This document shows positions 1 through 64,000 of a stretch of 64,000 nucleotides of DNA, one piece after another. The stretch's first letter is position 1, and each line of letters opens with the position of its first letter. Both the position numbers and the translations under genes were made by a program. The stretch spans positions 124,001 to 188,000 of the forward strand of contig JACRBM010000040.1 in the NCBI GenBank assembly GCA_016219275.1. Direction: 5' to 3'. Source of the stretch: Chloroflexota bacterium. Its GTDB lineage: Bacteria; Chloroflexota; Anaerolineae; UBA4142. The notes beneath the pieces are model-generated. The model did no database searches and was not told the DNA's origin. It was given only the letters and a program-made list of their open reading frames with translations.

Positions 1-449
1 CGCCCGGAGGTATTCGGCGTTCGCATCAGACGCGCACGCGTTTCGTACACGCGCGGGATCGCGGTGATCCTGGCTTGCGACAGCATATAGTTTCCGTCCA
101 GCGTAACTTGACCGCCGGATACGACGGGCAAATTCGTGTTGCCCGCTGCCGGATTCGAGATGCCAAAAGTCCAGCGCGTCCCGTCAATCGCCGCGCCGTC
201 GAAATAATCTTCGACGGTTGCGTTCAAGCGCAACTCGCCGCCGTTCGCGCTACTCACACTCACGTTCGTCGGCAAAGCGCAGACCGCGCTAAAATCGGCG
301 ACACTCGTATGCGTAAACGTTCCGCCGCCGCTCTGCGCGACTACGCGACGCGGTCGCGCCAATCCCAATGTTATCATCACACTGGCTAGCGTAATCATCA
401 CAAACACATAGAGCAAAATTGGTTTGTGAATCACATTGTTGTGTATCAT
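1..449 (-). CDS. exported protein, N-terminal part (cut by window edge)
   Basis: The frame is open from an ATG at 449 to the window edge (149 codons). A strong ribosome-binding site (GGAGGGGAG) lies about 6 bases upstream. Residues 10-30 form a hydrophobic signal segment (LLYVFVMITLASVMITLGLA) followed by an Ala-Gln cleavage-like site. The later part (FDGAAIDGTRWT, then GGQVTLDGNY) resembles the start of a concanavalin/laminin-G-like lectin domain as found in secreted glycan-binding proteins. It is probably exported or surface-attached, in keeping with the adjacent polysaccharide genes. The C-terminus and any anchor lie outside the window, so the function stays open. Confidence 0.7.
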   Translation of the reverse strand, partial: MIHNNVIHKPILLYVFVMITLASVMITLGLARPRRVVAQSGGGTFTHTSVADFSAVCALPTNVSVSSANGGELRLNATVEDYFDGAAIDGTRWTFGISNPAAGNTNLPVVSGGQVTLDGNYMLSQARITAIPRVYETRARLMRTPNTSG

Positions 450-528
450 ATTTTCTCCCCTCCCTCAGGGACACATCTCTTCGGATGCAAACGATTAGTG
501 TTTGTGCGCCCGTCGCTTAACGGTGTGG

Positions 529-1836
529 CTAGGTTTCGCTCGCCAAAATTACTTGCGCCGCTTGCCGCGCGTGGCGCGTAACCGACTCGCCGTTCGTCAA
601 CGCCGGATAAATTTGCGCGGTCGTCGCGAGAAACAGCTTGGCGATTGGAGTTTGAATCGTCGGAATCAAATGCGCCGAGTTTAATCCGTGCAACGGCTCG
701 ACGTACCGTTCGCGGTGAACGAGGAAATAACGAATGGACTGGACATCGAAAGTCGGAAACATCTTGCGTAAGTTTTCCAACCAGATCGCGCGAATCTCCT
801 CGTCCGATTTTTTTTGCCAGTCGCTATCCGGCGCGGTGTACTTGGGCAAATAAACGAGATGATAGCCGCCGACATATTTCGGATCAATGTACGCCGTCGT
901 TTCGATGACGCCGGTGAAGGGCACGCGGTCGTCCGTAATGTTGAGCGTCCAATACCCGGTCAACGGTTTGTCGAGCACGAGCAACGGACACACGATGCCG
1001 AGGTAGTCGGTCTTGCCGAGCAAATCGTGATACTCGGCGGGCGCGTCTGGAATCAAGCGCCGAAACACCGGCGCTTGCATCGTCACGACGACCGCGTCGA
1101 ACTCGCGCACCGTGTCGCGGATGCGAATGCCGCGCGCGCGATTCTGTTCGAGGACAACCTGTTGCACAGGTGTCTTCAAATGAATCTTGCCGCCGGCGGA
1201 TTCAATTTTTTGCGCCATCGCTTGCATCAGCGTCGCGTACCCGCCGATGAGATGCCCCGACATTTCTTTTTGATTCGCGCCGCTGCGCGTCGAACGCGTC
1301 CGCACCATCCGCGCCCAGATGTACGTCGCGGGCGTGTTCTCGAAACCGCCGTCGAATTTCGCTTTGAGCATCGGCTTCCAGATATTTTCGTATGTGCCGC
1401 GTCCGCTCCACTGAACGAGCCAATCTTCGACGCCGACGCTTTCGAGCGCGTGCCAATCGCGAATCACTTGCGCGTACGCAATGTTCAAGCCGAGTCGAAA
1501 ACGATCCACCCAGCCGAGCGGTGGAAAGCGCAAAAACTCGACGACGCTATTCATCGAGTAAATCGTGCCTTGATGAAAAAATCCCATCCGCGTTTCGCGG
1601 AATCGCAATTGATCCGCGATACCCAGATCGTCACTCAGCTCGCGCAAAGAACTATCGCTCGAAAGAATCGCGTGATAAAAGCGATCCACGGCGGTGCCAT
1701 CTTCGAGCACGAGCGGTCCCGCCAGACCACCTAGCACCGGTGACGCTTCGAATATCTCAACGGGCACACCACGCCGCGCGAGCAAATAACCCAGCGTGAT
1801 GCCCATGATACCACCGCCAATAATGCCTATCGCCAA
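529..1836 (-). CDS. FAD-dependent amine-oxidase-type oxidoreductase
   Basis: The 435-residue protein starts with a Rossmann dinucleotide-binding motif (GGGIMG, residues 7-12) and an acidic residue at 30 (EIFEASPVLGG), as in the protoporphyrinogen-oxidase / amine-oxidase family. The C-terminus has the family's second FAD-contacting stretch (ALTNGESVTRHARQAA). The length is normal. The TTG start at 1836 is chosen because it directly precedes the Rossmann strand and has GAGG about 6 bases upstream; no ATG is nearby. Relatives next to sugar genes are often annotated as UDP-galactopyranose-mutase-like, but the substrate here is unknown. It is the last complete gene of the minus-strand glycan cluster. 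Confidence 0.8.
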   Translation of the reverse strand: MAIGIIGGGIMGITLGYLLARRGVPVEIFEASPVLGGLAGPLVLEDGTAVDRFYHAILSSDSSLRELSDDLGIADQLRFRETRMGFFHQGTIYSMNSVVEFLRFPPLGWVDRFRLGLNIAYAQVIRDWHALESVGVEDWLVQWSGRGTYENIWKPMLKAKFDGGFENTPATYIWARMVRTRSTRSGANQKEMSGHLIGGYATLMQAMAQKIESAGGKIHLKTPVQQVVLEQNRARGIRIRDTVREFDAVVVTMQAPVFRRLIPDAPAEYHDLLGKTDYLGIVCPLLVLDKPLTGYWTLNITDDRVPFTGVIETTAYIDPKYVGGYHLVYLPKYTAPDSDWQKKSDEEIRAIWLENLRKMFPTFDVQSIRYFLVHRERYVEPLHGLNSAHLIPTIQTPIAKLFLATTAQIYPALTNGESVTRHARQAAQVILASET

Positions 1837-2004
1837 AGGATACCTCGTTTGGAAATTGGAAATTGGAGACTAGAAGTTGGAAATTAGAAGTTGGAAGTCA
1901 GAAGCCAGAATTCAGAATCCAGAATCCAGGTTTCAGGTTCGCAATTCGCAATTCGCAATTTGCAATCCGCCATCCGCCATTCGCCATCCGCCATTCGCTA
2001 TTCG
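1837..2004. repeat. low-complexity direct-repeat intergenic block
   Basis: No gene is visible. The left half is made of drifting 7-8-base units (GGAAATTG, GAAGTTG, CAGAATC). The right half repeats CGCAATT, CCGCCATT and TCGCTATT. On the minus strand the block begins with GTAGCGAATAGCGAATGG, and its first bases give the TAG stop of wecB. It looks like slippage-generated sequence, not coding DNA. Confidence 0.75.
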
Positions 2005-3129
2005 CTACTTTAACAACGCGAGAATCGGACTGTTGACGCGTCGTTGCCCGTCGCCGATGCCGTAGCGCAGATCAACACGCGCGAGCACCGCGAGAATTTG
2101 TTGCGCTGCGTGTCCGTCGCCGAAGAGTGGTGGATGTTCCGCCGGGGTTTGCGCGTTGCGCCACGCGTCGAGCACGCGCGCCGGTTCGACGCCAACCAGG
2201 TGATTCCATCCAGCCGCAACCGTTTCGGTCCACTCGGTCTCGTCGCGCAGCGTGATGCACGGTACGCCGAAAAAGTACGCCTCGCGTTGCACGCCGCCGG
2301 AATCGGTCGCGATGAGCCGCGCGTTTTCTTCGAGCACCATCATCTCAAAGTAACTGACCGGCTCGCACACGCGCACGTGCGCGCCGAACGTCGCGCCGAT
2401 GTTCGCGAGCGCCTTGCGCGTGCGCGGATGCGCGGGGAACACGACCGGCTCGCGCGCGCCGTTCAACGCGGCGACGATGTTCGCGAGCCGCGCCGGGTCG
2501 TCCGTGTTCGCGGCGCGATGCACGGTGACGAGCGCGTACTGGTGCGGCGTCACATTCACGCGCGATAACACATCGCCGGCTTGGCGGTGCGCGAGCGCGC
2601 GATTCTGCATCATCGCGTCGAGCATCACATCGCCGACGAAATGCGCGGTCTGCGTCACGCCCTCCACCGCCAGTTGGCGCACGCCTTTTTCGCTGACGCA
2701 AAAGTGCAAATCGGCGAGCGCGTCCGCGACGATGCGATTCACTTCTTCCGGCATCCGCCGATCAAAACTGCGTTCGCCGGCTTCGATGTGCGCGGCGGGT
2801 ACGTGCAATTTGCTGGCGATGAGCGCGCCCGCCAGCGTCGAGTTAGTATCGCCGCGCAACAAAACCAGGTCGGGTAATTCCTTCAGCACGACCTCTTCGA
2901 GCCGCGCCATGATTTCGCCGGTCTGTTTGCCTTGCGCGCCCGAACCGACTTCGAGGTTGTAATCCGGCGCGGGAATACCGAGTTCGTCAAAAAATGCTTG
3001 CGACATTTGGTAGTCATAGTGCTGACCGGTATGGACGAGAATTTCGCGGTGCGCGGTGCGGAGCGCGCGGCTCACCGGCGCGGCTTGCACAAATTCCGGT
3101 CGCGCGCCGACAATCGAGAGAATTTTCAT
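2005..3129 (-). CDS. wecB: UDP-N-acetylglucosamine 2-epimerase (non-hydrolysing)
   Basis: The 374-residue protein interconverts UDP-GlcNAc and UDP-ManNAc in the cytoplasm, feeding surface-glycan synthesis. It has the family's opening (MKILSIVGARPEFVQ), the HTGQHYDYQMS stretch, LLRGDTNST, HIEAGERSF and the late nucleotide-binding segment ATDSGGVQREA. Length matches the family (about 370). The start at 3129 is preferred over an open extension upstream, because that extension lies inside the preceding glycosyltransferase gene and is unrelated to the family. The ATG overlaps the upstream stop by four bases (ATGA), implying translational coupling. The TAG stop lies in the neighbouring low-complexity repeat. 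Confidence 0.95.
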   Translation of the reverse strand: MKILSIVGARPEFVQAAPVSRALRTAHREILVHTGQHYDYQMSQAFFDELGIPAPDYNLEVGSGAQGKQTGEIMARLEEVVLKELPDLVLLRGDTNSTLAGALIASKLHVPAAHIEAGERSFDRRMPEEVNRIVADALADLHFCVSEKGVRQLAVEGVTQTAHFVGDVMLDAMMQNRALAHRQAGDVLSRVNVTPHQYALVTVHRAANTDDPARLANIVAALNGAREPVVFPAHPRTRKALANIGATFGAHVRVCEPVSYFEMMVLEENARLIATDSGGVQREAYFFGVPCITLRDETEWTETVAAGWNHLVGVEPARVLDAWRNAQTPAEHPPLFGDGHAAQQILAVLARVDLRYGIGDGQRRVNSPILALLK

Positions 3130-3890
3130 CGCGTCGCGCCTGCCTCGCGCGGGGCGACGCGCCGTTTGAGATGCAATCGGCGCAACAGCACCTCCCCTTG
3201 ATAACCCAGGTGCGCGAGAATCGTGCGCGTGATTTTCGCTTTCGAAACGCCGTGCATGCGCGAATGCAACACGGCGGGATATTCCGCGACGCGATAGCCC
3301 AGCATCATCGCATTCACCATCAGTTCCGTGCCGGCAAGAAATCCGTTCGCCTCGAACGGCACGCGCTCGATCACCTCGCGGCGATACGCGCGGAACAAAC
3401 AGGTGTACGTGTTCACGTTCCAGTCCGCGATGAGGCGATACATCAGCGAAGAGCCGCGGCTGAAAAAGAGCCGCCACGCCGGCACGCCGACGATTGCGCC
3501 GCGCGGATGGTACGGCGACGCGGTCACCATGTCCACACCCGGCGTCAAGCACGCGAGCAGATCGGGGATCGTTTGGAACTGGTACGTCCCGTCGCTGTCG
3601 GTCGTGACGATCACCTCGCCGCGCGCGGCGGCAAAGCCGGTTCGCATCGCCGCGCCCAAACCGCGATTGACCGGATGTTTTTCAAAACGCACGGTCACAT
3701 TCGGCAAGGGAAAATTCGTGAACGCGCCGGTCAGCGCGTCCCAGGTTCCATCCCGGCTTCCGTCGTCCACAAAGATCACTTCGACGGAACGCGTTTGGGC
3801 AAGTGCGCCGACGACCGGAAAAAATTCGTCGCGGATTTTTTCGACGTTATCCGCTTCGTTATAACAGGGTACGACAATCGAAAGATTCAT
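3126..3890 (-). CDS. family 2 glycosyltransferase (dolichol-P-mannose-synthase type)
   Basis: The 254-residue GT-A enzyme opens with LSIVVPCYNEADNVEKI. It has VDDGSRDGTWD for nucleotide binding and TTDSDGTYQ as the metal-binding DxD region. It resembles polyprenyl-phosphate hexose synthases but lacks the C-terminal membrane segments of GtrB-type enzymes. It probably makes a lipid-linked sugar or adds a residue to the glycan at the inner membrane. The ATG at 3890 has GGAG just upstream; an in-frame TTG nine bases earlier is less likely. The acceptor is unknown. Confidence 0.85.
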   Translation of the reverse strand: MNLSIVVPCYNEADNVEKIRDEFFPVVGALAQTRSVEVIFVDDGSRDGTWDALTGAFTNFPLPNVTVRFEKHPVNRGLGAAMRTGFAAARGEVIVTTDSDGTYQFQTIPDLLACLTPGVDMVTASPYHPRGAIVGVPAWRLFFSRGSSLMYRLIADWNVNTYTCLFRAYRREVIERVPFEANGFLAGTELMVNAMMLGYRVAEYPAVLHSRMHGVSKAKITRTILAHLGYQGEVLLRRLHLKRRVAPREAGATR

Positions 3891-3927
3891 ACGCTCCAAC
3901 TATGTATTAAAGGTTGCGAGATAAAGA

Positions 3928-3963
3928 CGGAAGGATGAAGACCGGTGTGTTTTCATCCTTCCG
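3928..3963 (-). terminator. hairpin terminator after the TolB-like gene
   Basis: A perfect 12-base inverted repeat (CGGAAGGATGAA / TTCATCCTTCCG) encloses a 12-base loop, followed on the minus strand by TCTTTATCT. It sits just downstream of the stop at 3982 and before the next gene, so it probably ends that transcript. Confidence 0.6.
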
Positions 3964-3981
3964 CGTTCGCCCTGCGCTCTT

Positions 3982-6039
3982 TTACTTGACCCAGACTGGG
4001 TTGATTTCGTTGTAGGGACTGTTGCTCAGGTTCGTTTGATTCTCGCCATTCACATCCATCACCCAGATTTGTGGGATGCCTGTGCGATTCGACCAGTAGA
4101 CGATTTTCTTGCCATCGGGCGACCACGAGGGATGTTTGTACCACCACCATTCGCTAAACGTGATCTGCTTGGTAATCTTGTTTTCGATATCGTAGATGAA
4201 AATATCGTCGTTGCCAAACTCGTTCGACACGTACGCGATGAAATTGCCGTCGGGCGACCAGGTGGGCGAATGCGCGGCGAGGCGACCGACCAGCCGATTG
4301 GCGGGCATGCGCCGGATCCGTGAGATTCGGAATTTCCAACTGTACAAAAAGTCGTAGAGCCAAATCTGTGGAACATCCTCATCGTCGCCCGCCACATACG
4401 CCAAGAACCGGCGATCCGGCGAATATCCATCGCGCCAAATCGCGGCTTGATAGTACTCTTCGCTCGTCAACAGACCCAACACGTTGCCCGTCGCCGGGTC
4501 GAACACGATGGGCGCGTTCGCGTTGAAGGTCGTGCGATCGAGCGCGGGACCCAACGCCTGGGTATCCGGGGTCGGCGTGATTTGCGCCGCGGGCGTAATC
4601 GGAAAACGATTCGACATCGCGATGATTTTGCCGCGCAACTCGTTGGGGATGGTTACGAAAGCAAAGTTCGGCGGGGCGAGCGTCGGTGTGCTCGTCGGCA
4701 CGGGGGAGAGCCGCAGCGCCGGGAGAACCAACGGCGTGGGCGTCGCGGTGATGAGACGCACGTTGGGCGGGATCGGCGTGAAGGTGCCCGTCGTCAACGC
4801 GACGGCGGTCGCGTATTGGCTGAGGTACAGCGCCGTCGCGGCATTCACCGGGGTGCCCGTCGGCGTGACGAACGCGACACCCACTTCAGGCGTCGCGGTC
4901 ACCACCGCGCGCGAACGCGTCGGCGTCCCCGCGCGTATGGCGGCTTCGGTCTCGCGCACCGCAACTGCCGCGGCGGTCAGCACATTACCGGGCGTCGGCG
5001 TCGCCGTCACAATCGTCACCGCGCCGGGGATCGCGACGAGATACAACGTCGGCGTGCCCGAGCCGGCGACCCAGGTAAAGATATTGTCGCCGCTCGCCGG
5101 ACCGCGCACACGAAAAGTGAGCGTGCCATTGTCTAATTGTTTTTCAAGCAGTTGACGTTGCGCGAGATTGAACTCGACGCGATTCGGTTGCCCAACGTTC
5201 AACTGCGCCGCGTTCAAGGGTTGCCCGACCGGACTAAGCGCGGGCGCGTTCGCGATTTGATTGAACGGCGCTTGGAGCCAACTTTCTGCCAACACGCTGT
5301 CCACCAACTCGACTTGCCAATCGCCGGTTGCGCCAAGCCGCGTACCATCACGACCGGTCAATTCGAGGACGGCATACAAGACCTGGGAGCCAGGCGGCAA
5401 CGTGCCCACGTCAAATTGCGCGATCGCCAGATACGTTTGATTTTGCAACGCGCCAACCAGCAAATTCCGGTCGCCCCAACGCGGCGCGGGTTCATTCGTC
5501 GCCGTCCACCCCGTGCGATTCGAGTCCGCGGACAGCGTGAGCAAGGTGCCGTTCGAGGGCGGCGTCGGAATGACCAAGGGCGCGAGCGTCGGCGCCACGC
5601 GACGCGTCGCGACCGGCGTATCGGTCGGCGCGGCAGTTTCCGTCACGCGCGCAGTCGCGGTGCGCGTCGGCAAAATCGTCGCGAGGGACAGTTCGGGGGG
5701 AGTGGCGCGCGGTTGAAGCGCGAGGACAACGATGATGAGCGCGATTAGCGGAACGAGAATCAACAAACCGAGCAAAAGCCATTGTTGACGCCGGTCGCGC
5801 GTGGGGGCTGGGACAGGCGACAACGGCGCACTGGACGATGCGGTGATCACGGTGAAACGCGCGCACGAACCGTACTCGGCGGAAAAACAAACGCGTTTTT
5901 GATAATCGAATTCTACTGCGCCCGGCGATTTCGGCGAGTAGCACGCGTGGGCATTGTCCGGTTCGCGATAGTGAGATGCCGGATCACCAATTAGACCTAA
6001 GTACGGACAAATCCTTCGAATAGTCTCTGGTTGGGACAT
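3982..6039 (-). CDS. membrane-anchored TolB-like beta-propeller protein with four-Cys N-terminus
   Basis: The 685-residue protein has a cytoplasmic N-terminus starting with the motif CPYLGL and four cysteines (11, 33, 51, 59). One transmembrane helix follows (about 87-108), then Thr/Pro-rich linkers. A predicted beta-sandwich around residues 165-340 resembles DNRLRE-type domains (WQVELVDSV, VEFNLAQ, LTFRVRGP). At the C-terminus are TolB/WD40-like blades (WSPDGNFIAYVSN, WSPDGKKIVYWSN). The ATG at 6039 has GGAG 5 bases upstream; a GTG six bases earlier is possible. It may sense or organise the envelope. The Cys motif resembles one I know from Chloroflexota proteins. No enzymatic role is visible. 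Confidence 0.75.
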   Translation of the reverse strand: MSQPETIRRICPYLGLIGDPASHYREPDNAHACYSPKSPGAVEFDYQKRVCFSAEYGSCARFTVITASSSAPLSPVPAPTRDRRQQWLLLGLLILVPLIALIIVVLALQPRATPPELSLATILPTRTATARVTETAAPTDTPVATRRVAPTLAPLVIPTPPSNGTLLTLSADSNRTGWTATNEPAPRWGDRNLLVGALQNQTYLAIAQFDVGTLPPGSQVLYAVLELTGRDGTRLGATGDWQVELVDSVLAESWLQAPFNQIANAPALSPVGQPLNAAQLNVGQPNRVEFNLAQRQLLEKQLDNGTLTFRVRGPASGDNIFTWVAGSGTPTLYLVAIPGAVTIVTATPTPGNVLTAAAVAVRETEAAIRAGTPTRSRAVVTATPEVGVAFVTPTGTPVNAATALYLSQYATAVALTTGTFTPIPPNVRLITATPTPLVLPALRLSPVPTSTPTLAPPNFAFVTIPNELRGKIIAMSNRFPITPAAQITPTPDTQALGPALDRTTFNANAPIVFDPATGNVLGLLTSEEYYQAAIWRDGYSPDRRFLAYVAGDDEDVPQIWLYDFLYSWKFRISRIRRMPANRLVGRLAAHSPTWSPDGNFIAYVSNEFGNDDIFIYDIENKITKQITFSEWWWYKHPSWSPDGKKIVYWSNRTGIPQIWVMDVNGENQTNLSNSPYNEINPVWVK

Positions 6040-6145
6040 TGTCACTCCAACGCACGTAATGCGAGAAATGTTTTGTGATATGACGTACCGCAGGTCGCGA
6101 TCCGAACAACTGATCGCTCCACCACACGTAGCGCTGGGAAAGTTT

Positions 6146-7879
6146 TTACTTACCGGTCGTCAGACCGGGCGCGAGGTTCGACGCCGGTTTGGTGCGGCGT
6201 TTGCGCCGTTTTTCGCCGGACGGCGCATACTCGTAGTAATAGTAATCATTTTTAGGAAACGCAACTCGATTGATCACCACACCCAGGATACGCGCGCCAA
6301 CTTGGGTGAGAATTTCTTTGGCGCGTTGCGCTTCGTGGCGACGCGTGTGCGTCACGTCCACCACCATCAAGACGCCGTCCACCAAATTCGCGAGCACGGC
6401 TGGATCGGTGACGGGCAAGCACGGCGGCGCATCAAAGACCAACAGATCGGCTTCGGATTCGAGTTGTTGCTTCAACGTCCGCATCCGTTGCGAGCCGAGC
6501 AACTCGGACGGATTAGGCGGGAGCGCGCCGGTCGTCAGCACGCGCAAATTGTCGAGCGGGGTCGCGTGCAAATGATAGGTCGGCGACGCGTGCGTCAACA
6601 AACTGTCGGTCAGACCCATCGTGTTCATAAAGCCAAACAAACGGTGCTGGCTTGGACGGCGCAGATCGCTGTCAATTAAAATCACGCGCATCCCGGCGTG
6701 CGCCAACGTCGCGGCGAGATTCGCCGCGGTGACACTCTTGCCTTCACCGATACCTGCGCTCGTAATCATCAATGAGCGAACCGGCTTGTCCACGCCGTGA
6801 AATTGAATATTCGTCCGCAGCACGCGGTACGCTTCCGCGTCGGACGAACGCGTGGCGAGGATCGTCACCAACTTTTCACTCAAGGGTCCGGTCACCGAAG
6901 AAAAATCAATCCGTTCCGGCGCGTTGCCGAATTCGTCGGCGTTCTCGTCCTTGGTCACGGCGGGCGCGCGCATGAACGGCAATTGCGACCACCAGGGGTT
7001 TTTGCCGTTGCCAATCCGCGCGAGCGAGCCGAGAATCGGCAAGTTGAGCCAGCGGACTACATCGTCAGCATGTTTGAGCGTATCGTCGAGGTACTCGACC
7101 AACACGGTCGCGCCCAGCGAAAGGACCAACCCGATGACGGCGGCAAGCACGATGTTCACGAGCAAGTTCGGCGCGTACGGTCGCGCCGGCAATTGCGCGG
7201 GTTCGACAATCGAAAGATAGTTGGGCGAACGCGACACGAGCAACTGCGCCAAGTTGGTGTACGTTTGTTGCCATTGTCCAACCTGGGCTTCACGCGTCGT
7301 AATTTCCTGTTGTTTCGCCGCGAGATCGCGCGCGCCGGGACTGGCTTGCAACGAGACGCGCAATTCGTTGATGAGCTTTTGCTCTTCTTCGATTTTCTTT
7401 TGCAGGGCTTCGGTTTGCTGGCGAATGAAATCGCGTTGCTTGGGTTCTTGTTGCGCCGCGGGTCCTTGCAGAGTGAGTTGGTACGCCAGCTCGTTCGCCA
7501 ACAACTGGGCGCGCGCCGGGTCGGTATCGTCCACCCGCAATTCGATCAACTGCGTGCCGGGCACGACACTCGCGCGGAAGCGCTCACGTAGAGTATCGGG
7601 CGAAAGTTTCAAACCGAGCGTGTCTATCGTGCCTTTGATCACCGGCGTCGTCTTGGCAATTTCGATGTACGTCAACGCGAGCGCGGCGCTAGTCGCAAAA
7701 TCTTGGGGACTCGGATTCGGATTCTGTACGCCTTGACCCACGATCAACCGCGCCGATGCTTGATAAATACTCGACTGGCGTGACGTGGCAAGGTAACTCA
7801 AACCCGCCGCCAAGCCCACAGACAGCACGATCATCCACGACCATTTCCAAATGACTACCAGATAACGTTTTAATTCCAT
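6146..7879 (-). CDS. polysaccharide co-polymerase / BY-kinase fusion (Wzc-type)
   Basis: The 577-residue inner-membrane protein joins a Wzz chain-length domain (transmembrane helix about 14-32, a periplasmic coiled coil rich in Gln/Glu, a second helix near 245-265) to a bacterial tyrosine kinase. The kinase shows Walker A (SAGIGEGKS, about 373-381), Walker A' (RVILIDSDLRRP) and Walker B (LLVFDAPP). A C-terminal tyrosine cluster (NDYYYYEY) is the expected autophosphorylation site. Such proteins control export and chain length in the Wzy-dependent pathway, matching the ligase, flippase and priming transferase nearby. The fused form is typical of Gram-negative-style systems. Confidence 0.92.
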   Translation of the reverse strand: MELKRYLVVIWKWSWMIVLSVGLAAGLSYLATSRQSSIYQASARLIVGQGVQNPNPSPQDFATSAALALTYIEIAKTTPVIKGTIDTLGLKLSPDTLRERFRASVVPGTQLIELRVDDTDPARAQLLANELAYQLTLQGPAAQQEPKQRDFIRQQTEALQKKIEEEQKLINELRVSLQASPGARDLAAKQQEITTREAQVGQWQQTYTNLAQLLVSRSPNYLSIVEPAQLPARPYAPNLLVNIVLAAVIGLVLSLGATVLVEYLDDTLKHADDVVRWLNLPILGSLARIGNGKNPWWSQLPFMRAPAVTKDENADEFGNAPERIDFSSVTGPLSEKLVTILATRSSDAEAYRVLRTNIQFHGVDKPVRSLMITSAGIGEGKSVTAANLAATLAHAGMRVILIDSDLRRPSQHRLFGFMNTMGLTDSLLTHASPTYHLHATPLDNLRVLTTGALPPNPSELLGSQRMRTLKQQLESEADLLVFDAPPCLPVTDPAVLANLVDGVLMVVDVTHTRRHEAQRAKEILTQVGARILGVVINRVAFPKNDYYYYEYAPSGEKRRKRRTKPASNLAPGLTTGK

Positions 7880-7920
7880 ACGTCCTATTTTTCCCTGAGA
7901 GTGCTCACACTCCTGAACTC

Positions 7921-7949
7921 ATTTTATCACACCCCGCTTACGGCGTCTA
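7921..7949 (-). promoter_or_regulatory. candidate promoter of the Wzc-type gene
   Basis: On the minus strand TAGACG (7949-7944) and TAAAAT (7926-7921) are separated by 17 bases, about 42 bases before the start at 7879. The -10 is preceded by TGTGA, giving a partly extended -10. The match to the consensus is moderate. Confidence 0.4.
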
Positions 7950-7998
7950 GCCCGGTAATTATCCCTAACTCGGACAAGCCGAAACCAAACAAATTATT

Positions 7999-8077
7999 GG
8001 ACGCGGATGAACGCGGATGAACGCGGATGAACGCGGATATGTTTCTTATCCGCGAAAATCCGCGTGAATCCGCGTCC
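7999..8077. repeat. CGCGGAT tandem/inverted repeat
   Basis: Four tandem copies of a 10-base unit (ACGCGGATGA, the last ending AT) are followed by three inverted copies (ATCCGCG), so the block can fold into a long hairpin. A related copy lies at 40154-40227 and a diverged one inside 36573-36646. Here it lies between the sugar transferase and Wzc-type genes. Confidence 0.8.
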
Positions 8078-8120
8078 CAAAATTCTTTCTCTGCGATGAA
8101 ACGTGAACAAACACTAGGAA

Positions 8121-9596
8121 CTAGTACGCCCCTTTACCGCTCAACACGACCGAGAGGGTGCGCCAAATGATGCGAATGTCCGCCCACGCCGTATAGTTCC
8201 GAATGTAGTACATATCAAGACGCACGCGTTCGGCATAGGACAAATCGCTGCGTCCACTAATTTGCCACAAGCCAGTAATACCTGGTTTGACGGTGAGCAA
8301 ATTCGTTCGCCACTTGCCGTACTTTTCCATTTCCGTCGGCGCGATCATACGCGGACCCACAACGCTCATCTGCCCCATCAGAACATTGAACAACTGCGGC
8401 GATTCGTCAATGCTATACCGACGCAAGAATTTGCCGATACGCGTGATGCGTGGATCGTCTTTTAATTTCTGATTTTGCGCAAGCTCGCGTTGGAGATCGG
8501 GATGACGCGCCAAGATTTCGTCGCCGTTCATGTACATCGTACGGAACTTGAGCGCGTAGAATTCCTTGCCACCGCGCCCCAACACACGTCGCTTGTGAAA
8601 GATCGGACCCGGCGATGTGAACTTGATCAAGAGAGCGACCGTCACCAACAACGGGATATTCAAGATGAGCGCAAGGATCGCGATGCCGTAATCGCTGACC
8701 GCTTTCACCGCGCTTTCGATCGCGTCCAAGCGCACCTTGCGCATACTCACCAACGGCACTGCGCCGATCTCTTTCACGCTCACGCCCGAGGTAAAAATCT
8801 CGAACAAGCCCGGCGAGAAACGCAACTCGACTTCGCCCGACGTGCCAAACGTTTGAAAAATCCACAGCACATCTTCGCGCGCCAAGGCGGAGGGCGATAC
8901 GATCAGTTCGTCAATTTCCATCTTCTCGACAAGCGCCGGCAAATGATCCAACGCGCCGACGACCGGCACGTCGCCTTCGATCTTGGTGCCTGGCACGGAA
9001 AAGTTATCCACGAACCCGATCACGTCCGCCCCGCACCCGGGCCAGCTTAACAATTGTTGCGCGACCGCGCGCGCCTCGGAATCCGTGCCGACGATCAACG
9101 TACGCGCGGTCAGCCAGTGGCGCGCGCGCAAGACATACGACAAGCGCCGCATCAGAAAACGCCCGAGCAACACCAACACAACGGCGGCAAGCCAAGCCGC
9201 CACGATCCACCCGCGCGACACGCGGACGTACGGAATGAGAAACGTCACGACGACGACGACTGTAAACGCCACCGAGCAGGCATTAAACGCCTTTTTGTAT
9301 TCCTGGGTGCTGCTGAAAAGATAGTGCGGATTGTACAGATCCGAGAGCACAAACACCATCAGCCACGCCGGCAACAAGATGCCGGCAATCGCGATGTGCG
9401 ATTCGCGACCCAGGTCGGCGTCTTCGGCGAACCAGATCCAGAAGGTCTGAAAGCGGAGAATGAACGCCAGCGCGAATGCCGCGCTGACCGCCGCCACATC
9501 CGTTATGAAAAGCGCCGTAAGGAAAATCCGGTATTGCGCGTTACGACTATAGGCGCGCCGGCGCGCCGGTTCGCGGGTAAGCGTTGTCGAAATCAT
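8121..9596 (-). CDS. undecaprenyl-phosphate sugar-1-phosphate transferase (WbaP/WcaJ type)
   Basis: The 491-residue priming enzyme moves a sugar-1-phosphate from a nucleotide sugar onto undecaprenyl phosphate, the first step of repeat-unit assembly. It has an N-terminal set of membrane helices, a CoA-binding-like middle domain (TLIVGTDSEARAVAQQL), and the C-terminal catalytic domain (FTSPGPIFHKRR, LKFRTMY, SIDESPQLFNVL, KPGITGLWQISGRSDLSY). The start at 9596 has AAGGAG 9 bases upstream. A longer open frame further upstream overlaps the neighbour and has no family similarity. The sugar specificity (glucose, galactose or other) cannot be read from the sequence. Confidence 0.93.
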   Translation of the reverse strand: MISTTLTREPARRRAYSRNAQYRIFLTALFITDVAAVSAAFALAFILRFQTFWIWFAEDADLGRESHIAIAGILLPAWLMVFVLSDLYNPHYLFSSTQEYKKAFNACSVAFTVVVVVTFLIPYVRVSRGWIVAAWLAAVVLVLLGRFLMRRLSYVLRARHWLTARTLIVGTDSEARAVAQQLLSWPGCGADVIGFVDNFSVPGTKIEGDVPVVGALDHLPALVEKMEIDELIVSPSALAREDVLWIFQTFGTSGEVELRFSPGLFEIFTSGVSVKEIGAVPLVSMRKVRLDAIESAVKAVSDYGIAILALILNIPLLVTVALLIKFTSPGPIFHKRRVLGRGGKEFYALKFRTMYMNGDEILARHPDLQRELAQNQKLKDDPRITRIGKFLRRYSIDESPQLFNVLMGQMSVVGPRMIAPTEMEKYGKWRTNLLTVKPGITGLWQISGRSDLSYAERVRLDMYYIRNYTAWADIRIIWRTLSVVLSGKGAY

Positions 9597-9699
9597 ATCT
9601 CTACTCCTTGCAACGATCAAGAGCAACTTGATAGAACCAGTTATATTGTCGGGCAGAGCCGTTAAGAGGATCTCGTTTTGGACTGACGAGATGCTTGCA

Positions 9700-10926
9700 T
9701 CAATGGATTCCGGTGATCTGGTGGTAAACGCATTCCAATGTTTCGGAAATGCGTTTCCAGTCGTGATGCGTTTCCACGTACGCGCGACCTTGCGCGCCAA
9801 TCCGCCGGCGGCGCGGTGCGTCGTTGCACAGATCAACAATGTGTTGCGCCAGGGTCGCCGGGTCATCACCGACCAACGCGTCCGTATCGCGTTGGATGGA
9901 CAATGCCGCGACCGCTTTCGAGGTGGCGACCACCGGCGTCGCCATCGCCATCGCCTCGAGCACCTTGTTCTGAATCCCCGCGCCGTACAAGATCGGCGCG
10001 ACCGCGAGCGTTGCGCGCGCCAGGTGCGGACGCAGATCGGCAACCGTGCCGATCACTTGCACACGCGGCGGATGTGCGCGCGCCAGCGCCAGCACTTGCG
10101 CCGTCGGATTTTGTCCGACGATTTCGACGCGCGCGTCGGGCAGTGTTTGCCACACACGCGGCATCACTTCGTTGACCAAATGCAACGCCGCCGTGACGTT
10201 CGCGTGATAACTCATTTTGCCGGTTAGAATGATCGTGTACGGATCGCGCGCCATGTCAATCGGTTGAAAGTAATCCAAGTCTACGCCGTTCGGCAACACG
10301 TGAATCGGATGTGCGCTGGGCGGTAAGGCGAATCGGCGTTCCAGGTCTTGAAACGCCGCGCGATCTAACGGCGATGTGACGAGCACACGTTCGAACTGAC
10401 GAAGCAACCTTGCTTCATGTTGGCGCGTGCGCGGCAGTTCGAGCCGCGTCACCAAACGCCCGAACGGATTGCGACTGACGCGTTGCGCTTGCTCGAACAG
10501 AAAACTGATGCAATCCACGCTGTCCCAGACCATCGGCAATTCGGTCGCGCGCGCAAAGCGCCTCAAGTAGATGCCGTACTCTGCGCCGCGCAAATGCTCG
10601 ATGTGCGCCACATCCCAACGCGCCTGCGGCATCTCGGCGACGAGTCGTTGTGCGAGCGCGGGTTGCCAGCAGTACAACGATTGCAACGGTTGTCCGCGTA
10701 GCCACGCGCCGGGAAGATTGAGCGCCGTCTGTAAACGTGTGAGCGGCTCGGCGATCACGCGAATGCCTTCCGCACTGAAACCGCGCAACGCCGCGCGTTC
10801 CGTTTCATTCTCCCACAACGTCGCGAGCGTGACCGTGTTGCCGCGTTGCGCCAGCGCGCGCGTCAAGTTGTAAGGTCGCGTCCGCACGAGTGTCGGCGTG
10901 TAGGGAACGATGAAGAGAATGTTCAC
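9700..10926 (-). CDS. family 4 glycosyltransferase
   Basis: The 408-residue GT-B enzyme starts with NILFIVPYTPTLVRTRPYNL. The C-terminal half has the sugar-nucleotide site (ILTGKMSYHANVTAAL, then APILYGAGIQNKVLEAMAMATPVV), the E-x7-E region of GT4 enzymes. It resembles the glycosyltransferases found in exosortase / exopolysaccharide loci. It uses a GTG start that overlaps the TGA of the upstream GT4 gene by four bases (10923-10926), so the two are coupled. It probably acts in the cytoplasm on lipid-linked intermediates. Donor and acceptor are unknown. Confidence 0.88.
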   Translation of the reverse strand: MNILFIVPYTPTLVRTRPYNLTRALAQRGNTVTLATLWENETERAALRGFSAEGIRVIAEPLTRLQTALNLPGAWLRGQPLQSLYCWQPALAQRLVAEMPQARWDVAHIEHLRGAEYGIYLRRFARATELPMVWDSVDCISFLFEQAQRVSRNPFGRLVTRLELPRTRQHEARLLRQFERVLVTSPLDRAAFQDLERRFALPPSAHPIHVLPNGVDLDYFQPIDMARDPYTIILTGKMSYHANVTAALHLVNEVMPRVWQTLPDARVEIVGQNPTAQVLALARAHPPRVQVIGTVADLRPHLARATLAVAPILYGAGIQNKVLEAMAMATPVVATSKAVAALSIQRDTDALVGDDPATLAQHIVDLCNDAPRRRRIGAQGRAYVETHHDWKRISETLECVYHQITGIH

Positions 10927-12119
10927 GCGGTCGCGCTCGCCGGTGGATAAATCTGATCCAGCAACGGATACACGGCGCGCCAGTGATACCGTTGTTCGAC
11001 CCAGTGTCGCCCATTGTCCGCGATTTGTTGACCGAGCGCCGGTTGTTGAATCAGGCGAATCACCGCGTCCGCGAACGCGCGCGGCTCGTCCGCGATCAAA
11101 ATGTTTTCACCGTCGCGCACTGCGATGCCTTCGCAGCCGATCGTCGTCGTGACCATCGGCACGCCGCGCGACCAGGCATCCAGAATTTTCACGCGCATGC
11201 CGCCGCCCGCGCGCAGCGGCACGATGAACACTGCGCTCTCGCTCAACAACTCGGTCGGATCGTCCACGTAACCAGTTACGCGCACGCGCGCGTCCTGTTC
11301 CGCCAAACGCAGTAACGCGGGAGCAGGTCGCGCACCGACGACGACCAAGTCCGAATCGGGGCAGACCGGCTTGACGAGCGGGAACACGTTCTGCGCGAAC
11401 CAGACGATGCCGTCCACATTCGGCGGATAAAACATCCCGCCCACACAGATGATGTGCCGCGCGTTCGACGCGCGGGTCACACGCGGGAGTTTATCCGTGT
11501 CAATGCAAATCGGCATCACCGTGATCGGCAGACTGGCGTCGAGCGATTGGAGAATGCGACAGTCCTCTGCCGTGACGGTCAGAATGTGATCGAACTGCTG
11601 GCACACGCGCGCTTCGTACTTTTTCAGAACTTGCCATTCACGTTGCATCACCAGACGTTGCGGCAACGATTTTTCGTTGCGCCACATCCGCTCGACAATC
11701 GTCCACACGGCGTTGTGTTCATCCAACACTTTGGCGCCGGGAAAGTTGAGTGCGTACTGCGCCATCCCCAGTTGATCGGCGTGAACGGCATCAAAGCGTT
11801 CGGTTGCGCTGAGACGAGCAATCGTCGCGCGCATCGCGTCCACTTGATCACGCGCAATCAGAAACGGTTGACCGCGCAACACGCTCATCGCGAAAAAGTA
11901 AGCGTCGCGCCATGCCGCACGTTGAATCGGCACGGTGTGAACCGCGTGCAGGAACGAACGCAAATGCCCGGCGTTCTGTTCGTCCTTTTCCCCGCGCACG
12001 AACGAAACGAGCGTCACTCGATGCCGTTGCGCGAGATAACGCAAAACATAGTAAATTCGCATCTTGGGACCGGCGTCAAGCGGGTACGGCAAAATTTGAG
12101 TGAGGAACAGGATCTTCAT
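10923..12119 (-). CDS. family 4 glycosyltransferase
   Basis: The 398-residue GT-B enzyme starts with KILFLTQILPYPLDAGPKMR, the same N-terminal type as the paralogue at 17714-18895. The C-terminal half has ICVGGMFYPPNVDGI and VPLRAGGGMRVKILDAWSRG, which bind the sugar nucleotide. It overlaps the next gene by GTGA. The 120 bases upstream (12120-12239) hold no gene. It is one of several GT4 paralogues that probably build the repeat unit stepwise; the order of action cannot be told. Confidence 0.88.
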   Translation of the reverse strand: MKILFLTQILPYPLDAGPKMRIYYVLRYLAQRHRVTLVSFVRGEKDEQNAGHLRSFLHAVHTVPIQRAAWRDAYFFAMSVLRGQPFLIARDQVDAMRATIARLSATERFDAVHADQLGMAQYALNFPGAKVLDEHNAVWTIVERMWRNEKSLPQRLVMQREWQVLKKYEARVCQQFDHILTVTAEDCRILQSLDASLPITVMPICIDTDKLPRVTRASNARHIICVGGMFYPPNVDGIVWFAQNVFPLVKPVCPDSDLVVVGARPAPALLRLAEQDARVRVTGYVDDPTELLSESAVFIVPLRAGGGMRVKILDAWSRGVPMVTTTIGCEGIAVRDGENILIADEPRAFADAVIRLIQQPALGQQIADNGRHWVEQRYHWRAVYPLLDQIYPPASATA

Positions 12120-12239
12120 GACACCAGTACCGTAGTACTATAAAGAGTACGCTGGGTTCTTCTCTGATACATTGCGCGTATTAAGGACGTGTTAGTACTC
12201 CATTTAGAATTTGTAAAAAACCGTTCATCCTTTGACAAT

Positions 12240-13901
12240 TTATTCGCCGCTACGCCATGCCGTCGCAATCTTGACGCGATAAATCACCGCGCGCGGCGAC
12301 ACCCAGACTGGTTCGAGAAAGATTGCGCGGTCGGGATTCCACGCGCCGAGCGCGCGTTCGGCATCGCTCCACAAGACATAGCGCACGCCGAATTGGTCGA
12401 GCGTATCACGACGCACAAGATCGGTGGTTGTCGGATCGAAAAATTGTTCGACCTTGGCGCGCTTGTCGAAAAAGCGCAACGTCATCGCCCAGTGCGCGAG
12501 ATACGCGCGTGTGCCGGTCATACCAGGAATCCAATGCCCGACTTCGTACGAACTCAACACAATAGAATCCGGCGACGCGTTCTGGTTCAACCAATCGAGC
12601 GCGTCCATTTGATCGCGCGTCAAAAAGTACGGCAGTTGGTGACGGCTCAGGTCGAGCACGCGCTGACCGATAAAGTAGAAACTTGTCGGCGCGACGAACA
12701 CGACGAACGCGAGCGCCAGCGCGAGTTGGGCGCGCGTCGTTGACCAGCGGCGCAACCAATCGAGCCGCGCGAGCACGGGCAACGCGTGACGATACAGTCC
12801 GCCGGTCGCGAGCAACGCGATCGGAATTTGCCAGCCATTGAGAAAATGAATTTGGTACTCGACCGGCAAGTAAATCAGCAACACCGTGACGCCAAACCAA
12901 ACCTTGACGAACAACTCGCGCGGATCGCGTTCGCGCAACGGGAGGATTCCATCGAACGTGACGATGGCAAGCAAGAACGGCAAGCCGAGCAACCACACGA
13001 GTTGCAACGGATCGGGGGTGAACACGCCGGCGTTGACAAACTGCCCCAGCGCCTCGCGCCACGTCGCGTTCGTGCGCGTGAGCAACACCATGTAAACCGG
13101 TCCCCACACCGAGAGCGCGCCGATCAGCGCGACGCTTTTGAACCAGTGCCAATTCATGCCGTCGCGCAACAGCACGACGAGCGTGAACACGCCGAGCACC
13201 GCGTAGATCAAAATCAAATCGTAGCCGTGCGACCAACCCAGGATCAGCGCGACGACGCCGGCGTACACCGCCGGACGCAATCGTTTTTGTTGATACGCGT
13301 CGAGCGCGAGCGCAAAGATGAAGGTGAACATCGCCGCGCCCAACATCAGCAAAGGAAACGACATCAGACTGTACAACGTCGTCCCTTCGGCGGTGAACTG
13401 CGCCGGGAATTTAATCTCGCCGATTATTTTTTCGATCAGCGTGATGTGCAAACTGAAACCAGAGCCGAAGACGAGCAAGAGAAACGCGATGCGCCGTTGC
13501 GTCAGGTCGGACACGAGGCGCGCGCAAAAATGGTACGCCGAAACCAGGAACAAGCCGCCGCTGATGATACGGAACACTTGATACACCTGCGCCATCGTCA
13601 TCCCGGTGTACAACGCGAGCCGACCGAATAACCAAAAGACCAGATTGAAAAATACCGCGGCGTTCGGTTCGGGGGTCAGCGTGTTGCTGATGAACACCCC
13701 GCGCATAGACTCGCGCATCCACGCGAGATATTCACCGCTGTCCGGTCCGTTTTGCACGACGCCCATAAACACCAGGTCGCGCGGCGTGGTAAGCCAGCCG
13801 TAGAGATACGGCGCGCCGGACACCAACACCGCGACCAGCATCACGATACCCAGAAATTTCCAATCGGCGAGTACGGCGGGACGCACGCGTTCAGTCTGCA
13901 T
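12240..13901 (-). CDS. multi-pass membrane protein, GT-C-like
   Basis: The 553-residue protein has about ten or more hydrophobic helices, with an early extracytoplasmic acidic loop (GPDSGEYLAWMRES) near the end of the first helix. That is where GT-C glycosyltransferases carry catalytic acidic residues. A soluble C-terminal part follows the last helix and includes YVLWSDAERALGAWNPD. The start is placed at an ATG at 13901, with GGAG about 11 bases upstream and an 11-base overlap with the upstream gene. An in-frame extension upstream is basic and unlikely. It may transfer a polyprenyl-linked sugar outside the membrane, but no family is certain. Confidence 0.65.
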   Translation of the reverse strand: MQTERVRPAVLADWKFLGIVMLVAVLVSGAPYLYGWLTTPRDLVFMGVVQNGPDSGEYLAWMRESMRGVFISNTLTPEPNAAVFFNLVFWLFGRLALYTGMTMAQVYQVFRIISGGLFLVSAYHFCARLVSDLTQRRIAFLLLVFGSGFSLHITLIEKIIGEIKFPAQFTAEGTTLYSLMSFPLLMLGAAMFTFIFALALDAYQQKRLRPAVYAGVVALILGWSHGYDLILIYAVLGVFTLVVLLRDGMNWHWFKSVALIGALSVWGPVYMVLLTRTNATWREALGQFVNAGVFTPDPLQLVWLLGLPFLLAIVTFDGILPLRERDPRELFVKVWFGVTVLLIYLPVEYQIHFLNGWQIPIALLATGGLYRHALPVLARLDWLRRWSTTRAQLALALAFVVFVAPTSFYFIGQRVLDLSRHQLPYFLTRDQMDALDWLNQNASPDSIVLSSYEVGHWIPGMTGTRAYLAHWAMTLRFFDKRAKVEQFFDPTTTDLVRRDTLDQFGVRYVLWSDAERALGAWNPDRAIFLEPVWVSPRAVIYRVKIATAWRSGE

Positions 13902-15369
13902 TCGAGTTGATGCTCCGTTTGAGTGATACGAACTGCGCGGGTCGCGCGAACGCGACATAGACAAAGACCTGGACGAGCACGAGCAACAAGAGCGGTGCGA
14001 GACTCGCCCAGCCGCGCAAACCGAAAATCATTCCGATGTTGCGCGCCAGGTCGCCCGCGAGCACGCGCGGCAACGAGTAATCGAACAGCGGCATCGGTTG
14101 CGTCTGCGGGAAACTTTGTCCGCCAATCGTCTCGATCCACACGACGACGAATGACCACACGGCGAGAATTCCCGCGCCGAATCGAAACCAGCGCGCGCGA
14201 ATCGCGTCGAGAGCAAAAATGATCGGCAGAACCAGGAAGGGCAACACTGGCACCAGATAGCGCGGACCGACACCAAAGCCGCCCCACCACATCACCGACG
14301 AACCGTTGAACAGGAAATAGATCGCCACGCTCCACAGCGCGGCGGCGAATTCCACGCGATACGCGCGCGCGCGCCACCAGGACACGAATCCTGGGATGCT
14401 CAACAGCAAGAACGGGGAAAGAAAGAACAAGCCGCGAAATACGCCGAACGTGATTCCCCATATCGCTTGGATGCTCGGCGCGGTGATGCTGAAAAATCCG
14501 GCGCTGTGTTCCGCTTGCCATAGTTCGGAATGCTCGTAGCCCGCTGGCAGCGGCGTGCGAAAGATCGCGTAATTGTACAGCGCCGCGAGCGCGAGCGGCG
14601 CGATGCCGCCAAGCGCGATCCACATCCATTTGCGCCAATCGCGCACCTGCGCGAGCGTGTAGATGCCGACGCCCGCGACGATCAGCGCGGCAGGGTACTC
14701 GGTGATGAGCGCGAACGCGAAAAGAAATCCAACGACGACGAGCGTCCCCGCGCGCGGGTTGGCGCGCCAGTAGAACATCAAGTAAAACGCGGCGAACAAA
14801 CAGAACGCGACGATCTGATGCCCATAAAACAAATTCGAGTACGCGAACGATGGCGTCGCTAAAGCAAAGACGAAGGTCAAGCCAAGTTTATCGCGTTCGT
14901 TCGCCGAAAACTCGCCGAGCAAGCGATACAGCAACGCGCCCAACGCGGCAGACGGAACGACCGTCGTAAAAAAGGTGACGCACACGAGCGCGATAAAAAA
15001 GTACACCTTGTCCGCGAGCAAGCCCGTGCCTTCAGGATTCATGGTCGCGGCGAAGGCGGGATTCGCCGCGAGACGCGGAATGACCGTTTGATTCAGCGCC
15101 GGCGCGAACACGGTCTTGAAGACCCAGTATACCGGAATGCCGAGGAACGATGTGCCCGGCGCTTTATCGCTGTAGTAATGTCCTTCGAACAAGGCATAGT
15201 CGCCGGTGTTCTGCCGATAATCGTCAATTCGCAATGTGCCTTGGTCCACAACCGCGAGCACGAGATCGAAACGCGAGTTTTGATTCCAGTCTGCCCAGCG
15301 CGGAAAAAAATACGCACCCACCACGAGGAGCGTCGCAAACACCCACCACCCACGCCACTGCGTTTTCAT
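13891..15369 (-). CDS. membrane glycosyltransferase-like protein (family 39 type)
   Basis: The 492-residue polytopic protein has the signature HYYSDKAPGTSFLGIPVYWV after an early loop with DDYRQNTGDYALFEG, as in phospholipid-carrier-dependent (PMT/ArnT-like) glycosyltransferases. Later helices include PRYLVPVLPFLVLP. It probably transfers sugars from a polyprenyl phosphate on the outer face of the membrane. Its ATG overlaps the upstream gene's TGA (15366-15369), so it is coupled to the family 2 glycosyltransferase. The acceptor is unknown. Confidence 0.7.
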   Translation of the reverse strand: MKTQWRGWWVFATLLVVGAYFFPRWADWNQNSRFDLVLAVVDQGTLRIDDYRQNTGDYALFEGHYYSDKAPGTSFLGIPVYWVFKTVFAPALNQTVIPRLAANPAFAATMNPEGTGLLADKVYFFIALVCVTFFTTVVPSAALGALLYRLLGEFSANERDKLGLTFVFALATPSFAYSNLFYGHQIVAFCLFAAFYLMFYWRANPRAGTLVVVGFLFAFALITEYPAALIVAGVGIYTLAQVRDWRKWMWIALGGIAPLALAALYNYAIFRTPLPAGYEHSELWQAEHSAGFFSITAPSIQAIWGITFGVFRGLFFLSPFLLLSIPGFVSWWRARAYRVEFAAALWSVAIYFLFNGSSVMWWGGFGVGPRYLVPVLPFLVLPIIFALDAIRARWFRFGAGILAVWSFVVVWIETIGGQSFPQTQPMPLFDYSLPRVLAGDLARNIGMIFGLRGWASLAPLLLLVLVQVFVYVAFARPAQFVSLKRSINSNAD

Positions 15370-16256
15370 CGCGCCCCTTTGCCGGAGTAGTGCGTCCACG
15401 CGTCCGCCCACAACGTGCTCGCCTCGGCGCGCCCGCGCGCGCGGGCAACGATGCGCCGGCTCAGAATGCTCGCGCTAAAAATCAAATCGAGCGCGCGCGC
15501 GGCGAGTGCGCCGTGATGTTTACGAAAATAGCGCACCTTGCTGCGAAACAACTCCGCCTTCATCGGCGCGGCGACTTGCTTGGTGCTTTCGCCGCCCAGG
15601 TGAACGACGCGCGCGGTCGGCAACGCGTAATTGTCCCAGCCCGCGCGCTTGACGCGATAGCACAAATCCACTTCTTCCGAGTACATGAAATAAGCTGGGT
15701 CGAGCGCCCCGGCTTGGTCGAGCGCGTCGCGGCGCGCGGTCAACGCCGCGCCGAGCACCCAATCCGTCGCCACGGCGCGACCGTTCAGCGCCGCGTGCCG
15801 ATCCACCGGGAAACGCGCGTCGAGTCCCCAGGCATAAATGGATTCAGAAAGTAAGGTCGGAAATTTACCGAAACAGCGTTGCGGCGAGCCATCCGCATTC
15901 ACGATGTTCGCGCCGACGATCCCTGCGCGCGGCGTTGCGCGCATGAATGCGACGATCTCGGCTAGCGCGCCCGGTTGAACCACGGTATCGCTATTCAGCA
16001 ACAATACGAACGGACTCGTCGTCAGTGGAATCGCTTGATTGTTCGCCGCTGCGAAACCAATGTTCGCGCGATTTTCCACGAAGTTGACCTGTGGGAAGTG
16101 CGCGCGGAGCATCGCGACCGAACCGTCATGCGACGCATTGTCCACCACCCACACATCGAGCGCGAGATCGCCCGCGGTCGCCTCGACGGACGCGAGACAA
16201 TCCGCCAACAACGCGCGCGTGTTCCAACTCACAATGATGATGGATAAATCTACCAT
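15366..16256 (-). CDS. family 2 glycosyltransferase (rhamnosyltransferase-like)
   Basis: The protein of about 296 residues begins LSIIIVSWNTRALLADCL. It has VVDNASHDGS, the metal site LLLNSDTVVQPGAL and the acceptor-side region YFMYSEEVDLCYRVKRAGW, the usual signature of WbbL-like enzymes. ATG 16256 is chosen; an in-frame TTG twelve bases earlier is possible. The gene lies 18 bases after the O-antigen-ligase-like gene and overlaps the next one by ATGA. It probably adds one sugar of the repeat unit in the cytoplasm. Confidence 0.88.
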   Translation of the reverse strand: MVDLSIIIVSWNTRALLADCLASVEATAGDLALDVWVVDNASHDGSVAMLRAHFPQVNFVENRANIGFAAANNQAIPLTTSPFVLLLNSDTVVQPGALAEIVAFMRATPRAGIVGANIVNADGSPQRCFGKFPTLLSESIYAWGLDARFPVDRHAALNGRAVATDWVLGAALTARRDALDQAGALDPAYFMYSEEVDLCYRVKRAGWDNYALPTARVVHLGGESTKQVAAPMKAELFRSKVRYFRKHHGALAARALDLIFSASILSRRIVARARGRAEASTLWADAWTHYSGKGAR

Positions 16257-16274
16257 TGATTTGCCCAATCGCCC

Positions 16275-17675
16275 CTATTCACGGCAGTTCACCGATGATT
16301 CTTCCGATCGATTACCCGTTTCTCTGGCAAGAATCTTTGGAATCGCGGTTAACGCACCGAGAAAGATCCAACTATTGATGGTCCAGGAAAAACCAATCAA
16401 GCCCTGATTGTACACGAACGGAGTGAACCAGTCTCCAAGAAACATCGCAAGCAACACCACAATTGGCATTGCCAACGTACTACGCGCAAACGCCGCCACA
16501 AAAGGATCGCGAATCGAAATCCTTTGCAGCTTGAACGCAATCCATGCTAACGTGCCCAACAGCCACAACAGTATCACCATACCGAGTATTCCGAGTTGCA
16601 AAAGGATATCAATGTAATTGGAATGCGTCGACATGGCATTCGTAGGTATATAGGTCATGAAATAGCGCGCGTAGCCAGCTGGTCCCATCCCCAGTAGCCA
16701 ATGATTCCAGACAAAGGGTTGCTCAAACAGCGTTTGCCACCGATATAAGCGCGTTCCACCCGATTCGTTGTACTCGTCGATATAACGATCCCCCACCCAC
16801 GCACTGGCGCCCACTCCCAGCACAATCGCGATCAGCAACAACAGAAGAAATAACCGCTTGGATTTGAAAAAGGTCAATATCACCATCGCAAACATACCGG
16901 GCAACCACCCCGACACCCAGGTAATCCCGCGCAGGAAACTGACGGCGAACCAAATCGCGAGCAGCGTGATCGACAATCCGCGTTGCCAGTGCGATGCAGT
17001 ACGATTGTACAGCAGTTGCCCAAACGCCAAACAGGCAACCCAGGTATACACCATGCCGCGCATATTCAAGCGAACGGGAAGCATCAAGAATTCCGCTAGA
17101 CCGCCAATCAGTGTGACGATCAGAAATGTGTAGATAAGATATTTCAGATGCCGCGTGTGAGTAATCAAACTTGCGGTCATGATGAGCACAAACGGAGAGA
17201 AAACAAAAATCGCCAACTGACCTAGTTGCGTAAAGGGAAACGATCCCCAGGTCACCAAAAACGGATCTGACGCGATTTGTGACCACCCGTACGAGAGCAA
17301 CGCAACTAGCGCGAACGCGAGCGCAGACAAAATAACAGGCGATGAAGCGAACTCGGTCTGGCGCGTGACTAACACTTGTCTCAGCAACCATAAAACGGTA
17401 AACCCCGTCGCGGCGATCAGCGCCACGGTCAGCCCTTTAGAGACATCCCAACTCGTTAGCGTAGCGGCAATCAAAATCACGGGAGGTATCCAATGCAATC
17501 GGCGCAGGATCCAATCTAGTCCCAGTGCCACAAGTGGGGCGCTCGCCACGAGCAACACGAGATATGGATCGTAACGCACCGATAAATAACCAAACGCCGC
17601 CGCCGCCGCCAATACGACAATGGCAAATGCCGGACGGAACCAAACCGACCTATAAAATTGATCGAACGTCAACAT
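16275..17675 (-). CDS. O-antigen ligase / polymerase-like membrane protein
   Basis: The 466-residue polytopic protein has a long extracytoplasmic loop late in the sequence (YNESGGTRLYRWQTLFEQ, then LLGMGPAGYARYF and the His motif MSTHSNYIDILLQLGILG). This is the Wzy_C/WaaL pattern. It should polymerise or transfer lipid-linked glycan outside the membrane. Its base composition is visibly poorer in G+C than its neighbours, suggesting separate acquisition, as is common for Wzy genes. A second member of the superfamily is at 30394-32019. Confidence 0.82.
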   Translation of the reverse strand: MLTFDQFYRSVWFRPAFAIVVLAAAAAFGYLSVRYDPYLVLLVASAPLVALGLDWILRRLHWIPPVILIAATLTSWDVSKGLTVALIAATGFTVLWLLRQVLVTRQTEFASSPVILSALAFALVALLSYGWSQIASDPFLVTWGSFPFTQLGQLAIFVFSPFVLIMTASLITHTRHLKYLIYTFLIVTLIGGLAEFLMLPVRLNMRGMVYTWVACLAFGQLLYNRTASHWQRGLSITLLAIWFAVSFLRGITWVSGWLPGMFAMVILTFFKSKRLFLLLLLIAIVLGVGASAWVGDRYIDEYNESGGTRLYRWQTLFEQPFVWNHWLLGMGPAGYARYFMTYIPTNAMSTHSNYIDILLQLGILGMVILLWLLGTLAWIAFKLQRISIRDPFVAAFARSTLAMPIVVLLAMFLGDWFTPFVYNQGLIGFSWTINSWIFLGALTAIPKILARETGNRSEESSVNCRE

Positions 17676-17713
17676 CTATTTGCTCCCGCACCCGATCAAA
17701 CCGAAATACTTAC

Positions 17714-18895
17714 TCATCCGGCGACCTGCGCGCGTACGAATTCTTCAAATTGTTTGCCGCACCGTTCCCAGGAGTAATGCGTTTCAACCAACTGCCGCGC
17801 ATTGCGCGCGAGCCGCGCCCGCAGGTTTGCATCGCGCAACAACGCGAGCGTCTGCGCGGCGAACTCGGCGGGCGTGTCGGCAATCAAAATATTTTCGCCG
17901 TGCATCACGTCCAATCCTTCCGCGCCTTTCGCGGTGGTCACCACCGGCGTGCCAAGCGCCATCGCTTCCAAAATCTTGAGCCGCGTGCCGCCGCCGGTGC
18001 GCAGCGGCGCGACGCACGCCCACGCCTGCCCCACCGCCGGTCGAATATCGTCGAGATAACCGGTCAATGTAATGCCGTCGTCAAAGTTCAACGCGCTTGC
18101 GCCATTCGCGCGACCCGTAATCCGCAGAGTCGCGTTTGGCGCGTCCGCGCGAATGCGCGACCAAATCTCGCGCGCAAAAAAGCGCATCGCGTCCAGATTC
18201 GCGTCGTACGTCAGACTGCCGTTGAAAATCAGCGTGTTGGGTTGCGGCGAAAAGGTGGCGCGATAAAATTCCAGGTCCATCGCGTTCGGAACCACCGCGA
18301 GCGGTTTGCGATAATCGAGCAACTCGCGCGCCGCGCGCGCATCCAGTTCGGAAACCATCGTGCACGCATCGAACCGCGCGTACACTCCGCGCTCGAATTG
18401 CTGATACTTGAGAAAGGTCAGCGCGTAGCGCGCGCGTTTCAGCCAGCCCCGATGCGCGCGATACTTGTCCTGGATCCAACGCGTCATGCAATTGTGTTCT
18501 TCGAGCACGCGCACGCGCGCCGTACCCTTGAGCGCATACAACGCGACATCCAGCGTGCTCGCGATGATCGCGTCGAACGAATTCGTCGCGCACGCTTGGC
18601 GCACCCGCGCGTCCATCTCCCGATTATACGTGTCCACAATCGAGCGCGGCGTCGTCGCCAAAAAGCCGGCGACTGCCTGAGCGCGCGTGGGCTGATACTC
18701 CCTCCACGCGACCGTTTCGACAGAGCGGCAAACCTCGCGCAGAAATTCCGGCGCGGCGCGTTCGCCTTCGCGCACAAAGGACAGCAACGTAATGTCGTGT
18801 TGTGTGCCGAGCGCGCGCAAGAGATTGAACAACCGAATTCGAATGCCATTGTCCGGCGGATAAGGAAACCACGGGGTGAGCCACAAAATTCGCAT
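17714..18895 (-). CDS. family 4 glycosyltransferase
   Basis: The 393-residue GT-B enzyme opens RILWLTPWFPYPPDNGIRIR. It has LEEHNCMTRW in the acceptor domain and APLRTGGGTRLKILEAMALG plus GAEGLDVMHGENILIADTP in the nucleotide-sugar domain. It resembles the enzyme at 10923-12119 (both contain EGxxVxxGENILIAD), so the two are likely diverged paralogues. The ATG at 18895 is chosen because an open extension upstream overlaps the next gene and is arginine-rich out-of-frame sequence. Confidence 0.87.
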   Translation of the reverse strand: MRILWLTPWFPYPPDNGIRIRLFNLLRALGTQHDITLLSFVREGERAAPEFLREVCRSVETVAWREYQPTRAQAVAGFLATTPRSIVDTYNREMDARVRQACATNSFDAIIASTLDVALYALKGTARVRVLEEHNCMTRWIQDKYRAHRGWLKRARYALTFLKYQQFERGVYARFDACTMVSELDARAARELLDYRKPLAVVPNAMDLEFYRATFSPQPNTLIFNGSLTYDANLDAMRFFAREIWSRIRADAPNATLRITGRANGASALNFDDGITLTGYLDDIRPAVGQAWACVAPLRTGGGTRLKILEAMALGTPVVTTAKGAEGLDVMHGENILIADTPAEFAAQTLALLRDANLRARLARNARQLVETHYSWERCGKQFEEFVRAQVAG

Positions 18896-18906
18896 CGCGC
18901 TTTGCC

Positions 18907-19812
18907 TCAGATCGCCAACGTCGCGCCGACGCGTCGCAACACCGCATCGCGCAACGCGCGCGCGAGCGCGTCGCGATGCAAACGCCGGTCGCGCCAACGC
19001 GGGCGCAACGTGTAACTCGTCACCGTACGCGCGTGGCGCAGGAACGCGCGCAGCGTTGCCAGTCCGCCGGCGTGATGTTTGCGGAACAAGAGAAATTCGT
19101 TGCGCGCGGAATAGTACGCCACGCGCGGACTCGGTTGATAATCTACCTGGACCCCCTTGTGCCACAATTTCGCTTGTGGCACGAACAACACGCGATACCC
19201 GACGCGGCGCGCGCGCAAACACCAATCCACATCTTCCCAGTACATGAAATAATCCGTGTCGAACAGACCCACGCGCGCGAGCGCATCGCACCGCGCGAGG
19301 ATCGCGCACCCGGTCAACCACCCGACCGGTTCGACCGCGCGAAACTGTCCCTCGTCGCGTTGATTCTGTCCGCGATGAAAAAATTGCCAATCGCGCGTCT
19401 GTCCGCCGCCCGCCGATTGAATCATTGCCGGCGACGCGTGGTGATACACCAACGGACCCAACAGCGCGGCGTTGGGATGCACGTCCGCAGCGGCGAGCAG
19501 TTCATCCAACATCTCCGGCGCGACGACCACATCGTCGTTCAGCACGAGCGCGAATGCCGCGCCGCGATCCAGCGCGTAACGCAAACCGACGTTGTTGCCT
19601 TCGGCATAGCCCAGGTTGCGCGCGTTTGCGATGAGCGTCACCGCCGGATAATTTTGCTGGACGATTTCGCGCGTCGCATCCGTGGATTGATTATCCACCA
19701 CGACGATTTCCACATTTGCCGCGCGCAGCGCCAAGAGCGAATCGAGACACTCGCGAATCGTCCGCGCGCTGTTGAACGTCAAAATGACGACGACGACGTT
19801 GGGCGGATTCAT
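18907..19812 (-). CDS. family 2 glycosyltransferase
   Basis: The 301-residue enzyme opens VVVVILTFNSARTIRECLDS. It has VDNQSTDATREIV, LVLNDDVVVAPEML (metal-binding DD) and YFMYWEDVDWCLRARRVGY, the rhamnosyltransferase-like pattern. It is similar in plan to the gene at 15366-16256. The start at 19812 overlaps the upstream GT4 stop by ATGA, so it is co-translated with it. It probably acts on the cytoplasmic lipid-linked glycan. The sugar is unknown. Confidence 0.87.
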   Translation of the reverse strand: MNPPNVVVVILTFNSARTIRECLDSLLALRAANVEIVVVDNQSTDATREIVQQNYPAVTLIANARNLGYAEGNNVGLRYALDRGAAFALVLNDDVVVAPEMLDELLAAADVHPNAALLGPLVYHHASPAMIQSAGGGQTRDWQFFHRGQNQRDEGQFRAVEPVGWLTGCAILARCDALARVGLFDTDYFMYWEDVDWCLRARRVGYRVLFVPQAKLWHKGVQVDYQPSPRVAYYSARNEFLLFRKHHAGGLATLRAFLRHARTVTSYTLRPRWRDRRLHRDALARALRDAVLRRVGATLAI

Positions 19813-20942
19813 GCGCGCTCCGCCACGTGCGCGTACCACGCGCGCGTCTGCCGCGCCGCTTCGCGCCATGAGAATTGCGCTGCGCGCGCGAAACCCAGGT
19901 CGCGCAGACGTTGCGCTTCTGCCGGATCGGACAACACGCGCGCGAGGTGCCGCGCCCACGTCGCTGCGTCTTCGGCATCGGCGATGAGCGCCGCGCCACC
20001 GGCGACTTCGGGAATCGCGCCGCGATCCGATGCGAGGACGGGCGCGCCGCATGTCATCGCTTCGAGCATCGGCAAACCAAAACCTTCGATCCACGATGGA
20101 AACGCGAATGCCGCCGCCAGGTTGTACAGCGCAACCAAATCCTGTCGCGGCGGTCGTATCAACAAACGCGCGTGTCCTGCGCTGACCGCCTCGTGAATGA
20201 TCGGCAACACCCGGTCGGTGCGCGCAAAGAAAACGAGTTGATGCCGCGCGCGAATCTCATCCGGCAACAATCGCCAGGCGCGCACCAACACCGCCGGATT
20301 TTTGAGTCCATCCGCCAACACAAACGGTTTGGTCAACTGATACTGCTGCCGCACCGCATCCAACTGGGTCGCGTCGAGCCGGCGCAAATCCGTCGTCGGC
20401 GCTTCCGGCACCACCGCGATTTTGCGCGGGTCGCACGCGCTCGCGCGCGCGATTTCGCGCTTGGCGTACTCGGACACCGTCAGAATCAACGCTGTGCGCG
20501 ACAACGCCGCGCGCGACAAGGCGTGCAGGTACGTCATCATCACGACCGTGCGCGGATGTTTGGAATGCCCGCGCCAAATTTCCCACAACGGCATCACGTT
20601 GATGGCATCGTGGAGAGTAATGATCGCGCGCACACCGCGCGGCGCGAAACCATAGTTCGCCGGAAAGTGCGCCACGTCGAGTTGATCACGCGCCATCCAC
20701 CGCGCCATCGCCCAATCGTTGTAGACGCTCGAAAATGGATTGCGGTACGGCAACCACCGCACCGTGACCGGCGGCGGCACGTCGCGCAGTTCAAACGCGC
20801 GCTTGGTGTCGGCGTACAAAAAGACCGCGTCGCCGTTCGCTTGCGCCAGCAGTTCGGGTACCAGGTTCGCGACGTAGGTATGCACCCCGCCGACGAGTCC
20901 GTGCGAAAGATAACGCACATCAATGCCAATTCGCAAAGTCAT
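19809..20942 (-). CDS. family 4 glycosyltransferase (mannosyltransferase-like)
   Basis: The 377-residue GT-B protein begins LRIGIDVRYLSHGLVGGVHTY, typical of the WbdB/MtfB-like subgroup. It has ITLHDAINVMP and TVSEYAKREIARA in the acceptor domain. The C-terminal half has AFAFPSWIEGFGLPMLEAMT, which carries the E-x7-E nucleotide-sugar site, and SDRGAIPEVAGGAAL. Related enzymes often transfer mannose from GDP-mannose, but the donor here is inferred only by resemblance. It is coupled by ATGA to the downstream GT2 gene. Confidence 0.88.
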   Translation of the reverse strand: MTLRIGIDVRYLSHGLVGGVHTYVANLVPELLAQANGDAVFLYADTKRAFELRDVPPPVTVRWLPYRNPFSSVYNDWAMARWMARDQLDVAHFPANYGFAPRGVRAIITLHDAINVMPLWEIWRGHSKHPRTVVMMTYLHALSRAALSRTALILTVSEYAKREIARASACDPRKIAVVPEAPTTDLRRLDATQLDAVRQQYQLTKPFVLADGLKNPAVLVRAWRLLPDEIRARHQLVFFARTDRVLPIIHEAVSAGHARLLIRPPRQDLVALYNLAAAFAFPSWIEGFGLPMLEAMTCGAPVLASDRGAIPEVAGGAALIADAEDAATWARHLARVLSDPAEAQRLRDLGFARAAQFSWREAARQTRAWYAHVAERA

Positions 20943-20969
20943 CCTTTTGTTCTATAACGATGAAAATGG

Positions 20970-22286
20970 TCACGCCGATTGGAGTACGAGTTCCCGGTAG
21001 AGTCCCGACAACTGGTTGACTTCTTGCTCGAAAGTGCGAAACACCGTCTCCGCGTTTCGCAAACGCGGCAAGAGGTCTGGCTCGTCGAGCAGGCGTTGCA
21101 ATTGTCGCGCGAGGTCGCGCGCGTCGTCCACGCGAAAAACCAAACCGTTGCGTTCGTGTTGCACCAACTCGGCGACGCCGCCGAGATTCGAGCCAATCAC
21201 GGGAACGCCGACCGCTTGCGCTTCGAGAATCGTGTTCGGACTATTTTCGACCCAGCGCGACGGCACGACCAACACATCGAGATCGGCGAGCACTTGCCAG
21301 ACTTGCGCGCCGCGAAATTCGCCCGCCCATGTCACGTTGGCGAGATCGCGCATCTGCGCGCGCAACGCGTGCGCGTACGCGTCCTCGCCGGCGGCGGAGC
21401 CATACAAACGCAACTCGCGGGGATGCTCGCCGCGCAACTGCGCCCACGCGTCGAGAATCAAATCCACGCCTTTGTGTCGCTTCATCTGTCCCATGTAGCC
21501 GACGCGCAACACTGGCGATGGTTTCCGCAACACACATTGGTCGAGCTGAACACCTTGCCGCCACGCGCGCATGCGTTCCGCTGGCGCGCCGCGGGCGATG
21601 TACTGATCCGCCAGGTACTGCGACGGCGAAATCATCACGCGCGCATGACCAAGCAGGCGCATCAACGTTTCGGCGCGCGCGATTTGTGCGGGCACGCCAA
21701 CTTGATCGGCGAGCGCCGGCACGCGTGCGACCGCGCGCCAAAGTTGGTCCGCCGCGCGCGGAAATTTTCGCGCGGGCACGCGATACCGCCGCAGCTCCTC
21801 GGCATGACAACGCGCGCACCCGATTGGCGTCGGTCCGTCACACCGCGCGCCGTCCCAGCGAATCAAATTGATCCGCTGGCAAATCCACCAATAATCCGTC
21901 AACGACACAACCGTCGGGATGTGTTGTTCTGCCGCCACGCGCAGAACACTCGCGGTAAGCAAGTAACCGCTGAAGAGATGCACAACGTCGGGTCGCCACT
22001 CGGCGATCAGTTCTTTCACCGCGTCGCCGGTTTGCGGATTGTCGTAACTTGCGCGGTACTGCGCGTGGTTGTCGAACGCGCGCAACGCGAGCCGCCGCAC
22101 GCACACGCCGTCTTGATCGCGTTCGTCCCAGGATGGTTGCGGCGGCGTGTCCACGACCGACTCGATGCAGAGCACCCGGACTTGGACGCCCTGCGCCACG
22201 AGCGCGCGCGCTGTGCGTTCGGCGCGTCGCTCCGCGCCGCCGTTGTGCGTGGGCGGATAACCATGCACCGCAATCAAGATTCGCAA
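20970..22286 (-). CDS. family 4 glycosyltransferase with cysteine-rich insert
   Basis: The 438-residue GT-B enzyme starts ILIAVHGYPPTHNGGAERR and has VVPSRWVENSPNTILEAQAV plus SNLGGVAELVQHERNGLVF. In the N-terminal domain it carries a Cys cluster (WWICQRINLIRWDGARC, then GCARCHAEE), seen in a GT4 subfamily and possibly metal-binding. The start is a TTG at 22286, followed directly by CGAATCTTG; GAGG lies about 6 bases upstream and there is no nearby ATG. It probably extends the repeat unit. Confidence 0.86.
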   Translation of the reverse strand: MRILIAVHGYPPTHNGGAERRAERTARALVAQGVQVRVLCIESVVDTPPQPSWDERDQDGVCVRRLALRAFDNHAQYRASYDNPQTGDAVKELIAEWRPDVVHLFSGYLLTASVLRVAAEQHIPTVVSLTDYWWICQRINLIRWDGARCDGPTPIGCARCHAEELRRYRVPARKFPRAADQLWRAVARVPALADQVGVPAQIARAETLMRLLGHARVMISPSQYLADQYIARGAPAERMRAWRQGVQLDQCVLRKPSPVLRVGYMGQMKRHKGVDLILDAWAQLRGEHPRELRLYGSAAGEDAYAHALRAQMRDLANVTWAGEFRGAQVWQVLADLDVLVVPSRWVENSPNTILEAQAVGVPVIGSNLGGVAELVQHERNGLVFRVDDARDLARQLQRLLDEPDLLPRLRNAETVFRTFEQEVNQLSGLYRELVLQSA

Positions 22287-22300
22287 GGTCGCCTCATCCT

Positions 22301-24148
22301 TTATTGCCTCGAGACCACCAAACGCACGGTGTTTTGAGGTGATTTACCCAATACAATCGGCAAACCTTGAGCTAGATCCAAACCGGTATAACTCGTCGTG
22401 ATGCTAGTTGACAGATCGGTAACACGATAGATGCGCGTGGGTTCGACAACGTACCATTCAGGCAAGCCATTCACACGAGGGGACTCGATGGGCATATTCC
22501 AAATCGTCTGATGACGCGGCAGGTCAAAATGGAGTACGCCACGCCATTCTTCTTCCCCGGCAATATGAATGTAGAGCAAATCCTTGTCACGATCTAGCGC
22601 GGCGCCTACACGTACGCGTGGCGACCAGGGATCAGACCAAAGACCCTGCGTTTTCCAAAAACCGTACAATAAACTCGTGCGCACAAAATTACCATCCAAG
22701 TACCAACCTTCAACAAATCCGCTTGCGCGCTGTTTGAGAAACAACACCTCAATTTCATCATCCACCCATTGCCGCGCTTCGGGAATATCGAACCATGGCA
22801 AAAGGTACAGCATAGACTCGAGGGAGTCAGCATAGCCATCTGCCTGCGGACCGTACTCCCAATCCAACGACCGTTTGGTCGCAACAGTCCGCATCATTTC
22901 CGCAATTTGACTCGAATAGCGCGATGTGCCTTCCGCTAAATCAAATGTGTGAAAAGCCGCCAGCAAATAACCCCACGTATCGAGCACCTGATTGTTAAAG
23001 GGCTTGCCGGTCGTCAAATCAACACTTCGCATCCACAAGCCCTCCTCTGTTCTACCGGTTTGGAGAACTTGGTCAAGAAAATCTTGCAGCGGTTGGCGAT
23101 AGCGGATTGCCTGTGGGCGATCTAGAACCTTTTCGAGCAAGTAAAGTTCGGACAAACCCATCACGATTTCACTACCGTGATCCATTAAACTAAAGACAAA
23201 GACGCCAGAATTGTATTCTGCGGCAGGGCGAAAACGCGGGTCTTCGGGCAAGGGCTTGGCATTCTTGAAATCCCAATAATTCGCCGTCAAACCGCGATTT
23301 GCCGGAATGACCTCGAACAAATAGGTATCGGCAATTCGTTCTGCCATTTGAAGATAACGTTCATCGCGCGTGATCCAGTACAATCGGCATAAAACTTGCA
23401 TCCAAGATCCGTTGATTTCTGTGCCATTCGAGAGGATGGGACCGGCGCGACTTGGCACACGCGCCAAGTCCATCACACCATCCGTGAGTTCTATCGAGCG
23501 GCTGTACCAAGGTTCCTGACGCCCAAATCGTTCCACAATCGAGACCAATCCATCTCGGCTATACTCAGCAGCCGACTTGATAGCATAATCCGGGTCGGGT
23601 TTCGTAACTGCCTTTGAACGAATTTCGATTTCACAAGTCAATCCGCCACACAGTGCGCGTTCGGTGAACACTGTTTTTTCCCAACCGGCTCGGTCAGCCG
23701 GCGCAAGATAGAAACTCGCAATAACCAGATGCGCATACAAGTTTCCACCCGCCGCGTCGGGACTCCAGATGTTGTACCAGGGAGATGCCGCGTAGGGAAG
23801 CAGACCGGTCGCTGGGTCGCGTAGACCCTTCCACGCATCTAACGCCAGCCAAGCATGCTGAAATGCTTCTTGACTCAGGGTTGCATTCAACATCGCCACT
23901 TGGGCATACTCGGCGCGCCCGTAAGCGTCGTACACGGAATTTACCACCGCGCGCCGTACAGTCACTCGGTCCGCCGACGCGTTTGGCGCGATATACAGCG
24001 GTAATGCCGGCGGCAATAGATTGAATTGCCGCAACAACGCAACACTCCGCGATTGAAACCCTGGGCGGGTGACAATCATTATGGCGAGAACAACCAAGCT
24101 CACAAGAACCAAAAACAATAGCGGTGAAATCCGGAGGGGGCGTTTCAT
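22301..24148 (-). CDS. membrane-anchored protein of unknown function, possible toroid-fold carbohydrate enzyme
   Basis: The 615-residue protein has one N-terminal transmembrane/signal helix (LLFLVLVSLVVLAIMIV, about 10-26), then a long helical domain rich in Trp, Tyr and Asp. Paired segments such as LALDAWKGLRDPATGLLPY, GNLYAHLVIASFYL and ILSNGTEINGSWMQVL recall (alpha/alpha)6-barrel glycosidases, lyases or epimerases. The C-terminus (about 510-615) looks like a beta domain. It should lie outside the membrane. G+C is lower than in the neighbouring genes. It overlaps the downstream-reading amidotransferase-like gene by ATGA, so it is part of the operon. A role in trimming or modifying the polymer is a guess. 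Confidence 0.55.
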   Translation of the reverse strand: MKRPLRISPLLFLVLVSLVVLAIMIVTRPGFQSRSVALLRQFNLLPPALPLYIAPNASADRVTVRRAVVNSVYDAYGRAEYAQVAMLNATLSQEAFQHAWLALDAWKGLRDPATGLLPYAASPWYNIWSPDAAGGNLYAHLVIASFYLAPADRAGWEKTVFTERALCGGLTCEIEIRSKAVTKPDPDYAIKSAAEYSRDGLVSIVERFGRQEPWYSRSIELTDGVMDLARVPSRAGPILSNGTEINGSWMQVLCRLYWITRDERYLQMAERIADTYLFEVIPANRGLTANYWDFKNAKPLPEDPRFRPAAEYNSGVFVFSLMDHGSEIVMGLSELYLLEKVLDRPQAIRYRQPLQDFLDQVLQTGRTEEGLWMRSVDLTTGKPFNNQVLDTWGYLLAAFHTFDLAEGTSRYSSQIAEMMRTVATKRSLDWEYGPQADGYADSLESMLYLLPWFDIPEARQWVDDEIEVLFLKQRASGFVEGWYLDGNFVRTSLLYGFWKTQGLWSDPWSPRVRVGAALDRDKDLLYIHIAGEEEWRGVLHFDLPRHQTIWNMPIESPRVNGLPEWYVVEPTRIYRVTDLSTSITTSYTGLDLAQGLPIVLGKSPQNTVRLVVSRQ

Positions 24149-26007
24149 TCGCGCGCGTCCACCAAATCTCGAAACATCATCTCAATTGTTATCAGAGGCG
24201 CGATTTTGCCAATCGTCCACAATTCGTTACCGCTCAAGTGGCGTTCCCATAACGAGCGCACCGCTTCCTCGCGAAAAATTCCGCGCGCGCGCGTCCGTTC
24301 GTCAAAGAGAATGTCCTCCGCCCATGTACGCAAATCGGTACGCAACCACTGTTCGTAATCCGCGTAGAGCGTCGCGTGGTCGCCGAACATCGGCGAGATA
24401 ACTTTATGCACGCCACGCTTGAGTTTCTGCGTGACGAACGCAAATGTCCACGAGCCTTCTTTCGAAATCGGCAATTCATCGTCAGTCGTCGGCACGCGCG
24501 CAAATGCCGGGGCGCTTTTCAAAAGCACCTCCTTTTGCAGACGGCGATCATAACCTAGCTCGTACGGCAACGCGTAGCAAAACGAAATCAAGTCGGGATC
24601 AAAGTACGGAAAGCGGTACTCGATGTACGCGCGTCCAAAAATTCCGGCATAAACGATATAGCGCAAAAAGTGATTGACGATGTTGAACGCGAACGCGCGT
24701 TGCGGATACGCCACACCGTCGTAGGCGCGGACTTCGGCGATGAAACTTTCAAATGCAAGCTCGCGCACGCGCGGATAAAACGCGTCCGCGTACAAATATC
24801 TTTCTTCCGCGAACGTGATACCGGGCCACGTGTATTTTTGGCTATACAACTGGAACAAGAGCGAATTGAACGCGATGTCATCCGGGGCATTGACGAGATG
24901 GCGCGGCACGAAATTCGGTTGCGTCCACAACAAATCGCCCAGCCCGGAAATGTTCACGTCCACATGTTGACGCGCTTCGCGCAATGTGGTGATGCCGTGC
25001 ATGTGAATCCAGGAATGAAAGCCCTCGGTCAACGCGACGTGAAAATCCGCCCACTCTTTGACCCAGTTGCCGTTTTCGTACCGATCATAGTGATGGTGCG
25101 CGCCTGCCACACGCGCGATTTGCCGCGCGTACACCTCATCACGACACCCGGCTTGCCCGAACGTAAAAGTGTGAATCGGATGGACATTCGGCGGCAACAA
25201 TCCAACAATGCTACGTCCATCCAATCCGCCGCTCAAGAATACGCCGATCCGTTGCGGACCTTGAGTCATCTTGGCGAGCGCGGCGCGGAATAAACGCGTC
25301 GCTTCTTCGGCTGCCTCCTCAAATGTCGTGGATGCCGGGAGTGGCGCGACGCGACGAATGTCCCAATAGCATTCGGTCGTCAGCGCGCCGGTCGCGCCAT
25401 CGCAACGGAGAATGCTCGCAGGCGGGAGCATCATCACATCGCGAAAAAACGTTTTGAAACCGAGCAGATGTTGAAAGCGCAGATATTCGGCGGTCGCGTC
25501 ATCGCGCAACGCGCGACTGATCCCGCGATCCGCCAGCACGGCTTTCATTTCCGGCGCGAACAAGAATCGTTTGCCCACTTGGGCGGTAAAGGTCGGATAG
25601 AGCGCAAAGCGGTCGTTGCACAGCCATAAGCAATTCTGCCGCGCATCCCACAGCGCGATGACGAACGCGCCGTCCAATTGGCACACAAAATCCTTGCCCT
25701 GTTTTTCGTACAATGCCAGCGCGATTTGCTCGTCCGTGGTCGCGCCGGTGGCGCGCGCGAGCGCCGCGCGATTGTAGAACTCGCCCGCCATCGTCAGCGC
25801 GAGCGTATGTTCGGCGTTCCACACCGGTTGCGGCGCGGCGTTGAAAATACCGATACCGATTTGTCCCAGTGCGATGCCACACCTGGGATCAGCGAACTGC
25901 TGCGCGACAAACCACTCGCGATGCGTCAGTCGCTTTGCCATGGCGTCGGCTAGCACAACGATGTCGGTCTTGCGCTCGGCATCCAAGACGCCAAAAATTC
26001 CACTCAT
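24145..26007 (-). CDS. asparagine-synthetase-like protein with altered glutaminase site (copy 1)
   Basis: The 620-residue protein has the AsnB layout: an N-terminal Ntn glutaminase fold (about 1-200) and a C-terminal adenylating synthetase domain. The first residues are MSGIFG, so the nucleophilic Cys after Met is Ser. The glutamine-binding NGEIYN motif reads AGEFYN. The ATP pyrophosphatase loop is FLSGGLDGRS instead of SGGLDS. By analogy with beta-lactam synthetase it may join a substrate to another amine without using glutamine. Ser as a working nucleophile cannot be excluded. It overlaps both neighbours by ATGA. Confidence 0.8.
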   Translation of the reverse strand: MSGIFGVLDAERKTDIVVLADAMAKRLTHREWFVAQQFADPRCGIALGQIGIGIFNAAPQPVWNAEHTLALTMAGEFYNRAALARATGATTDEQIALALYEKQGKDFVCQLDGAFVIALWDARQNCLWLCNDRFALYPTFTAQVGKRFLFAPEMKAVLADRGISRALRDDATAEYLRFQHLLGFKTFFRDVMMLPPASILRCDGATGALTTECYWDIRRVAPLPASTTFEEAAEEATRLFRAALAKMTQGPQRIGVFLSGGLDGRSIVGLLPPNVHPIHTFTFGQAGCRDEVYARQIARVAGAHHHYDRYENGNWVKEWADFHVALTEGFHSWIHMHGITTLREARQHVDVNISGLGDLLWTQPNFVPRHLVNAPDDIAFNSLLFQLYSQKYTWPGITFAEERYLYADAFYPRVRELAFESFIAEVRAYDGVAYPQRAFAFNIVNHFLRYIVYAGIFGRAYIEYRFPYFDPDLISFCYALPYELGYDRRLQKEVLLKSAPAFARVPTTDDELPISKEGSWTFAFVTQKLKRGVHKVISPMFGDHATLYADYEQWLRTDLRTWAEDILFDERTRARGIFREEAVRSLWERHLSGNELWTIGKIAPLITIEMMFRDLVDARE

Positions 26008-27887
26008 TGGTTACCTTCCACCAAATTTCGGAATACCATTTCCATTGTGATCAAGGGCGCGATTTTGCCAATCGTCCACAATTCCTTGCCGCTCAGGTGA
26101 CGCTCCCACAACGCGCGCACACCGGCGGGATCGAACAAGCCGCGCGCTTGCGTGCGCTCGTCGAACAAAATGCTCTCTGCCCACGCGCACAAATCGGTGC
26201 GCAAGTACTGTTCGTAATCCGCGTAGAGACGCGGGTGCTCGGCAAAGATCGGATGCAGACGCCGATTGATCCAGCGTTTCGACCGCTGGACGAACGCGTG
26301 AGGCGAGCGAATCCATGCATTCGTGTGCGGCAAACGATTATTCTTTTCGTTCGGCACCATCGCCAACTGCGGCATCCGCCGCGTAATCACCTCGTGCTGA
26401 AATTGGAACGACGCGCGAATGTGCGCCGGCAACGCGTACAGAAATGTCACCACATCGTAATCAAAAAACGGACAGCGGACTTCGAGCGCGGCGCGCGTAA
26501 ACACGATCATGTTTTGCGTCGAGCGCCGGTCGTGTTGCGCGAGGAAAAAGAACGCGCCGCGCCGTTCAGGCGCATAGTGGCGCGTCTGCGCGAACTGTTC
26601 ACGGAACGAATCGAACGCCAACCCGCGCAACCCGGCGTTGCCTTGACCGCTGAACAAGGTGTCGGCTTCCGCTTCGGTCAAGCCCTGCCACGTCACCTCG
26701 CTACAAAACGCGTCGAACACTTTTTGCGTCAGCGTGAGTTCGTTCTGCGGCGTTTTGAAAATCGCATCGCGCGCATAATCGCCCGCAATGCCGAGACCTG
26801 TGAAAACCGTCCCGCCATCCCAGCCGCTCAGATTCACGTCCATCCACGCGCGCGCGTCCGCCAGCGTGTGGATGCCGTGCATATGCATCCAACTGTGCAT
26901 GCCCTCGGTCAGCGCGAAATGCAGATCGGCATGGTCGAGCACCCACTTGCCGTTTTCCATCGGGAACCAATGGTGCATACTCCGGGCGCGGCGCGCCAAC
27001 TCCGCCGCGTAAATCACATCCCGGCACACGGCTTGCCCGAAGGTGATCGTCGTCACGGGCACTTGCCGGTCAATGAATCCCAGGATCGTGCGCCCATCCA
27101 AACCGCCGCTCAAATAAACGCCGACGCGCTGCGGTCCTGCAATCATCGCGTCAATCGCGCGTTGAAAAAGTCGAATGCACTCGTCCACCGCGTCGTCGAA
27201 CGAAATGTTCGGCAAACTGCCAATCGCGTCCCAGTCCCAGTAACGCGTCATGCACACGGTATCATCGGCGGGACGATAGCGCACTACCGATGCGGGCGGC
27301 AACAGTTGCACGTCGTCGAACCAGGTCTTGTCACCCAGGATTTGCTGAAACCGTGTGTACTCTGCGATGGCAACGGGATTCACGTTGCGCGAAATCGCGG
27401 GGTTGCACAACACGCCTTTGATTTCGGGTGCGAACGTCAACGTCCCGGCGCGATGCGCGTAATAGTGCGGATACAAACCGAAACGATCATTCACGAGGAC
27501 GAGTTCGCGGGTACGTTCATCCCACACGGCGATGACGAACGCGCCGTCGAGTTTCGTCAATCCGTCCGCACCCTCGCGTAAATACACGCGCAGCGCCATC
27601 TCGACATCATCCGCGTCGGCGCGTAGTTCGCCTTGCCGAACCAACTCGGCGCGCCGCGCGGCTTGATGATAGAACTCGCCGCAGAGCCACACGCGGACTT
27701 GCTCGCCGATTGCCGGTTGCGCCGCGCGATTGAAAACGCCGATGCTCAATCGCCCCAGCGCGACGCCGGGCGTCGGCGCGCACGTTTCGGTCATGTGGTA
27801 TGGTTGGTGGCGCACGCGTTGCGCCATACGCTCCGCGACGACGAGCGCGTCGCGCGAATTCGAAAGATAACCGAAGAGACCGCTCAA
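26004..27887 (-). CDS. asparagine-synthetase-like protein with altered glutaminase site (copy 2)
   Basis: This is a 627-residue tandem paralogue of the next gene. The TTG start at 27887 has AAGGGAG 5 bases upstream and yields MSGLFGY, which aligns with MSGIFG of copy 1; a GTG six bases upstream is possible. Ser replaces the catalytic Cys, CGEFYH replaces NGEIYN, and the loop is YLSGGLDGRT. The C-terminal ends of both copies share HLSGKELWTIGKIAPLIT-like sequence. Conservation of the same changes in both copies suggests a real function, perhaps amidation or amide-bond formation on a surface glycan or its precursor. Confidence 0.8.
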   Translation of the reverse strand: MSGLFGYLSNSRDALVVAERMAQRVRHQPYHMTETCAPTPGVALGRLSIGVFNRAAQPAIGEQVRVWLCGEFYHQAARRAELVRQGELRADADDVEMALRVYLREGADGLTKLDGAFVIAVWDERTRELVLVNDRFGLYPHYYAHRAGTLTFAPEIKGVLCNPAISRNVNPVAIAEYTRFQQILGDKTWFDDVQLLPPASVVRYRPADDTVCMTRYWDWDAIGSLPNISFDDAVDECIRLFQRAIDAMIAGPQRVGVYLSGGLDGRTILGFIDRQVPVTTITFGQAVCRDVIYAAELARRARSMHHWFPMENGKWVLDHADLHFALTEGMHSWMHMHGIHTLADARAWMDVNLSGWDGGTVFTGLGIAGDYARDAIFKTPQNELTLTQKVFDAFCSEVTWQGLTEAEADTLFSGQGNAGLRGLAFDSFREQFAQTRHYAPERRGAFFFLAQHDRRSTQNMIVFTRAALEVRCPFFDYDVVTFLYALPAHIRASFQFQHEVITRRMPQLAMVPNEKNNRLPHTNAWIRSPHAFVQRSKRWINRRLHPIFAEHPRLYADYEQYLRTDLCAWAESILFDERTQARGLFDPAGVRALWERHLSGKELWTIGKIAPLITMEMVFRNLVEGNQ

Positions 27888-27909
27888 TTTCACTCCCTTG
27901 CAAGCCGCG

Positions 27910-29397
27910 CTAACGCCGCACAAATCGGCGCGCCGTCGCGAGGAACAGAGACCAGTTGAACAGCCCGAACGCAAGCACGAACGCGCCGTACGTCGCCGCG
28001 CCAGCCAGGATCACGATAAACAGTTCGAACGAACTCGTCAGGATCACCACCCCACCCATCAAGCCAGCCGATAGCGTGGTCAATGCAAGTTTATGCGTTA
28101 TTTTATCTAACTCGATGTGATTGCGTAAAAGCATAAAGAAACGCGTCGCCGTGAGAGAATCCATAAACACCGTGATGACCGCCGCCGCGATCATCCCGAA
28201 CGGCGGAATCAAAACGACGTACAACGCAATGCCAACGAGCGTGCTCAACAAATAGATGCGCGACGCGGGGCGTTCCAAACCCAGCGCCGTTGTCAGGTTA
28301 CCGCAAAACGCGTTGAACGTGAGTAGCGGCACATCCCAAATGATGATCGAAAGAATCAAGCCCGAAGGAGCGAACGCCGCGCCGTACAACAAATCCACGA
28401 TGCGCGTGCCTAACAGCGACACGCCGACCGCGATGGGTAACGCGATGAGCAACATACCTTGAATACCCAGGCGCGACCAATTACGCACGCGCTCGGGGTT
28501 GGTCATATTCTCGCGCGCGAACGACGGCGTGATCGCGCGTTGAAAACCGCCGGTTATCGCAGTCAAATTGAACACCAATTTGTACGCCGCGTTGTACCAG
28601 CCAACCACACCGCTCGAATAAAAGAATCCCAGCATGACCGTGTCCACGTTGAACGAGTACGTCAGCGCGATGGACGAGAGCGCGAACGGCAAACTGGCGC
28701 GGATGAACGGACGCCACGTCTTGGGGTCAATCCGCCACTGAAAACCGCCGAGGCGCAATCGGCGAATTGCCCAGACGCACAACAGGATTTGCGCCGGCAT
28801 CACCACGTAACCGGTATAGAGCAGACCCAGGAATCCCGCGCCGAGCGAGAGAAAGAGCAAACTCAGCCCGATGTTGAGTAGTTGCGCGAGCAAAAGGAGT
28901 ACGGTGAGGAGATCAAAACGCTCGTTCGCGGTCAACACATTCGCCAACGGCGTTAGCACCGACGCGAACGCAAACGTGCCCGTCCACAACATCACCCCAA
29001 TCATCAGCTCGCGGTCGTGACCGACGATAACCGATAAACTCGTGATCACGAAAATCCCAATCGTCGCCAAAATCAAACGCAGGACGACGACATTCCAGTA
29101 CAGGTCGCGCGCGCGTGTGCGGTCCTGCGCGATCGTGCGCTCGACGTACTGCGACATGCCCAGTTCAAAAAAGACGCCGAACAAACCGACGAACGCGACG
29201 ACGGTTGCGTACCGTCCCCAGCCCGTCTCGCCGAGTAAACGCACGGCGTACACCGTAAAAACGAAATTCAAAACTTTGGCGACCCATTCGCCCGCGGTGA
29301 TCGCGACCGAATTGCGTAAAATCGTCACGCCCAAATCGCGGCGCGACGCGGCGATCGGTTCGTTTCTCGGTTCAGTGCTGACGGATGTATTGTTCAT
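27910..29397 (-). CDS. Wzx-type oligosaccharide flippase
   Basis: The 495-residue MOP-superfamily protein has about 14 hydrophobic helices and an N-terminus typical of polysaccharide flippases (LRNSVAITAGEWVAKVLNFV, then YAVRLLGETGWGRYATVVA). It should turn undecaprenyl-diphosphate-linked repeat units across the inner membrane. The ATG at 29397 fits. It lies 22 bases before the second amidotransferase-like gene and 25 bases after the epimerase gene. The wzx, wzy, wzc and priming-transferase set is complete in this cluster. Confidence 0.9.
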   Translation of the reverse strand: MNNTSVSTEPRNEPIAASRRDLGVTILRNSVAITAGEWVAKVLNFVFTVYAVRLLGETGWGRYATVVAFVGLFGVFFELGMSQYVERTIAQDRTRARDLYWNVVVLRLILATIGIFVITSLSVIVGHDRELMIGVMLWTGTFAFASVLTPLANVLTANERFDLLTVLLLLAQLLNIGLSLLFLSLGAGFLGLLYTGYVVMPAQILLCVWAIRRLRLGGFQWRIDPKTWRPFIRASLPFALSSIALTYSFNVDTVMLGFFYSSGVVGWYNAAYKLVFNLTAITGGFQRAITPSFARENMTNPERVRNWSRLGIQGMLLIALPIAVGVSLLGTRIVDLLYGAAFAPSGLILSIIIWDVPLLTFNAFCGNLTTALGLERPASRIYLLSTLVGIALYVVLIPPFGMIAAAVITVFMDSLTATRFFMLLRNHIELDKITHKLALTTLSAGLMGGVVILTSSFELFIVILAGAATYGAFVLAFGLFNWSLFLATARRFVRR

Positions 29398-29422
29398 AGC
29401 GGTTCGGCTCGTCCCCGATCAA

Positions 29423-30394
29423 TCAGCGCGTCGAAACCTGGGATGCCCAGGCGCGATTCGCGCGATACCATTCGACGGTTGCGCGGATTCCATCATCAAA
29501 CGAAATTTGCGGAGACCACGCGAGCAAGTGTTTCGCTTTGCCAATATCCGCCCACGTCGCGAGCATATCCATCGGATTGCGCGGTTGCGGATCGAGCGCC
29601 GCTTTCTTGCCGACCGCGTCCTCGATCATCGCGATGACATCGCTCAAGACGATCGGTTGATCCGCGCCCAGGTTGATGATTTCAAAACCAAGCGGTTTGA
29701 GCGCGGCAATCGTGCCGCGCGCGACATCCGCGACAAATGTGAAATCGCGTTCCTGTTTGCCGTCGCCGAATAACGTGATCGGTTTGCCTTCGCTGATCCA
29801 TTGCACAAAACGAAAGATGCTCATGTCGGGTCGCCCCGCCGGACCGTAAACGGTGAAATAGCGCAGCACCGTCACGTCAAGCCCGAACAATTCGTGGTAC
29901 GTGTGACACAACACTTCGGCGGCTTTTTTCGACGCGGCATACGGCGACGGCGGCGCATCGGTGTTGGCGTCTTCGCGGAACGGACGGGGGTTCTGATTGC
30001 CGTACACGCTCGACGACGACGCGATCACGAATTTTCGCACGCCGAACTCGCGGCACATTTCGAGCAGATTGAGCGTGCCGGTCACATTCGCGTCGAAATA
30101 AACCCAGGGATTTTCGAGCGACTGACGCACGCCCGCCCGCGCCGCCAGATTGATGACGCCGCTCAACTCGCGCGTGAACACCGGACGCAACGCGTCACGC
30201 GCGCTAATGTCCAGGTGATGAAAAGCGAATTGCGAATGCGCGCGCAACTGTTCCAGACGCCACTGCTTGAGCCGCACATCGTACGCGTCGTTGATGCTAT
30301 CCACGCCCACCACGCCATGTCCGTCCGCGAGCAAACGCGTGCAGACTTGCGAACCGATAAACCCAGCACAACCGGTTACGAGGTACATTGCCAT
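29423..30394 (-). CDS. NAD-dependent nucleotide-sugar epimerase
   Basis: The 323-residue extended short-chain dehydrogenase has the Rossmann motif TGCAGFIGS near residue 8. It has the Ser of SSSSVYGNQ, the catalytic YAASK and the substrate stretch TVYGPAGRPDM, which is characteristic of UDP-glucuronate 4-epimerase-like enzymes. It would supply UDP-galacturonate or a related sugar. The ATG at 30394 has AAGGA 9 bases upstream. It overlaps the upstream gene's TAA by one base (TAATG), so translation is coupled. Other C4 epimerase substrates remain possible. Confidence 0.88.
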   Translation of the reverse strand: MAMYLVTGCAGFIGSQVCTRLLADGHGVVGVDSINDAYDVRLKQWRLEQLRAHSQFAFHHLDISARDALRPVFTRELSGVINLAARAGVRQSLENPWVYFDANVTGTLNLLEMCREFGVRKFVIASSSSVYGNQNPRPFREDANTDAPPSPYAASKKAAEVLCHTYHELFGLDVTVLRYFTVYGPAGRPDMSIFRFVQWISEGKPITLFGDGKQERDFTFVADVARGTIAALKPLGFEIINLGADQPIVLSDVIAMIEDAVGKKAALDPQPRNPMDMLATWADIGKAKHLLAWSPQISFDDGIRATVEWYRANRAWASQVSTR

Positions 30395-32019
30395 TAGTAT
30401 TTTATCCTTTGTGTAGCGAGAATCATTTTTTGCAACCGGGCTTGGTCGCCGATAAATTCGTACCACCACAAACGGGTTTGCAGCGGTTCCGCGTTCATGT
30501 CAATCGCGCGCCACCACGCAACGGCGTGCTCTGGTTTGCTATCGAGCGCGTCCAGTTCGCCCAACAACAACCGGGTCGCGATGTGATGCGGTGCGCGCGT
30601 GTACGCGATTTCGAAATGGCGGCGCGCCGCATCGTACTGTCCGAGCGATAGCGCGATTTGCCCCAGCCGCCGTTGCGCGGTGGCGTTCGTCGGGTCGAGC
30701 GCGAGCGCATTTTGATAGTGCGCGATTGCCGGATTCAAATTGACGATTCCGTTGCGCCGCAATTGATCTTGAAACGAATAACGGGGCCACTCGTACACCG
30801 CTAGTTCCGCGCGCGTTTGCGCCAACGCGCCGAGGTTCGCTTCGATCATCGCGCGTGTCGCGGGCGCGAACGCGACGAACATCGCGATCAGCGCGCACGC
30901 GCCGGCGAGTACCGGCGCGAGCCAGCGCGGGAATCGCGTTTGCGCTGTTACGGCGTCGCGCGCGAGAACGCCGAGTGGAATGAGCAACAGCGATAACGCG
31001 CCAGCGCCATAACCATAAAACGCGTCGTCGAGCAAACCGTGAAGAAGCAACACACCCAACGACGCGAGCGCCGCCGTCCGCCAACGCGATCCCGGCGCAT
31101 TCAACCCGCCGACGATAATCAAACCCAGGAACGCGACCAGACCCAACAATCCTTGTTCGAGCCAAATATCCAAAAAGAGATTATGCGCGTGAATCGTGTG
31201 CGGCACGTGGACGAGCAAAACGTAACTGGAGTACGCCATCGTGAACGCGCCCAGCCCGATGCCGCTGAACGGATAATCGCTCGCAAGATCGAGACTGTTG
31301 CCGGCGATCAGCCAGTGCCCACCGCCTTCGCTCATCAACATCGCGCCGAGCGGCGTCAGCGTCAGCGCGATGCCGACGGTCAACGCGAGATAGGCGACGA
31401 GCGCGACCCAGATCGCCACGCGTGTGCGCCCACTCCGCAAACCCGGCATCACCCGCGCGAGCACGAATCCCATCGCGGCAATCCACGCGACCAAGCCGAA
31501 CGCGATCCACGCGCCGCGCGCCGCGCTGACGATCAAGCCGAGCAGTGAAACGAACAGCAACGATGCAGAGATGGCGCGCTCCGCAGTTCGCTCGTACCAG
31601 AGCGCCGCGACCTGCAATGGAATCAGCAGCGCGAGCGCGCCGCCGAACGAGTTCGCATCGAGCGCGAGACCGGGCACGCGCGGTTGCCACGCCGCGAACC
31701 AATGCAACACCGGGTCGAGCCACACCACCTTGCCGAGCCGCGCGTTCCAATCGCTCGCGAGCGCAAAGTAGCTGATGAGCGCGACTGGCAACAACACGAG
31801 CGTCACGCGCATCACCGGAAATTCACTTTTTCCGAACGCGCGAATTTTTTCCGGCATTGCAACGAAGAACACGCACACCGCCACGCCGAGCGCAAGGGCG
31901 GCGAAGCGATTCCACGCCAGAACGGTGTTGTACGAGATCAACGCGCCGAGAAATGCGCTCAACAAAAACAACGCCACACTCAACGCAAACGCGAGTGGCA
32001 GCGGCTGGCGGAAATTCAA
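30394..32019 (-). CDS. O-antigen ligase-like membrane protein with C-terminal TPR
   Basis: The 541-residue protein has multiple membrane helices, a periplasmic loop with DYPFSGIGLGAFTMAYSSY and the His motif HTIHAHNLFLDIWLEQGLLG (Wzy_C/WaaL signature). A soluble C-terminal tail contains tetratricopeptide repeats (NPAIAHYQNALALDPTNATA, LGQYDAARRHFEIAY). TPR-tailed members often act as glycosyl-transferring ligases onto proteins or lipids. It starts with TTG at 32019, just before the first helix. With the gene at 16275-17675 the cluster has two such enzymes, so one may polymerise and the other ligate. Confidence 0.85.
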   Translation of the reverse strand: MNFRQPLPLAFALSVALFLLSAFLGALISYNTVLAWNRFAALALGVAVCVFFVAMPEKIRAFGKSEFPVMRVTLVLLPVALISYFALASDWNARLGKVVWLDPVLHWFAAWQPRVPGLALDANSFGGALALLIPLQVAALWYERTAERAISASLLFVSLLGLIVSAARGAWIAFGLVAWIAAMGFVLARVMPGLRSGRTRVAIWVALVAYLALTVGIALTLTPLGAMLMSEGGGHWLIAGNSLDLASDYPFSGIGLGAFTMAYSSYVLLVHVPHTIHAHNLFLDIWLEQGLLGLVAFLGLIIVGGLNAPGSRWRTAALASLGVLLLHGLLDDAFYGYGAGALSLLLIPLGVLARDAVTAQTRFPRWLAPVLAGACALIAMFVAFAPATRAMIEANLGALAQTRAELAVYEWPRYSFQDQLRRNGIVNLNPAIAHYQNALALDPTNATAQRRLGQIALSLGQYDAARRHFEIAYTRAPHHIATRLLLGELDALDSKPEHAVAWWRAIDMNAEPLQTRLWWYEFIGDQARLQKMILATQRIKY

Positions 32020-32022
32020 ACG

Positions 32023-33675
32023 CTATCGTCCCGTTTCGTTCGCCAACGACGATTCGCCCAGCCAACCGAAATGCTGGGTGATGATGCTCAACCCGGACTT
32101 GATGCCGTCCCAGGTATTCATGCTTCGCAAGAACCACAGAATCGGTCCGGGGCGAAACGCCCATTCGCGGAACGCACGCTTTTGCCAGTACTCCAATCGT
32201 TCCGCGCGCAAGTTCGGATAGTCGAGCACGGTCGAGCGATCCATGTCCACTTCTTCCCAACGCGTCCCAGGACGGAACCAACCGTTCTTGACGACTTCGA
32301 AAAAGAACGGCGTCCCCGGGTACGGCGCGGCGATGTGGAACAATGCGATATCGAGCGGCAATTTTTTCGAGAATGCCATCGTTTGCTGAATCGTCTCTTC
32401 GGTTTCGCCGGGCAAGCCGATGATAAAATAGCCCCAGTTGCGAATGCCGGCTTGGCGCGCCCAGGTCAATGCGCGTTCCGCTTTCGCCGGGTCGGCGCCC
32501 TTGTGCGCGCGTTTCAAAATTTCGTAACTGCCGGACTCGATGCCCCACGAGATCATCCAGCATCCGGCTTTTGCCATCCACTGGAGCATCTCTTCGTCCA
32601 CGTAATCCACCCGGCTGTTGCTCATCCAGTGCATGTCCAGATTTTCGGCGATCATCGCTTTGCAAATGCCAATCACCTGTTCGCGCGACAAGGTGAACAA
32701 ATCGGCGTAGAACTGGAAATAATTGATGCCGAGCGATTTCAGCAATCGCAATTCCTTCATGATGTTTTCGGGCGAGCGCAGGCGCAGCGACCATTGATAA
32801 CTCACGTGCTTGATGCAATAGATACAACCCGCGCTACACCCGCGACTCGGTACGACGAACGAGTACGCGCCCTTCATCATCGGTCCGCGATATTTTTGGA
32901 GCGGCAACAGATTGTGCATCGGCGTCGGCAAGTCGTCGAGATTCGGAATGAACGGACGATCCGGATTGACGATGACCTTGCCATCCTTGCGCCACACGAG
33001 ACCTTTGATGTGCGACAAGTCGCCGTTCGTTTCGGTCGCCGATTTCGTCGGCACTTGCGACCCTGTATCGGTCAGCAGTTTGGTGATGCTGGGATCGGTC
33101 GCGGGCTTGGACTCAAACGTGTCCACGATTTCGCGCAGAGTCATTTCGGGTTCGCCGCGCAGAATGAAATCGAGCGCGGGGAACGGATCCATCGTTTCGT
33201 ACGGCATGGGCGTCACGTGCGTGCCGAACGCCATCGTCTTCGCGCCAAGTGCTTTCGCAAGAAACACGCCGTACATATCGTTCTGCAAAGTCGGCGCGGT
33301 CATCTCGGTGAGATAGTACTTCGGCAGCAACGTGCGGAGACGCGCTTCGAATTGCGCCCAGGTCAGTCGCTCGCCAATCGCGTCAATGATCGCGACCTTG
33401 TAATCGTGCGCGAGCAACGCCGCCATCTGCGCGAGTTCGACCTGGGGCCAGTACATATTCTCGCGCGACTTGCGTCCGACGCGATGCTGGCTACGAATCC
33501 AGATGCCGCCGTCCGGCGCGGGTGGATTCACGAGCAGAACATCCACCGCCTCGGCGGAACGCGCGACCGGCGCGATTTTTTCGCGCACGGCGGCGCTTGC
33601 ATCCGGAAAACGCGGCACGGGAATCATCTGTCGCGTGCGCGTGCCGAGATTGACTGTCACTTTATCTTCGCTCAT
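32023..33675 (-). CDS. B12-binding radical SAM protein
   Basis: The 550-residue enzyme has an N-terminal cobalamin-binding-like domain (DVLLVNPPAPDGG; YKVAIIDAIGERL), then a radical SAM core with the [4Fe-4S] motif C-x3-C-x2-C in SRGCSAGCIYCIKH (about residue 280), followed by a C-terminal tail. Members methylate unactivated carbons or rearrange carbon skeletons in natural products, lipids and cofactors. Its place between glycan genes suggests modification of a sugar or lipid carrier. The ATG has AAAGGAG upstream. The substrate is unknown. Confidence 0.85.
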   Translation of the reverse strand: MSEDKVTVNLGTRTRQMIPVPRFPDASAAVREKIAPVARSAEAVDVLLVNPPAPDGGIWIRSQHRVGRKSRENMYWPQVELAQMAALLAHDYKVAIIDAIGERLTWAQFEARLRTLLPKYYLTEMTAPTLQNDMYGVFLAKALGAKTMAFGTHVTPMPYETMDPFPALDFILRGEPEMTLREIVDTFESKPATDPSITKLLTDTGSQVPTKSATETNGDLSHIKGLVWRKDGKVIVNPDRPFIPNLDDLPTPMHNLLPLQKYRGPMMKGAYSFVVPSRGCSAGCIYCIKHVSYQWSLRLRSPENIMKELRLLKSLGINYFQFYADLFTLSREQVIGICKAMIAENLDMHWMSNSRVDYVDEEMLQWMAKAGCWMISWGIESGSYEILKRAHKGADPAKAERALTWARQAGIRNWGYFIIGLPGETEETIQQTMAFSKKLPLDIALFHIAAPYPGTPFFFEVVKNGWFRPGTRWEEVDMDRSTVLDYPNLRAERLEYWQKRAFREWAFRPGPILWFLRSMNTWDGIKSGLSIITQHFGWLGESSLANETGR

Positions 33676-33702
33676 CGTGAGAAAACTCCTTTATACTTGT
33701 GA

Positions 33703-33727
33703 GAGGCAAATTGGAAATTTGCCCTAC
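33703..33727. repeat. GGCAAATT...AATTTGCC palindrome
   Basis: GAGGCAAATT and GAAATTTGCCCTAC form a hairpin. The TAG stop of the GT2 gene at 33724 is the 'GTAG' edge of this element. Related copies are at 44267-44289, 44419-44441 and 48145-48223. Confidence 0.75.
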
Positions 33728-34923
33728 GCATCTTCTGCCAAATCGCGTTGCGCGAACGCGTCGCGTTGCGCGAGTTCGTCGAGCACGCGCATCACGATCC
33801 ACGACACACTCAACTGAATGCCGATGATGCTAAATGCGGCGGCAACCAACAAATACAACCACAACCGCGCAATGTCCCACCCTTGCAGACTCAACACCAG
33901 CGCGCCCGCGCCAATCGCCGCGCCGCCGAGCGCCGCGACCACGCCCATCCAACCGAACTGATATTCGAGCGGCGTCTTGAACAGCGGCTTGCCGAACAAG
34001 CCCTGCCGAACCGGTTTCTTGTGAAACAGCGCGACGAGATAGTTGAACATCGCGCCGAGCGTAAACAAACTGATGCCGGCGATGCTAAACAGCACCGCGC
34101 CAAAAATGAGATACAATTGCCACGGGTTCAACGTCGTCACGCCACTCGCACGCAAACCAATCGTGTACAGCGCGACGAGTCCCGCGAGCGCGATCATCGC
34201 CAGCGCGATCAAACCGAGGATCCGAACGGGGTTGTACGCGAGCGCCGTCCACACAATCGCGTTCGTAAAGCGAAAGCCGTCGCGCACGACGGACAGTTTC
34301 GAACGACCGACGCGTTCGGCGTACGGCACGGGCACTTCGATCACCTTAAGATTTTCGTGCAAGGCGCGCGTGCTCATCGCGGGCGTAAATTGCAAACCAT
34401 CCGGCAACGGATAGAGCGATTCGAGTTTGCTGCGCCGAATCACGCGCATCCCGGACGCGGTATCGCGCACGCGTTGGTTGCCAATCAAACTGAGCAACAT
34501 CGAAAACGCCAGGTTGCCCACGCGTCGCGTCAACGGCATCTCGCTCTTCGCGCCGCTCATCCGCGAGGCGACCACCATGTCGCCGCCCTGCTCGATTGCC
34601 GCGCGCGTCAGGTCGGGCAAATTCTCCGGCGGATACGTCGCGTCCGCATCGAGGAACGCCAGATACTCGCCGCACGCGTGACGAAAGCCGGTCTTGATCG
34701 CCGCGCCATACCCGCGATTTTTCGGATGACGAATCAAGTGCACATCGGGATACGCGCTGATGCGCGCGGCAGTTTGGTCGCGCGAGCCGTCGTCCACGAT
34801 GATAAATTCGAGATCCGCGCCAGCACGCTTGAGCGCGTCGCGCGCGCCGAGCACGCGTTTGATCACGCGGTCAATCCCATCCTCTTCGTTGTATGCTGGA
34901 ATAACAACCGATAATGTAGTCAT
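33724..34923 (-). CDS. family 2 glycosyltransferase with C-terminal membrane helices
   Basis: The 399-residue protein begins LSVVIPAYNEEDGIDRVIKR and has VDDGSRDQTA, FLDADATYPPENL (DxD) and GYGAAIKTGFRHA. Four hydrophobic helices follow after about residue 235. This is the GtrB/DPM1 layout: such enzymes make polyprenyl-phosphate-linked hexose for later transfer outside the membrane, which suits the GT-C-type proteins in the cluster. The ATG at 34923 has GGAG 5 bases upstream. The TAG stop lies in the palindrome. Confidence 0.88.
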   Translation of the reverse strand: MTTLSVVIPAYNEEDGIDRVIKRVLGARDALKRAGADLEFIIVDDGSRDQTAARISAYPDVHLIRHPKNRGYGAAIKTGFRHACGEYLAFLDADATYPPENLPDLTRAAIEQGGDMVVASRMSGAKSEMPLTRRVGNLAFSMLLSLIGNQRVRDTASGMRVIRRSKLESLYPLPDGLQFTPAMSTRALHENLKVIEVPVPYAERVGRSKLSVVRDGFRFTNAIVWTALAYNPVRILGLIALAMIALAGLVALYTIGLRASGVTTLNPWQLYLIFGAVLFSIAGISLFTLGAMFNYLVALFHKKPVRQGLFGKPLFKTPLEYQFGWMGVVAALGGAAIGAGALVLSLQGWDIARLWLYLLVAAAFSIIGIQLSVSWIVMRVLDELAQRDAFAQRDLAEDA

Positions 34924-34934
34924 AGTTTCTCCGA

Positions 34935-35681
34935 TCAAGCCGCGGTTTCTGCCCCGGCGTAAATTGGAATGTTTGGCAACGGCTCATCGCCGGTAATCGT
35001 CTTGAGGATGCGCGCCGGCACGCCGCCGACGAGCGTATGCGGAGGCACATCGCGCGTCACGACCGCGCCGGCGGCGACGACTGCGCCGCGCCCGAGGCGC
35101 ACACCATCAAGAATGATCGCGCCCGCGCCGATCCAACAATCGTCTTCGACGACGATGCCTTGCGCGGTGATGCCTTGCTCGATGATTGGACGCGCGGGAT
35201 CGTTATAAACGTGATTGACCGCGAGGAGTTGCGCGAGCGGCGCGGTGTAGACGTTATCGCCAATCGTGATGCCGCCCTGCCCGCGCAGAACGTTGAACTC
35301 GCTGATGAGACAATTTTTGCCGATGCGAATGCCGGCGTTCGGCAAACCGCGAAAATTGTAGACGTGCAGTTCGGCGTGGTGCATGACGTAACTGTTCGCG
35401 CCGATTTCGATCCCGCGCGGACACGCGTGCAAATAAACGCCTTCGTCAATATAGACGCCGGAACCCAAACGCAAGTCACTGGCAAAGCGAATTCGCACGC
35501 CGTTCTCGATCGCGCTGACGCCGTCCATCCGCAAAATCAAACGATAGAACACCGCGCGAATTCCAATTCCGAGCACCGTTGGAATCCAACCGAATAGGGT
35601 GAGAACGGTTTGTTCGAGCAAATAGCGCGGCACACTGACGGCTTGACGATGCATGTACAAAAGCAAGCGACTCAATGACAT
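34935..35681 (-). CDS. left-handed beta-helix acyltransferase
   Basis: The protein of about 248 residues has hexapeptide repeats from about residue 60 to 220 ([81 protein letters not shown]). It ends in the usual GGVPARILK. It probably acetylates a sugar of the repeat unit using acetyl-CoA. The start at 35681 is uncertain: its GCGGAG abuts the ATG, and an ATG at 35654 is an alternative. It is the first gene of the long minus-strand cluster. Confidence 0.82.
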
Positions 35682-35811
35682 CTCCGCAAAAGTGGAATTT
35701 TTTGAGCGCGCTCCGCCGCTCCGGCAAATCAAGAGATCAGTCGGCGGGAAACCTGCGCGTGAACATGGCAATCGAAGTGATGCTAGAGCAAATTCCGGTT
35801 GCGTTGACGGC

Positions 35812-35844
35812 AGACCTGTCAGGTTTTGAAAACCTAACAGGTCT
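35812..35844. repeat. AGACCTG...CAGGTCT palindrome (intergenic copy 1)
   Basis: AGACCTGTCAGGTTTT pairs with AAAACCTAACAGGTCT. The ten bases before it (GCGTTGACGGC) nearly match those before the copy at 58420-58453 (GCGTTTACGGC), so the repeated unit is longer than the palindrome. A third member lies inside the restriction-modification gene at 60903-60936. Confidence 0.8.
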
Positions 35845-35934
35845 CACATCTACCACAATTACTGAAGACCTATCTGGATTTCTCTCTAGCGCAAAAAACT
35901 GGTTAGTACGTCCTGCTGTACAACAACCACCACA

Positions 35935-36150
35935 CTACGATTCGACAACACTGGGTTGGATTTTGGGTTCGTCAATAGATTCGCTCTTGATCGTGCGGAC
36001 ATAGCGAATTCTGCCGCGTTCGACCACGAGGTGTACTTCGCCGAACGCGCCAATCTTGCGCAGCGCATTTTCGATGAATTCGATGTCGCGCGGACGCAGG
36101 AGACGTGTGGGCACTCGGACATCCACCAAACTGTCAGATGTGTTTTTCAA
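35935..36150 (-). CDS. small DUF2292-like protein
   Basis: The 71-residue protein has LRPRDIEFIENALRKIGAFG followed by EVHLVVERGRIRYVRTIKSE. This resembles the short DUF2292 family (a beta hairpin ending in repeated V/R positions). The start is a TTG at 36150 with AGAGAGG about 7 bases upstream; a GTG at codon 9 is an alternative. It stands alone on the minus strand between repeats. The function of the family is unknown to me. Confidence 0.5.
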   Translation of the reverse strand: MKNTSDSLVDVRVPTRLLRPRDIEFIENALRKIGAFGEVHLVVERGRIRYVRTIKSESIDEPKIQPSVVES

Positions 36151-36550
36151 ATCGGCATCCTCTCTATCTTGAAAAACAGAAACCAGCCCCCGGGATTTTT
36201 ACACCTCTGTCAAGGCTAGACCAATGGCAACTGCCCGTCGTGCGTGGTACAACCGTGTGGATTGTTCCGTCCGCTCGATATGGGCGGTCGTCACAACGAC
36301 GCCCTCTATTTTATGACCGCGCTTGGTAGTGTCCAATACCATGCGCGCGAATTATTCTCTCATGCATCTGAACTAAAGAGTGGTTGGATACCTCCGCAAA
36401 TACAAAAAGATCGTTAAACCGGGGCGCCTTAGCATTCTCCCCATTGGGTTGGTTGCCAGGAGAGTACTGGGTACCGATTGATAACCGAACACGAGAGCGG
36501 GCGAGAGAATATCACAAAACACTATCGAATGCAATAATACTCGGCAATTT
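36151..36550. other. intergenic stretch without visible gene
   Basis: There are many stops in all frames and no ribosome-binding site paired with a convincing frame. A TTGACA-like hexamer lies on the minus strand near 36216 but lacks a matching -10. I see no RNA gene here. Confidence 0.5.
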
Positions 36551-36690
36551 GTAGCTACTCAGCCAACGTTCCTTTATCCGCGAATTACGCGAATCTTCGC
36601 TAATTTTTTCTTCTTATTCGCGCAATTCGCGTTATTCGCGGATAAATTTGTTTTTTCATCGGCGTAAATGTGGGTTGGCTGAGTAGTTAC
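36551..36690. repeat. nested inverted repeat (MITE-like composite)
   Basis: Outer arms GTAGCTACTCAGCCAAC (36551-36567) and GTTGGCTGAGTAGTTAC (36674-36690) enclose inner arms TTTATCCGCGAATTACGCG and its near complement at 36627-36646. The inner part is related to the CGCGGAT repeats. No coding sequence is present. Confidence 0.7.
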
Positions 36691-36782
36691 GGCAATTTTT
36701 TGTTTTTTTAACGCTCGATCTGACCGGTGTTCTGACACACCAGACATTGTATAAATATTACGTCAAAATTTTAGCCGGGCTA

Positions 36783-36810
36783 TTGACACGGGATTCGCGT
36801 GAGATATAAT
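36783..36810 (+). promoter_or_regulatory. consensus sigma70-type promoter of cysK
   Basis: A perfect TTGACA (36783-36788) and perfect TATAAT (36805-36810) are separated by 16 bases. The expected start site is about 36817, which is the A of the leader-peptide ATG. Confidence 0.85.
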
Positions 36811-36816
36811 TCCACT

Positions 36817-36894
36817 ATGGCGGTGAAAAAAGTGGATTCGCTTGAATCAATAGCTTTTCGAATTACTTGCTTATGTCCCAGGCGGAGGCGCTAG
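36817..36894 (+). CDS. Cys-containing leader peptide of cysK (leaderless)
   Basis: The 25-codon frame ends in T-C-L-C-P-R-R-R-R-stop, with Cys codons TGC (36868-36870) and TGT (36874-36876). Its ATG lies 6 bases after the -10 box, where transcription should begin, so the message would be leaderless. The Cys codons sit directly before the first base-paired segment of the leader. This is the arrangement of amino-acid attenuators: slow decoding of Cys codons would change folding downstream. The peptide itself need not be functional. Confidence 0.7.
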   Translation: MAVKKVDSLESIAFRITCLCPRRRR

Positions 36895-36976
36895 CCGCGA
36901 CTGGGCTTTATCGCGTTGACCGCAACGCTTGACCGAACGGCTCACCTGCCTCCGCAGAACCAACCTGTACGGAGGC
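36877..36976 (+). promoter_or_regulatory. alternative hairpins in the cysK leader
   Basis: Segment 1 (GCGGAGGC, 36882-36889) is exactly complementary to segment 2 (GCCTCCGC, 36948-36955). Segment 2 can instead pair with segment 3 (CGGAGGC, 36970-36976). Segment 1 also lies inside a local hairpin closed by CCCAG (36877-36881) and CTGGG (36901-36905). These pairings exclude one another. A ribosome held at the Cys codons would cover segment 1. No T-box motif or known SAM riboswitch core was found. Confidence 0.6.
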
Positions 36977-36995
36977 GCATCGCTCATCGAAAAAG

Positions 36996-37024
36996 ACCGA
37001 GCACGCGCTCGGTTTTTTATTTTG
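36996..37024 (+). terminator. attenuator terminator before cysK
   Basis: ACCGAGC and GCTCGGT form a 7-bp stem with loop ACGC, followed by TTTTTTATTTT. It lies between the leader peptide and cysK. GAGC in its left arm can also pair with GCTC at 36982-36985. Confidence 0.8.
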
Positions 37025-37054
37025 CCCACACAATCCAACTCCCAAGGAGGGAAC

Positions 37055-37987
37055 ATGAAAATCGCGAACAATGTCACTGAACTGATCGGCAACACGCCAC
37101 TCGTGCGCTTGAATCGCGTGACCAACGGCGCGGTGGCGACTATCGCCGCCAAGCTTGAGTTCTACAATCCGGCGCACAGCGTCAAGGATCGCATCGGCGC
37201 TTCGATGATTGATGCAGCGGAACAAGCGGGCAAGATCAACCAGGACACGATCATCGTCGAGCCGACGAGCGGCAACACCGGCATTGGCTTGGCAATGGTC
37301 TGCGCCGCGCGCGGCTACAAAAGCGTGATGACGATGCCGGAAACCGTGAGCAAAGAGCGCCGCATATTGTTGCGTGCGTACGGCGCGGAGGTGATTCTAA
37401 CGCCGGGAAGCGAAGGCATGGCGGGCGCGATCAAACGCGCCGAGGACCTCGTCGCAAGCGACCCGCGTTATTTTATGCCGCAACAATTCAAGAATCCGGC
37501 GAACCCGGAAATTCATCGCCAGACGACCGCCGAAGAAATCTGGCGCGACACGGACGGCAAGGTGGACATTCTCGTTTCGGGCATCGGCACGGGCGGCACG
37601 ATCACCGGCGTCGGCGAAGTCATCAAGTCGCGCAAGCCGTCGTTCAAAGTGATCGCGGTCGAGCCGGACGCGTCGCCCATACTCTCGGGCGGGCAAAAGG
37701 GACCGCACCCGATTCAAGGCATCGGCGCGGGTTTTGTGCCAGCGGTGCTCAACACGCAAATCTACGACGAGATCATTCGCGTCAAGAACGACGACGCGTT
37801 CGACATCGCGCGGCGCATGGCGAAAGAAGAAGGATTGCTCGTCGGCATCTCGTCCGGCGCGGCGACGTGGGCGGCAATCCAGGTCGCCAAACGCGCGGAG
37901 AACGCGGGCAAGCTCATCGTCGTCATCATTCCGTCCTTCGGCGAACGCTATCTCAGCACCGCGCTGTTTTCGAATTTGGCGGATTAG
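37055..37987 (+). CDS. cysK: cysteine synthase A
   Basis: The 310-residue PLP enzyme makes cysteine from O-acetylserine and sulfide in the cytoplasm. It has [12 protein letters not shown], the PLP lysine K44 in HSVKDRIG, the substrate loop [10 protein letters not shown], the phosphate-binding [12 protein letters not shown] and the C-terminal SSGAA. The ATG at 37055 has AAGGAGG 5-6 bases upstream; an open extension to 36929 lies across the attenuator and is not used. cysE follows within 80 bases. Expression is probably controlled by the Cys leader and attenuator. Confidence 0.96.
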
Positions 37988-38008
37988 CAGTTTGTCGGAG
38001 AATCCACA

Positions 38009-38041
38009 AGAAACCAGGTTTCTCAGAGAAACCTGGTTTCT
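38009..38041. repeat. CCAGGTTTCTC palindrome (copy 1)
   Basis: A 33-base near-perfect palindrome with core CCAGGTTTCTC / GAGAAACCTGG and outer AGAAA / TTTCT. It lies between cysK and cysE and ends 23 bases before the cysE start. Copies at 51708-51740 and 59120-59152 differ mainly at the tips and centre, keeping the pairing. Confidence 0.85.
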
Positions 38042-38064
38042 GCGGTGGACTTATGAAGGTGGCT

Positions 38065-38763
38065 ATGTTCAAAACCATTCACGCGGACATTCAATCAGTC
38101 CTCAATCGCGATCCCGCCGCGCGCGGTTGGTTCGAGGTCGTGTTGCTCTACCCGGGCTTGCACGCGCTCTGGGCGCATCGTATTTCACATTGGTTGTGGA
38201 AACGCAATTTCAAATTGCTGGGACGCTGGGTCTCGCAACTCGCGCGCGGGTTGACCGGCATCGAAATTCATCCGGGCGCGACCATCGGCAATCGTTTTTT
38301 CATTGATCATGGCATGGGGGTCGTCATCGGCGAAACCGCCGAAGTGGGCGACGACGTAACGTTGTATCACGGCGTCACACTCGGCGGCACAAGTTTGAAC
38401 AAGGGGAAACGGCATCCGACGTTGGAGAATAACGTCGTGGTCGGCACCGGCGCGAAAATTCTTGGCGCGATTACGATTGGCGCGAATTCGCGCATCGGCG
38501 CGAACGCGGTCGTCGTCAAATCAGTGCCGCCGGAATCTGTCGTCGTCGGCGTGCCCGGTCAGCCGGTCATGCGGAACCGACCGCGTGGCTTGGACACGCC
38601 CGACCTCAACCACAATGTGTTGCCCGACATGATCGGCGCGTCGGTGATTTCGCTCATGTCGCGAATGGACGCACTTGAACGCGTCGTCACCGGACACGCG
38701 AGTGTGAGCATGCCCTTCGCGTACGAGCGAGATGGTTGGCACGTGGACGATTTTACGATTTGA
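38065..38763 (+). CDS. cysE: serine O-acetyltransferase
   Basis: The 232-residue left-handed beta-helix enzyme transfers acetyl from acetyl-CoA to serine, giving the CysK substrate. It has [20 protein letters not shown], the His-containing [27 protein letters not shown], and hexapeptide repeats through [23 protein letters not shown] 38065 matches the usual start of the family and has AAGGTGG upstream; an ATG at 38053 is possible. It forms a cysK-cysE operon. Confidence 0.95.
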
Positions 38764-38785
38764 CACCCTCAATCGCGCCCTCAAG

Positions 38786-38811
38786 TAGCCACGCCCTTAA
38801 GGGCATGGCTA
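38786..38811. terminator. hairpin between convergent genes
   Basis: TAGCCACGCCCTT and AAGGGCATGGCTA form a 13-bp stem with one G-U position. It lies between the ends of cysE and the lipoprotein gene and may act in both directions, although a clear T-run is lacking. Confidence 0.45.
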
Positions 38812-38819
38812 AAAATAGT

Positions 38820-40241
38820 TTACCGCGTCGCGGGTGTGCCGGTTGGCACAAGCGCGGTGAACGTTGCAGCGGGAATCGGCATCGCGCGAAAATCCAAACC
38901 GCGTGGCGTATTGAGGTAACCGAGCGCGGTACCCGCGACGCCGCGCACGCCGTACTGCCACAACACGCGTCCCGCGCGATTGATAATCACGACACGGTGA
39001 TTGAGATCGTCGCTGAACGCGATATTGCCATTCGGCAATTCGAGCGGATGCGACGGGCGATCCAACCACTCGCTTTCGGCGCGCGGAAAAAATTCCCACA
39101 TCACTTTGCCGTTCCACGCAATCTCAAACACGCGACCTGGCTTTTCATACGCCGCAATCAGCACATTCCCCGCGCGCGTCAAATGCGCCTCCGACGGATA
39201 CGCGACATTCGGCAACGTGATCGTGCGATACACCTTGCCTTGCGAATCCATCTCGCTCACGCGGCGATTCCCTGCTTCGGTCACGAGCACGCGTCCATTC
39301 GGCAGTGGACTCACCCCGACCGGTTGATCGAGCAAACCTGGGTCGCTGCCGCATTGCCCGGTCTTGCCCATCTGCGCGACGATGCGTTTCTCCGGCGAGA
39401 TCGCGACGATGCGACAGTTGCGCGTATCCGCCACCAAGGTCAAGCCATCTGATACGCGATGCGCGCTTGTCGGTGTGTTGAGATGCGTATCATCCGGCGC
39501 GGCAATGCCCCACGCACCGAACGACCACGTTACCGCGCGCGACGCCAAGTCAATCTCCGCAATCTGACTAAAACGCGCGTGATTCACGATCAACGACTTG
39601 CCAGTCGGCGTCAGCATCACATCGTCCGGCGCGTTGTCCGCGCTTGTCCACACGACTCGCCGCTCGTTCGTCACTTCGATCACGCGGTTGTTGCCACTAT
39701 CCGCGATGAACAACGTGCCGGGGAGAGGCAGCCGGTCGCCCGCCGGAATCGGCGGCGTGATCGTTGGCGTTGCCGACGCGCGCGGCGTTGCGCTCGGCGT
39801 TGATGTGTAGATCGAAGTCGGCGCGCGCGTTGGCAACGCGGCGAGCGCGCGAATCACGACGACGCGTTGCGCGCGAAACGTATCCGGCGCGGTCGCGTGT
39901 CCTTCGAGCCGCACCACATCCCCGCTCCGTAAATCGAGCAGACTGATCGGTTGATTATCCCCGCCGATAATTTCCGCGTCGTCCACGAGCATGACCTTGA
40001 AGAACGGCTCCGCGCGTTGATCGAGCAAGACCGCGCGCTCGTCGAACACGATGCCGGCGATCCCGGCTTGAATCGCCAGCGGCGGCGTGGGCGTGGGCGC
40101 TGGCGTCGCGGACGATTGACACGCGGCGAGAAACAACAATGCAAAAAGAATTTGGACACGGACAAACGCGGATAAACGCGGACGATATATTTTTTCAATC
40201 CGCGTCCATCCGCGTCCATCCGCGTCCCAAGACTCACTCAT
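38820..40241 (-). CDS. NHL/beta-propeller lipoprotein
   Basis: The 473-residue protein has a signal peptide with lipobox LAAC (Cys at about residue 41), a Thr/Pro linker, and a propeller of about six blades (FIADSGNNRVIEVTNE, LVADTRNCRIVAISPE, VTEAGNRRVSEMD, FSDDLNHRVVIINRAG). The only usable start is the ATG at 40241, which overlaps the permease stop by 8 bases. Residues 4-30 are encoded by the CGCGGAT palindromic repeat. The signal peptide therefore has an unusually long n-region. It probably sits on the outer side of the membrane and works with the coupled permease; its ligand is unknown. Confidence 0.75.
   Translation of the reverse strand: MSESWDADGRGWTRIEKIYRPRLSAFVRVQILFALLFLAACQSSATPAPTPTPPLAIQAGIAGIVFDERAVLLDQRAEPFFKVMLVDDAEIIGGDNQPISLLDLRSGDVVRLEGHATAPDTFRAQRVVVIRALAALPTRAPTSIYTSTPSATPRASATPTITPPIPAGDRLPLPGTLFIADSGNNRVIEVTNERRVVWTSADNAPDDVMLTPTGKSLIVNHARFSQIAEIDLASRAVTWSFGAWGIAAPDDTHLNTPTSAHRVSDGLTLVADTRNCRIVAISPEKRIVAQMGKTGQCGSDPGLLDQPVGVSPLPNGRVLVTEAGNRRVSEMDSQGKVYRTITLPNVAYPSEAHLTRAGNVLIAAYEKPGRVFEIAWNGKVMWEFFPRAESEWLDRPSHPLELPNGNIAFSDDLNHRVVIINRAGRVLWQYGVRGVAGTALGYLNTPRGLDFRAMPIPAATFTALVPTGTPATR
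40154..40227. repeat. CGCGGAT inverted repeat inside a coding start
   Basis: Units CGCGGATAAA and ACGCGGAC on the left pair with three ATCCGCGTCC units on the right around an AT-rich centre. It is related to 7999-8077. Here it is translated as the N-terminal region of the lipoprotein. Confidence 0.8.
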
Positions 40242-42564
40242 ACCGCAACACCTGCCCCACGCGCATACGCGCGGCGGCAAGCGCGGGCGCGAGACTCGCG
40301 ATCATCGCGAGAATCAGCGCGAACGCCAAACTTGCCAGCATCATCGTCGGCGTAAAAATGTAATCAATGTGAAAGAGCACAGCTTGCATCAAGTTGAGTA
40401 ACAGTTGCCCGAGCGGATAACCGATCAACAACCCAAGCATCCAACCACCCAGCCCCATTGCAATCCCTTCGGTTAAAAAAACCTGGACGAGATTTTTGTC
40501 TTCCGCGCCCATCGAACGCAAGACACCGATCTCGCGGCGACGTTCGAGCACGTTCAACGTCAACGTGTTCACCACACCGAGCGCGCCGAGCGCGCCGATA
40601 ATCAACGACATCGCGTACAGCGCGAGCGTCAAGATGCGCGTCTGTTCTTTCGCCGCGCGCGTCTCGCGATACGCCGAGCCGCTCCCCATCTGATATTGCT
40701 TGAACCGCGTCGAGAGTTCGCCCAAGCGTTTCTCGACCGTCGCCGGATCAGACGCGTCAAAACCAAGCGCGAAAAATGTTGCCCAACCCTCGCGGTCTTG
40801 CATCTTTTCGACGACTTTCTCCGAAAGAAATACCTTGCCCGCAACGCGACTGCCGAGAAAAATACTGTTGTCAATCACGATGCCGACAATGCGAAATGCG
40901 CGCCGCGCTTCGCCAATTTCGATTTCGAGTGTATCGTCAATTTGCAAATGACGTTCCCGCGCGAGGTCGGTGGACGCAATGACCGCATCGTAATCGTCCG
41001 CGTTGAGCCAGCGTCCGGCGACCAAACGCGGCGCGTAGAGTTGCGTGTCCGCGGGCAAGCCCCAGACCCGCACGCGACTCGTCTCCGCCCAACCATCGGT
41101 GAGCGACCAGACTTCCGCCGCGCGCACGCCCTCTTGCGCGCGAAAATTCGCGGCGAAATTCGATCCGACCCATTGATTGAGCCACGCCCATGCGTCCGCG
41201 TGAAACGTCGTGAACAATCCGTCAATCGCCGCGTCCACCGACGCACTCGTGGTTTGCGCGGACAGTGACGCGGCAACCGCGACCGCGATGACGAGCGTCG
41301 TCACGAGCGAACGCGCTTTGCGTCGCGCGAGATTTCGCAACGACATCGCGGCGAGCGGCGGCAACGCGACGAGTTTTTGCACCAGGCGATCACTCCACCC
41401 GCGTCCATACGTCGAGGTAATGCCGTACGCGTCGAGCGCGTCTTTGACGCGAATGCCGGTCGCCGCAAGCGAGGGAATCAACCCGGCAAGAATCGTCACG
41501 CCGATGCCGACGCCCGCGCCGAGCGCGATGCCTTCGGGCGACGCGACAAAATTACTTTCGAGGTTGAGCAGCGCGCCGATGTACGCGAGCAATCGCCAAC
41601 TTGCGAGCGCGCCGAGCGCGATACCGATGAGCGTACCGATGACGCCGTACATCGCCGACGCGATCAGGTAAATGGTGAGCACCTGCCAACGCGTCCCGCC
41701 AATCGCTTTGACCGTGCCGATTTCGCCGACCTGTTCCGTCGTCATCGCGGCGAGCGTGTTCGCGACGAGAAAGCCGCTCGTCACCAAACCGACGCCGGAA
41801 AAAACGGAAAGCAGAACGAAGAGCGCGTCGAGTTCGCGCTTGCCGAGATAATTTTGCGGATCGCGAACCGTCGGCGCGTTGTGGCTGATGCCGCGCCGGT
41901 CGAGCAAACGCACCACGGTTTCGGCGGTCTCGCGCGCTTTACCAATGTCGTTCACTTTGATGAGCGCCTCGTTCGCGCCGCCGATGCCCAGCAAGCGCGC
42001 CACGTCCGTACGATTCGCGTACACGGTCGCGAAATCGAGAATGATCGCGGTCGGATAATTCGGGCTTTGCGCGAACCCGGCGAGCGTGAGCGCGCGCTGC
42101 GAGCCATCGCCGGCGCGGCACGAAATCGTATCGCCGACGGCAAGCGGAAACAGATTACGCACGCTCGTCTCCGCGACGAACTCGCCAACGTTCGGGACGC
42201 GATCGAGCAGACGAATTTGATTGACGCGCGTCTCGGTAAAGTTGACGCCGATGAGATAGACATCGCGGAACGCGCCATTCCATTTGCACTTGGCAAACGT
42301 GTTGTTCCGCAGTTCCGCCGCCGCCACATTTGGAATTTCTTCGAGCGCGCGCGCGGCGGCGGGCGGCGCGTCCCAGACCCAGAAAGTGATGTCGGCTTGC
42401 GAGGCGTTCAGATACGCGGCGGCTTGCGCGCGCGTGAGGTTTTGCGCGGTCGAAACAATCGCGACCATACCAGCAACGCCGATTGCAATCGCGCCAATCG
42501 TGAGGAGCGAACGCAAACGGCGTTTAGTCAAATCGCGATATGCTTTGAGGAACAGAGCGCGCAT
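40234..42564 (-). CDS. FtsX/MacB-type ABC permease, double domain
   Basis: The 776-residue protein has two FtsX units. Each has a helix, a large extracytoplasmic domain and three further helices (LRSLLTIGAIAIGVAGMVAI at about 16-35; GVGLVTSGFLVANTLAAM; the final unit with LGVVNTLTLNVLERRREIGV). Such permeases use an ATPase partner to drive extraction or shape change at the membrane, not classical transport. No ATPase gene is adjacent in the window. The next gene, a lipoprotein, is coupled by an 8-base overlap, so the two probably act together. Confidence 0.88.
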   Translation of the reverse strand: MRALFLKAYRDLTKRRLRSLLTIGAIAIGVAGMVAIVSTAQNLTRAQAAAYLNASQADITFWVWDAPPAAARALEEIPNVAAAELRNNTFAKCKWNGAFRDVYLIGVNFTETRVNQIRLLDRVPNVGEFVAETSVRNLFPLAVGDTISCRAGDGSQRALTLAGFAQSPNYPTAIILDFATVYANRTDVARLLGIGGANEALIKVNDIGKARETAETVVRLLDRRGISHNAPTVRDPQNYLGKRELDALFVLLSVFSGVGLVTSGFLVANTLAAMTTEQVGEIGTVKAIGGTRWQVLTIYLIASAMYGVIGTLIGIALGALASWRLLAYIGALLNLESNFVASPEGIALGAGVGIGVTILAGLIPSLAATGIRVKDALDAYGITSTYGRGWSDRLVQKLVALPPLAAMSLRNLARRKARSLVTTLVIAVAVAASLSAQTTSASVDAAIDGLFTTFHADAWAWLNQWVGSNFAANFRAQEGVRAAEVWSLTDGWAETSRVRVWGLPADTQLYAPRLVAGRWLNADDYDAVIASTDLARERHLQIDDTLEIEIGEARRAFRIVGIVIDNSIFLGSRVAGKVFLSEKVVEKMQDREGWATFFALGFDASDPATVEKRLGELSTRFKQYQMGSGSAYRETRAAKEQTRILTLALYAMSLIIGALGALGVVNTLTLNVLERRREIGVLRSMGAEDKNLVQVFLTEGIAMGLGGWMLGLLIGYPLGQLLLNLMQAVLFHIDYIFTPTMMLASLAFALILAMIASLAPALAAARMRVGQVLRYE

Positions 42565-42640
42565 AATTGCTGAAGGTTAATGGCTGATTGCCAATAATCC
42601 AATGAGCCAACGATTCAGTTTGGCACAGTACCTCACAATT

Positions 42641-42715
42641 GTCATTTCGAGGGAGCGGAGCGACCGAGAAATCTCGGCGCAACAAGGAGCGATTTCTCGC
42701 TTCGCTCGAAATGAC
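42641..42715. repeat. GTCATTTCGA...TCGAAATGAC intergenic repeat (copy 1)
   Basis: Arms GTCATTTCGA and TCGAAATGAC enclose CGAGAAATCTCG and GCGATTTCTCGCTTCGC. A copy lies at 44305-44387. Flanking sequences on both sides also pair weakly (CCAATGAGCC with GGCTCATT). The two copies bracket the selenoprotein pair. Confidence 0.75.
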
Positions 42716-42763
42716 ACTCAAATCTGTGATGTACTGTGGCAGATTGGTTCATTGGTCATTGGC

Positions 42764-43405
42764 TCATTTCTTCAAAAAGACATTGATGATTCGTTCGAAT
42801 TGTTCGTACGGCTGTGCGCCGACGACCTGTTGTCCGTTGATCGTGAACGAGGGCGTGCCAGTGAAACCGAGTTTTTGGGCGGCGGCAGTTTCCGCGCGCA
42901 CTTTGGCGAGATACTTGTCCGCGTCGAGACACGCGTTGAATTTCGGCGCGTCGAGACCCAGTTCAACCGCGAACCGTTTCAAGTTGGCTTTCGCGAACGC
43001 GCCGCGATTCTCGCCGCTCTGACTCTGAAATAATTTGTCGTGATATTCCCAGAACTTGGACTGCTCGCCCGCGCATTCCGATGCGACCGCCGACCATTCG
43101 GATTCCGCGCCGAGAATCGCCATGTGCTGGTATACAAATTTGACTTTGCCGGTGCTGACGTAATTCTGTTCAATTCGACGTCCCGCGTCGAAAGCGAATC
43201 GCCCGCAGTACGGTCACTGAAAGTCGGATACTTCGATCATCGTGACGGCGGCATTGGGATTACCCCGAGTTTTAACGGGGTCGGTTTGCGCCGGCGGACG
43301 TGTCCACGCGAGCAATTGACCCAGGTCACACGAAAAGAGGAGCATGAGAATCGCGACCACCGCGCCGATGCCGGCGATCCAGGGTAGATTTTTCCGCATC
43401 TTCAT
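42764..43405 (-). CDS. membrane-anchored DsbA-like selenoprotein 2 (Sec-Pro-Tyr-Cys)
   Basis: The 213-residue thioredoxin-fold oxidoreductase is read through an in-frame TGA at 43216-43214. Residues 60-67 are S-D-F-Q-Sec-P-Y-C. The downstream part carries family features: SKFWEYHDKLF and the cis-Pro loop GTPSFTINGQQ. An N-terminal helix (about 9-25, ending in a Cys that might be lipidated) anchors it, placing the active site outside the membrane. Neither side of the TGA makes sense alone, since the fold would be cut at its active site. A SECIS-like hairpin follows. The start at 43405 (or 43399) has only a weak ribosome-binding site. It lies 70 bases after its paralogue. Confidence 0.85.
43174..43192 (-). 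promoter_or_regulatory. bacterial SECIS hairpin of selenoprotein 2
   Basis: Twenty-one bases after the TGA, TTCGAC and GTCGAA form a 6-bp stem with the 7-base loop GCGGGAC. Distance, loop size and a G at the first loop position suit bacterial SECIS rules. The paralogue has the same geometry with compensatory changes in two pairs. Confidence 0.8.
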
Positions 43406-43416
43406 CTCTATAAAAC

Positions 43417-43459
43417 GAATGCGCCCGCGCGCCCACATCGCGGACACGCCGGCGCATTC
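43417..43459 (-). repeat. inverted repeat between the two selenoprotein genes
   Basis: GAATGCGCC and GGCGCATTC (9-bp arms) enclose a GC-rich 25-base loop in the 70-base spacer. It could attenuate transcription or protect the upstream message. No T-run follows on the minus strand. Confidence 0.5.
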
Positions 43460-43475
43460 AGTCGGCAACGTGATT

Positions 43476-44177
43476 TTATTTGAGGAACAGATCGAACGTG
43501 CGTGAAAACTCGCCCACGTCGAGCGAACGGATTTGGAGTTGCTTGCCGTTGATAAAGAACGTCGGCGTCGAGTTGATGCCCAAGCGATTGGCTTCTGCGA
43601 CATCCGCGTCAATTACCGCGCGCGTCCGTTCGGTATCTACACAGGTGTTGAATTTCTCCGTGTCGAGTTTCAAATCGGCGGCGAACTTTTTCAGGTTCGG
43701 TTTGAGATAGGTGCCGACGTACTCGCCGCGCCATTCATCGAAGAGTTTGTCGTGATATTCCCAGAACTTGCCTTGCTCGTTCGCGCATTCCGCCGCCATC
43801 GCCGACCAGTACGATTCGTTGGGCACTTTGCGCGACGCCATGTCTACGACCGGATAGTACTTGTACGTGAATTTCGCTTTACCGGTTTTGACGTACGTTT
43901 CATCGAGTCGGCGACCCGCGCCGACAGAGAATTCTCTACAGTATGGTCACTGAAAATCGGACCAGTCCACAAAGTCCACTTTGGCTTCGGCGTTGCCTTT
44001 GGTGCGACTGCTCGAAGTGGTCGCGCCGCCGCTGGGCTTGGACGCGGCTTGCGGTGTTTGAATCATGAACAATGCGACCATTGCTACCACCACGACCACG
44101 CCGATCCCCGCGGCGATGACCCAGGTGGGCAAGCCGCTTCTAGTTTCCTCTTTTTGAGGAACCGCTCTACGAGGCAT
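43476..44177 (-). CDS. membrane-anchored DsbA-like selenoprotein 1 (Sec-Pro-Tyr-Cys)
   Basis: The 233-residue protein has an anchoring helix (PTWVIAAGIGVVVVVAMVAL, about 17-36), a Ser/Thr/Gly linker, and a thioredoxin-fold DsbA/Thioredoxin_4 domain. The active site reads S-D-F-Q-Sec77-P-Y-C80, with Sec encoded by TGA at 43949-43947. It also shows GKFWEYHDKLF and the cis-Pro loop STPTFFINGK. The reading frame is unbroken apart from this TGA. ATG 44177 has AAGGAA about 6 bases upstream. It probably oxidises, reduces or isomerises thiols of exported proteins. A good promoter lies at 44232-44259. Selenocysteine genes are not in this window. Confidence 0.87.
43907..43925 (-). promoter_or_regulatory. 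bacterial SECIS hairpin of selenoprotein 1
   Basis: Twenty-one bases after the TGA, GTCGGC and GCCGAC form a 6-bp stem with the 7-base loop GCGGGTC. Position, stem length and loop match the hairpin of selenoprotein 2 exactly, while stem positions 1 and 5 covary (U-A to G-C and A-U to G-C). Confidence 0.82.
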
Positions 44178-44231
44178 ATTCTTCCTTTCTGAAATGAAAT
44201 TCGCAAATTACGGAGCGCGCGTTTGAGGGGC

Positions 44232-44259
44232 ATTATCCCAAAAACCGGCAAATTGTCAA
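44232..44259 (-). promoter_or_regulatory. promoter of the selenoprotein operon
   Basis: On the minus strand TTGACA (44259-44254) and GATAAT (44237-44232) are separated by 16 bases. The start site would be about 44225, giving a leader of about 48 bases before the ATG at 44177. Confidence 0.75.
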
Positions 44260-44266
44260 ACGCTTG

Positions 44267-44289
44267 GTAGGGCAAATTTCCAATTTGCC
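44267..44289. repeat. GTAGGGCAAATTTCC palindrome
   Basis: GGCAAATT and AATTTGCC pair around a short centre, with a GTAG edge. It lies just upstream of the selenoprotein promoter and belongs with 33703-33727. Confidence 0.7.
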
Positions 44290-44304
44290 GTTGCTACTCA
44301 GGTT

Positions 44305-44387
44305 GTCATTTCGACGAGCCGCGAAGCGTTTGCGAGGAGAAATCTCGCCCAGCGCGGGCGGAGATTTCTCGCTTCGCTCGAAATGAC
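44305..44387. repeat. GTCATTTCGA...TCGAAATGAC intergenic repeat (copy 2)
   Basis: Arms are GTCATTTCGA and TCGAAATGAC, with inner GAGAAATCTC and GAGATTTCTCGCTTCGC, sharing arm and inner sequence with 42641-42715 but with a different centre. Confidence 0.75.
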
Positions 44388-44418
44388 AGGTGAGCTGAGT
44401 TACAATTTGCCTCTCACT

Positions 44419-44441
44419 GGCAAGTTAGAAACTTGCTCTAC
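44419..44441. repeat. GCAAGTT...AACTTGC palindrome overlapping the end of rnhB
   Basis: GGCAAGTTAGAAACTTGCTCTAC. Seventeen of its bases encode the last residues of RNase HII (R-A-S-F) and its TAA. Confidence 0.75.
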
Positions 44442-45054
44442 GATTCACCGGCACGAAACTAACCCGATGCTCGCGCGACACGCCGAGCGTCGCGAGCGCG
44501 GCGCGATGCAGTACGGTGCCGTACCCTTTGTGCCGCGCGAAGCCGTACCCTGGAATTTGCGCGTCGAGCGCGATCATCATTTCGTCGCGCGTCACTTTGG
44601 CAAGAATGGACGCGCACGCGATCGAGAGCGATTGTTGATCGCCGCGAATGATCGAGGTCTGCGGTTCGTTGCGCGCTGGCAACGCGAGCGCGTCAATCAG
44701 CAACGCGTCCGGCGCGAGTCCGAGCGCGTCGAGCGCGCGCGTCATCGCGAGGCGCGTCGCAGGGACGATGCCGAGTTCGTCAATCTCGTCGCGCGTCGCG
44801 AGACCGGTCGCGCACGCGCATGCGTGATCGCGAATCGGCGCGACGAGCGCGGCGCGTTGGCGCGGCGAGAGCAGTTTGGAATCGCGCACGCCGGGGAGCG
44901 CGCGGCGCGAAATGTCGCGCGGCAGAATCACCGCGCCGGCAACGACGGGACCCGCCCACGCGCCCCGTCCAACTTCGTCCAACCCGGCAATGTGCACAAG
45001 TCCGCACGACCAGAGCACGTTTTCAAATTTGAGTGAGGGAGTGGGTTTTGTCAT
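44425..45054 (-). CDS. rnhB: ribonuclease HII
   Basis: The 209-residue enzyme cuts RNA in RNA-DNA hybrids and at single ribonucleotides. It has the metal-binding motif GLDEVGRGAWAGP (D26, E27), LPGVRDSKLL, LIDALALPA and SIACASILAKVTRD. The ATG at 45054 is chosen; an open extension upstream crosses palindromic repeats. The C-terminal five residues come from the palindrome at 44419-44441, which also provides the stop, so the natural end was probably replaced. It lies downstream of the trmD-rplS cluster, a common bacterial arrangement. Confidence 0.94.
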   Translation of the reverse strand: MTKPTPSLKFENVLWSCGLVHIAGLDEVGRGAWAGPVVAGAVILPRDISRRALPGVRDSKLLSPRQRAALVAPIRDHACACATGLATRDEIDELGIVPATRLAMTRALDALGLAPDALLIDALALPARNEPQTSIIRGDQQSLSIACASILAKVTRDEMMIALDAQIPGYGFARHKGYGTVLHRAALATLGVSREHRVSFVPVNRRASF

Positions 45055-45058
45055 TCTC

Positions 45059-45114
45059 GTAGGGAACGGACGCCGTTCTGTTCCAATGTGAACGCTACAG
45101 CGAGCGTTCACTAC
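45059..45114. repeat. two adjacent palindromes between rnhB and the HEAT-like gene
   Basis: GTAGGGAACGGACG pairs with CGTTCTGTTCC (45059-45084), and GTGAACGCT pairs with AGCGTTCAC (45088-45114). The second supplies the C-terminal S-E-R-S-L and TAG stop of the gene at 45095. Confidence 0.75.
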
Positions 45115-45622
45115 GGAGGATTGCCAACAATTTCCTCCCGCGACTTTTCATCGCGGGTGTGCCGGTGCGCACCAGTTCGGTCAAGCGCGCGATCACCGGC
45201 GCGCGCAGTTTTTCGTCTTGGGTAACCAAGTCCGCGAGGGCTTGCATTGCAAACGTTTTGACGATACTGCTCTTGTCGCCGAAATACGTGTCGAGAATTT
45301 CGATTGCCGCGCGACGTTCGCGCGGCGTGAGGATCAAACGCGAAATGAGCTGCGCGACATGCCAGCGCACTTCTTGTTGTTCGATCAGAGCCACACGCGT
45401 GAGGAGTGTGCGTTTGTGCGGACGCAGCAAATCGGGACGCGTCGCGGTGATCTTTTCGACCGCGTCCGCGGCGCGCATTCGTAAAACTGGGTCGTCGCTC
45501 AACATCGCGTTGAACACCGCGTCGAACGCGCGTGGATTTTTGAGCACCGCCGCGACGACCCGATTCGATTCGCCAATCGAGCGGCGGTCCGTGCCGCGCA
45601 GCAAACGAACCAGGTCGCTCAT
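45095..45622 (-). CDS. HEAT-like repeat protein
   Basis: The 175-residue all-helical protein has HEAT/armadillo-like repeats (VFNAMLSDDPVLRMRAADAVEKI; VRWHVAQLISRLIL; IVKTFAMQALADLVTQ; VIARLTELVRTGTPAMKSRG). It is probably a scaffold or binding protein; no catalytic motif is visible. The ATG overlaps the HD-domain gene's TGA (45619-45622), so it is coupled. The last residues are derived from the palindrome. Confidence 0.7.
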   Translation of the reverse strand: MSDLVRLLRGTDRRSIGESNRVVAAVLKNPRAFDAVFNAMLSDDPVLRMRAADAVEKITATRPDLLRPHKRTLLTRVALIEQQEVRWHVAQLISRLILTPRERRAAIEILDTYFGDKSSIVKTFAMQALADLVTQDEKLRAPVIARLTELVRTGTPAMKSRGRKLLAILRSERSL

Positions 45623-46260
45623 CGCGGTTCAAGTTCGCGCAAGAGCGCGGCGCAAAACGCGCGCTTGGCGCACACGCGTTCGTTCGCCCACGCGCGCGAT
45701 GGCTCGAAATAAAACGCGTCTATCCCGGTTTCATCGCGCGACAGACTCTCGACCAAACGCTGCGCGATGCTGGGATACGTGTTCGGCTTGTGTGGAAAAG
45801 CCGATGCACCGAGAAGAAACGCGATCATATTCGAGGGACCGATCTTGGACAATTTGTCCGCGTCCCACAACACGCGCGCGTCGTGCTCGTTGTCTGGTAA
45901 CGTGCGCGGCGGATTCGAATGATTCGCCACCGCGAATTCCACGCGCGCAATCTTGTCTACCGGAAAATTGTACGACGCGAGATGCGCGCTCGCCCACTCG
46001 GCGGCGCGCAATGCGTGATGATCGCCGCCATACTGGGGCTTGAAGCGATCGTGCAACCACACGGATGCGAGCACCACCTCTTCGTCGCCGCCCACTGTTT
46101 CGAGCAAGCTGAGCGCATCGCGTTCAACCTGGCGCACGTGTTCGAACCGATAGTTAAAGTACGGTGGCGCGTCGTGCGTCGGTCCGCTCCAGTGTTCACG
46201 CGCGGCGGTCGTCGTGATCGCGATCAAATCCTCGCGCAGGTGGGTGAGCCAATCGGACAT
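45619..46260 (-). CDS. HD-domain phosphohydrolase
   Basis: The 213-residue protein has the metal-binding HD pattern: H in YRFEHVRQVERDAL, the WLHD pair in LASVWLHDRFKPQYGGDHH, and a later D (LWDADKLSKIG). It resembles small stand-alone HD hydrolases that act on nucleotides or phosphates. The substrate is unknown. ATG 46260 has CGGAGG upstream. It is followed by the coupled HEAT-like gene and preceded by the rplS terminator. Confidence 0.82.
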   Translation of the reverse strand: MSDWLTHLREDLIAITTTAAREHWSGPTHDAPPYFNYRFEHVRQVERDALSLLETVGGDEEVVLASVWLHDRFKPQYGGDHHALRAAEWASAHLASYNFPVDKIARVEFAVANHSNPPRTLPDNEHDARVLWDADKLSKIGPSNMIAFLLGASAFPHKPNTYPSIAQRLVESLSRDETGIDAFYFEPSRAWANERVCAKRAFCAALLRELEPR

Positions 46261-46273
46261 CGTACCTCCGGAA

Positions 46274-46313
46274 AACAAAACACCGCAAACCCCACGCTCG
46301 TGAGTTTTGCGGT
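46274..46313 (-). terminator. terminator of rplS
   Basis: On the minus strand ACCGCAAAA and a TTTGCGGT complement form the stem (46313-46282) with a GC-rich loop, followed by GTTTTGTTTT. It lies 8 bases after the rplS stop. Confidence 0.75.
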
Positions 46314-46320
46314 ATCTTGA

Positions 46321-46716
46321 TTACGCTTCGGCTGGTTGTGCTGCGGCTGCCGTTTTCGGCGCTTCGACGGTTCGCTTTTCGCGGAGCCGAGCGGCTTTAC
46401 CGTGACGCCCGCGCAGATAATACAATTGCGCGCGGCGCACGTGTGTGTGTCCCTGCAATTCCACTTTTTCCACACGCGGCGAGGCGAGGAGGAACGTTCG
46501 CTCCACACCGATGCCGTGCGAGGCGATGCGCCGAACGGTAAAACTCGCATTCACAGTCTTGCCCTTGCGGAGACGCATCACGGTGCCAATAAAAACCTGG
46601 ATACGTTCACGGTCGCCTTCGACGATGCGCGTGTGCACACGCACGCGGTCGCCCGGCGCGAGCTGTGGAATATGCGGATTCGGTTCATGTTTACCAACTG
46701 CGGTTACGACATCCAT
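46321..46716 (-). CDS. rplS: 50S ribosomal protein L19
   Basis: The 131-residue protein shows the L19 core: PQLAPGDRVRVHTRIVEGDR, VFIGTVMRLRKG, FTVRRIASHGIGVERTFLLA and VELQGHTHVRRAQLYYLRGR. A short Ala/Pro/Lys-rich tail follows, as in several phyla. It binds the large subunit near the 30S interface. ATG 46716 has AAGGAAGG upstream. It is usually next to trmD; here a PatB-like gene lies between. Confidence 0.96.
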   Translation of the reverse strand: MDVVTAVGKHEPNPHIPQLAPGDRVRVHTRIVEGDRERIQVFIGTVMRLRKGKTVNASFTVRRIASHGIGVERTFLLASPRVEKVELQGHTHVRRAQLYYLRGRHGKAARLREKRTVEAPKTAAAAQPAEA

Positions 46717-46848
46717 TTCACACCTTCCTTGAAAGCAATGATTGCAAAATGCTTCTCTTGCCAGAGAACGGGGGCGATTATAGCACGGATGAATGAATCA
46801 CGCAAATTTATTTACGGGGACCGGTGTGCGCCAAAATTTTGGAACACT

Positions 46849-46912
46849 CAACCTTGCGAAGGTTTTGACGACAAATCAAATAGGATTGCCGGTCAACCTT
46901 CGCACGGTTTTT
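46849..46912. repeat. CAACCTTGCGAAGGTT-type repeat
   Basis: CAACCTTGCGAAGGTTTTGACG is followed by a related GGTCAACCTTCGCACGGTT. Short copies recur at 49093-49107 and 51191-51209. Together with 46717-46848 this fills the gap between rplS and the PatB-like gene, where I see no gene. Confidence 0.6.
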
Positions 46913-46951
46913 TCATGCCCAAACCGATCGTCTCATGCAAATGCTTCACCC

Positions 46952-48124
46952 CTACGCCGTCTCGATTGCGCGGGCGAGGCGATCGAGCGCTTCGGCGAGC
47001 ACCGCGCGCGGACAACCGAGATTCATGCGATAAAAACCTTCGCCGCCTGCGCCGAACATCGCGCCGTCGTTCAGCAAGAGTTTCGCGCGTTTGCGGAACA
47101 GATCGCGCAGACCTGCATCGCTCAAACCTAATGCGCGACAGTCGAGCCACGCGAGATACGTGCCTTCTGGACAAATCACCTTGATCTGCGGAATGCGTTC
47201 GCGCAGAAACGCGATCAGAAAATCAAAGTTGCCTTGAAGGTAATCGAGCAATTGATCGAGCCACTCGGCGCCGTAGCGATACGCCGCTTCCAACGCGATG
47301 TTGCCGAAAACGTTACCGACTAACAGCGCCGCGTTTTCGACCTCGACGTTGTACTGCGCGCGCAGGCGCGGGTTCGATGTAATCACCGCCGCCGCGCCCA
47401 ACCCAGGTATGTTGAACGTTTTGCTCGGCGCGATGAACGTGAGCGTGTTCTGCGCGATGGCATCCGAGATGCACGCGGTCGGAATGTGCTTGAACGCTTT
47501 GAAAACCAGGTCGTGATGAATTTCGTCCGAAAGAATCACGACATTGCGGCGCACACAAATTTCGCCGAGACGTTCAAGTTCCGCGCGCGTCCACACACGC
47601 CCGACCGGGTTGTGCGGACTACACAGGATCAACGCTTTGGTGCGCGCATCAATCAGTCGTTCGAGTTCATCGTGATCCATCTCGTAACGACCGTTCGCCA
47701 ACTTGAGGTGATTGACGACGAGTTGTCTACCGTTGTTGTGCACGATATGCGCGAACGGGTGATAGACCGGTTGTTGCACGATGACCTTGTCGCCCGGTTG
47801 CGTCAACGCGCGCAGCGCGAGCACGAGCGCGGGCACGACGCCGGGCACACAGGTAATCCATTCGCGCTTGATCTCCCACTGATGGCGCTTGCTCATCCAA
47901 CCGATGATCGCTTCAAAGTACGAAGCGGGACGCGTCGGGTATCCAAAGATGCCGTGCGCGGCGCGTTGGTGGAGCGCCTCGATCACCGGCGCGGGCGACT
48001 CGAAATCCATATCCGCGACCCACATCGAAAGCAAGTCGGCATCGCCGAACGTGCTCGCGTTAAAACCCCACTTGCTCGAATCCGTGTTACGCCGATCAAT
48101 CACGCGATCAAAATCGTACTGCAC
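46952..48124 (-). CDS. PLP-dependent C-S lyase / aminotransferase (PatB/MalY type)
   Basis: The 390-residue fold-type I PLP enzyme begins with the family pattern YDFDRVIDRRNTDSSKWG. It has LSMWVADMDFESP, ILCSPHNPVGRVWT, LSDEIHHDLV, the PLP lysine in APSKTFNIPGLG and the C-terminal FYRMNLGCPR. Such enzymes cleave cystathionine or cysteine to pyruvate, ammonia and a thiol. A GTG start at 48124 has GAGGAG 8 bases upstream. Its place between trmD and rplS is unusual. Given cysK-cysE about 10 kb away, a role in sulfur amino-acid turnover is plausible. Confidence 0.88.
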   Translation of the reverse strand: MQYDFDRVIDRRNTDSSKWGFNASTFGDADLLSMWVADMDFESPAPVIEALHQRAAHGIFGYPTRPASYFEAIIGWMSKRHQWEIKREWITCVPGVVPALVLALRALTQPGDKVIVQQPVYHPFAHIVHNNGRQLVVNHLKLANGRYEMDHDELERLIDARTKALILCSPHNPVGRVWTRAELERLGEICVRRNVVILSDEIHHDLVFKAFKHIPTACISDAIAQNTLTFIAPSKTFNIPGLGAAAVITSNPRLRAQYNVEVENAALLVGNVFGNIALEAAYRYGAEWLDQLLDYLQGNFDFLIAFLRERIPQIKVICPEGTYLAWLDCRALGLSDAGLRDLFRKRAKLLLNDGAMFGAGGEGFYRMNLGCPRAVLAEALDRLARAIETA

Positions 48125-48144
48125 AATGTCATCTCCTCAAAATT

Positions 48145-48223
48145 AGTGGCGCAAGTTTCCAACTTGCGAAATGGGCAAGTTGGAAACTTGCGCTACAAAT
48201 GGCAATTTGGAAATTTGCCTCAC
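48145..48223. repeat. three adjoining GCAAGTT / GCAAATT palindromes
   Basis: GGCGCAAGTTTCC with AACTTGCG, GGGCAAGTT with GGAAACTTGCGC, and GGCAATTTGG with AAATTTGCC stand in tandem between trmD and the PatB-like gene. The last one carries the TGA stop of trmD (in GTGAGGC). Confidence 0.75.
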
Positions 48224-48957
48224 GTCTCATTCCATCCCAGGTCTCGCAAAAATGCGCGATCGGATTCGGACAGTTCTACACCGCGCAGCAAATCGGGACG
48301 ACGTTGAAAGGTGCGGCGCAACGCTTCGCGGCGACGCCAGATCGTTATCTGCGCGTGGTTGCCGGAGAGCAACGCGTCCGGCACGCGCCACCCGCGAAAC
48401 TCGGCGGGGCGCGTATAGTGCGGTCCTTCGAGCAAGCCGGACGCGTGCGAATCTTTGAGCGGCGCGGCGGGATCGCCGAGCGCGCCGGGAATCAAGCGCG
48501 CGACCGCATCCACGATCACCATTGCCGGGATTTCGCCGCCGGTCAGCACGTAATCGCCAATTGAGATTTCGTCGGTGACGAGATGCTCGCGCACGCGTTC
48601 GTCCACACCTTCGTAATGTCCGCAGATCAACGCGACGCGCGGCTGTTGCGCGAGTTCGAACGCGATCTGCTGAGTGAACACGCGTCCCTGGGGTGTCAAC
48701 AAAATAATCGGCGGACGCGCGTCGCCCAAGACGGATTCGACGGACGCGAAAATCGGATCGGGCTTCATCACCATCCCGCCGCCGCCCGCGTACGGATAAT
48801 CGTCGGTGACGTGATGTTTGCCGGTCGCATGATCGCGAACATCGTGCAACGCAATTTCAAGCAGGTTCGCTTCGCGTGCGCGTTTCAAAATACTTTCGTC
48901 GAAAATCCCAGCGAACATTTCCGGGAACAGTGTGAAAATGTCAAAACGCATCGGCAT
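48220..48957 (-). CDS. trmD: tRNA (guanine37-N1)-methyltransferase
   Basis: The 245-residue SPOUT methylase modifies G37 of tRNAs with SAM, preventing frameshifts. It has [40 protein letters not shown] (trefoil knot), [14 protein letters not shown] and [16 protein letters not shown]. Length is normal. ATG 48957 has GGAGAGAA upstream and a promoter at 48973-49001. It heads the trmD - PatB-like - rplS group. Confidence 0.97.
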
Positions 48958-48972
48958 TTCTCTCCGCGCGGC

Positions 48973-49001
48973 ATTGTAGCATGTTGATTCAAATCGAGCA
49001 A
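48973..49001 (-). promoter_or_regulatory. candidate promoter of trmD
   Basis: On the minus strand TTGCTC (49001-48996) and TACAAT (48978-48973) are 17 bases apart, about 16 bases before the trmD ATG. Confidence 0.55.
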
Positions 49002-49092
49002 ACTATCAGCCCATCCTTGCGAAGGTTCCAATCACGTTTCCCAGGAATCGCACGGCGACATTAAATTCGATTTCCAAAGAATTGCGCCTTCA

Positions 49093-49107
49093 AACCTTCG
49101 CAAGGTT
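49093..49107. repeat. AACCTTCGCAAGGTT palindrome
   Basis: A perfect 7+7 palindrome around a central base, with a related CCTTGCGAAGG at 49015-49025. It is the inverse centre of the type at 51191-51209. Confidence 0.6.
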
Positions 49108-49122
49108 GAGCAGTCACTTGGT

Positions 49123-49151
49123 TTGCGTGTTCCTGTTCGCAATGCTATAAT
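49123..49151 (+). promoter_or_regulatory. promoter of the small membrane protein gene
   Basis: TTGCGT (49123-49128) and TATAAT (49146-49151) are separated by 17 bases, 18 bases before the ATG at 49170. Confidence 0.65.
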
Positions 49152-49169
49152 GCGCTCGGAGGTAGAGTC

Positions 49170-49541
49170 ATGGTTTGGCGAAGATGGAGTGTGATCGTCG
49201 TTTTGATTTTGGCAAACTATATCGTGTTCAGTCTGCTGGCAACCTGGGTGTTTCCGGTACCACCCGTGACCCCCGTTTCCCACGCGCCGCAACCGACCTT
49301 TACGCCGGGCGGCAAGCAACTCAAGCAAGTGGAACCGTTGGCGTACGAATTTCTCACACCCAGTCCCATCGCCACGCTCACGCGGCGACCCGGCGCGACG
49401 GGCACACCGGCAACTCCGTCTTCCGCGACGATCACGGCAACCGCGACACTGAGTGCCACGGTCACGCTCACCGACAACGCCACTAGCACAGTGACAGCGA
49501 CCGTACCTATCACACCGACCGGCACGTCAACCTTGCGCTAA
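49170..49541 (+). CDS. small membrane-anchored protein with Thr/Pro-rich tail
   Basis: The 123-residue protein has one N-terminal transmembrane helix (VIVVLILANYIVFSLLATWV, about 8-27). A short linker is followed by a low-complexity tail of Thr, Ala, Pro and Ser (about 63-123). The tail is probably exposed outside the cell. The composition resembles the linkers of other exported proteins in this window. It is flanked by its own promoter and terminator. No function can be assigned. Confidence 0.65.
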   Translation: MVWRRWSVIVVLILANYIVFSLLATWVFPVPPVTPVSHAPQPTFTPGGKQLKQVEPLAYEFLTPSPIATLTRRPGATGTPATPSSATITATATLSATVTLTDNATSTVTATVPITPTGTSTLR

Positions 49542-49567
49542 AATATCTTGGGCTTGCACTTGCAAAC

Positions 49568-49604
49568 AAAACCCGTTTTCCACAATCGTGTGAAAACGGG
49601 TTTT
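49568..49604 (+). terminator. terminator after the small membrane protein gene
   Basis: AAAACCCGTTTTC and GAAAACGGGTTTT form a perfect 13-bp stem with an 11-base loop. The stem ends in TTTT, so it can act as a terminator on the plus strand. Confidence 0.8.
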
Positions 49605-49616
49605 GCTTTGCGCCCC

Positions 49617-49645
49617 TTGAAATGCTCTGCGTTTCGGTCTATAAT
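49617..49645 (+). promoter_or_regulatory. promoter of the fibronectin-like lipoprotein gene
   Basis: TTGAAA (49617-49622) and TATAAT (49640-49645) are separated by 17 bases. The ATG at 49670 follows with GAAAGGAGGG as ribosome-binding site. Confidence 0.75.
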
Positions 49646-49669
49646 CGAATTGCATGAAAGGAGGGCACG

Positions 49670-51184
49670 ATGTTCGTCACGCGAACGATTGGCGTCCTCG
49701 CCATTGCAGTCGTAATTATTCTTGTCTTGTCCAGTTGCGCGCCGCCCGATGCGCGTCCGCTCGTGATCATTGCCGCGCCGGCGCCCGACACAATTGTCGA
49801 AGCGAACACCGAAGTGCTCGTCAAAGCGACCGCGACCGACATCTCCGGTGTCGCGCGCATCGAGTTGTGGGCAAATGGTTCGCTCGTCGCGGCGGAATCC
49901 AACCCGGCAATCGTCACCGGCAATTTCTCCGCGATCTTGCGTTGGACGCCGCGCAATCCTGGAAACTATACGCTCGAAGCGCGCGCGGTGAGTTATACGA
50001 ATCAAGTCAGTCAACCCGCTTCGATCAACGTCATCGTCCAAGCTTCGACGACGCGCCCCACTGCGACGCCCACGTTGATCCCGACGCTCACGCGTTCGCC
50101 CACGCCGACTGCTCTGCCGACGATGACCGCTACGCCGACCGCGCCGCCAATTAGCGTGACTCCGTCGGCAACCCTGCCGTCCGTTTCGCCAACGATCACA
50201 CCCACCGCGACGATGACACCCTCGCGCACGCCGACGCCGGCGCCCCCCGCCCCGCCGACCGGCTTGAACGCGACGACCGTTGGACAAACGAATGCCGATC
50301 TCGCGTGGAATGATAACGCGAACAATGAGGAAGGGTTCAAGATTTATCAGACCAACACCGGCGGCGATATCGTGCTCGCACAACGCGAGGCGCACCCCGC
50401 GACCGGCAACACCACTTTTTCGCTCGCCAACTTGACGTGCAATAAAGCGTACAACCTTTATCTCAAAGCGACGCGCGGCGCATTGGAATCGGCGGCGAGT
50501 AACATCATCGTCATCACGACCGATCCTTGCACGCCGACGAACGTCGTCGCGCCGAGCCACACCGGGCAAACGATCACGATCAACTGGACCGACAACACGA
50601 CTGCGCCGGAAGAAACTGGGTTCAAAATCTACTTTGGCGCAACCTTAAAACGAACGGTCGCCGCGCATCCCGGCACAGGCGCAGTCTCGACGACGATCAC
50701 CGGCTTGGACTGCGGCGCGCTGCACACCGACATTCGCGTCAGCGCGGTGAACGGTTCGCGCGAATCGCCCAAGAGCGCGAGCGCGGGTGCGGACACGACC
50801 GCGCCGTGTCAAATCAAAATCGAATTCACGCGCGTGGATATCAAAGACGTGCCAGGTCACAATCTCCTCAATTCCGTGCCGGTGCGACTCACATTCACAG
50901 TCGAGGATCAAACCAAGTCATGGCCCTCGCCAACCGGTAACGAAAAAATTCGTCCGGGTAGCCGCGCCGATTTCAGCGTGATGGCGAACGCCGCGAATAT
51001 CCGCGAAGCGCCGCTCGACATTTCGGTTCACGGTGAGGATGTAGGCGACACACCGTTAGACCTGGGTGTCGTGAAAACGAGTTTCAGCGGTACACCTTCG
51101 ATCAATTTCGGGCATGGGACGCGCACGTTGGAGAACGCGTTCTTCAAAATCTATTTTACGATCACCGTGACTGCGCCGCCGTAA
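49670..51184 (+). CDS. lipoprotein with Ig-like and fibronectin III-like domains
   Basis: The 504-residue protein has a signal peptide with lipobox LSSC (Cys at about 23). An Ig-like domain follows (about 30-125; ATDISGVARIELWANGSLV). Then come a Thr/Pro linker (about 126-195), two fibronectin III-like domains (PTGLNATTVGQTNADLAWND; VVAPSHTGQTITINWTDNT), and a C-terminal beta domain. Such proteins usually sit at the cell surface and bind partners or polymers. No catalytic motif is visible. Its promoter and ribosome-binding site are clear. Confidence 0.8.
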   Translation: MFVTRTIGVLAIAVVIILVLSSCAPPDARPLVIIAAPAPDTIVEANTEVLVKATATDISGVARIELWANGSLVAAESNPAIVTGNFSAILRWTPRNPGNYTLEARAVSYTNQVSQPASINVIVQASTTRPTATPTLIPTLTRSPTPTALPTMTATPTAPPISVTPSATLPSVSPTITPTATMTPSRTPTPAPPAPPTGLNATTVGQTNADLAWNDNANNEEGFKIYQTNTGGDIVLAQREAHPATGNTTFSLANLTCNKAYNLYLKATRGALESAASNIIVITTDPCTPTNVVAPSHTGQTITINWTDNTTAPEETGFKIYFGATLKRTVAAHPGTGAVSTTITGLDCGALHTDIRVSAVNGSRESPKSASAGADTTAPCQIKIEFTRVDIKDVPGHNLLNSVPVRLTFTVEDQTKSWPSPTGNEKIRPGSRADFSVMANAANIREAPLDISVHGEDVGDTPLDLGVVKTSFSGTPSINFGHGTRTLENAFFKIYFTITVTAPP

Positions 51185-51190
51185 ATTCAT

Positions 51191-51209
51191 TCAACCTTGC
51201 GAAGGTTGA
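51191..51209. repeat. TCAACCTTGCGAAGGTTGA palindrome
   Basis: A perfect 9+9 palindrome around a central base, lying between the lipoprotein gene and the receiver-domain gene. It belongs with 46849 and 49093. Confidence 0.65.
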
Positions 51210-51242
51210 TCACCGACTTGTCTGCGGATGAAAGGAGGCACG

Positions 51243-51650
51243 ATGGCAAACGAGAAAATCTTGATCATTGACCGCGATGACGAGACCGCGAACGCGATGC
51301 AATTGCCGCTCGATGCCGAAGGGTATCGCGTGTTTCGCGCGGCGAACGGCGATACGGGATTGCAAATGATCCAACAGGTCAAACCCGACCTCATCATCCT
51401 CGACGCGCTGACCGATGTAACGGCAGGAGGAAATCGCGTGAGTCTCACGTTGCGCAATCCGACCCCAGGTTCCGAGTACATGGCGTATCGCAACACGCCG
51501 ATCATCATGCTCAGCGCGATTCATTCCGGCACCGCGTTGCGGACAAATCCGGCAGATGATTACTTACCGGATGTGCCGTCCATCGCCAAAACGGCTGGTC
51601 CGGAAACATTGCTCGAACAAGTCCGCCAGCATCTCAAGACACGTCCCTGA
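51243..51650 (+). CDS. stand-alone response-regulator receiver-like protein
   Basis: The 135-residue protein has the CheY layout: acidic pair in LIIDRDDETANAM, phosphoacceptor Asp in PDLIILDALTD, Ser in PIIMLSAIH, and a Lys (SIAKTAG) in the expected late place. The loop after the phosphoacceptor is longer than usual (GGNRVSLTLRNPTPGSEY). There is no output domain and no kinase nearby. ATG 51243 has AAAGGAGG upstream. Confidence 0.75.
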   Translation: MANEKILIIDRDDETANAMQLPLDAEGYRVFRAANGDTGLQMIQQVKPDLIILDALTDVTAGGNRVSLTLRNPTPGSEYMAYRNTPIIMLSAIHSGTALRTNPADDYLPDVPSIAKTAGPETLLEQVRQHLKTRP

Positions 51651-51707
51651 ATGCAAACCCCGTTCTCGGCGACAATACCTTTGCCAACTCCTATCGGCAA
51701 GAGAGAA

Positions 51708-51740
51708 AAAAACCAGGTTTCTCGGAGAAACCTGGTTTTT
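51708..51740. repeat. CCAGGTTTCTC palindrome (copy 2)
   Basis: A 33-base palindrome with A-rich left and T-rich right tips. It lies between convergent genes and may serve as a terminator for both. Confidence 0.85.
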
Positions 51741-51774
51741 GGTGAAGGAAGCGCATCGAGAGCGGGGTTTTGAT

Positions 51775-53103
51775 TTATCGCATCAACACGATGATCACGT
51801 CGTTGAGATTCGTATTTGTGGGACCCGTGATGAGCAGATCGTCGAGCGGCTTGAAAAAATGGTACGCATCATTGCGCGCGAGAAAATCGCGCGCGTCGAG
51901 TCCGTGTGCCTGCGCGCGCGCGATCGTTTCGCCGTCCGCCAGCGCGCCTGCCGCGTCCGTTGGACCATCCGTGCCATCGGTGCCGCCGCAGAGCACGCAC
52001 ACGTCCGGCATTCCCGCGATGTCTATCGCCGCCGCGAGCACGAGTTCTTGGTTGCGTCCGCCCTTGCCATTGCCGCGCACCGTCACGGTCGTCTCGCCGC
52101 CGGCGATGAGGCACGCCGGTCGCGCGAGCGGGCGCGACGACTGCGCGATCTCTTTCGCGATTGCGGCGAGCACCTTGGCAACCTCGCGCGCTTCGCCTTG
52201 CATAAACGTCGAGAGCAATAACGCGTTGAACCCGCGTTCGCGCGCGGCTTGGATCGCGGCATCACACGCAATTGCATTGTCCGCGATGATGACGTTTTGC
52301 GCACGCGCGAAAACCGCGTCGCCGGCTTTCGGCGTGTCTGCAATCTCGCCGCGCGCGCCCCGCTCGATGTGTGCGACGACGCACGCGGGCAGTTGATCGC
52401 GCACGCCGCGTTGCTCGATGACCGCGCGCGCGTCCGCGAATGTCGTCGTATCCGGCGCGGTCGGTCCGGACGCAATCGTATCGAGCGGCGAGCCGAGCAC
52501 GTCCGAGAGAATCAACGCGATGATTGGCGCATTCGAATGGCGCGCGAGTTGTCCGCCCTTGACTTGCGAAATATGTTTACGCAACGTGTTCAGTTCGTTG
52601 ATCGTCGCGCCGGCGCGCAAGAGCGCGTCCGTCGTCGCGCGCAAATCGTCGAGCGTCACCCCGGCGACGAGCGATTCGAGCAGAGCCGAGCCGCCGCCGG
52701 AAATCACGCAGATCACCAAATCGTCCGGCGTCGTGGTGCGCAATAGAGCGAGAATTTTTTCCGCGCCGAGTAGGGAATTCGCGTCCGGTAGTGGGTGCCC
52801 GGCTTCAGTCAATTCGATTTTTTTCAGTGGCGCGGTGTGTTCGTACTTGACGCTAACCGCGCCGTCCACAAGTTTGTCACCCAGGATCGCTTCGGCGGCT
52901 TGCGCCATCGCCGCGCTCGCCTTGCCAAAACCGATAACAAAGACACGGCGCATGCGCGCAAGATCATACGCGCGTCCATCCACGATCAAGCGATTGCCGT
53001 CGCGCTGCATCGCGCGATGGACTGCCGCGCGCGCGTCGGCGGTGGCGAGCGCGGCGTGGAAAATGGCGAGCGCGGAGGAACGGAGTGCGGCAAGATTGTT
53101 CAC
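51775..53103 (-). CDS. glycerate 2-kinase (MOFRL family)
   Basis: The 442-residue enzyme phosphorylates glycerate to 2-phosphoglycerate in serine-cycle or glyoxylate-linked metabolism. It shows FVIGFGKASAAMAQA, the ATP-binding VISGGGSALLE, SDVLGSPLDTIASGPT, and the C-terminal MOFRL domain (GGRNQELVLAAA; GGTDGTDGPTDAAGA). A GTG start at 53103 has GGAG about 8 bases upstream. The gene is on its own; no other pathway genes are near. Confidence 0.93.
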   Translation of the reverse strand: MNNLAALRSSALAIFHAALATADARAAVHRAMQRDGNRLIVDGRAYDLARMRRVFVIGFGKASAAMAQAAEAILGDKLVDGAVSVKYEHTAPLKKIELTEAGHPLPDANSLLGAEKILALLRTTTPDDLVICVISGGGSALLESLVAGVTLDDLRATTDALLRAGATINELNTLRKHISQVKGGQLARHSNAPIIALILSDVLGSPLDTIASGPTAPDTTTFADARAVIEQRGVRDQLPACVVAHIERGARGEIADTPKAGDAVFARAQNVIIADNAIACDAAIQAARERGFNALLLSTFMQGEAREVAKVLAAIAKEIAQSSRPLARPACLIAGGETTVTVRGNGKGGRNQELVLAAAIDIAGMPDVCVLCGGTDGTDGPTDAAGALADGETIARAQAHGLDARDFLARNDAYHFFKPLDDLLITGPTNTNLNDVIIVLMR

Positions 53104-53121
53104 GCGGATAACTCCAAACCT

Positions 53122-53385
53122 CTACCGTAATCCCAGTTTTGCTCTGACATCGGCAAGCGGAATTCTTTTGCCGCCTTTGCGTCGTTTTGCAAGGTGGCTC
53201 ATCAATTTCCTGTTTTTGGTGATGTCGTCATTCTCGTCCACTTCGAATCCTTCCCAACCTTGGAGGGAAGCCAGCACAAAGCGTTCTCCGTCTGCAGACT
53301 CCAAGACAATTTCCTTGCGACGCGCCTTTCGCAAAAGATCGTTGAGTGTTTTGGCGCGTGTCGGGACTGTTATGATCGCGCTCAT
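53122..53385 (-). CDS. antitoxin-like protein of a RelE/ParE-type pair
   Basis: The 87-residue protein has a Phd-like N-terminus (IITVPTRAKTLNDLLRKARR, then IVLESADGERFVLASL) and a charged C-terminus. It overlaps the toxin-like gene's stop by ATGA (53382-53385), typical of a toxin-antitoxin operon in toxin-first order. GAAAGGAGG precedes its ATG. It is expected to repress the pair and neutralise the toxin. Confidence 0.65.
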   Translation of the reverse strand: MSAIITVPTRAKTLNDLLRKARRKEIVLESADGERFVLASLQGWEGFEVDENDDITKNRKLMSHLAKRRKGGKRIPLADVRAKLGLR

Positions 53386-53678
53386 AGTTTCCTCCTTTCG
53401 CCTCGGATGAACAGTAGATTGCCAACTTTGAAACCGACTGCTTCTATGCTGACCGTACGCGTTGATTCATCCACATTGTAGAATACTCGAAACTTTCCAA
53501 TCCGCAATTCCCACCCGGCGACATCATTGGGGTCCATTTCCTTGCGGTTGCGGGTGGCAACGTTCGGTTCGTACATGAGTTGATGTTCGGTTTCATCGAG
53601 GATTTGCTTTTGCTCGAATTTCCTGAACAGTATCAGATCCTCATTCGCCTCAAATGTGAACTCGATTTCATACATCAT
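53382..53678 (-). CDS. RelE/ParE-type toxin-like protein
   Basis: The 98-residue protein has the RelE fold pattern: YEIEFTFEANEDLILFRKFE, a middle helix (QILDETEHQLMYEP), and beta strands ELRIGKFRVFYNVDE and VSIEAVGFKVGNLLFIRGE. The basic residues near the end suit an mRNA interferase or gyrase poison. It overlaps the antitoxin gene. Its ATG overlaps the TGA of an upstream coding remnant. Confidence 0.7.
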   Translation of the reverse strand: MMYEIEFTFEANEDLILFRKFEQKQILDETEHQLMYEPNVATRNRKEMDPNDVAGWELRIGKFRVFYNVDESTRTVSIEAVGFKVGNLLFIRGERRKL

Positions 53679-53809
53679 TGTGCTTGCCCTGGGTTCTCAC
53701 CTTCTTCACCTTCTTCAGCTTCTGACACAGGCGCAAAGTTCTTCGCTATCTCTATCCAGTCAACGACTTTTGCAGGATATTCTGATGTGGTTGGAACTCG
53801 CTGCTCGAT
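53675..53809 (-). pseudogene. possible coding remnant upstream of the toxin gene
   Basis: A 44-residue frame (contains TSEYPAKVVDWIEIAKNFAP and an acidic tail) runs to a TGA that overlaps the toxin ATG. A TAA lies just upstream and the frame has no ATG, GTG or TTG near its beginning. The overlap suggests it once was translated with the toxin. It could be a shortened antitoxin-like or accessory gene. Confidence 0.35.
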
Positions 53810-53853
53810 TTACGTTAGTACAGGCTGAGAGTAGGTTGAATCGTATGCGTATT

Positions 53854-54225
53854 TCATTCGCGCGCTTTTCCGGTGCTGGGAGTACGAACGAAAGTTTCTT
53901 CTTTGGGACTAGCCGTGACTTGGCGAATGAGCACCGACGTGCGACCGAATTGGGTGCGCACACGACGATATAGTTGCGTGACATCTTCGTCGGTGTCAAC
54001 CAAGTTGCCTTTGTGAATCGCAACCCATTTCCCCAAATACTGACGCTTGAGTTCGGCATGCATGGATTCGAACGCGGCGATTTCGCGATTGAGTTTCTCG
54101 CGCTGTTGTTCTCGCGCAAAGTTTTCGACGGCTTGATTTACAATCGCATTAACACTGCCCGAAGTTTGCCGGGCAAACTGTTCAATCGTCTGTTGCAAGT
54201 CCGGTCTCAGTTCTATCGTTTCCAT
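53854..54225 (-). CDS. ribbon-helix-helix-like protein with DUF5678-like part
   Basis: The 123-residue protein starts with a helix-rich segment (LRPDLQQTIEQFARQTSGSV; NAIVNQAVENFAREQQREK), reminiscent of CopG-type regulators. It continues with YLGKWVAIHKGNLVDTDEDV and LYRRVRTQFG, close to the DUF5678 pattern. It is probably a small regulator or antitoxin without a partner here. AGGTGG precedes its ATG. Confidence 0.6.
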   Translation of the reverse strand: METIELRPDLQQTIEQFARQTSGSVNAIVNQAVENFAREQQREKLNREIAAFESMHAELKRQYLGKWVAIHKGNLVDTDEDVTQLYRRVRTQFGRTSVLIRQVTASPKEETFVRTPSTGKARE

Positions 54226-54234
54226 CGTTCCACC

Positions 54235-55455
54235 TCACCTCGACTCCATTTTACCACCGCGCGCTGACGCGGTCAACGCATCGTACACCTTTTCGATTTC
54301 TTTCCCCGCGCGTTCCCACGAAAATTTTTCGATCACGCGCGCGCGCAACGCGCAACCCAGGTCGCGCGCGCGCGGGGGATCGTCGAGCAACGCTTGAATC
54401 TGATTCGCGAACGCGGTCGCGTCGCCGAGCGGCGCGTACACACCCAGGTCGCCCAGGTATTCGCGCATCACCGGGATGTCGAACGCGACGACCGGCAAAC
54501 CCATCGCCATATAGTTCAATACCTTGCCCGCCGCTTCGGTCGCGCTCATCTTCGGCTCGACGACGACATCACCGAGCGACAACCACAGCGGCACGTCCTC
54601 GTACGGCACGCGCCCGACGAACGACACGCGTTCCGCGATCTCTAGTTCGCGCGCACGCGCTTGATAGTACTCGACGTTCGGGAATCCGGCAATGACAAAA
54701 TGCGCGTTCACGCCGCGTTCAAGCAATTGCCGCGCCGATTCGAGCAACACGTCCGTGCCGCGATAGGGGGCGAGCAAGCCGATGTAAACAATCGTCTTGC
54801 GTTCGCGCGGGATGTTCAACCGCGCCCGCAGTTCATCCACCGCGAGCGCGCTCGTCGCATTGTTCACCGGCAAAAATGTCTCCGCGTTCACACAATCGGA
54901 CAACACCGTGACCTTGTCGGGCAACACGGTAAAATCGTTCGTCAACACGTTCGCCGCGTTCGTGGAACTGGTGAGGATGTGGTGCGGCAGGCGATCAATC
55001 CACCACTCGACCGCGCGCGCGTGCGAGAACAGCGCACCGCGCGGCGCAATGAATCGGTGATCCACCATCTCACTCGTGAGACTGCCCTGGAAATCGAACA
55101 CGAGCGGCACGCGCAACAGACGACTCAACACACCGCCGATCAACGCGCCTTCGTGCAGATGGGCGTGAATGACGTGTGGTTTGAATCGGCGCGCGGCGGT
55201 CAACGATTTGAACGCGAGGAGAAAATCAATAATCAATTTCGAACGCGAAGGACCGGTTTCGTGGCGCGAGCGAAATGGAATTCGCAGCGCGCGTTCGATG
55301 TCGAGGTCGGGCAGATTGCGACCAAGCGGATAGGTCACGATCTTGACGCGGTGTCCCATCGTTTGCAGAATGCGCGCTTCTTCGAGGATGCGAACGTGGC
55401 AACCATAGTCAAGAAAGAACGACGTGGGCGCGATCATCAAAATGCGATATGGCAT
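54235..55455 (-). CDS. family 4 glycosyltransferase
   Basis: The 406-residue GT-B protein begins YRILMIAPTSFFLDYGCHVR. It has HAHLHEGALIGGVL in the acceptor domain and GLLAPYRGTDVLLESARQLL plus VVEPKMSATEAAGKVLNYMA in the nucleotide-sugar domain. It lies apart from the main cluster but next to a family 39 membrane glycosyltransferase, so the two may act on a separate glycan or glycolipid. The substrate is unknown. Confidence 0.86.
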   Translation of the reverse strand: MPYRILMIAPTSFFLDYGCHVRILEEARILQTMGHRVKIVTYPLGRNLPDLDIERALRIPFRSRHETGPSRSKLIIDFLLAFKSLTAARRFKPHVIHAHLHEGALIGGVLSRLLRVPLVFDFQGSLTSEMVDHRFIAPRGALFSHARAVEWWIDRLPHHILTSSTNAANVLTNDFTVLPDKVTVLSDCVNAETFLPVNNATSALAVDELRARLNIPRERKTIVYIGLLAPYRGTDVLLESARQLLERGVNAHFVIAGFPNVEYYQARARELEIAERVSFVGRVPYEDVPLWLSLGDVVVEPKMSATEAAGKVLNYMAMGLPVVAFDIPVMREYLGDLGVYAPLGDATAFANQIQALLDDPPRARDLGCALRARVIEKFSWERAGKEIEKVYDALTASARGGKMESR

Positions 55456-55493
55456 GTTTGGAGCATTTTCATTTTGAATTGATGGTTCGTTAT

Positions 55494-55521
55494 GTAGGGA
55501 CGTTCAATTGAACGTCCCTAC
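55494..55521. repeat. GTAGGGACGTTCAA palindrome (intergenic copy)
   Basis: A perfect 14+14 palindrome. The same element, with GGGGC for GGGAC, lies inside the restriction-modification gene at 60529-60556; a worn copy is at 59737-59764. Confidence 0.85.
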
Positions 55522-55586
55522 TGCGCGCAACATTCTACACGACTTGACCATGCTTGGCAACAAAATAGACAAACGGGAAATATCCG

Positions 55587-55690
55587 GTAGGGGCGAAGCA
55601 TTTGCATAAAGTTTGCGCCTGTGCAAATCTTTTCTCAAATGGAAACCGGCTCGTTCAAGAATCAAGTTGTGGCAAATGCTTCGCCCCTAC
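55587..55690. repeat. GTAGGGGCGAAGCATTTGC inverted repeat
   Basis: Perfect 19-base arms at 55587-55605 and 55672-55690 enclose 66 bases that fold less clearly. The GTAG edge gives the TAG stop of the family 39 glycosyltransferase gene. No gene is present between the arms. Confidence 0.8.
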
Positions 55691-57210
55691 TGAAACACCC
55701 GCACGCGCTTCCACATTTCGTCCCAGGACATCTGCACGCCGCGACAAATGAGAATCACCGGTGCGTACGTCGTCTCTTCGTTGCGGACGTTGTAGCGATT
55801 CGTGATGCGTCCCGCCTCCTCACACGCGACGAAAAAACGCAACGCGTCTTCGCGGCGCGCGCCGACGACGACGACGGTTTCCGGCGGCGGATTGCCATAG
55901 CCGCGCAACCACGATGAATTGCCGTTCGAAATTGCCTTAGGTAACCCGTAGCGCGCGCCGTACAGATTGATCGAACCCACCTCGCCATAGTTGCCGGCAT
56001 GAATGCCGGCGCGCGCGCGTTCGTTCGCCGGCAGGTTGTTGTAAATCCCGGCGACGATTTCGACCAGGTCTTCCCAGCCAACCATCTCGCGATATAGTCC
56101 GGAGACATCGTCCGCGAGTTGCCACACGGGCGAATTGATCGGCGCAACCGGCACCATGAGTACGATTCCGATCGCCGCGCCGAGCGCGAGCGCCACGCCG
56201 CCAACCGCGCGCACCACGCGCGCGCGCATCGGTCGCATCGCGTCGAGCCAGCGTTCCGCGAGCAGCGCACCCGCCGCGATCAGCATCGCATACGCCGGCG
56301 CAACATAGTAGCCACGTCCGCGCGTGACGAGCAACAACACGAATGGGACGACGTACATCCAGCCGAGCGGACGAAAGCGTTTGCCCTCGCGCGCGAAAAA
56401 ATAAAAATACAACCCGGCAATCCAAAGCGGAAGCGTGAACGGGTTGGCGCTTTGGTAAAGTTGCTCGACCAAGTATCCATCGGTGCGTCCCCAGGCAATA
56501 TCGCGTTCGTGAATGCTGCCGAGAAATTCAATCGAGATGAAATTGTGTTGGATTTGCCAAATCAGATTCGGCAGAAAAATGACCAACGCGATTGCCGCGC
56601 CGAGCCACAACCAGCGCGTGCGTAAATAGTTGCGCGCGGGCGAAAGCAAAACGCCGACGACAAGTCCAATCACGAAAACCGCCATCGTGTACTTGGTCAT
56701 CATCCCGATACCGATGAACGCGCCAATCGCGAGCCACCACCGCGCGTCATCCGTCTTGAGCAGACGCAGTACGCAGAACGCGACGACGATCCACCACACG
56801 TAATCGAGCGCGAAATAACTGAGCATCACGCCGCCGAACAGCGCGACCGGCGAAATCGCAATGGCGAGCGCGGCGAGCACTTGCGCCAAACGCTTGCCAC
56901 CCAGGTCGCGCGCCATCAAGCCGACGAGCACCATCACAACGCCCTGCCCGAGCGCGACAATCAAGCGCAGTCCGACAAGCGACGCGCCAAACAATTCGAG
57001 TCCGACGCGCGTGATGAACGGCGTCACCGGCGGATACGCGACATAGCCCCAGTCCAGGTAGCGCGCGTCCTCGATGAGCGCGAGTTCATCGCGATGAAAA
57101 CCGTACTGCCCATTCGTGAGCGTGTGGAAGATAACGCACCCCAGCGCGAGGAGAATCAGAATGCCGAGGTCGCTAAAAACAATGGTTCGGAATGTGCGAG
57201 GGGATTGCAT
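55687..57210 (-). CDS. family 39 (PMT/ArnT-like) membrane glycosyltransferase
   Basis: The 507-residue polytopic protein has the family signature in the first extracytoplasmic loop: FHRDELALIEDARYLDWGYV followed by YPPVTPFITRVGLEL. Several helices and a soluble C-terminal domain (about 400-507) follow. It transfers a sugar from a polyprenyl phosphate to a protein or lipid outside the membrane. ATG 57210 has AGAAGGA 6 bases upstream; an ATG six bases earlier abuts that site. It has its own candidate promoter. Confidence 0.85.
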   Translation of the reverse strand: MQSPRTFRTIVFSDLGILILLALGCVIFHTLTNGQYGFHRDELALIEDARYLDWGYVAYPPVTPFITRVGLELFGASLVGLRLIVALGQGVVMVLVGLMARDLGGKRLAQVLAALAIAISPVALFGGVMLSYFALDYVWWIVVAFCVLRLLKTDDARWWLAIGAFIGIGMMTKYTMAVFVIGLVVGVLLSPARNYLRTRWLWLGAAIALVIFLPNLIWQIQHNFISIEFLGSIHERDIAWGRTDGYLVEQLYQSANPFTLPLWIAGLYFYFFAREGKRFRPLGWMYVVPFVLLLVTRGRGYYVAPAYAMLIAAGALLAERWLDAMRPMRARVVRAVGGVALALGAAIGIVLMVPVAPINSPVWQLADDVSGLYREMVGWEDLVEIVAGIYNNLPANERARAGIHAGNYGEVGSINLYGARYGLPKAISNGNSSWLRGYGNPPPETVVVVGARREDALRFFVACEEAGRITNRYNVRNEETTYAPVILICRGVQMSWDEMWKRVRVFQ

Positions 57211-57290
57211 AGGCATTCCTTCTGAATCGCGACCGGCGACGACAGACCGCCAACCGCCGCGAAACAAATGGGTTGTGAATACGCGGCTGA

Positions 57291-57318
57291 ATGGTACGCG
57301 AGTAAAGCGAAATGTCAA
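57291..57318 (-). promoter_or_regulatory. candidate promoter of the family 39 glycosyltransferase gene
   Basis: On the minus strand TTGACA (57318-57313) and TACCAT (57296-57291) are separated by 16 bases. The -35 box lies 9 bases from the -35 box of the divergent gene. Confidence 0.5.
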
Positions 57319-57326
57319 GATTACAA

Positions 57327-57355
57327 TTGACCCGATCTCCCAGTCACGTTATAAT
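57327..57355 (+). promoter_or_regulatory. promoter of the toroid-fold protein gene
   Basis: TTGACC (57327-57332) and TATAAT (57350-57355) are separated by 17 bases, 30 bases before the ATG. Confidence 0.75.
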
Positions 57356-57385
57356 TTTGGCACGATTACACGAGGAGGAAACACG

Positions 57386-58360
57386 ATGAACGCGTTGACT
57401 GATTGGTTGCTGGAAGGTTCCGCGTGGGTGCAGTATCGCACGCGGCGCGATTTGCTCAAACAAAAAGAAGATCACGCGGCAGTGATTGCCGCGCGCCAGG
57501 CAATGCTCGCCGATCTCCAGGTTCGGGGTCTCGTCACCCAAGCCGCCGCGTTGTCGAGCACGATCATCAACAGCCACAAGAGCGCGGGGCATCCGCTCCA
57601 CCAACTCGCCTTTCTCGCTGACCTGGGTCTGCGCGCGGACGATCCAGGAATGGACAAGATCATCGCGCGCATCTTGAAGCACCAATCCGCCGAGGGACCA
57701 TTCCAAGTGTTGATGAATATTCCCAAGCACTTTGGCGGCACCGGCAAAGATGAATGGGCGTGGGCATTATGCGACGCGCCGACCGTCGTCTACGCGCTCG
57801 TCAAACTCGGGCTGGGCGACGACGCGCGCACTCAACGCGCAATCGAGCACTTGACCGGGCTGGTGCGCGACAATGGTTTTCCGTGCGCGGTGTCGCAAGA
57901 GCTAGGCAAGTTTCGCGGACCTGGTCGCAAAGACGATCCATGCCCGTACGCCAATCTCGTGATGCTGAAAACACTCGCGCTGAATCCGCGCACGCGCAAC
58001 AGCCGCGCGAGCCATATCGGTGCGGAAACATTGCTGGCATTGTGGGCAGAGAGCAAAAGGCAACATCCGTACGTGTTTTACATGGGCACGGATTTTCGCA
58101 AGTTGAAAGCGCCGCTCGTGTGGTACGACATTTTGCACGTGCTCGATGTGTTGACGCAATTCCCGTGGCTACGCCAGGACGCGCGTTTGCGCGCGATGGC
58201 AGAGGTCGTGCGCGCCCAAGCGGACGAACACGGACGGTTTGTTCCCAGTTCAGTTTGGAAGGCATGGGAGGGCTGGGAATTCGGGCAGAAGAAAGAACCA
58301 TCGCGCTGGGTAACGCTCGTCGCGCAGCGCGCGTTGAAAAGAATTGGAATGGAAACATAA
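57386..58360 (+). CDS. alpha/alpha-toroid protein (terpenoid-cyclase/prenyltransferase-like)
   Basis: The 324-residue helical protein has repeated helix pairs with Gly- and Trp-containing turns (HPLHQLAFLADLGLRADDPG; EWAWALCDAPTVVYALVKLG; LARLG-type segments; LVWYDILHVLDVLTQFPWLR). This is the layout of squalene-cyclase / prenyltransferase toroids. No DxDD motif for cyclisation is visible, so it may be a binding or signalling member. GGAGGAAAC precedes ATG 57386. Similar proteins are often annotated loosely in Chloroflexota. Confidence 0.6.
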   Translation: MNALTDWLLEGSAWVQYRTRRDLLKQKEDHAAVIAARQAMLADLQVRGLVTQAAALSSTIINSHKSAGHPLHQLAFLADLGLRADDPGMDKIIARILKHQSAEGPFQVLMNIPKHFGGTGKDEWAWALCDAPTVVYALVKLGLGDDARTQRAIEHLTGLVRDNGFPCAVSQELGKFRGPGRKDDPCPYANLVMLKTLALNPRTRNSRASHIGAETLLALWAESKRQHPYVFYMGTDFRKLKAPLVWYDILHVLDVLTQFPWLRQDARLRAMAEVVRAQADEHGRFVPSSVWKAWEGWEFGQKKEPSRWVTLVAQRALKRIGMET

Positions 58361-58419
58361 AAACAGGGCGGGGCTGGTTGACTCGTCCCTTTAGACCAGA
58401 TTCTTTACGCGTTTACGGC

Positions 58420-58453
58420 AGACCTGTCAGGTTTTTAGAAACCTGACAGGTCT
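58420..58453. repeat. AGACCTG...CAGGTCT palindrome (intergenic copy 2)
   Basis: AGACCTGTCAGGTTT and AAACCTGACAGGTCT pair perfectly around a short centre. It lies between convergent genes and shares left flanking sequence with 35812-35844. Confidence 0.85.
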
Positions 58454-58492
58454 TGTGCGCAGCGCGCGCCGAAAATCAAAATGGAATTTGCT

Positions 58493-59062
58493 CTATGCGC
58501 CTGCGATTTTATCGGCTGACGTTGCGCGCATTTTCCTCAGCAGCAGCAGTACCCCGCCGATGAAAAAATATGCTAACCCAAGCCCAACAATCGTGAACTT
58601 GATTATTGCACACCATTCCGCGATTGTGGCGGATGATTCTTGCCCCAAGCCAAGCAGGATTTGAATCAGGTTATAGTTCTCGATGCAATCGAACAGCCCG
58701 GCGGCGAACATTGCCCATGCCAGGATGATGCCAGCCGATGAAAGGAATCCGCCGCGCGCGACGATGACGCAACCCAAGCCGATGCAAATGACGTACGTGA
58801 TGATAAAGACGAAATCGAATCCCAGGTTCAGCCCCGCGTAGACCTGCCCCACTTGCCCCCACGATTTCACCATCGCTTGCGCGAGTGATAATTTTCCCGC
58901 GAACTCGAACGACACGATGCCTGACGGCGCAACGTCCGTCTTCAACGGCGCGCCGGTCACTTGCTCGATGAACATCGCGAGGATCGTGAGCGGAAGCATG
59001 ACGATGAACGCGCGGTTTTGATTTGTGGCTGAGAGCCATTGGTAGGGGTAGGGTACTTGCAT
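58493..59062 (-). CDS. four-helix integral membrane protein of unknown function
   Basis: The 189-residue protein has about four transmembrane segments (AFIVMLPLTILAMFIEQV; FDFVFIITYVICIGLGCVIV; GIILAWAMFAAGLFDCIENY; IIKFTIVGLGLAYFFIGGVL). An extracytoplasmic loop follows the first helix. No family is recognised. ATG 59062 has AAAGGAG upstream. It stands alone between repeats. Confidence 0.7.
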   Translation of the reverse strand: MQVPYPYQWLSATNQNRAFIVMLPLTILAMFIEQVTGAPLKTDVAPSGIVSFEFAGKLSLAQAMVKSWGQVGQVYAGLNLGFDFVFIITYVICIGLGCVIVARGGFLSSAGIILAWAMFAAGLFDCIENYNLIQILLGLGQESSATIAEWCAIIKFTIVGLGLAYFFIGGVLLLLRKMRATSADKIAGA

Positions 59063-59119
59063 GGTGAATCTCCTTTCGCTGGAACGATAATAATGCGAGT
59101 GCAGAATTTTGGCAATTCT

Positions 59120-59152
59120 AGAATCCAGGTTTCTCGAAGAAACCTGGATTCT
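59120..59152. repeat. CCAGGTTTCTC palindrome (copy 3)
   Basis: A 33-base palindrome with tips AGAAT / ATTCT. It ends 5 bases before the -35 box of the restriction-modification gene. Confidence 0.85.
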
Positions 59153-59157
59153 TATTT

Positions 59158-59186
59158 TTGACCCAGACCGGCTTTCACGTTATACT
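59158..59186 (+). promoter_or_regulatory. promoter giving a leaderless restriction-modification message
   Basis: TTGACC (59158-59163) and TATACT (59181-59186) are separated by 17 bases. The ATG at 59193 is at the expected transcription start. Confidence 0.6.
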
Positions 59187-59192
59187 GAGAGC

Positions 59193-62174
59193 ATGACCAC
59201 CTATTCCAAAGACCAAGCCCGCGCACACATCGCGCAACTCGTCACCCAATTTCAACAGAACGAAGCCGCGCTCCTCAACACCGAAGAAGCGAACATCGAA
59301 AACAATTTCGTGCGTCCGCTCTTTCGATATTTGAATTGGAACGTGGACAATACCGGTCTCGCCGAGCCGCAATGGGAATTTGTTTTGCAACGCACGATGC
59401 GCCAGGGCAATCGCCCCGATTACATCCTGCAACTCGACGGGCAACAACTCTTTGTGATGGACGCGAAAAAAGCCAAGTACGCAATGCACGATCCGCGCTG
59501 GCTCAATCAAGTCTACGCGTACGCGTACTCGACGCAGAACAATGCGCCCGCGAAGAAAATGGATTTTGCGATCCTCACCGACTTTCAAGAGTTCATCGTC
59601 CTCGACTGCACACTCTTCGCCGCCAAGCCGGAAGCGATCCACGCGTTTCGCGTGATAGATTGGCGTTACACCGATTACATCGCGCGGTTCGACGAACTGT
59701 GGGATTTGTTCGAGCGGAACAATGTGCTTGCCGCACGTAGGGGCGTTTTATTAAACGCTCCCACCGGCATTTGGTCGCGCTATCTCTCGCCGAAAAAAGT
59801 CAAAGCGAATCGCGTGCCGCCGGACAAGGCGTTCCTTGCCGCGCTCGACGACGAGAAAACCGGTTGGCGCGTGCGTCTCGCCAAGGAGATGAAGAAACGC
59901 AATCCCGCGCTCGATGGCAACGTGCTGACCGCCGCGGTGCAATTGCTGATTGATCGCCTCATCTTCGTCAAGGTCTTGTCCGACCGCGAGATCGAGGACG
60001 ATTACTTGGCGAAGCTAGCAGAGCTGGTCGAGCGCGATGGACTGACGGAAGCGGATTGCGGCTGGTTCGTCGCGTGCCAAAATCTGTTCGCCGAATTGAA
60101 CACGATGTACAACGGCAGCATCTTTGCGCCGCGCCCCGAACTCGAAGCGGTGACGGTGAGCAACCAGGTCGTGCGCGCGATCATCGAGGACTTGTTGCCG
60201 GAAAACTCGCCGTACAATTTCGCTATGTTGCCGGTCGAAATCCTCGGCACGATCTACGAACGCTTCCTGGGTCGCGTGGTGCACGCGACCGACGCGCGCG
60301 TCAAGATCGAAGACAAACCCGAAGTCCGCAAAGCCGGGGGCGTTTACTACACGCCCCAGTACATCGTCAATTACATCGTCGCCAATACCGTCGGCAAATT
60401 GCTGTCCGATTGCAAAACGCCCGCCGATGTCGCGCGCTTGAAAATTCTCGACCCCGCGTGCGGTTCGGGTTCGTTTCTGCTCGGCGCGTACAACGCGTTG
60501 ATCGAGTGGCATCGAAATTATTACGCCCGTAGGGGCGTTCAATTGAACGCCCCTACCACGCGCGACGCATTCTATCGCGACGAGGACGGGCGCGTGCGCT
60601 TGACCGCGAAACTCAAGCGGCAGATTTTGCTGAACAATCTGTTCGGCGTGGACATTGACCCGCAAGCGGTCGAGGTGACGCGGCTGTCGTTGTCGCTCAA
60701 GGCGTTGGAGGACACACGGAGCGACGAGGCGCATTATGAGCGGACGTTGTTCAATCAAACGCTGTTGCCGGATTTGTCCGCGAATATCAAATGCGGAAAC
60801 AGTTTGATCGGCACAGATTATTTGGTGACGAGCGACGAAGAATTGCGGCGCGTCAAACCGTTCGATTGGGCGAGCGGGTTTTCGCAAGTGTTTGGCAGCG
60901 ATAGACCTGGAAGGTCTTTGGAGACCTTCCAGGTCTCGGACGCGCGCGGCTTTGACGCGGTGATTGGGAATCCGCCGTACATTCGGGTACGCATATTCAA
61001 AGAATTTTATCCAGAGCAGATAAAACACCTAGAGTCGCACTATGTCTGCGCCACCCACGTCTGGGATATCTATCTGTTATTCTACGAAAGGGCTTTACAA
61101 ATAGCGCGCTCTGGAGGTAGAGTTGGTTTTATCGTTCCTATTCAAACTCTACATCAACCAAATTGCGAAAGTCTGAGGAAATTACTGTTGTCAGAAACCT
61201 CAATAGAGAGCATTGCCGACCTATCCAAGCTCAAAATCTTTGAAGGAGCAATTATCAAGAATTGCATCCTGGTATGTGAACGCACAACTACAAAAGATCA
61301 TACAATCGATCTTTTCTCCCCTAACTCTCCAGCAGAACTCTTTGAAAAACCCGTCAACATCTGGCCACAGCAGAAAGCCATGGAAAATGACGGGCACAGT
61401 CTAAAGCTAGATTTGATGTCACCCAAGCGAAAACTCTGCGAGAAATTGGAATCGCGAAGTTGGAGACTTGATGAGCTATGCTATGTGACATTCGGTTTGC
61501 GTTCATCTGCCAAAGGAGTAGGACAGGGCGGCAAAGAGCGTTTAATAACGACCAACAGCAACGCACGAAACGCCAAACCCTACCTTGAAGGAAGAAACAT
61601 CAAACGATACGCAACATACCCAACTGGGCGTTTTATTCGCTATATTCCTGAAGAAATGTACAGCCCGCGTACCCCAGCACTGTTCGAGACAAAGAAAATT
61701 GTCTCCCAGTCTATGCTTTCCAAGATGCGGTTAATAGCCACTTTAGATGATTCGATTTACTATGTGGAACAAAGTTTGGTTTGTATCATTCCACACGGTA
61801 TTCTGACCGACATCACTCCACCTGTAACCGTACCTCTCGAATTCATTCTAGGCGTCATCAATTCAAACCTTGAGAGTTTCTACTTCTCCACACAGATAAT
61901 TGACTATTCTCTCGGTGGTGGGCTCGTACATGCCACACCTGGATCACAGTCCAAGCTCCTTGTGCCACGCGCAACTCAAATACAAATACAAAAGCTTGTT
62001 GCCGCTATACAAAACATGCTCGCGCTCCACAAATCGCTTGCCGCCGCGCAAACCGAAACGGATCGCGAATTGTATCAGCGTCAAATTGACGCGACCGACA
62101 AGCAGATTGACACGCTCGTGTACGAACTGTACGGACTGACGGACGAGGAAATCAAAATCGTGGAAGGCAGATAA
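59193..62174 (+). CDS. single-chain type IIG (Eco57I-like) restriction-modification enzyme
   Basis: The 993-residue protein has an N-terminal PD-(D/E)xK-like nuclease region (RPDYILQLDGQQLFVMDAKK, about 76-95). A helical linker follows, then an adenine methyltransferase with the SAM motif DPACGSGSFLLGAY (about 423-436) and catalytic NPPYIRV (about 593-599). The C-terminal part is a target-recognition region. It should methylate adenine in its target and cut unmodified DNA. Three palindromic repeats are translated in frame inside it. The region about 60985-62010 is clearly richer in A+T than the rest. ATG 59193 is used; an upstream extension crosses a repeat. Confidence 0.88.
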   Translation: MTTYSKDQARAHIAQLVTQFQQNEAALLNTEEANIENNFVRPLFRYLNWNVDNTGLAEPQWEFVLQRTMRQGNRPDYILQLDGQQLFVMDAKKAKYAMHDPRWLNQVYAYAYSTQNNAPAKKMDFAILTDFQEFIVLDCTLFAAKPEAIHAFRVIDWRYTDYIARFDELWDLFERNNVLAARRGVLLNAPTGIWSRYLSPKKVKANRVPPDKAFLAALDDEKTGWRVRLAKEMKKRNPALDGNVLTAAVQLLIDRLIFVKVLSDREIEDDYLAKLAELVERDGLTEADCGWFVACQNLFAELNTMYNGSIFAPRPELEAVTVSNQVVRAIIEDLLPENSPYNFAMLPVEILGTIYERFLGRVVHATDARVKIEDKPEVRKAGGVYYTPQYIVNYIVANTVGKLLSDCKTPADVARLKILDPACGSGSFLLGAYNALIEWHRNYYARRGVQLNAPTTRDAFYRDEDGRVRLTAKLKRQILLNNLFGVDIDPQAVEVTRLSLSLKALEDTRSDEAHYERTLFNQTLLPDLSANIKCGNSLIGTDYLVTSDEELRRVKPFDWASGFSQVFGSDRPGRSLETFQVSDARGFDAVIGNPPYIRVRIFKEFYPEQIKHLESHYVCATHVWDIYLLFYERALQIARSGGRVGFIVPIQTLHQPNCESLRKLLLSETSIESIADLSKLKIFEGAIIKNCILVCERTTTKDHTIDLFSPNSPAELFEKPVNIWPQQKAMENDGHSLKLDLMSPKRKLCEKLESRSWRLDELCYVTFGLRSSAKGVGQGGKERLITTNSNARNAKPYLEGRNIKRYATYPTGRFIRYIPEEMYSPRTPALFETKKIVSQSMLSKMRLIATLDDSIYYVEQSLVCIIPHGILTDITPPVTVPLEFILGVINSNLESFYFSTQIIDYSLGGGLVHATPGSQSKLLVPRATQIQIQKLVAAIQNMLALHKSLAAAQTETDRELYQRQIDATDKQIDTLVYELYGLTDEEIKIVEGR
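59737..59764. repeat. in-frame GTAGGGGCGTT palindrome (worn copy) in the RM gene
   Basis: GTAGGGGCGTTTTA faces TTAAACGCTCCCAC; a few positions no longer pair. It is read as A-R-R-G-V-L-L-N-A-P-T, nearly the same peptide as the copy at 60529. Confidence 0.8.
60529..60556. repeat. in-frame GTAGGGGCGTTCAA palindrome in the RM gene
   Basis: A perfect 14+14 palindrome within the methyltransferase domain, read as A-R-R-G-V-Q-L-N-A-P-T, in the same frame as the copy at 59737. Confidence 0.88.
60903..60936. repeat. in-frame AGACCTG...CAGGTCT palindrome in the RM gene
   Basis: AGACCTGGAAGGTCTTT pairs with AGACCTTCCAGGTCT. It is read as R-P-G-R-S-L-E-T-F-Q-V-S and lies about 9 residues before the NPPY motif. 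Confidence 0.85.
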
Positions 62175-62178
62175 AACA

Positions 62179-62208
62179 GTCGGGGCGAGTTATGTGACTC
62201 GCCCCGAC
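62179..62208. terminator. hairpin between convergent RM and nucleotidyltransferase genes
   Basis: GTCGGGGCGAGT and ACTCGCCCCGAC form a 12-bp stem with a 6-base loop, 4 bases after the RM stop. On the minus strand it also encodes the last residues and TAA of the nucleotidyltransferase gene. Confidence 0.65.
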
Positions 62209-62585
62209 GCTTGTACTGTTCTGATTTTACGCCGTACAATGCTGTTTCGTTTTGCCCGTCGATAGATAACTCGTCCCGTCCGGCGAATCTCCTCCGCAAA
62301 ACTGCCGCGTTCCGCGTCGCGCCATTGACGCGGCGAAAAACCGATTGCCTGAATCGGTTCGCGCAACGTCATATTCGCCAACCCCAAGGTCTCGTATCGC
62401 TCGCGCAAGTTCAACCGCGCGAATTGCGGCGCAATCACTGCCAAGTCAATATCGCTTCCTTCGCGTGCGCGCTGACGCGCATAGAACCCGAACAGGACGA
62501 TTTGTTCGACCTGGATTCCCCGCGCGTGTAAATTGTCCACGTATTGATTTACGATAGTTTTAATCTGGGATCGTGTTCTAACCAT
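62190..62585 (-). CDS. nucleotidyltransferase-fold protein (MNT type)
   Basis: The 131-residue protein has the pattern VLFGFYARQRAREGSDIDLAV. The two Asp of SDIDL are present, but the usual GS pair reads GF, so the phosphate-binding Ser is missing. That may lower or abolish activity. Related small proteins pair with HEPN toxins, which is not seen here. The last residues (Q-A-S-G-R-V-T) and the stop come from the palindrome at 62179-62208. Confidence 0.7.
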   Translation of the reverse strand: MVRTRSQIKTIVNQYVDNLHARGIQVEQIVLFGFYARQRAREGSDIDLAVIAPQFARLNLRERYETLGLANMTLREPIQAIGFSPRQWRDAERGSFAEEIRRTGRVIYRRAKRNSIVRRKIRTVQASGRVT

Positions 62586-62652
62586 TTCAGACCGACAATT
62601 ATCGCATTCCCTACGCCTTGTCGTGCGGACTCAAATTGAGAAAGACAATACT

Positions 62653-62983
62653 TTAGACATTATCGGGAATAAGACCTCTCTCGCCAAGCCGCCAAGAACG
62701 CCAAGTTTTTTCAAGATGATTCTTTGCGTGCTTTGCGTCTTGGCGAGAGGTAAAAGTTGTTTCCGACAAAGTCTTTTGGTCTTCTAATCCTTCACATTCG
62801 CAATAGACACACTCTGGTTCTTTCCGGCATTCTTCGCAGATCACAAAAATAATCCGGAAATTTTGTATCTTGATACGGTGACTCGATAATTCTGTTTACC
62901 TCTTTTTGAATTCGTTTGGCAAGACCGGCATAAAGTACCAATCTTTTCTTAAAACGCGGCGTGAGGCGAACAGCGTAACTCAT
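62653..62983 (-). pseudogene. broken RelE-type toxin gene
   Basis: The first 40 or so codons encode a RelE-like start (SYAVRLTPRFKKRLVLYAGL; RIQKEVNRIIESPYQDTKF). The frame then shifts, and the normal toxin C-terminal motif (RIIFVICEECRKEPECVYCE) is found in another frame directly after. A middle part seems deleted. That second frame runs on into a palindromic repeat (62675-62750). The antitoxin-like gene upstream is intact and overlaps by ATGA. Confidence 0.65.
62675..62750. repeat. CCTCTCTCGCCAAG...CTTGGCGAGAGG repeat
   Basis: Outer arms of 12-14 bases enclose GCCAAGAACGCCAAG and TTTGCGTGCTTTGCGTC. It is an abundant type of bacterial intergenic repeat, here joined to the end of the broken toxin gene. 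Confidence 0.7.
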
Positions 62984-63231
62984 TTTCCAAACACCTCGTC
63001 ATAGGTCAACAGTTTGGGATGATGACTACTCCGCATCTCTTTCGCTAATTCTTGCATGTCTTGATACAACGGCGATTCTGGATCAGACATCCACGGTTCA
63101 ACCACTTCGGCGCCCGTGCGCGCCAATTCTTCGCGCACAATTTGTCGCACATCGTGTCGTACAATTTTCCGAATCATTTTTTCAAGGTCTTGAAGATCAA
63201 TCGTCACCATCGTTCGCGTCGAACGAGTCAT
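62980..63231 (-). CDS. antitoxin-like protein of the broken pair
   Basis: The 83-residue protein has MVTIDLQDLEKMIRKIVRHD, a helical REELARTGAEV segment and a C-terminal PKLLTYDEVFGK tail, as in small antitoxins paired with RelE-type toxins. It overlaps the broken toxin gene (62980-62983, ATGA). ATG 63231 is used; an ATG at 63210 is an alternative. With the toxin inactive it may be decaying too. Confidence 0.6.
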   Translation of the reverse strand: MTRSTRTMVTIDLQDLEKMIRKIVRHDVRQIVREELARTGAEVVEPWMSDPESPLYQDMQELAKEMRSSHHPKLLTYDEVFGK

Positions 63232-63249
63232 TGCTCACTTCACAAATCA

Positions 63250-63279
63250 GTTGGCGCAGGAGTCATCCCCTGCGCCAAC
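63250..63279 (-). terminator. hairpin after ppdK
   Basis: GTTGGCGCAGG and CCTGCGCCAAC form an 11-bp stem with an 8-base loop, 15 bases after the ppdK stop. The T-run is weak (TGATTTG on the minus strand). Confidence 0.5.
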
Positions 63280-63293
63280 ATTTTACCACAGAT

Positions 63294-64000
63294 TTACTTG
63301 TCCTTCACAACCTTCGCGAGCGCCGCTTGCGCCGCCGCCAATCGCGCGACTGGCACGCGGAACGGTGAGCAACTCACATAGTTCAGCCCGGTGCGATGGC
63401 AGAAATCAATCGAGGACGGATCGCCGCCGTGCTCGCCGCAGATGCCGACCTTGAGGTTCGGCTTAACGCCGCGCCCTTCGGCAACCGCGATTTCCATCAA
63501 GCGACCGACGCCGATTTGATCGAGCGCCTGGAATGGATTCTCCGGCAGAATCTTGTCTTCGACGTACTTGAGCAAAAACTTTCCTTCGGCATCGTCACGT
63601 GAATAACCAAAAGTTGTTTGCGTCAAGTCGTTCGTGCCGAACGAGAAGAATTGCGCGTACTCGGCGATTTGCGCCGCGGTCAACGCGCCGCGCGGAATCT
63701 CGATCATCGTGCCGAACTTGTATTCGAGTTCGACGGCTTGCTCGGCGATAACCTTCTTCGCTTCCGCTTCCAGCAAATCGCGCTGATTCTTCAACTCGTT
63801 CACATGACCGACGAGCGGGATCATGATTTCGGGATGCACGTTGACGCCGCGTTTCTTGAGGATGCACGCCGCTTCGATGATCGCACGCGTCTGCATGATG
63901 GTGATCTGCGGCATCGTGATGCCGAGGCGGCAACCGCGCAAGCCAAGCATCGGGTTCGCTTCTTTCATCCCCGCGACCGCTTTGAGCATTTGCTCGGTCG
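63294..64000 (-). CDS. ppdK: pyruvate phosphate dikinase, C-terminal part (cut by window edge)
   Basis: The visible 235 residues are the PEP/pyruvate-binding domain: [51 protein letters not shown] and the catalytic Cys region [20 protein letters not shown]. The gene runs off the window on the right. The enzyme interconverts pyruvate and phosphoenolpyruvate with ATP/AMP. The stop at 63294 is followed by a hairpin. Confidence 0.96.

Follow-up and report, generated by a model that had tools for sequence, protein, structure and literature searches.

Two adjacent genes in the window, the whole 64-kb stretch of DNA analysed here, each contain a single in-frame TGA that falls at the active site of the encoded DsbA-like protein, raising the question of whether these codons are read as selenocysteine (Sec) and, if so, what the products do. 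Standard annotation splits both genes at the UGA. Read through it, gene A (43476..44177, minus strand, stop TAA) encodes a predicted membrane-anchored DsbA-like selenoprotein of 233 residues (MPRRAV...SDFQ-U-PYC...FLK), with a UPYC active site and its putative Sec codon at 43949-43947 (minus strand, residue 77); gene B (42764..43399, minus strand, stop TGA) encodes a predicted DsbA-like selenoprotein of 211 residues (MRKNLP...SDFQ-U-PYC...FLKK), also with UPYC and its TGA at 43216-43214 (minus strand). An earlier, sequence-only reading had placed a TGA at the first active-site Cys of both genes, in the context S-D-F-Q-TGA-P-Y-C, and we confirmed both codons; the start of gene B needed a small correction, its ATG lying at 43399 or at 43405, the latter giving 213 residues. 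We consider it highly probable that A and B are selenoproteins in which UGA is read as Sec by means of a hairpin, and that they are DsbA-type oxidoreductases, probably VKOR-coupled oxidases. That Sec is actually inserted at both UGAs we infer from the genomic evidence set out below.

From 554 relatives returned by a scan of public genomes we retained the best 80, and we also searched 60 related whole genomes. An orthologue of A is found in 11 of the 13 other genomes of the same bacterial family, each with exactly one in-frame TGA. Among distinct TGA-bearing relatives the TGA is always the first CxxC residue (42/42), which excludes a TGA arising there by chance. Alignment with Cys homologues, proposed earlier as a check, places Cys (TGC or TGT) at the same CxxC position in 107 other distinct relatives. 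Comparison of A with its counterpart in a sister genome (G002) reveals a third-position excess indicating protein-level selection on both sides of the TGA, with amino-acid identity of 70% before it and 76% after. The earlier description of both frames as continuous and full-length is borne out by this selection for A and, for both genes, by Thioredoxin_4 matches over the whole domain. One contig labelled Klebsiella pneumoniae (L080, a MAG) also holds two TGA-containing DsbA-like genes, which resemble those of a Binatia locus (L093); the label is probably wrong.

Both genes have a hairpin just 3' of the UGA with a G in its apical loop, the pattern that defines a bacterial SECIS element. It comprises a 7-bp stem starting 22 nt 3' of the UGA and a short loop whose first base is G (GGG in the two copies of the window), and lies at 43908..43924 (minus strand) in A (UCGGCGCGGGUCGCCGA) and 43175..43191 (minus strand) in B (UCGACGCGGGACGUCGA). 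The stem forms in register, with at least six of seven pairs, in 33 of 42 TGA copies versus 2 of 107 Cys copies (Fisher p = 2e-22, related sequences treated as independent), a comparison free of hairpin-based selection. Across 32 hairpin-forming TGA copies, 40 cells changed on both sides with the pair kept, a covariation score reached by 0 of 500 shuffles; these sequences were partly picked for forming the hairpin, which biases their 95% pairing figure upward and makes the codon-level argument the stronger one. In that argument, every varying stem pair has one partner at a third codon position: a Gly/Asp replacement (second codon position) at pair 29-39 is matched by silent CGC/CGT, a Gln/Arg replacement at pair 27-41 by a third-position change, and a second-position change at pair 26-42 likewise by a third-position change. 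Because protein selection cannot explain such silent partner changes, they indicate selection on the RNA; judged by its pairing and codon pattern, the hairpin is a SECIS element under RNA-level selection. Folded alone, the two window hairpins have energies of -12.1 and -8.4 kcal/mol (z -2.35 and -2.03), and mean z is -0.88 for TGA copies versus -0.29 for Cys copies (p = 0.002); in B, the minimum-energy fold of the full 60 nt misses the hairpin. As folding free energy alone is weak evidence, we used register pairing and covariation to call the SECIS.

The genome that contains the window (G000; 6.16 Mb, 97.9% complete) encodes the machinery that Sec insertion requires: tRNA-Sec (selC, anticodon TCA, 70.6 bits), selB (335 bits), selA (585 bits) and selD (366 bits; L017, G000:C52:100040-100975). 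The sequence-only reading had named these four genes as its genome check, and an objection from their absence fails. The selD gene has one in-frame TGA, a common feature of SelD, and the protein is itself probably a selenoprotein. Among the 60 related genomes selC is present in 55 and selA in 51; because nearly every relative has the machinery, its co-occurrence with the TGA is weak evidence here, and the near-complete genomes without selC and selA (G035 and G051) have Cys copies only. In G013, some 1.5 kb separate the tRNA-Sec gene (L144 1290-1382, plus strand) from the tandem Sec-DsbA genes.

Could the TGAs and the hairpin be explained without Sec, or without a SECIS? Standard gene callers would stop both frames at the TGA, as expected if each were a true stop or a sequencing error leaving pseudogenes or short anchored peptides. 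Forty-two distinct relatives have TGA at this very codon, which rules out sequencing error or a pseudogene and upholds the earlier argument that two independent point errors are unlikely; the downstream frame is also under selection, the hairpin covaries and the Sec machinery is complete, leaving this account a very slim probability. A genetic code in which this genome reads TGA as a standard amino acid (Trp, Gly or Cys, for instance) would likewise give open frames and is the least credible account of all: TGA is the normal stop of 7 of the 18 recognised genes in the window, among them B, which shows that it keeps its usual meaning, in-frame TGAs are confined to a position that is Cys in homologues, and a tRNA-Sec was found. 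Hairpin conservation might alternatively mirror the protein sequence (an AGRR motif), with Sec inserted by other means, since the stem lies within codons of a fairly conserved segment and three of its seven pairs never vary. We regard this as improbable, given the third-position partner in every varying pair, the silent partner changes (CGC to CGT, or at third positions) that accompany the Gly-to-Asp and Gln-to-Arg replacements, and the near absence of the stem from Cys relatives.

Taking A and B as SECIS-directed selenoproteins, we turned to their fold and location. Both belong to Thioredoxin_4 (Pfam PF13462; E 8e-34 and 6e-34, 118.1 and 117.7 bits against a gathering cut-off of 23.2), and both also score above the PF01323 (DSBA) cut-off (79.3 and 37.8 bits). 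The structure model of A (pLDDT 96-98 over most of the domain and 89 on average) contains a single helix at residues 18-40 (44058..44126, minus strand), a DsbA fold and U77 immediately before helix 78-85. In 56 sequences P205 is invariant and T204 nearly so, marking Thr204-Pro205 (43563..43568, minus strand) as the cis-Pro loop of the thioredoxin fold; the membrane anchor and cis-Pro loop named in the earlier reading are thus both recovered in A. The best PDB match of A is BdbD of Bacillus subtilis (TMt 0.82), DsbA of C. diphtheriae also being among the best, and as modelled the fold is that of DsbA/BdbD with one N-terminal anchor. C131 and C179 of A are also invariant in the 56 relatives, so that a second disulfide is possible. 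Structural matches of A include a C97A/C146A mutant of Wolbachia alpha-DsbA1, whose second cysteine pair is non-catalytic. The N-terminal hydrophobic segment of B ends in a Cys (LLFSC, an imperfect lipobox), by which B is possibly a lipoprotein; the N-terminal region of A has no Cys. The active site would face outward, judging from the single N-terminal anchor and homology. The earlier proposal of Sec-based thiol chemistry outside the membrane thus stands as a supported reading, with its outward location deduced from these features.

By their family matches, A and B belong to an already known kind, the Thioredoxin_4 UxxC selenoproteins near NF041057. UxxC selenoproteins of the DsbA-like and DsbG-like types have been on record since 2006 (PMC1794560), and NF041057 (Rcas_1661 family thioredoxin-like (seleno)lipoprotein, 'DsbG-like protein', UxxC) is tabulated in a 2026 review (PMC13188914), in keeping with the earlier remark that Sec-containing DsbA-like proteins are known; PF13462 is called 'DsbG-like' in PMC9312934. 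NF041057 is the best NCBIfam match of both proteins (B 166.7, A 116.1 bits), below its curated cut-off of 190, and we file them as PF13462 UxxC selenoproteins near NF041057 but outside the equivalog. They share with it the Thioredoxin_4 domain, UxxC and anchoring, and differ in that A has a membrane helix without a lipobox cysteine and the window genes stand in tandem. In the PF01323 UxxC selenoproteins of Anaeromyxobacter, Desulfovibrio and Desulfotomaculum (PMC1794560), Sec likewise replaces the first redox-site Cys, but these come from other bacterial lineages and the window pair is closer to Thioredoxin_4 in sequence. BdbD and the actinobacterial DsbA proteins (C. diphtheriae, M. tuberculosis) have the same fold as A, with Cys-Pro-x-Cys where A and B have Sec-Pro-Tyr-Cys; M. 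tuberculosis DsbA is membrane-tethered (PMC3853704) and mycobacterial DsbA is VKOR-coupled (PMC12421883).

That DsbA forms disulfides in exported proteins and is re-oxidised by VKOR with quinone is established (PMC11208910). In our proposed mechanism, the hairpin 22 nt after the UGA would direct SelB and Sec-tRNA(Sec) to insert Sec there, making it the first residue of the U-P-Y-C redox site and the one that attacks. Both proteins would sit at the cell surface, A by its N-terminal helix and B by a helix or lipid anchor, and their selenenylsulfide form would take electrons from the thiols of exported proteins, generating disulfides. The VKOR of this genome would then re-oxidise Sec-DsbA and hand the electrons to quinone. 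That VKOR (PF07884), the partner oxidase of bacterial DsbA, is encoded at C37:22738-23172, with the VKOR match spanning C37:22774-23139, on a different contig from the pair, and has a Cys active site; in members of the same order with a Cys-DsbA, a VKOR gene directly follows the DsbA gene (for example at G014:C111, 20275-20934 then 20972-21340).

The direction of electron flow is the part of this scheme that we hold least firmly. Sec usually favours reductive chemistry and in the attacking position commonly serves it, and the pair could therefore be reductases or isomerases: A and B would then be selenoproteins acting as extracytoplasmic DsbG/DsbC-like enzymes, kept reduced by a DsbD/CcdA-type carrier. 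The window proteins also have weak NCBIfam matches to DsbG, and their nearest NCBIfam family is named 'DsbG-like' in the review PMC13188914. On the other side, the closest folds, BdbD and actinobacterial DsbA, are oxidases, and no dimerisation domain is seen in A or B. A Thioredoxin_4 search found A and B as the sole such proteins in the genome, with no other to serve as oxidase. Together with the presence of VKOR, its position beside Cys-DsbA in order-mates and the UxWC VKORs described below, this favours an oxidase role; we hold oxidase direction and VKOR partnership slightly likelier than otherwise, and the reductase or isomerase account to be a serious but clearly less probable one.

Seven sister genomes (G001, G002, G006, G007, G011, G012 and G013) encode a VKOR whose only in-frame TGA falls at the first Cys of the quinone-side CxWC motif (U-I/G-W-C). 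These lie at L190 (1730-2098, minus), L191 (1557-1925, minus), L192 (1691-2053, plus), L193 (1737-2105, minus), L194 (1097-1465, plus), L195 (1783-2145, plus) and L211; VKOR is of the Cys type in G000, G005 and G010. In all seven, the frame and the last membrane helix are conserved 3' of the TGA, and a 5-bp stem starting 11 nt after the UGA is complete (7/7), two of them having A-U in place of a G-C pair. No further Sec-VKOR appeared among the approximately 250 VKOR matches listed from samples of 396 class and 400 phylum genomes. A UxWC VKOR was found in none of the selenoprotein lists consulted; the searched text of three selenoprotein papers (PMC13188914, PMC9312934 and PMC12013277) does not contain VKOR, a VKOR phylogeny paper makes no mention of selenium, NCBIfam holds generic VKOR models only, and a literature search of partial coverage yielded nothing on Sec-VKOR beyond ferroptosis reviews and comparable papers on unrelated subjects. 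Sec-VKOR is thus apparently undescribed and, in the genomes covered, seen only in one bacterial family.

We give even chances to the broader proposition that this family runs its whole extracytoplasmic disulfide chain on selenium, with one or more Sec-DsbA (UPYC) proteins as sole DsbA-type oxidases and, in most sister genera, a Sec-VKOR (UxWC) passing electrons to quinone. If so, the Sec-VKORs would form a selenoprotein family not described before, and in the G000 lineage VKOR would have Cys while the DsbAs retained Sec. DsbA-like selenoproteins have been listed since 2006, and we found no account of the part selenium plays in extracellular oxidative folding. Close relatives of G000 carry Sec in DsbA and VKOR alike. 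Pairs of similar DsbA and VKOR proteins with Cys or Sec in one bacterial family offer a natural comparison, which could test whether selenium makes disulfide formation faster, protects the enzymes against over-oxidation or shifts their potential; this selenium-based DsbA-VKOR chain is the part worth following. Near the G000 VKOR, the gene lies directly upstream of a probable lgt (prolipoprotein diacylglyceryl transferase, called from sequence; L189 1271-2679, G000:C37), and a tRNA-Arg and two tRNA-Ser genes precede it, as the same three tRNA genes do before VKOR in G011 (L192).

The sequence-only reading regarded an anchored tandem pair as unusual, but this is the usual arrangement in the family: A is accompanied by a second gene in tandem in 8 of the 11 relatives having A. 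Nor are A and B sister copies, as a duplicated pair had implied. They share 46% identity, and in a tree of 56 sequences the closest partner of A is its G002 counterpart (support 100/92) and B is placed elsewhere, in a poorly resolved part, so a recent tandem duplication of A into B is unsupported. The second tandem gene encodes UxxC in G001, G002 and G005, CPYS in G006, G007, G012 and G013, and DPYS in G010, the CPYS and DPYS members tested forming one clade. In five relatives (L138, L139, L144, L145 and L147) the B-position protein has thus lost CxxC, having a single Cys (CPYS) or no active-site Cys (DPYS), and is nevertheless kept next to the Sec protein, perhaps as a binding partner or a monothiol enzyme. 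The Sec/Cys label changes about seven times on the tree, pointing to repeated exchange between Sec and Cys. G001 also has a third Sec-DsbA copy (L140 2071-1465, minus strand), apparently split by a frameshift and apparently the counterpart of window gene B, being followed by the same permease. Cys-type DsbA-like domains also occur in multi-domain arrays, with eight at approximately 570-640 base spacing and one further upstream in L086 (5350-9900), and three per long ORF at G052:C6:50093-51730 and G039:C134:52214-53929.

A Shine-Dalgarno-like GAAAGGAAG lies 5' of gene A, and the A-B gap is only 70-76 bases, so the two genes are probably co-transcribed. Of the strong promoter of its own once ascribed to the pair, the near-consensus site stands and the strength does not, the site at 44232..44259 (minus strand; TTGACA, 16 nt, GATAAT, extended -10 TG) being a consensus match only (11 of 12 bases), with 2 promoter-like sites observed in the region against 0.8 expected. 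The pair is flanked by an FtsX/MacB-type permease gene downstream and an RNase HII gene upstream, neither selenium-related. A palindromic repeat (TGTCATTTCGAGCGAAGCGAGAAAT...) occurs in exactly two copies in the window, one on each side of the pair (42692-42716 and 44364-44388, minus strand, running to approximately 42640 and 44300). It could simply be an intergenic repeat of the ordinary sort, or it could mark the edge of a mobile cassette.
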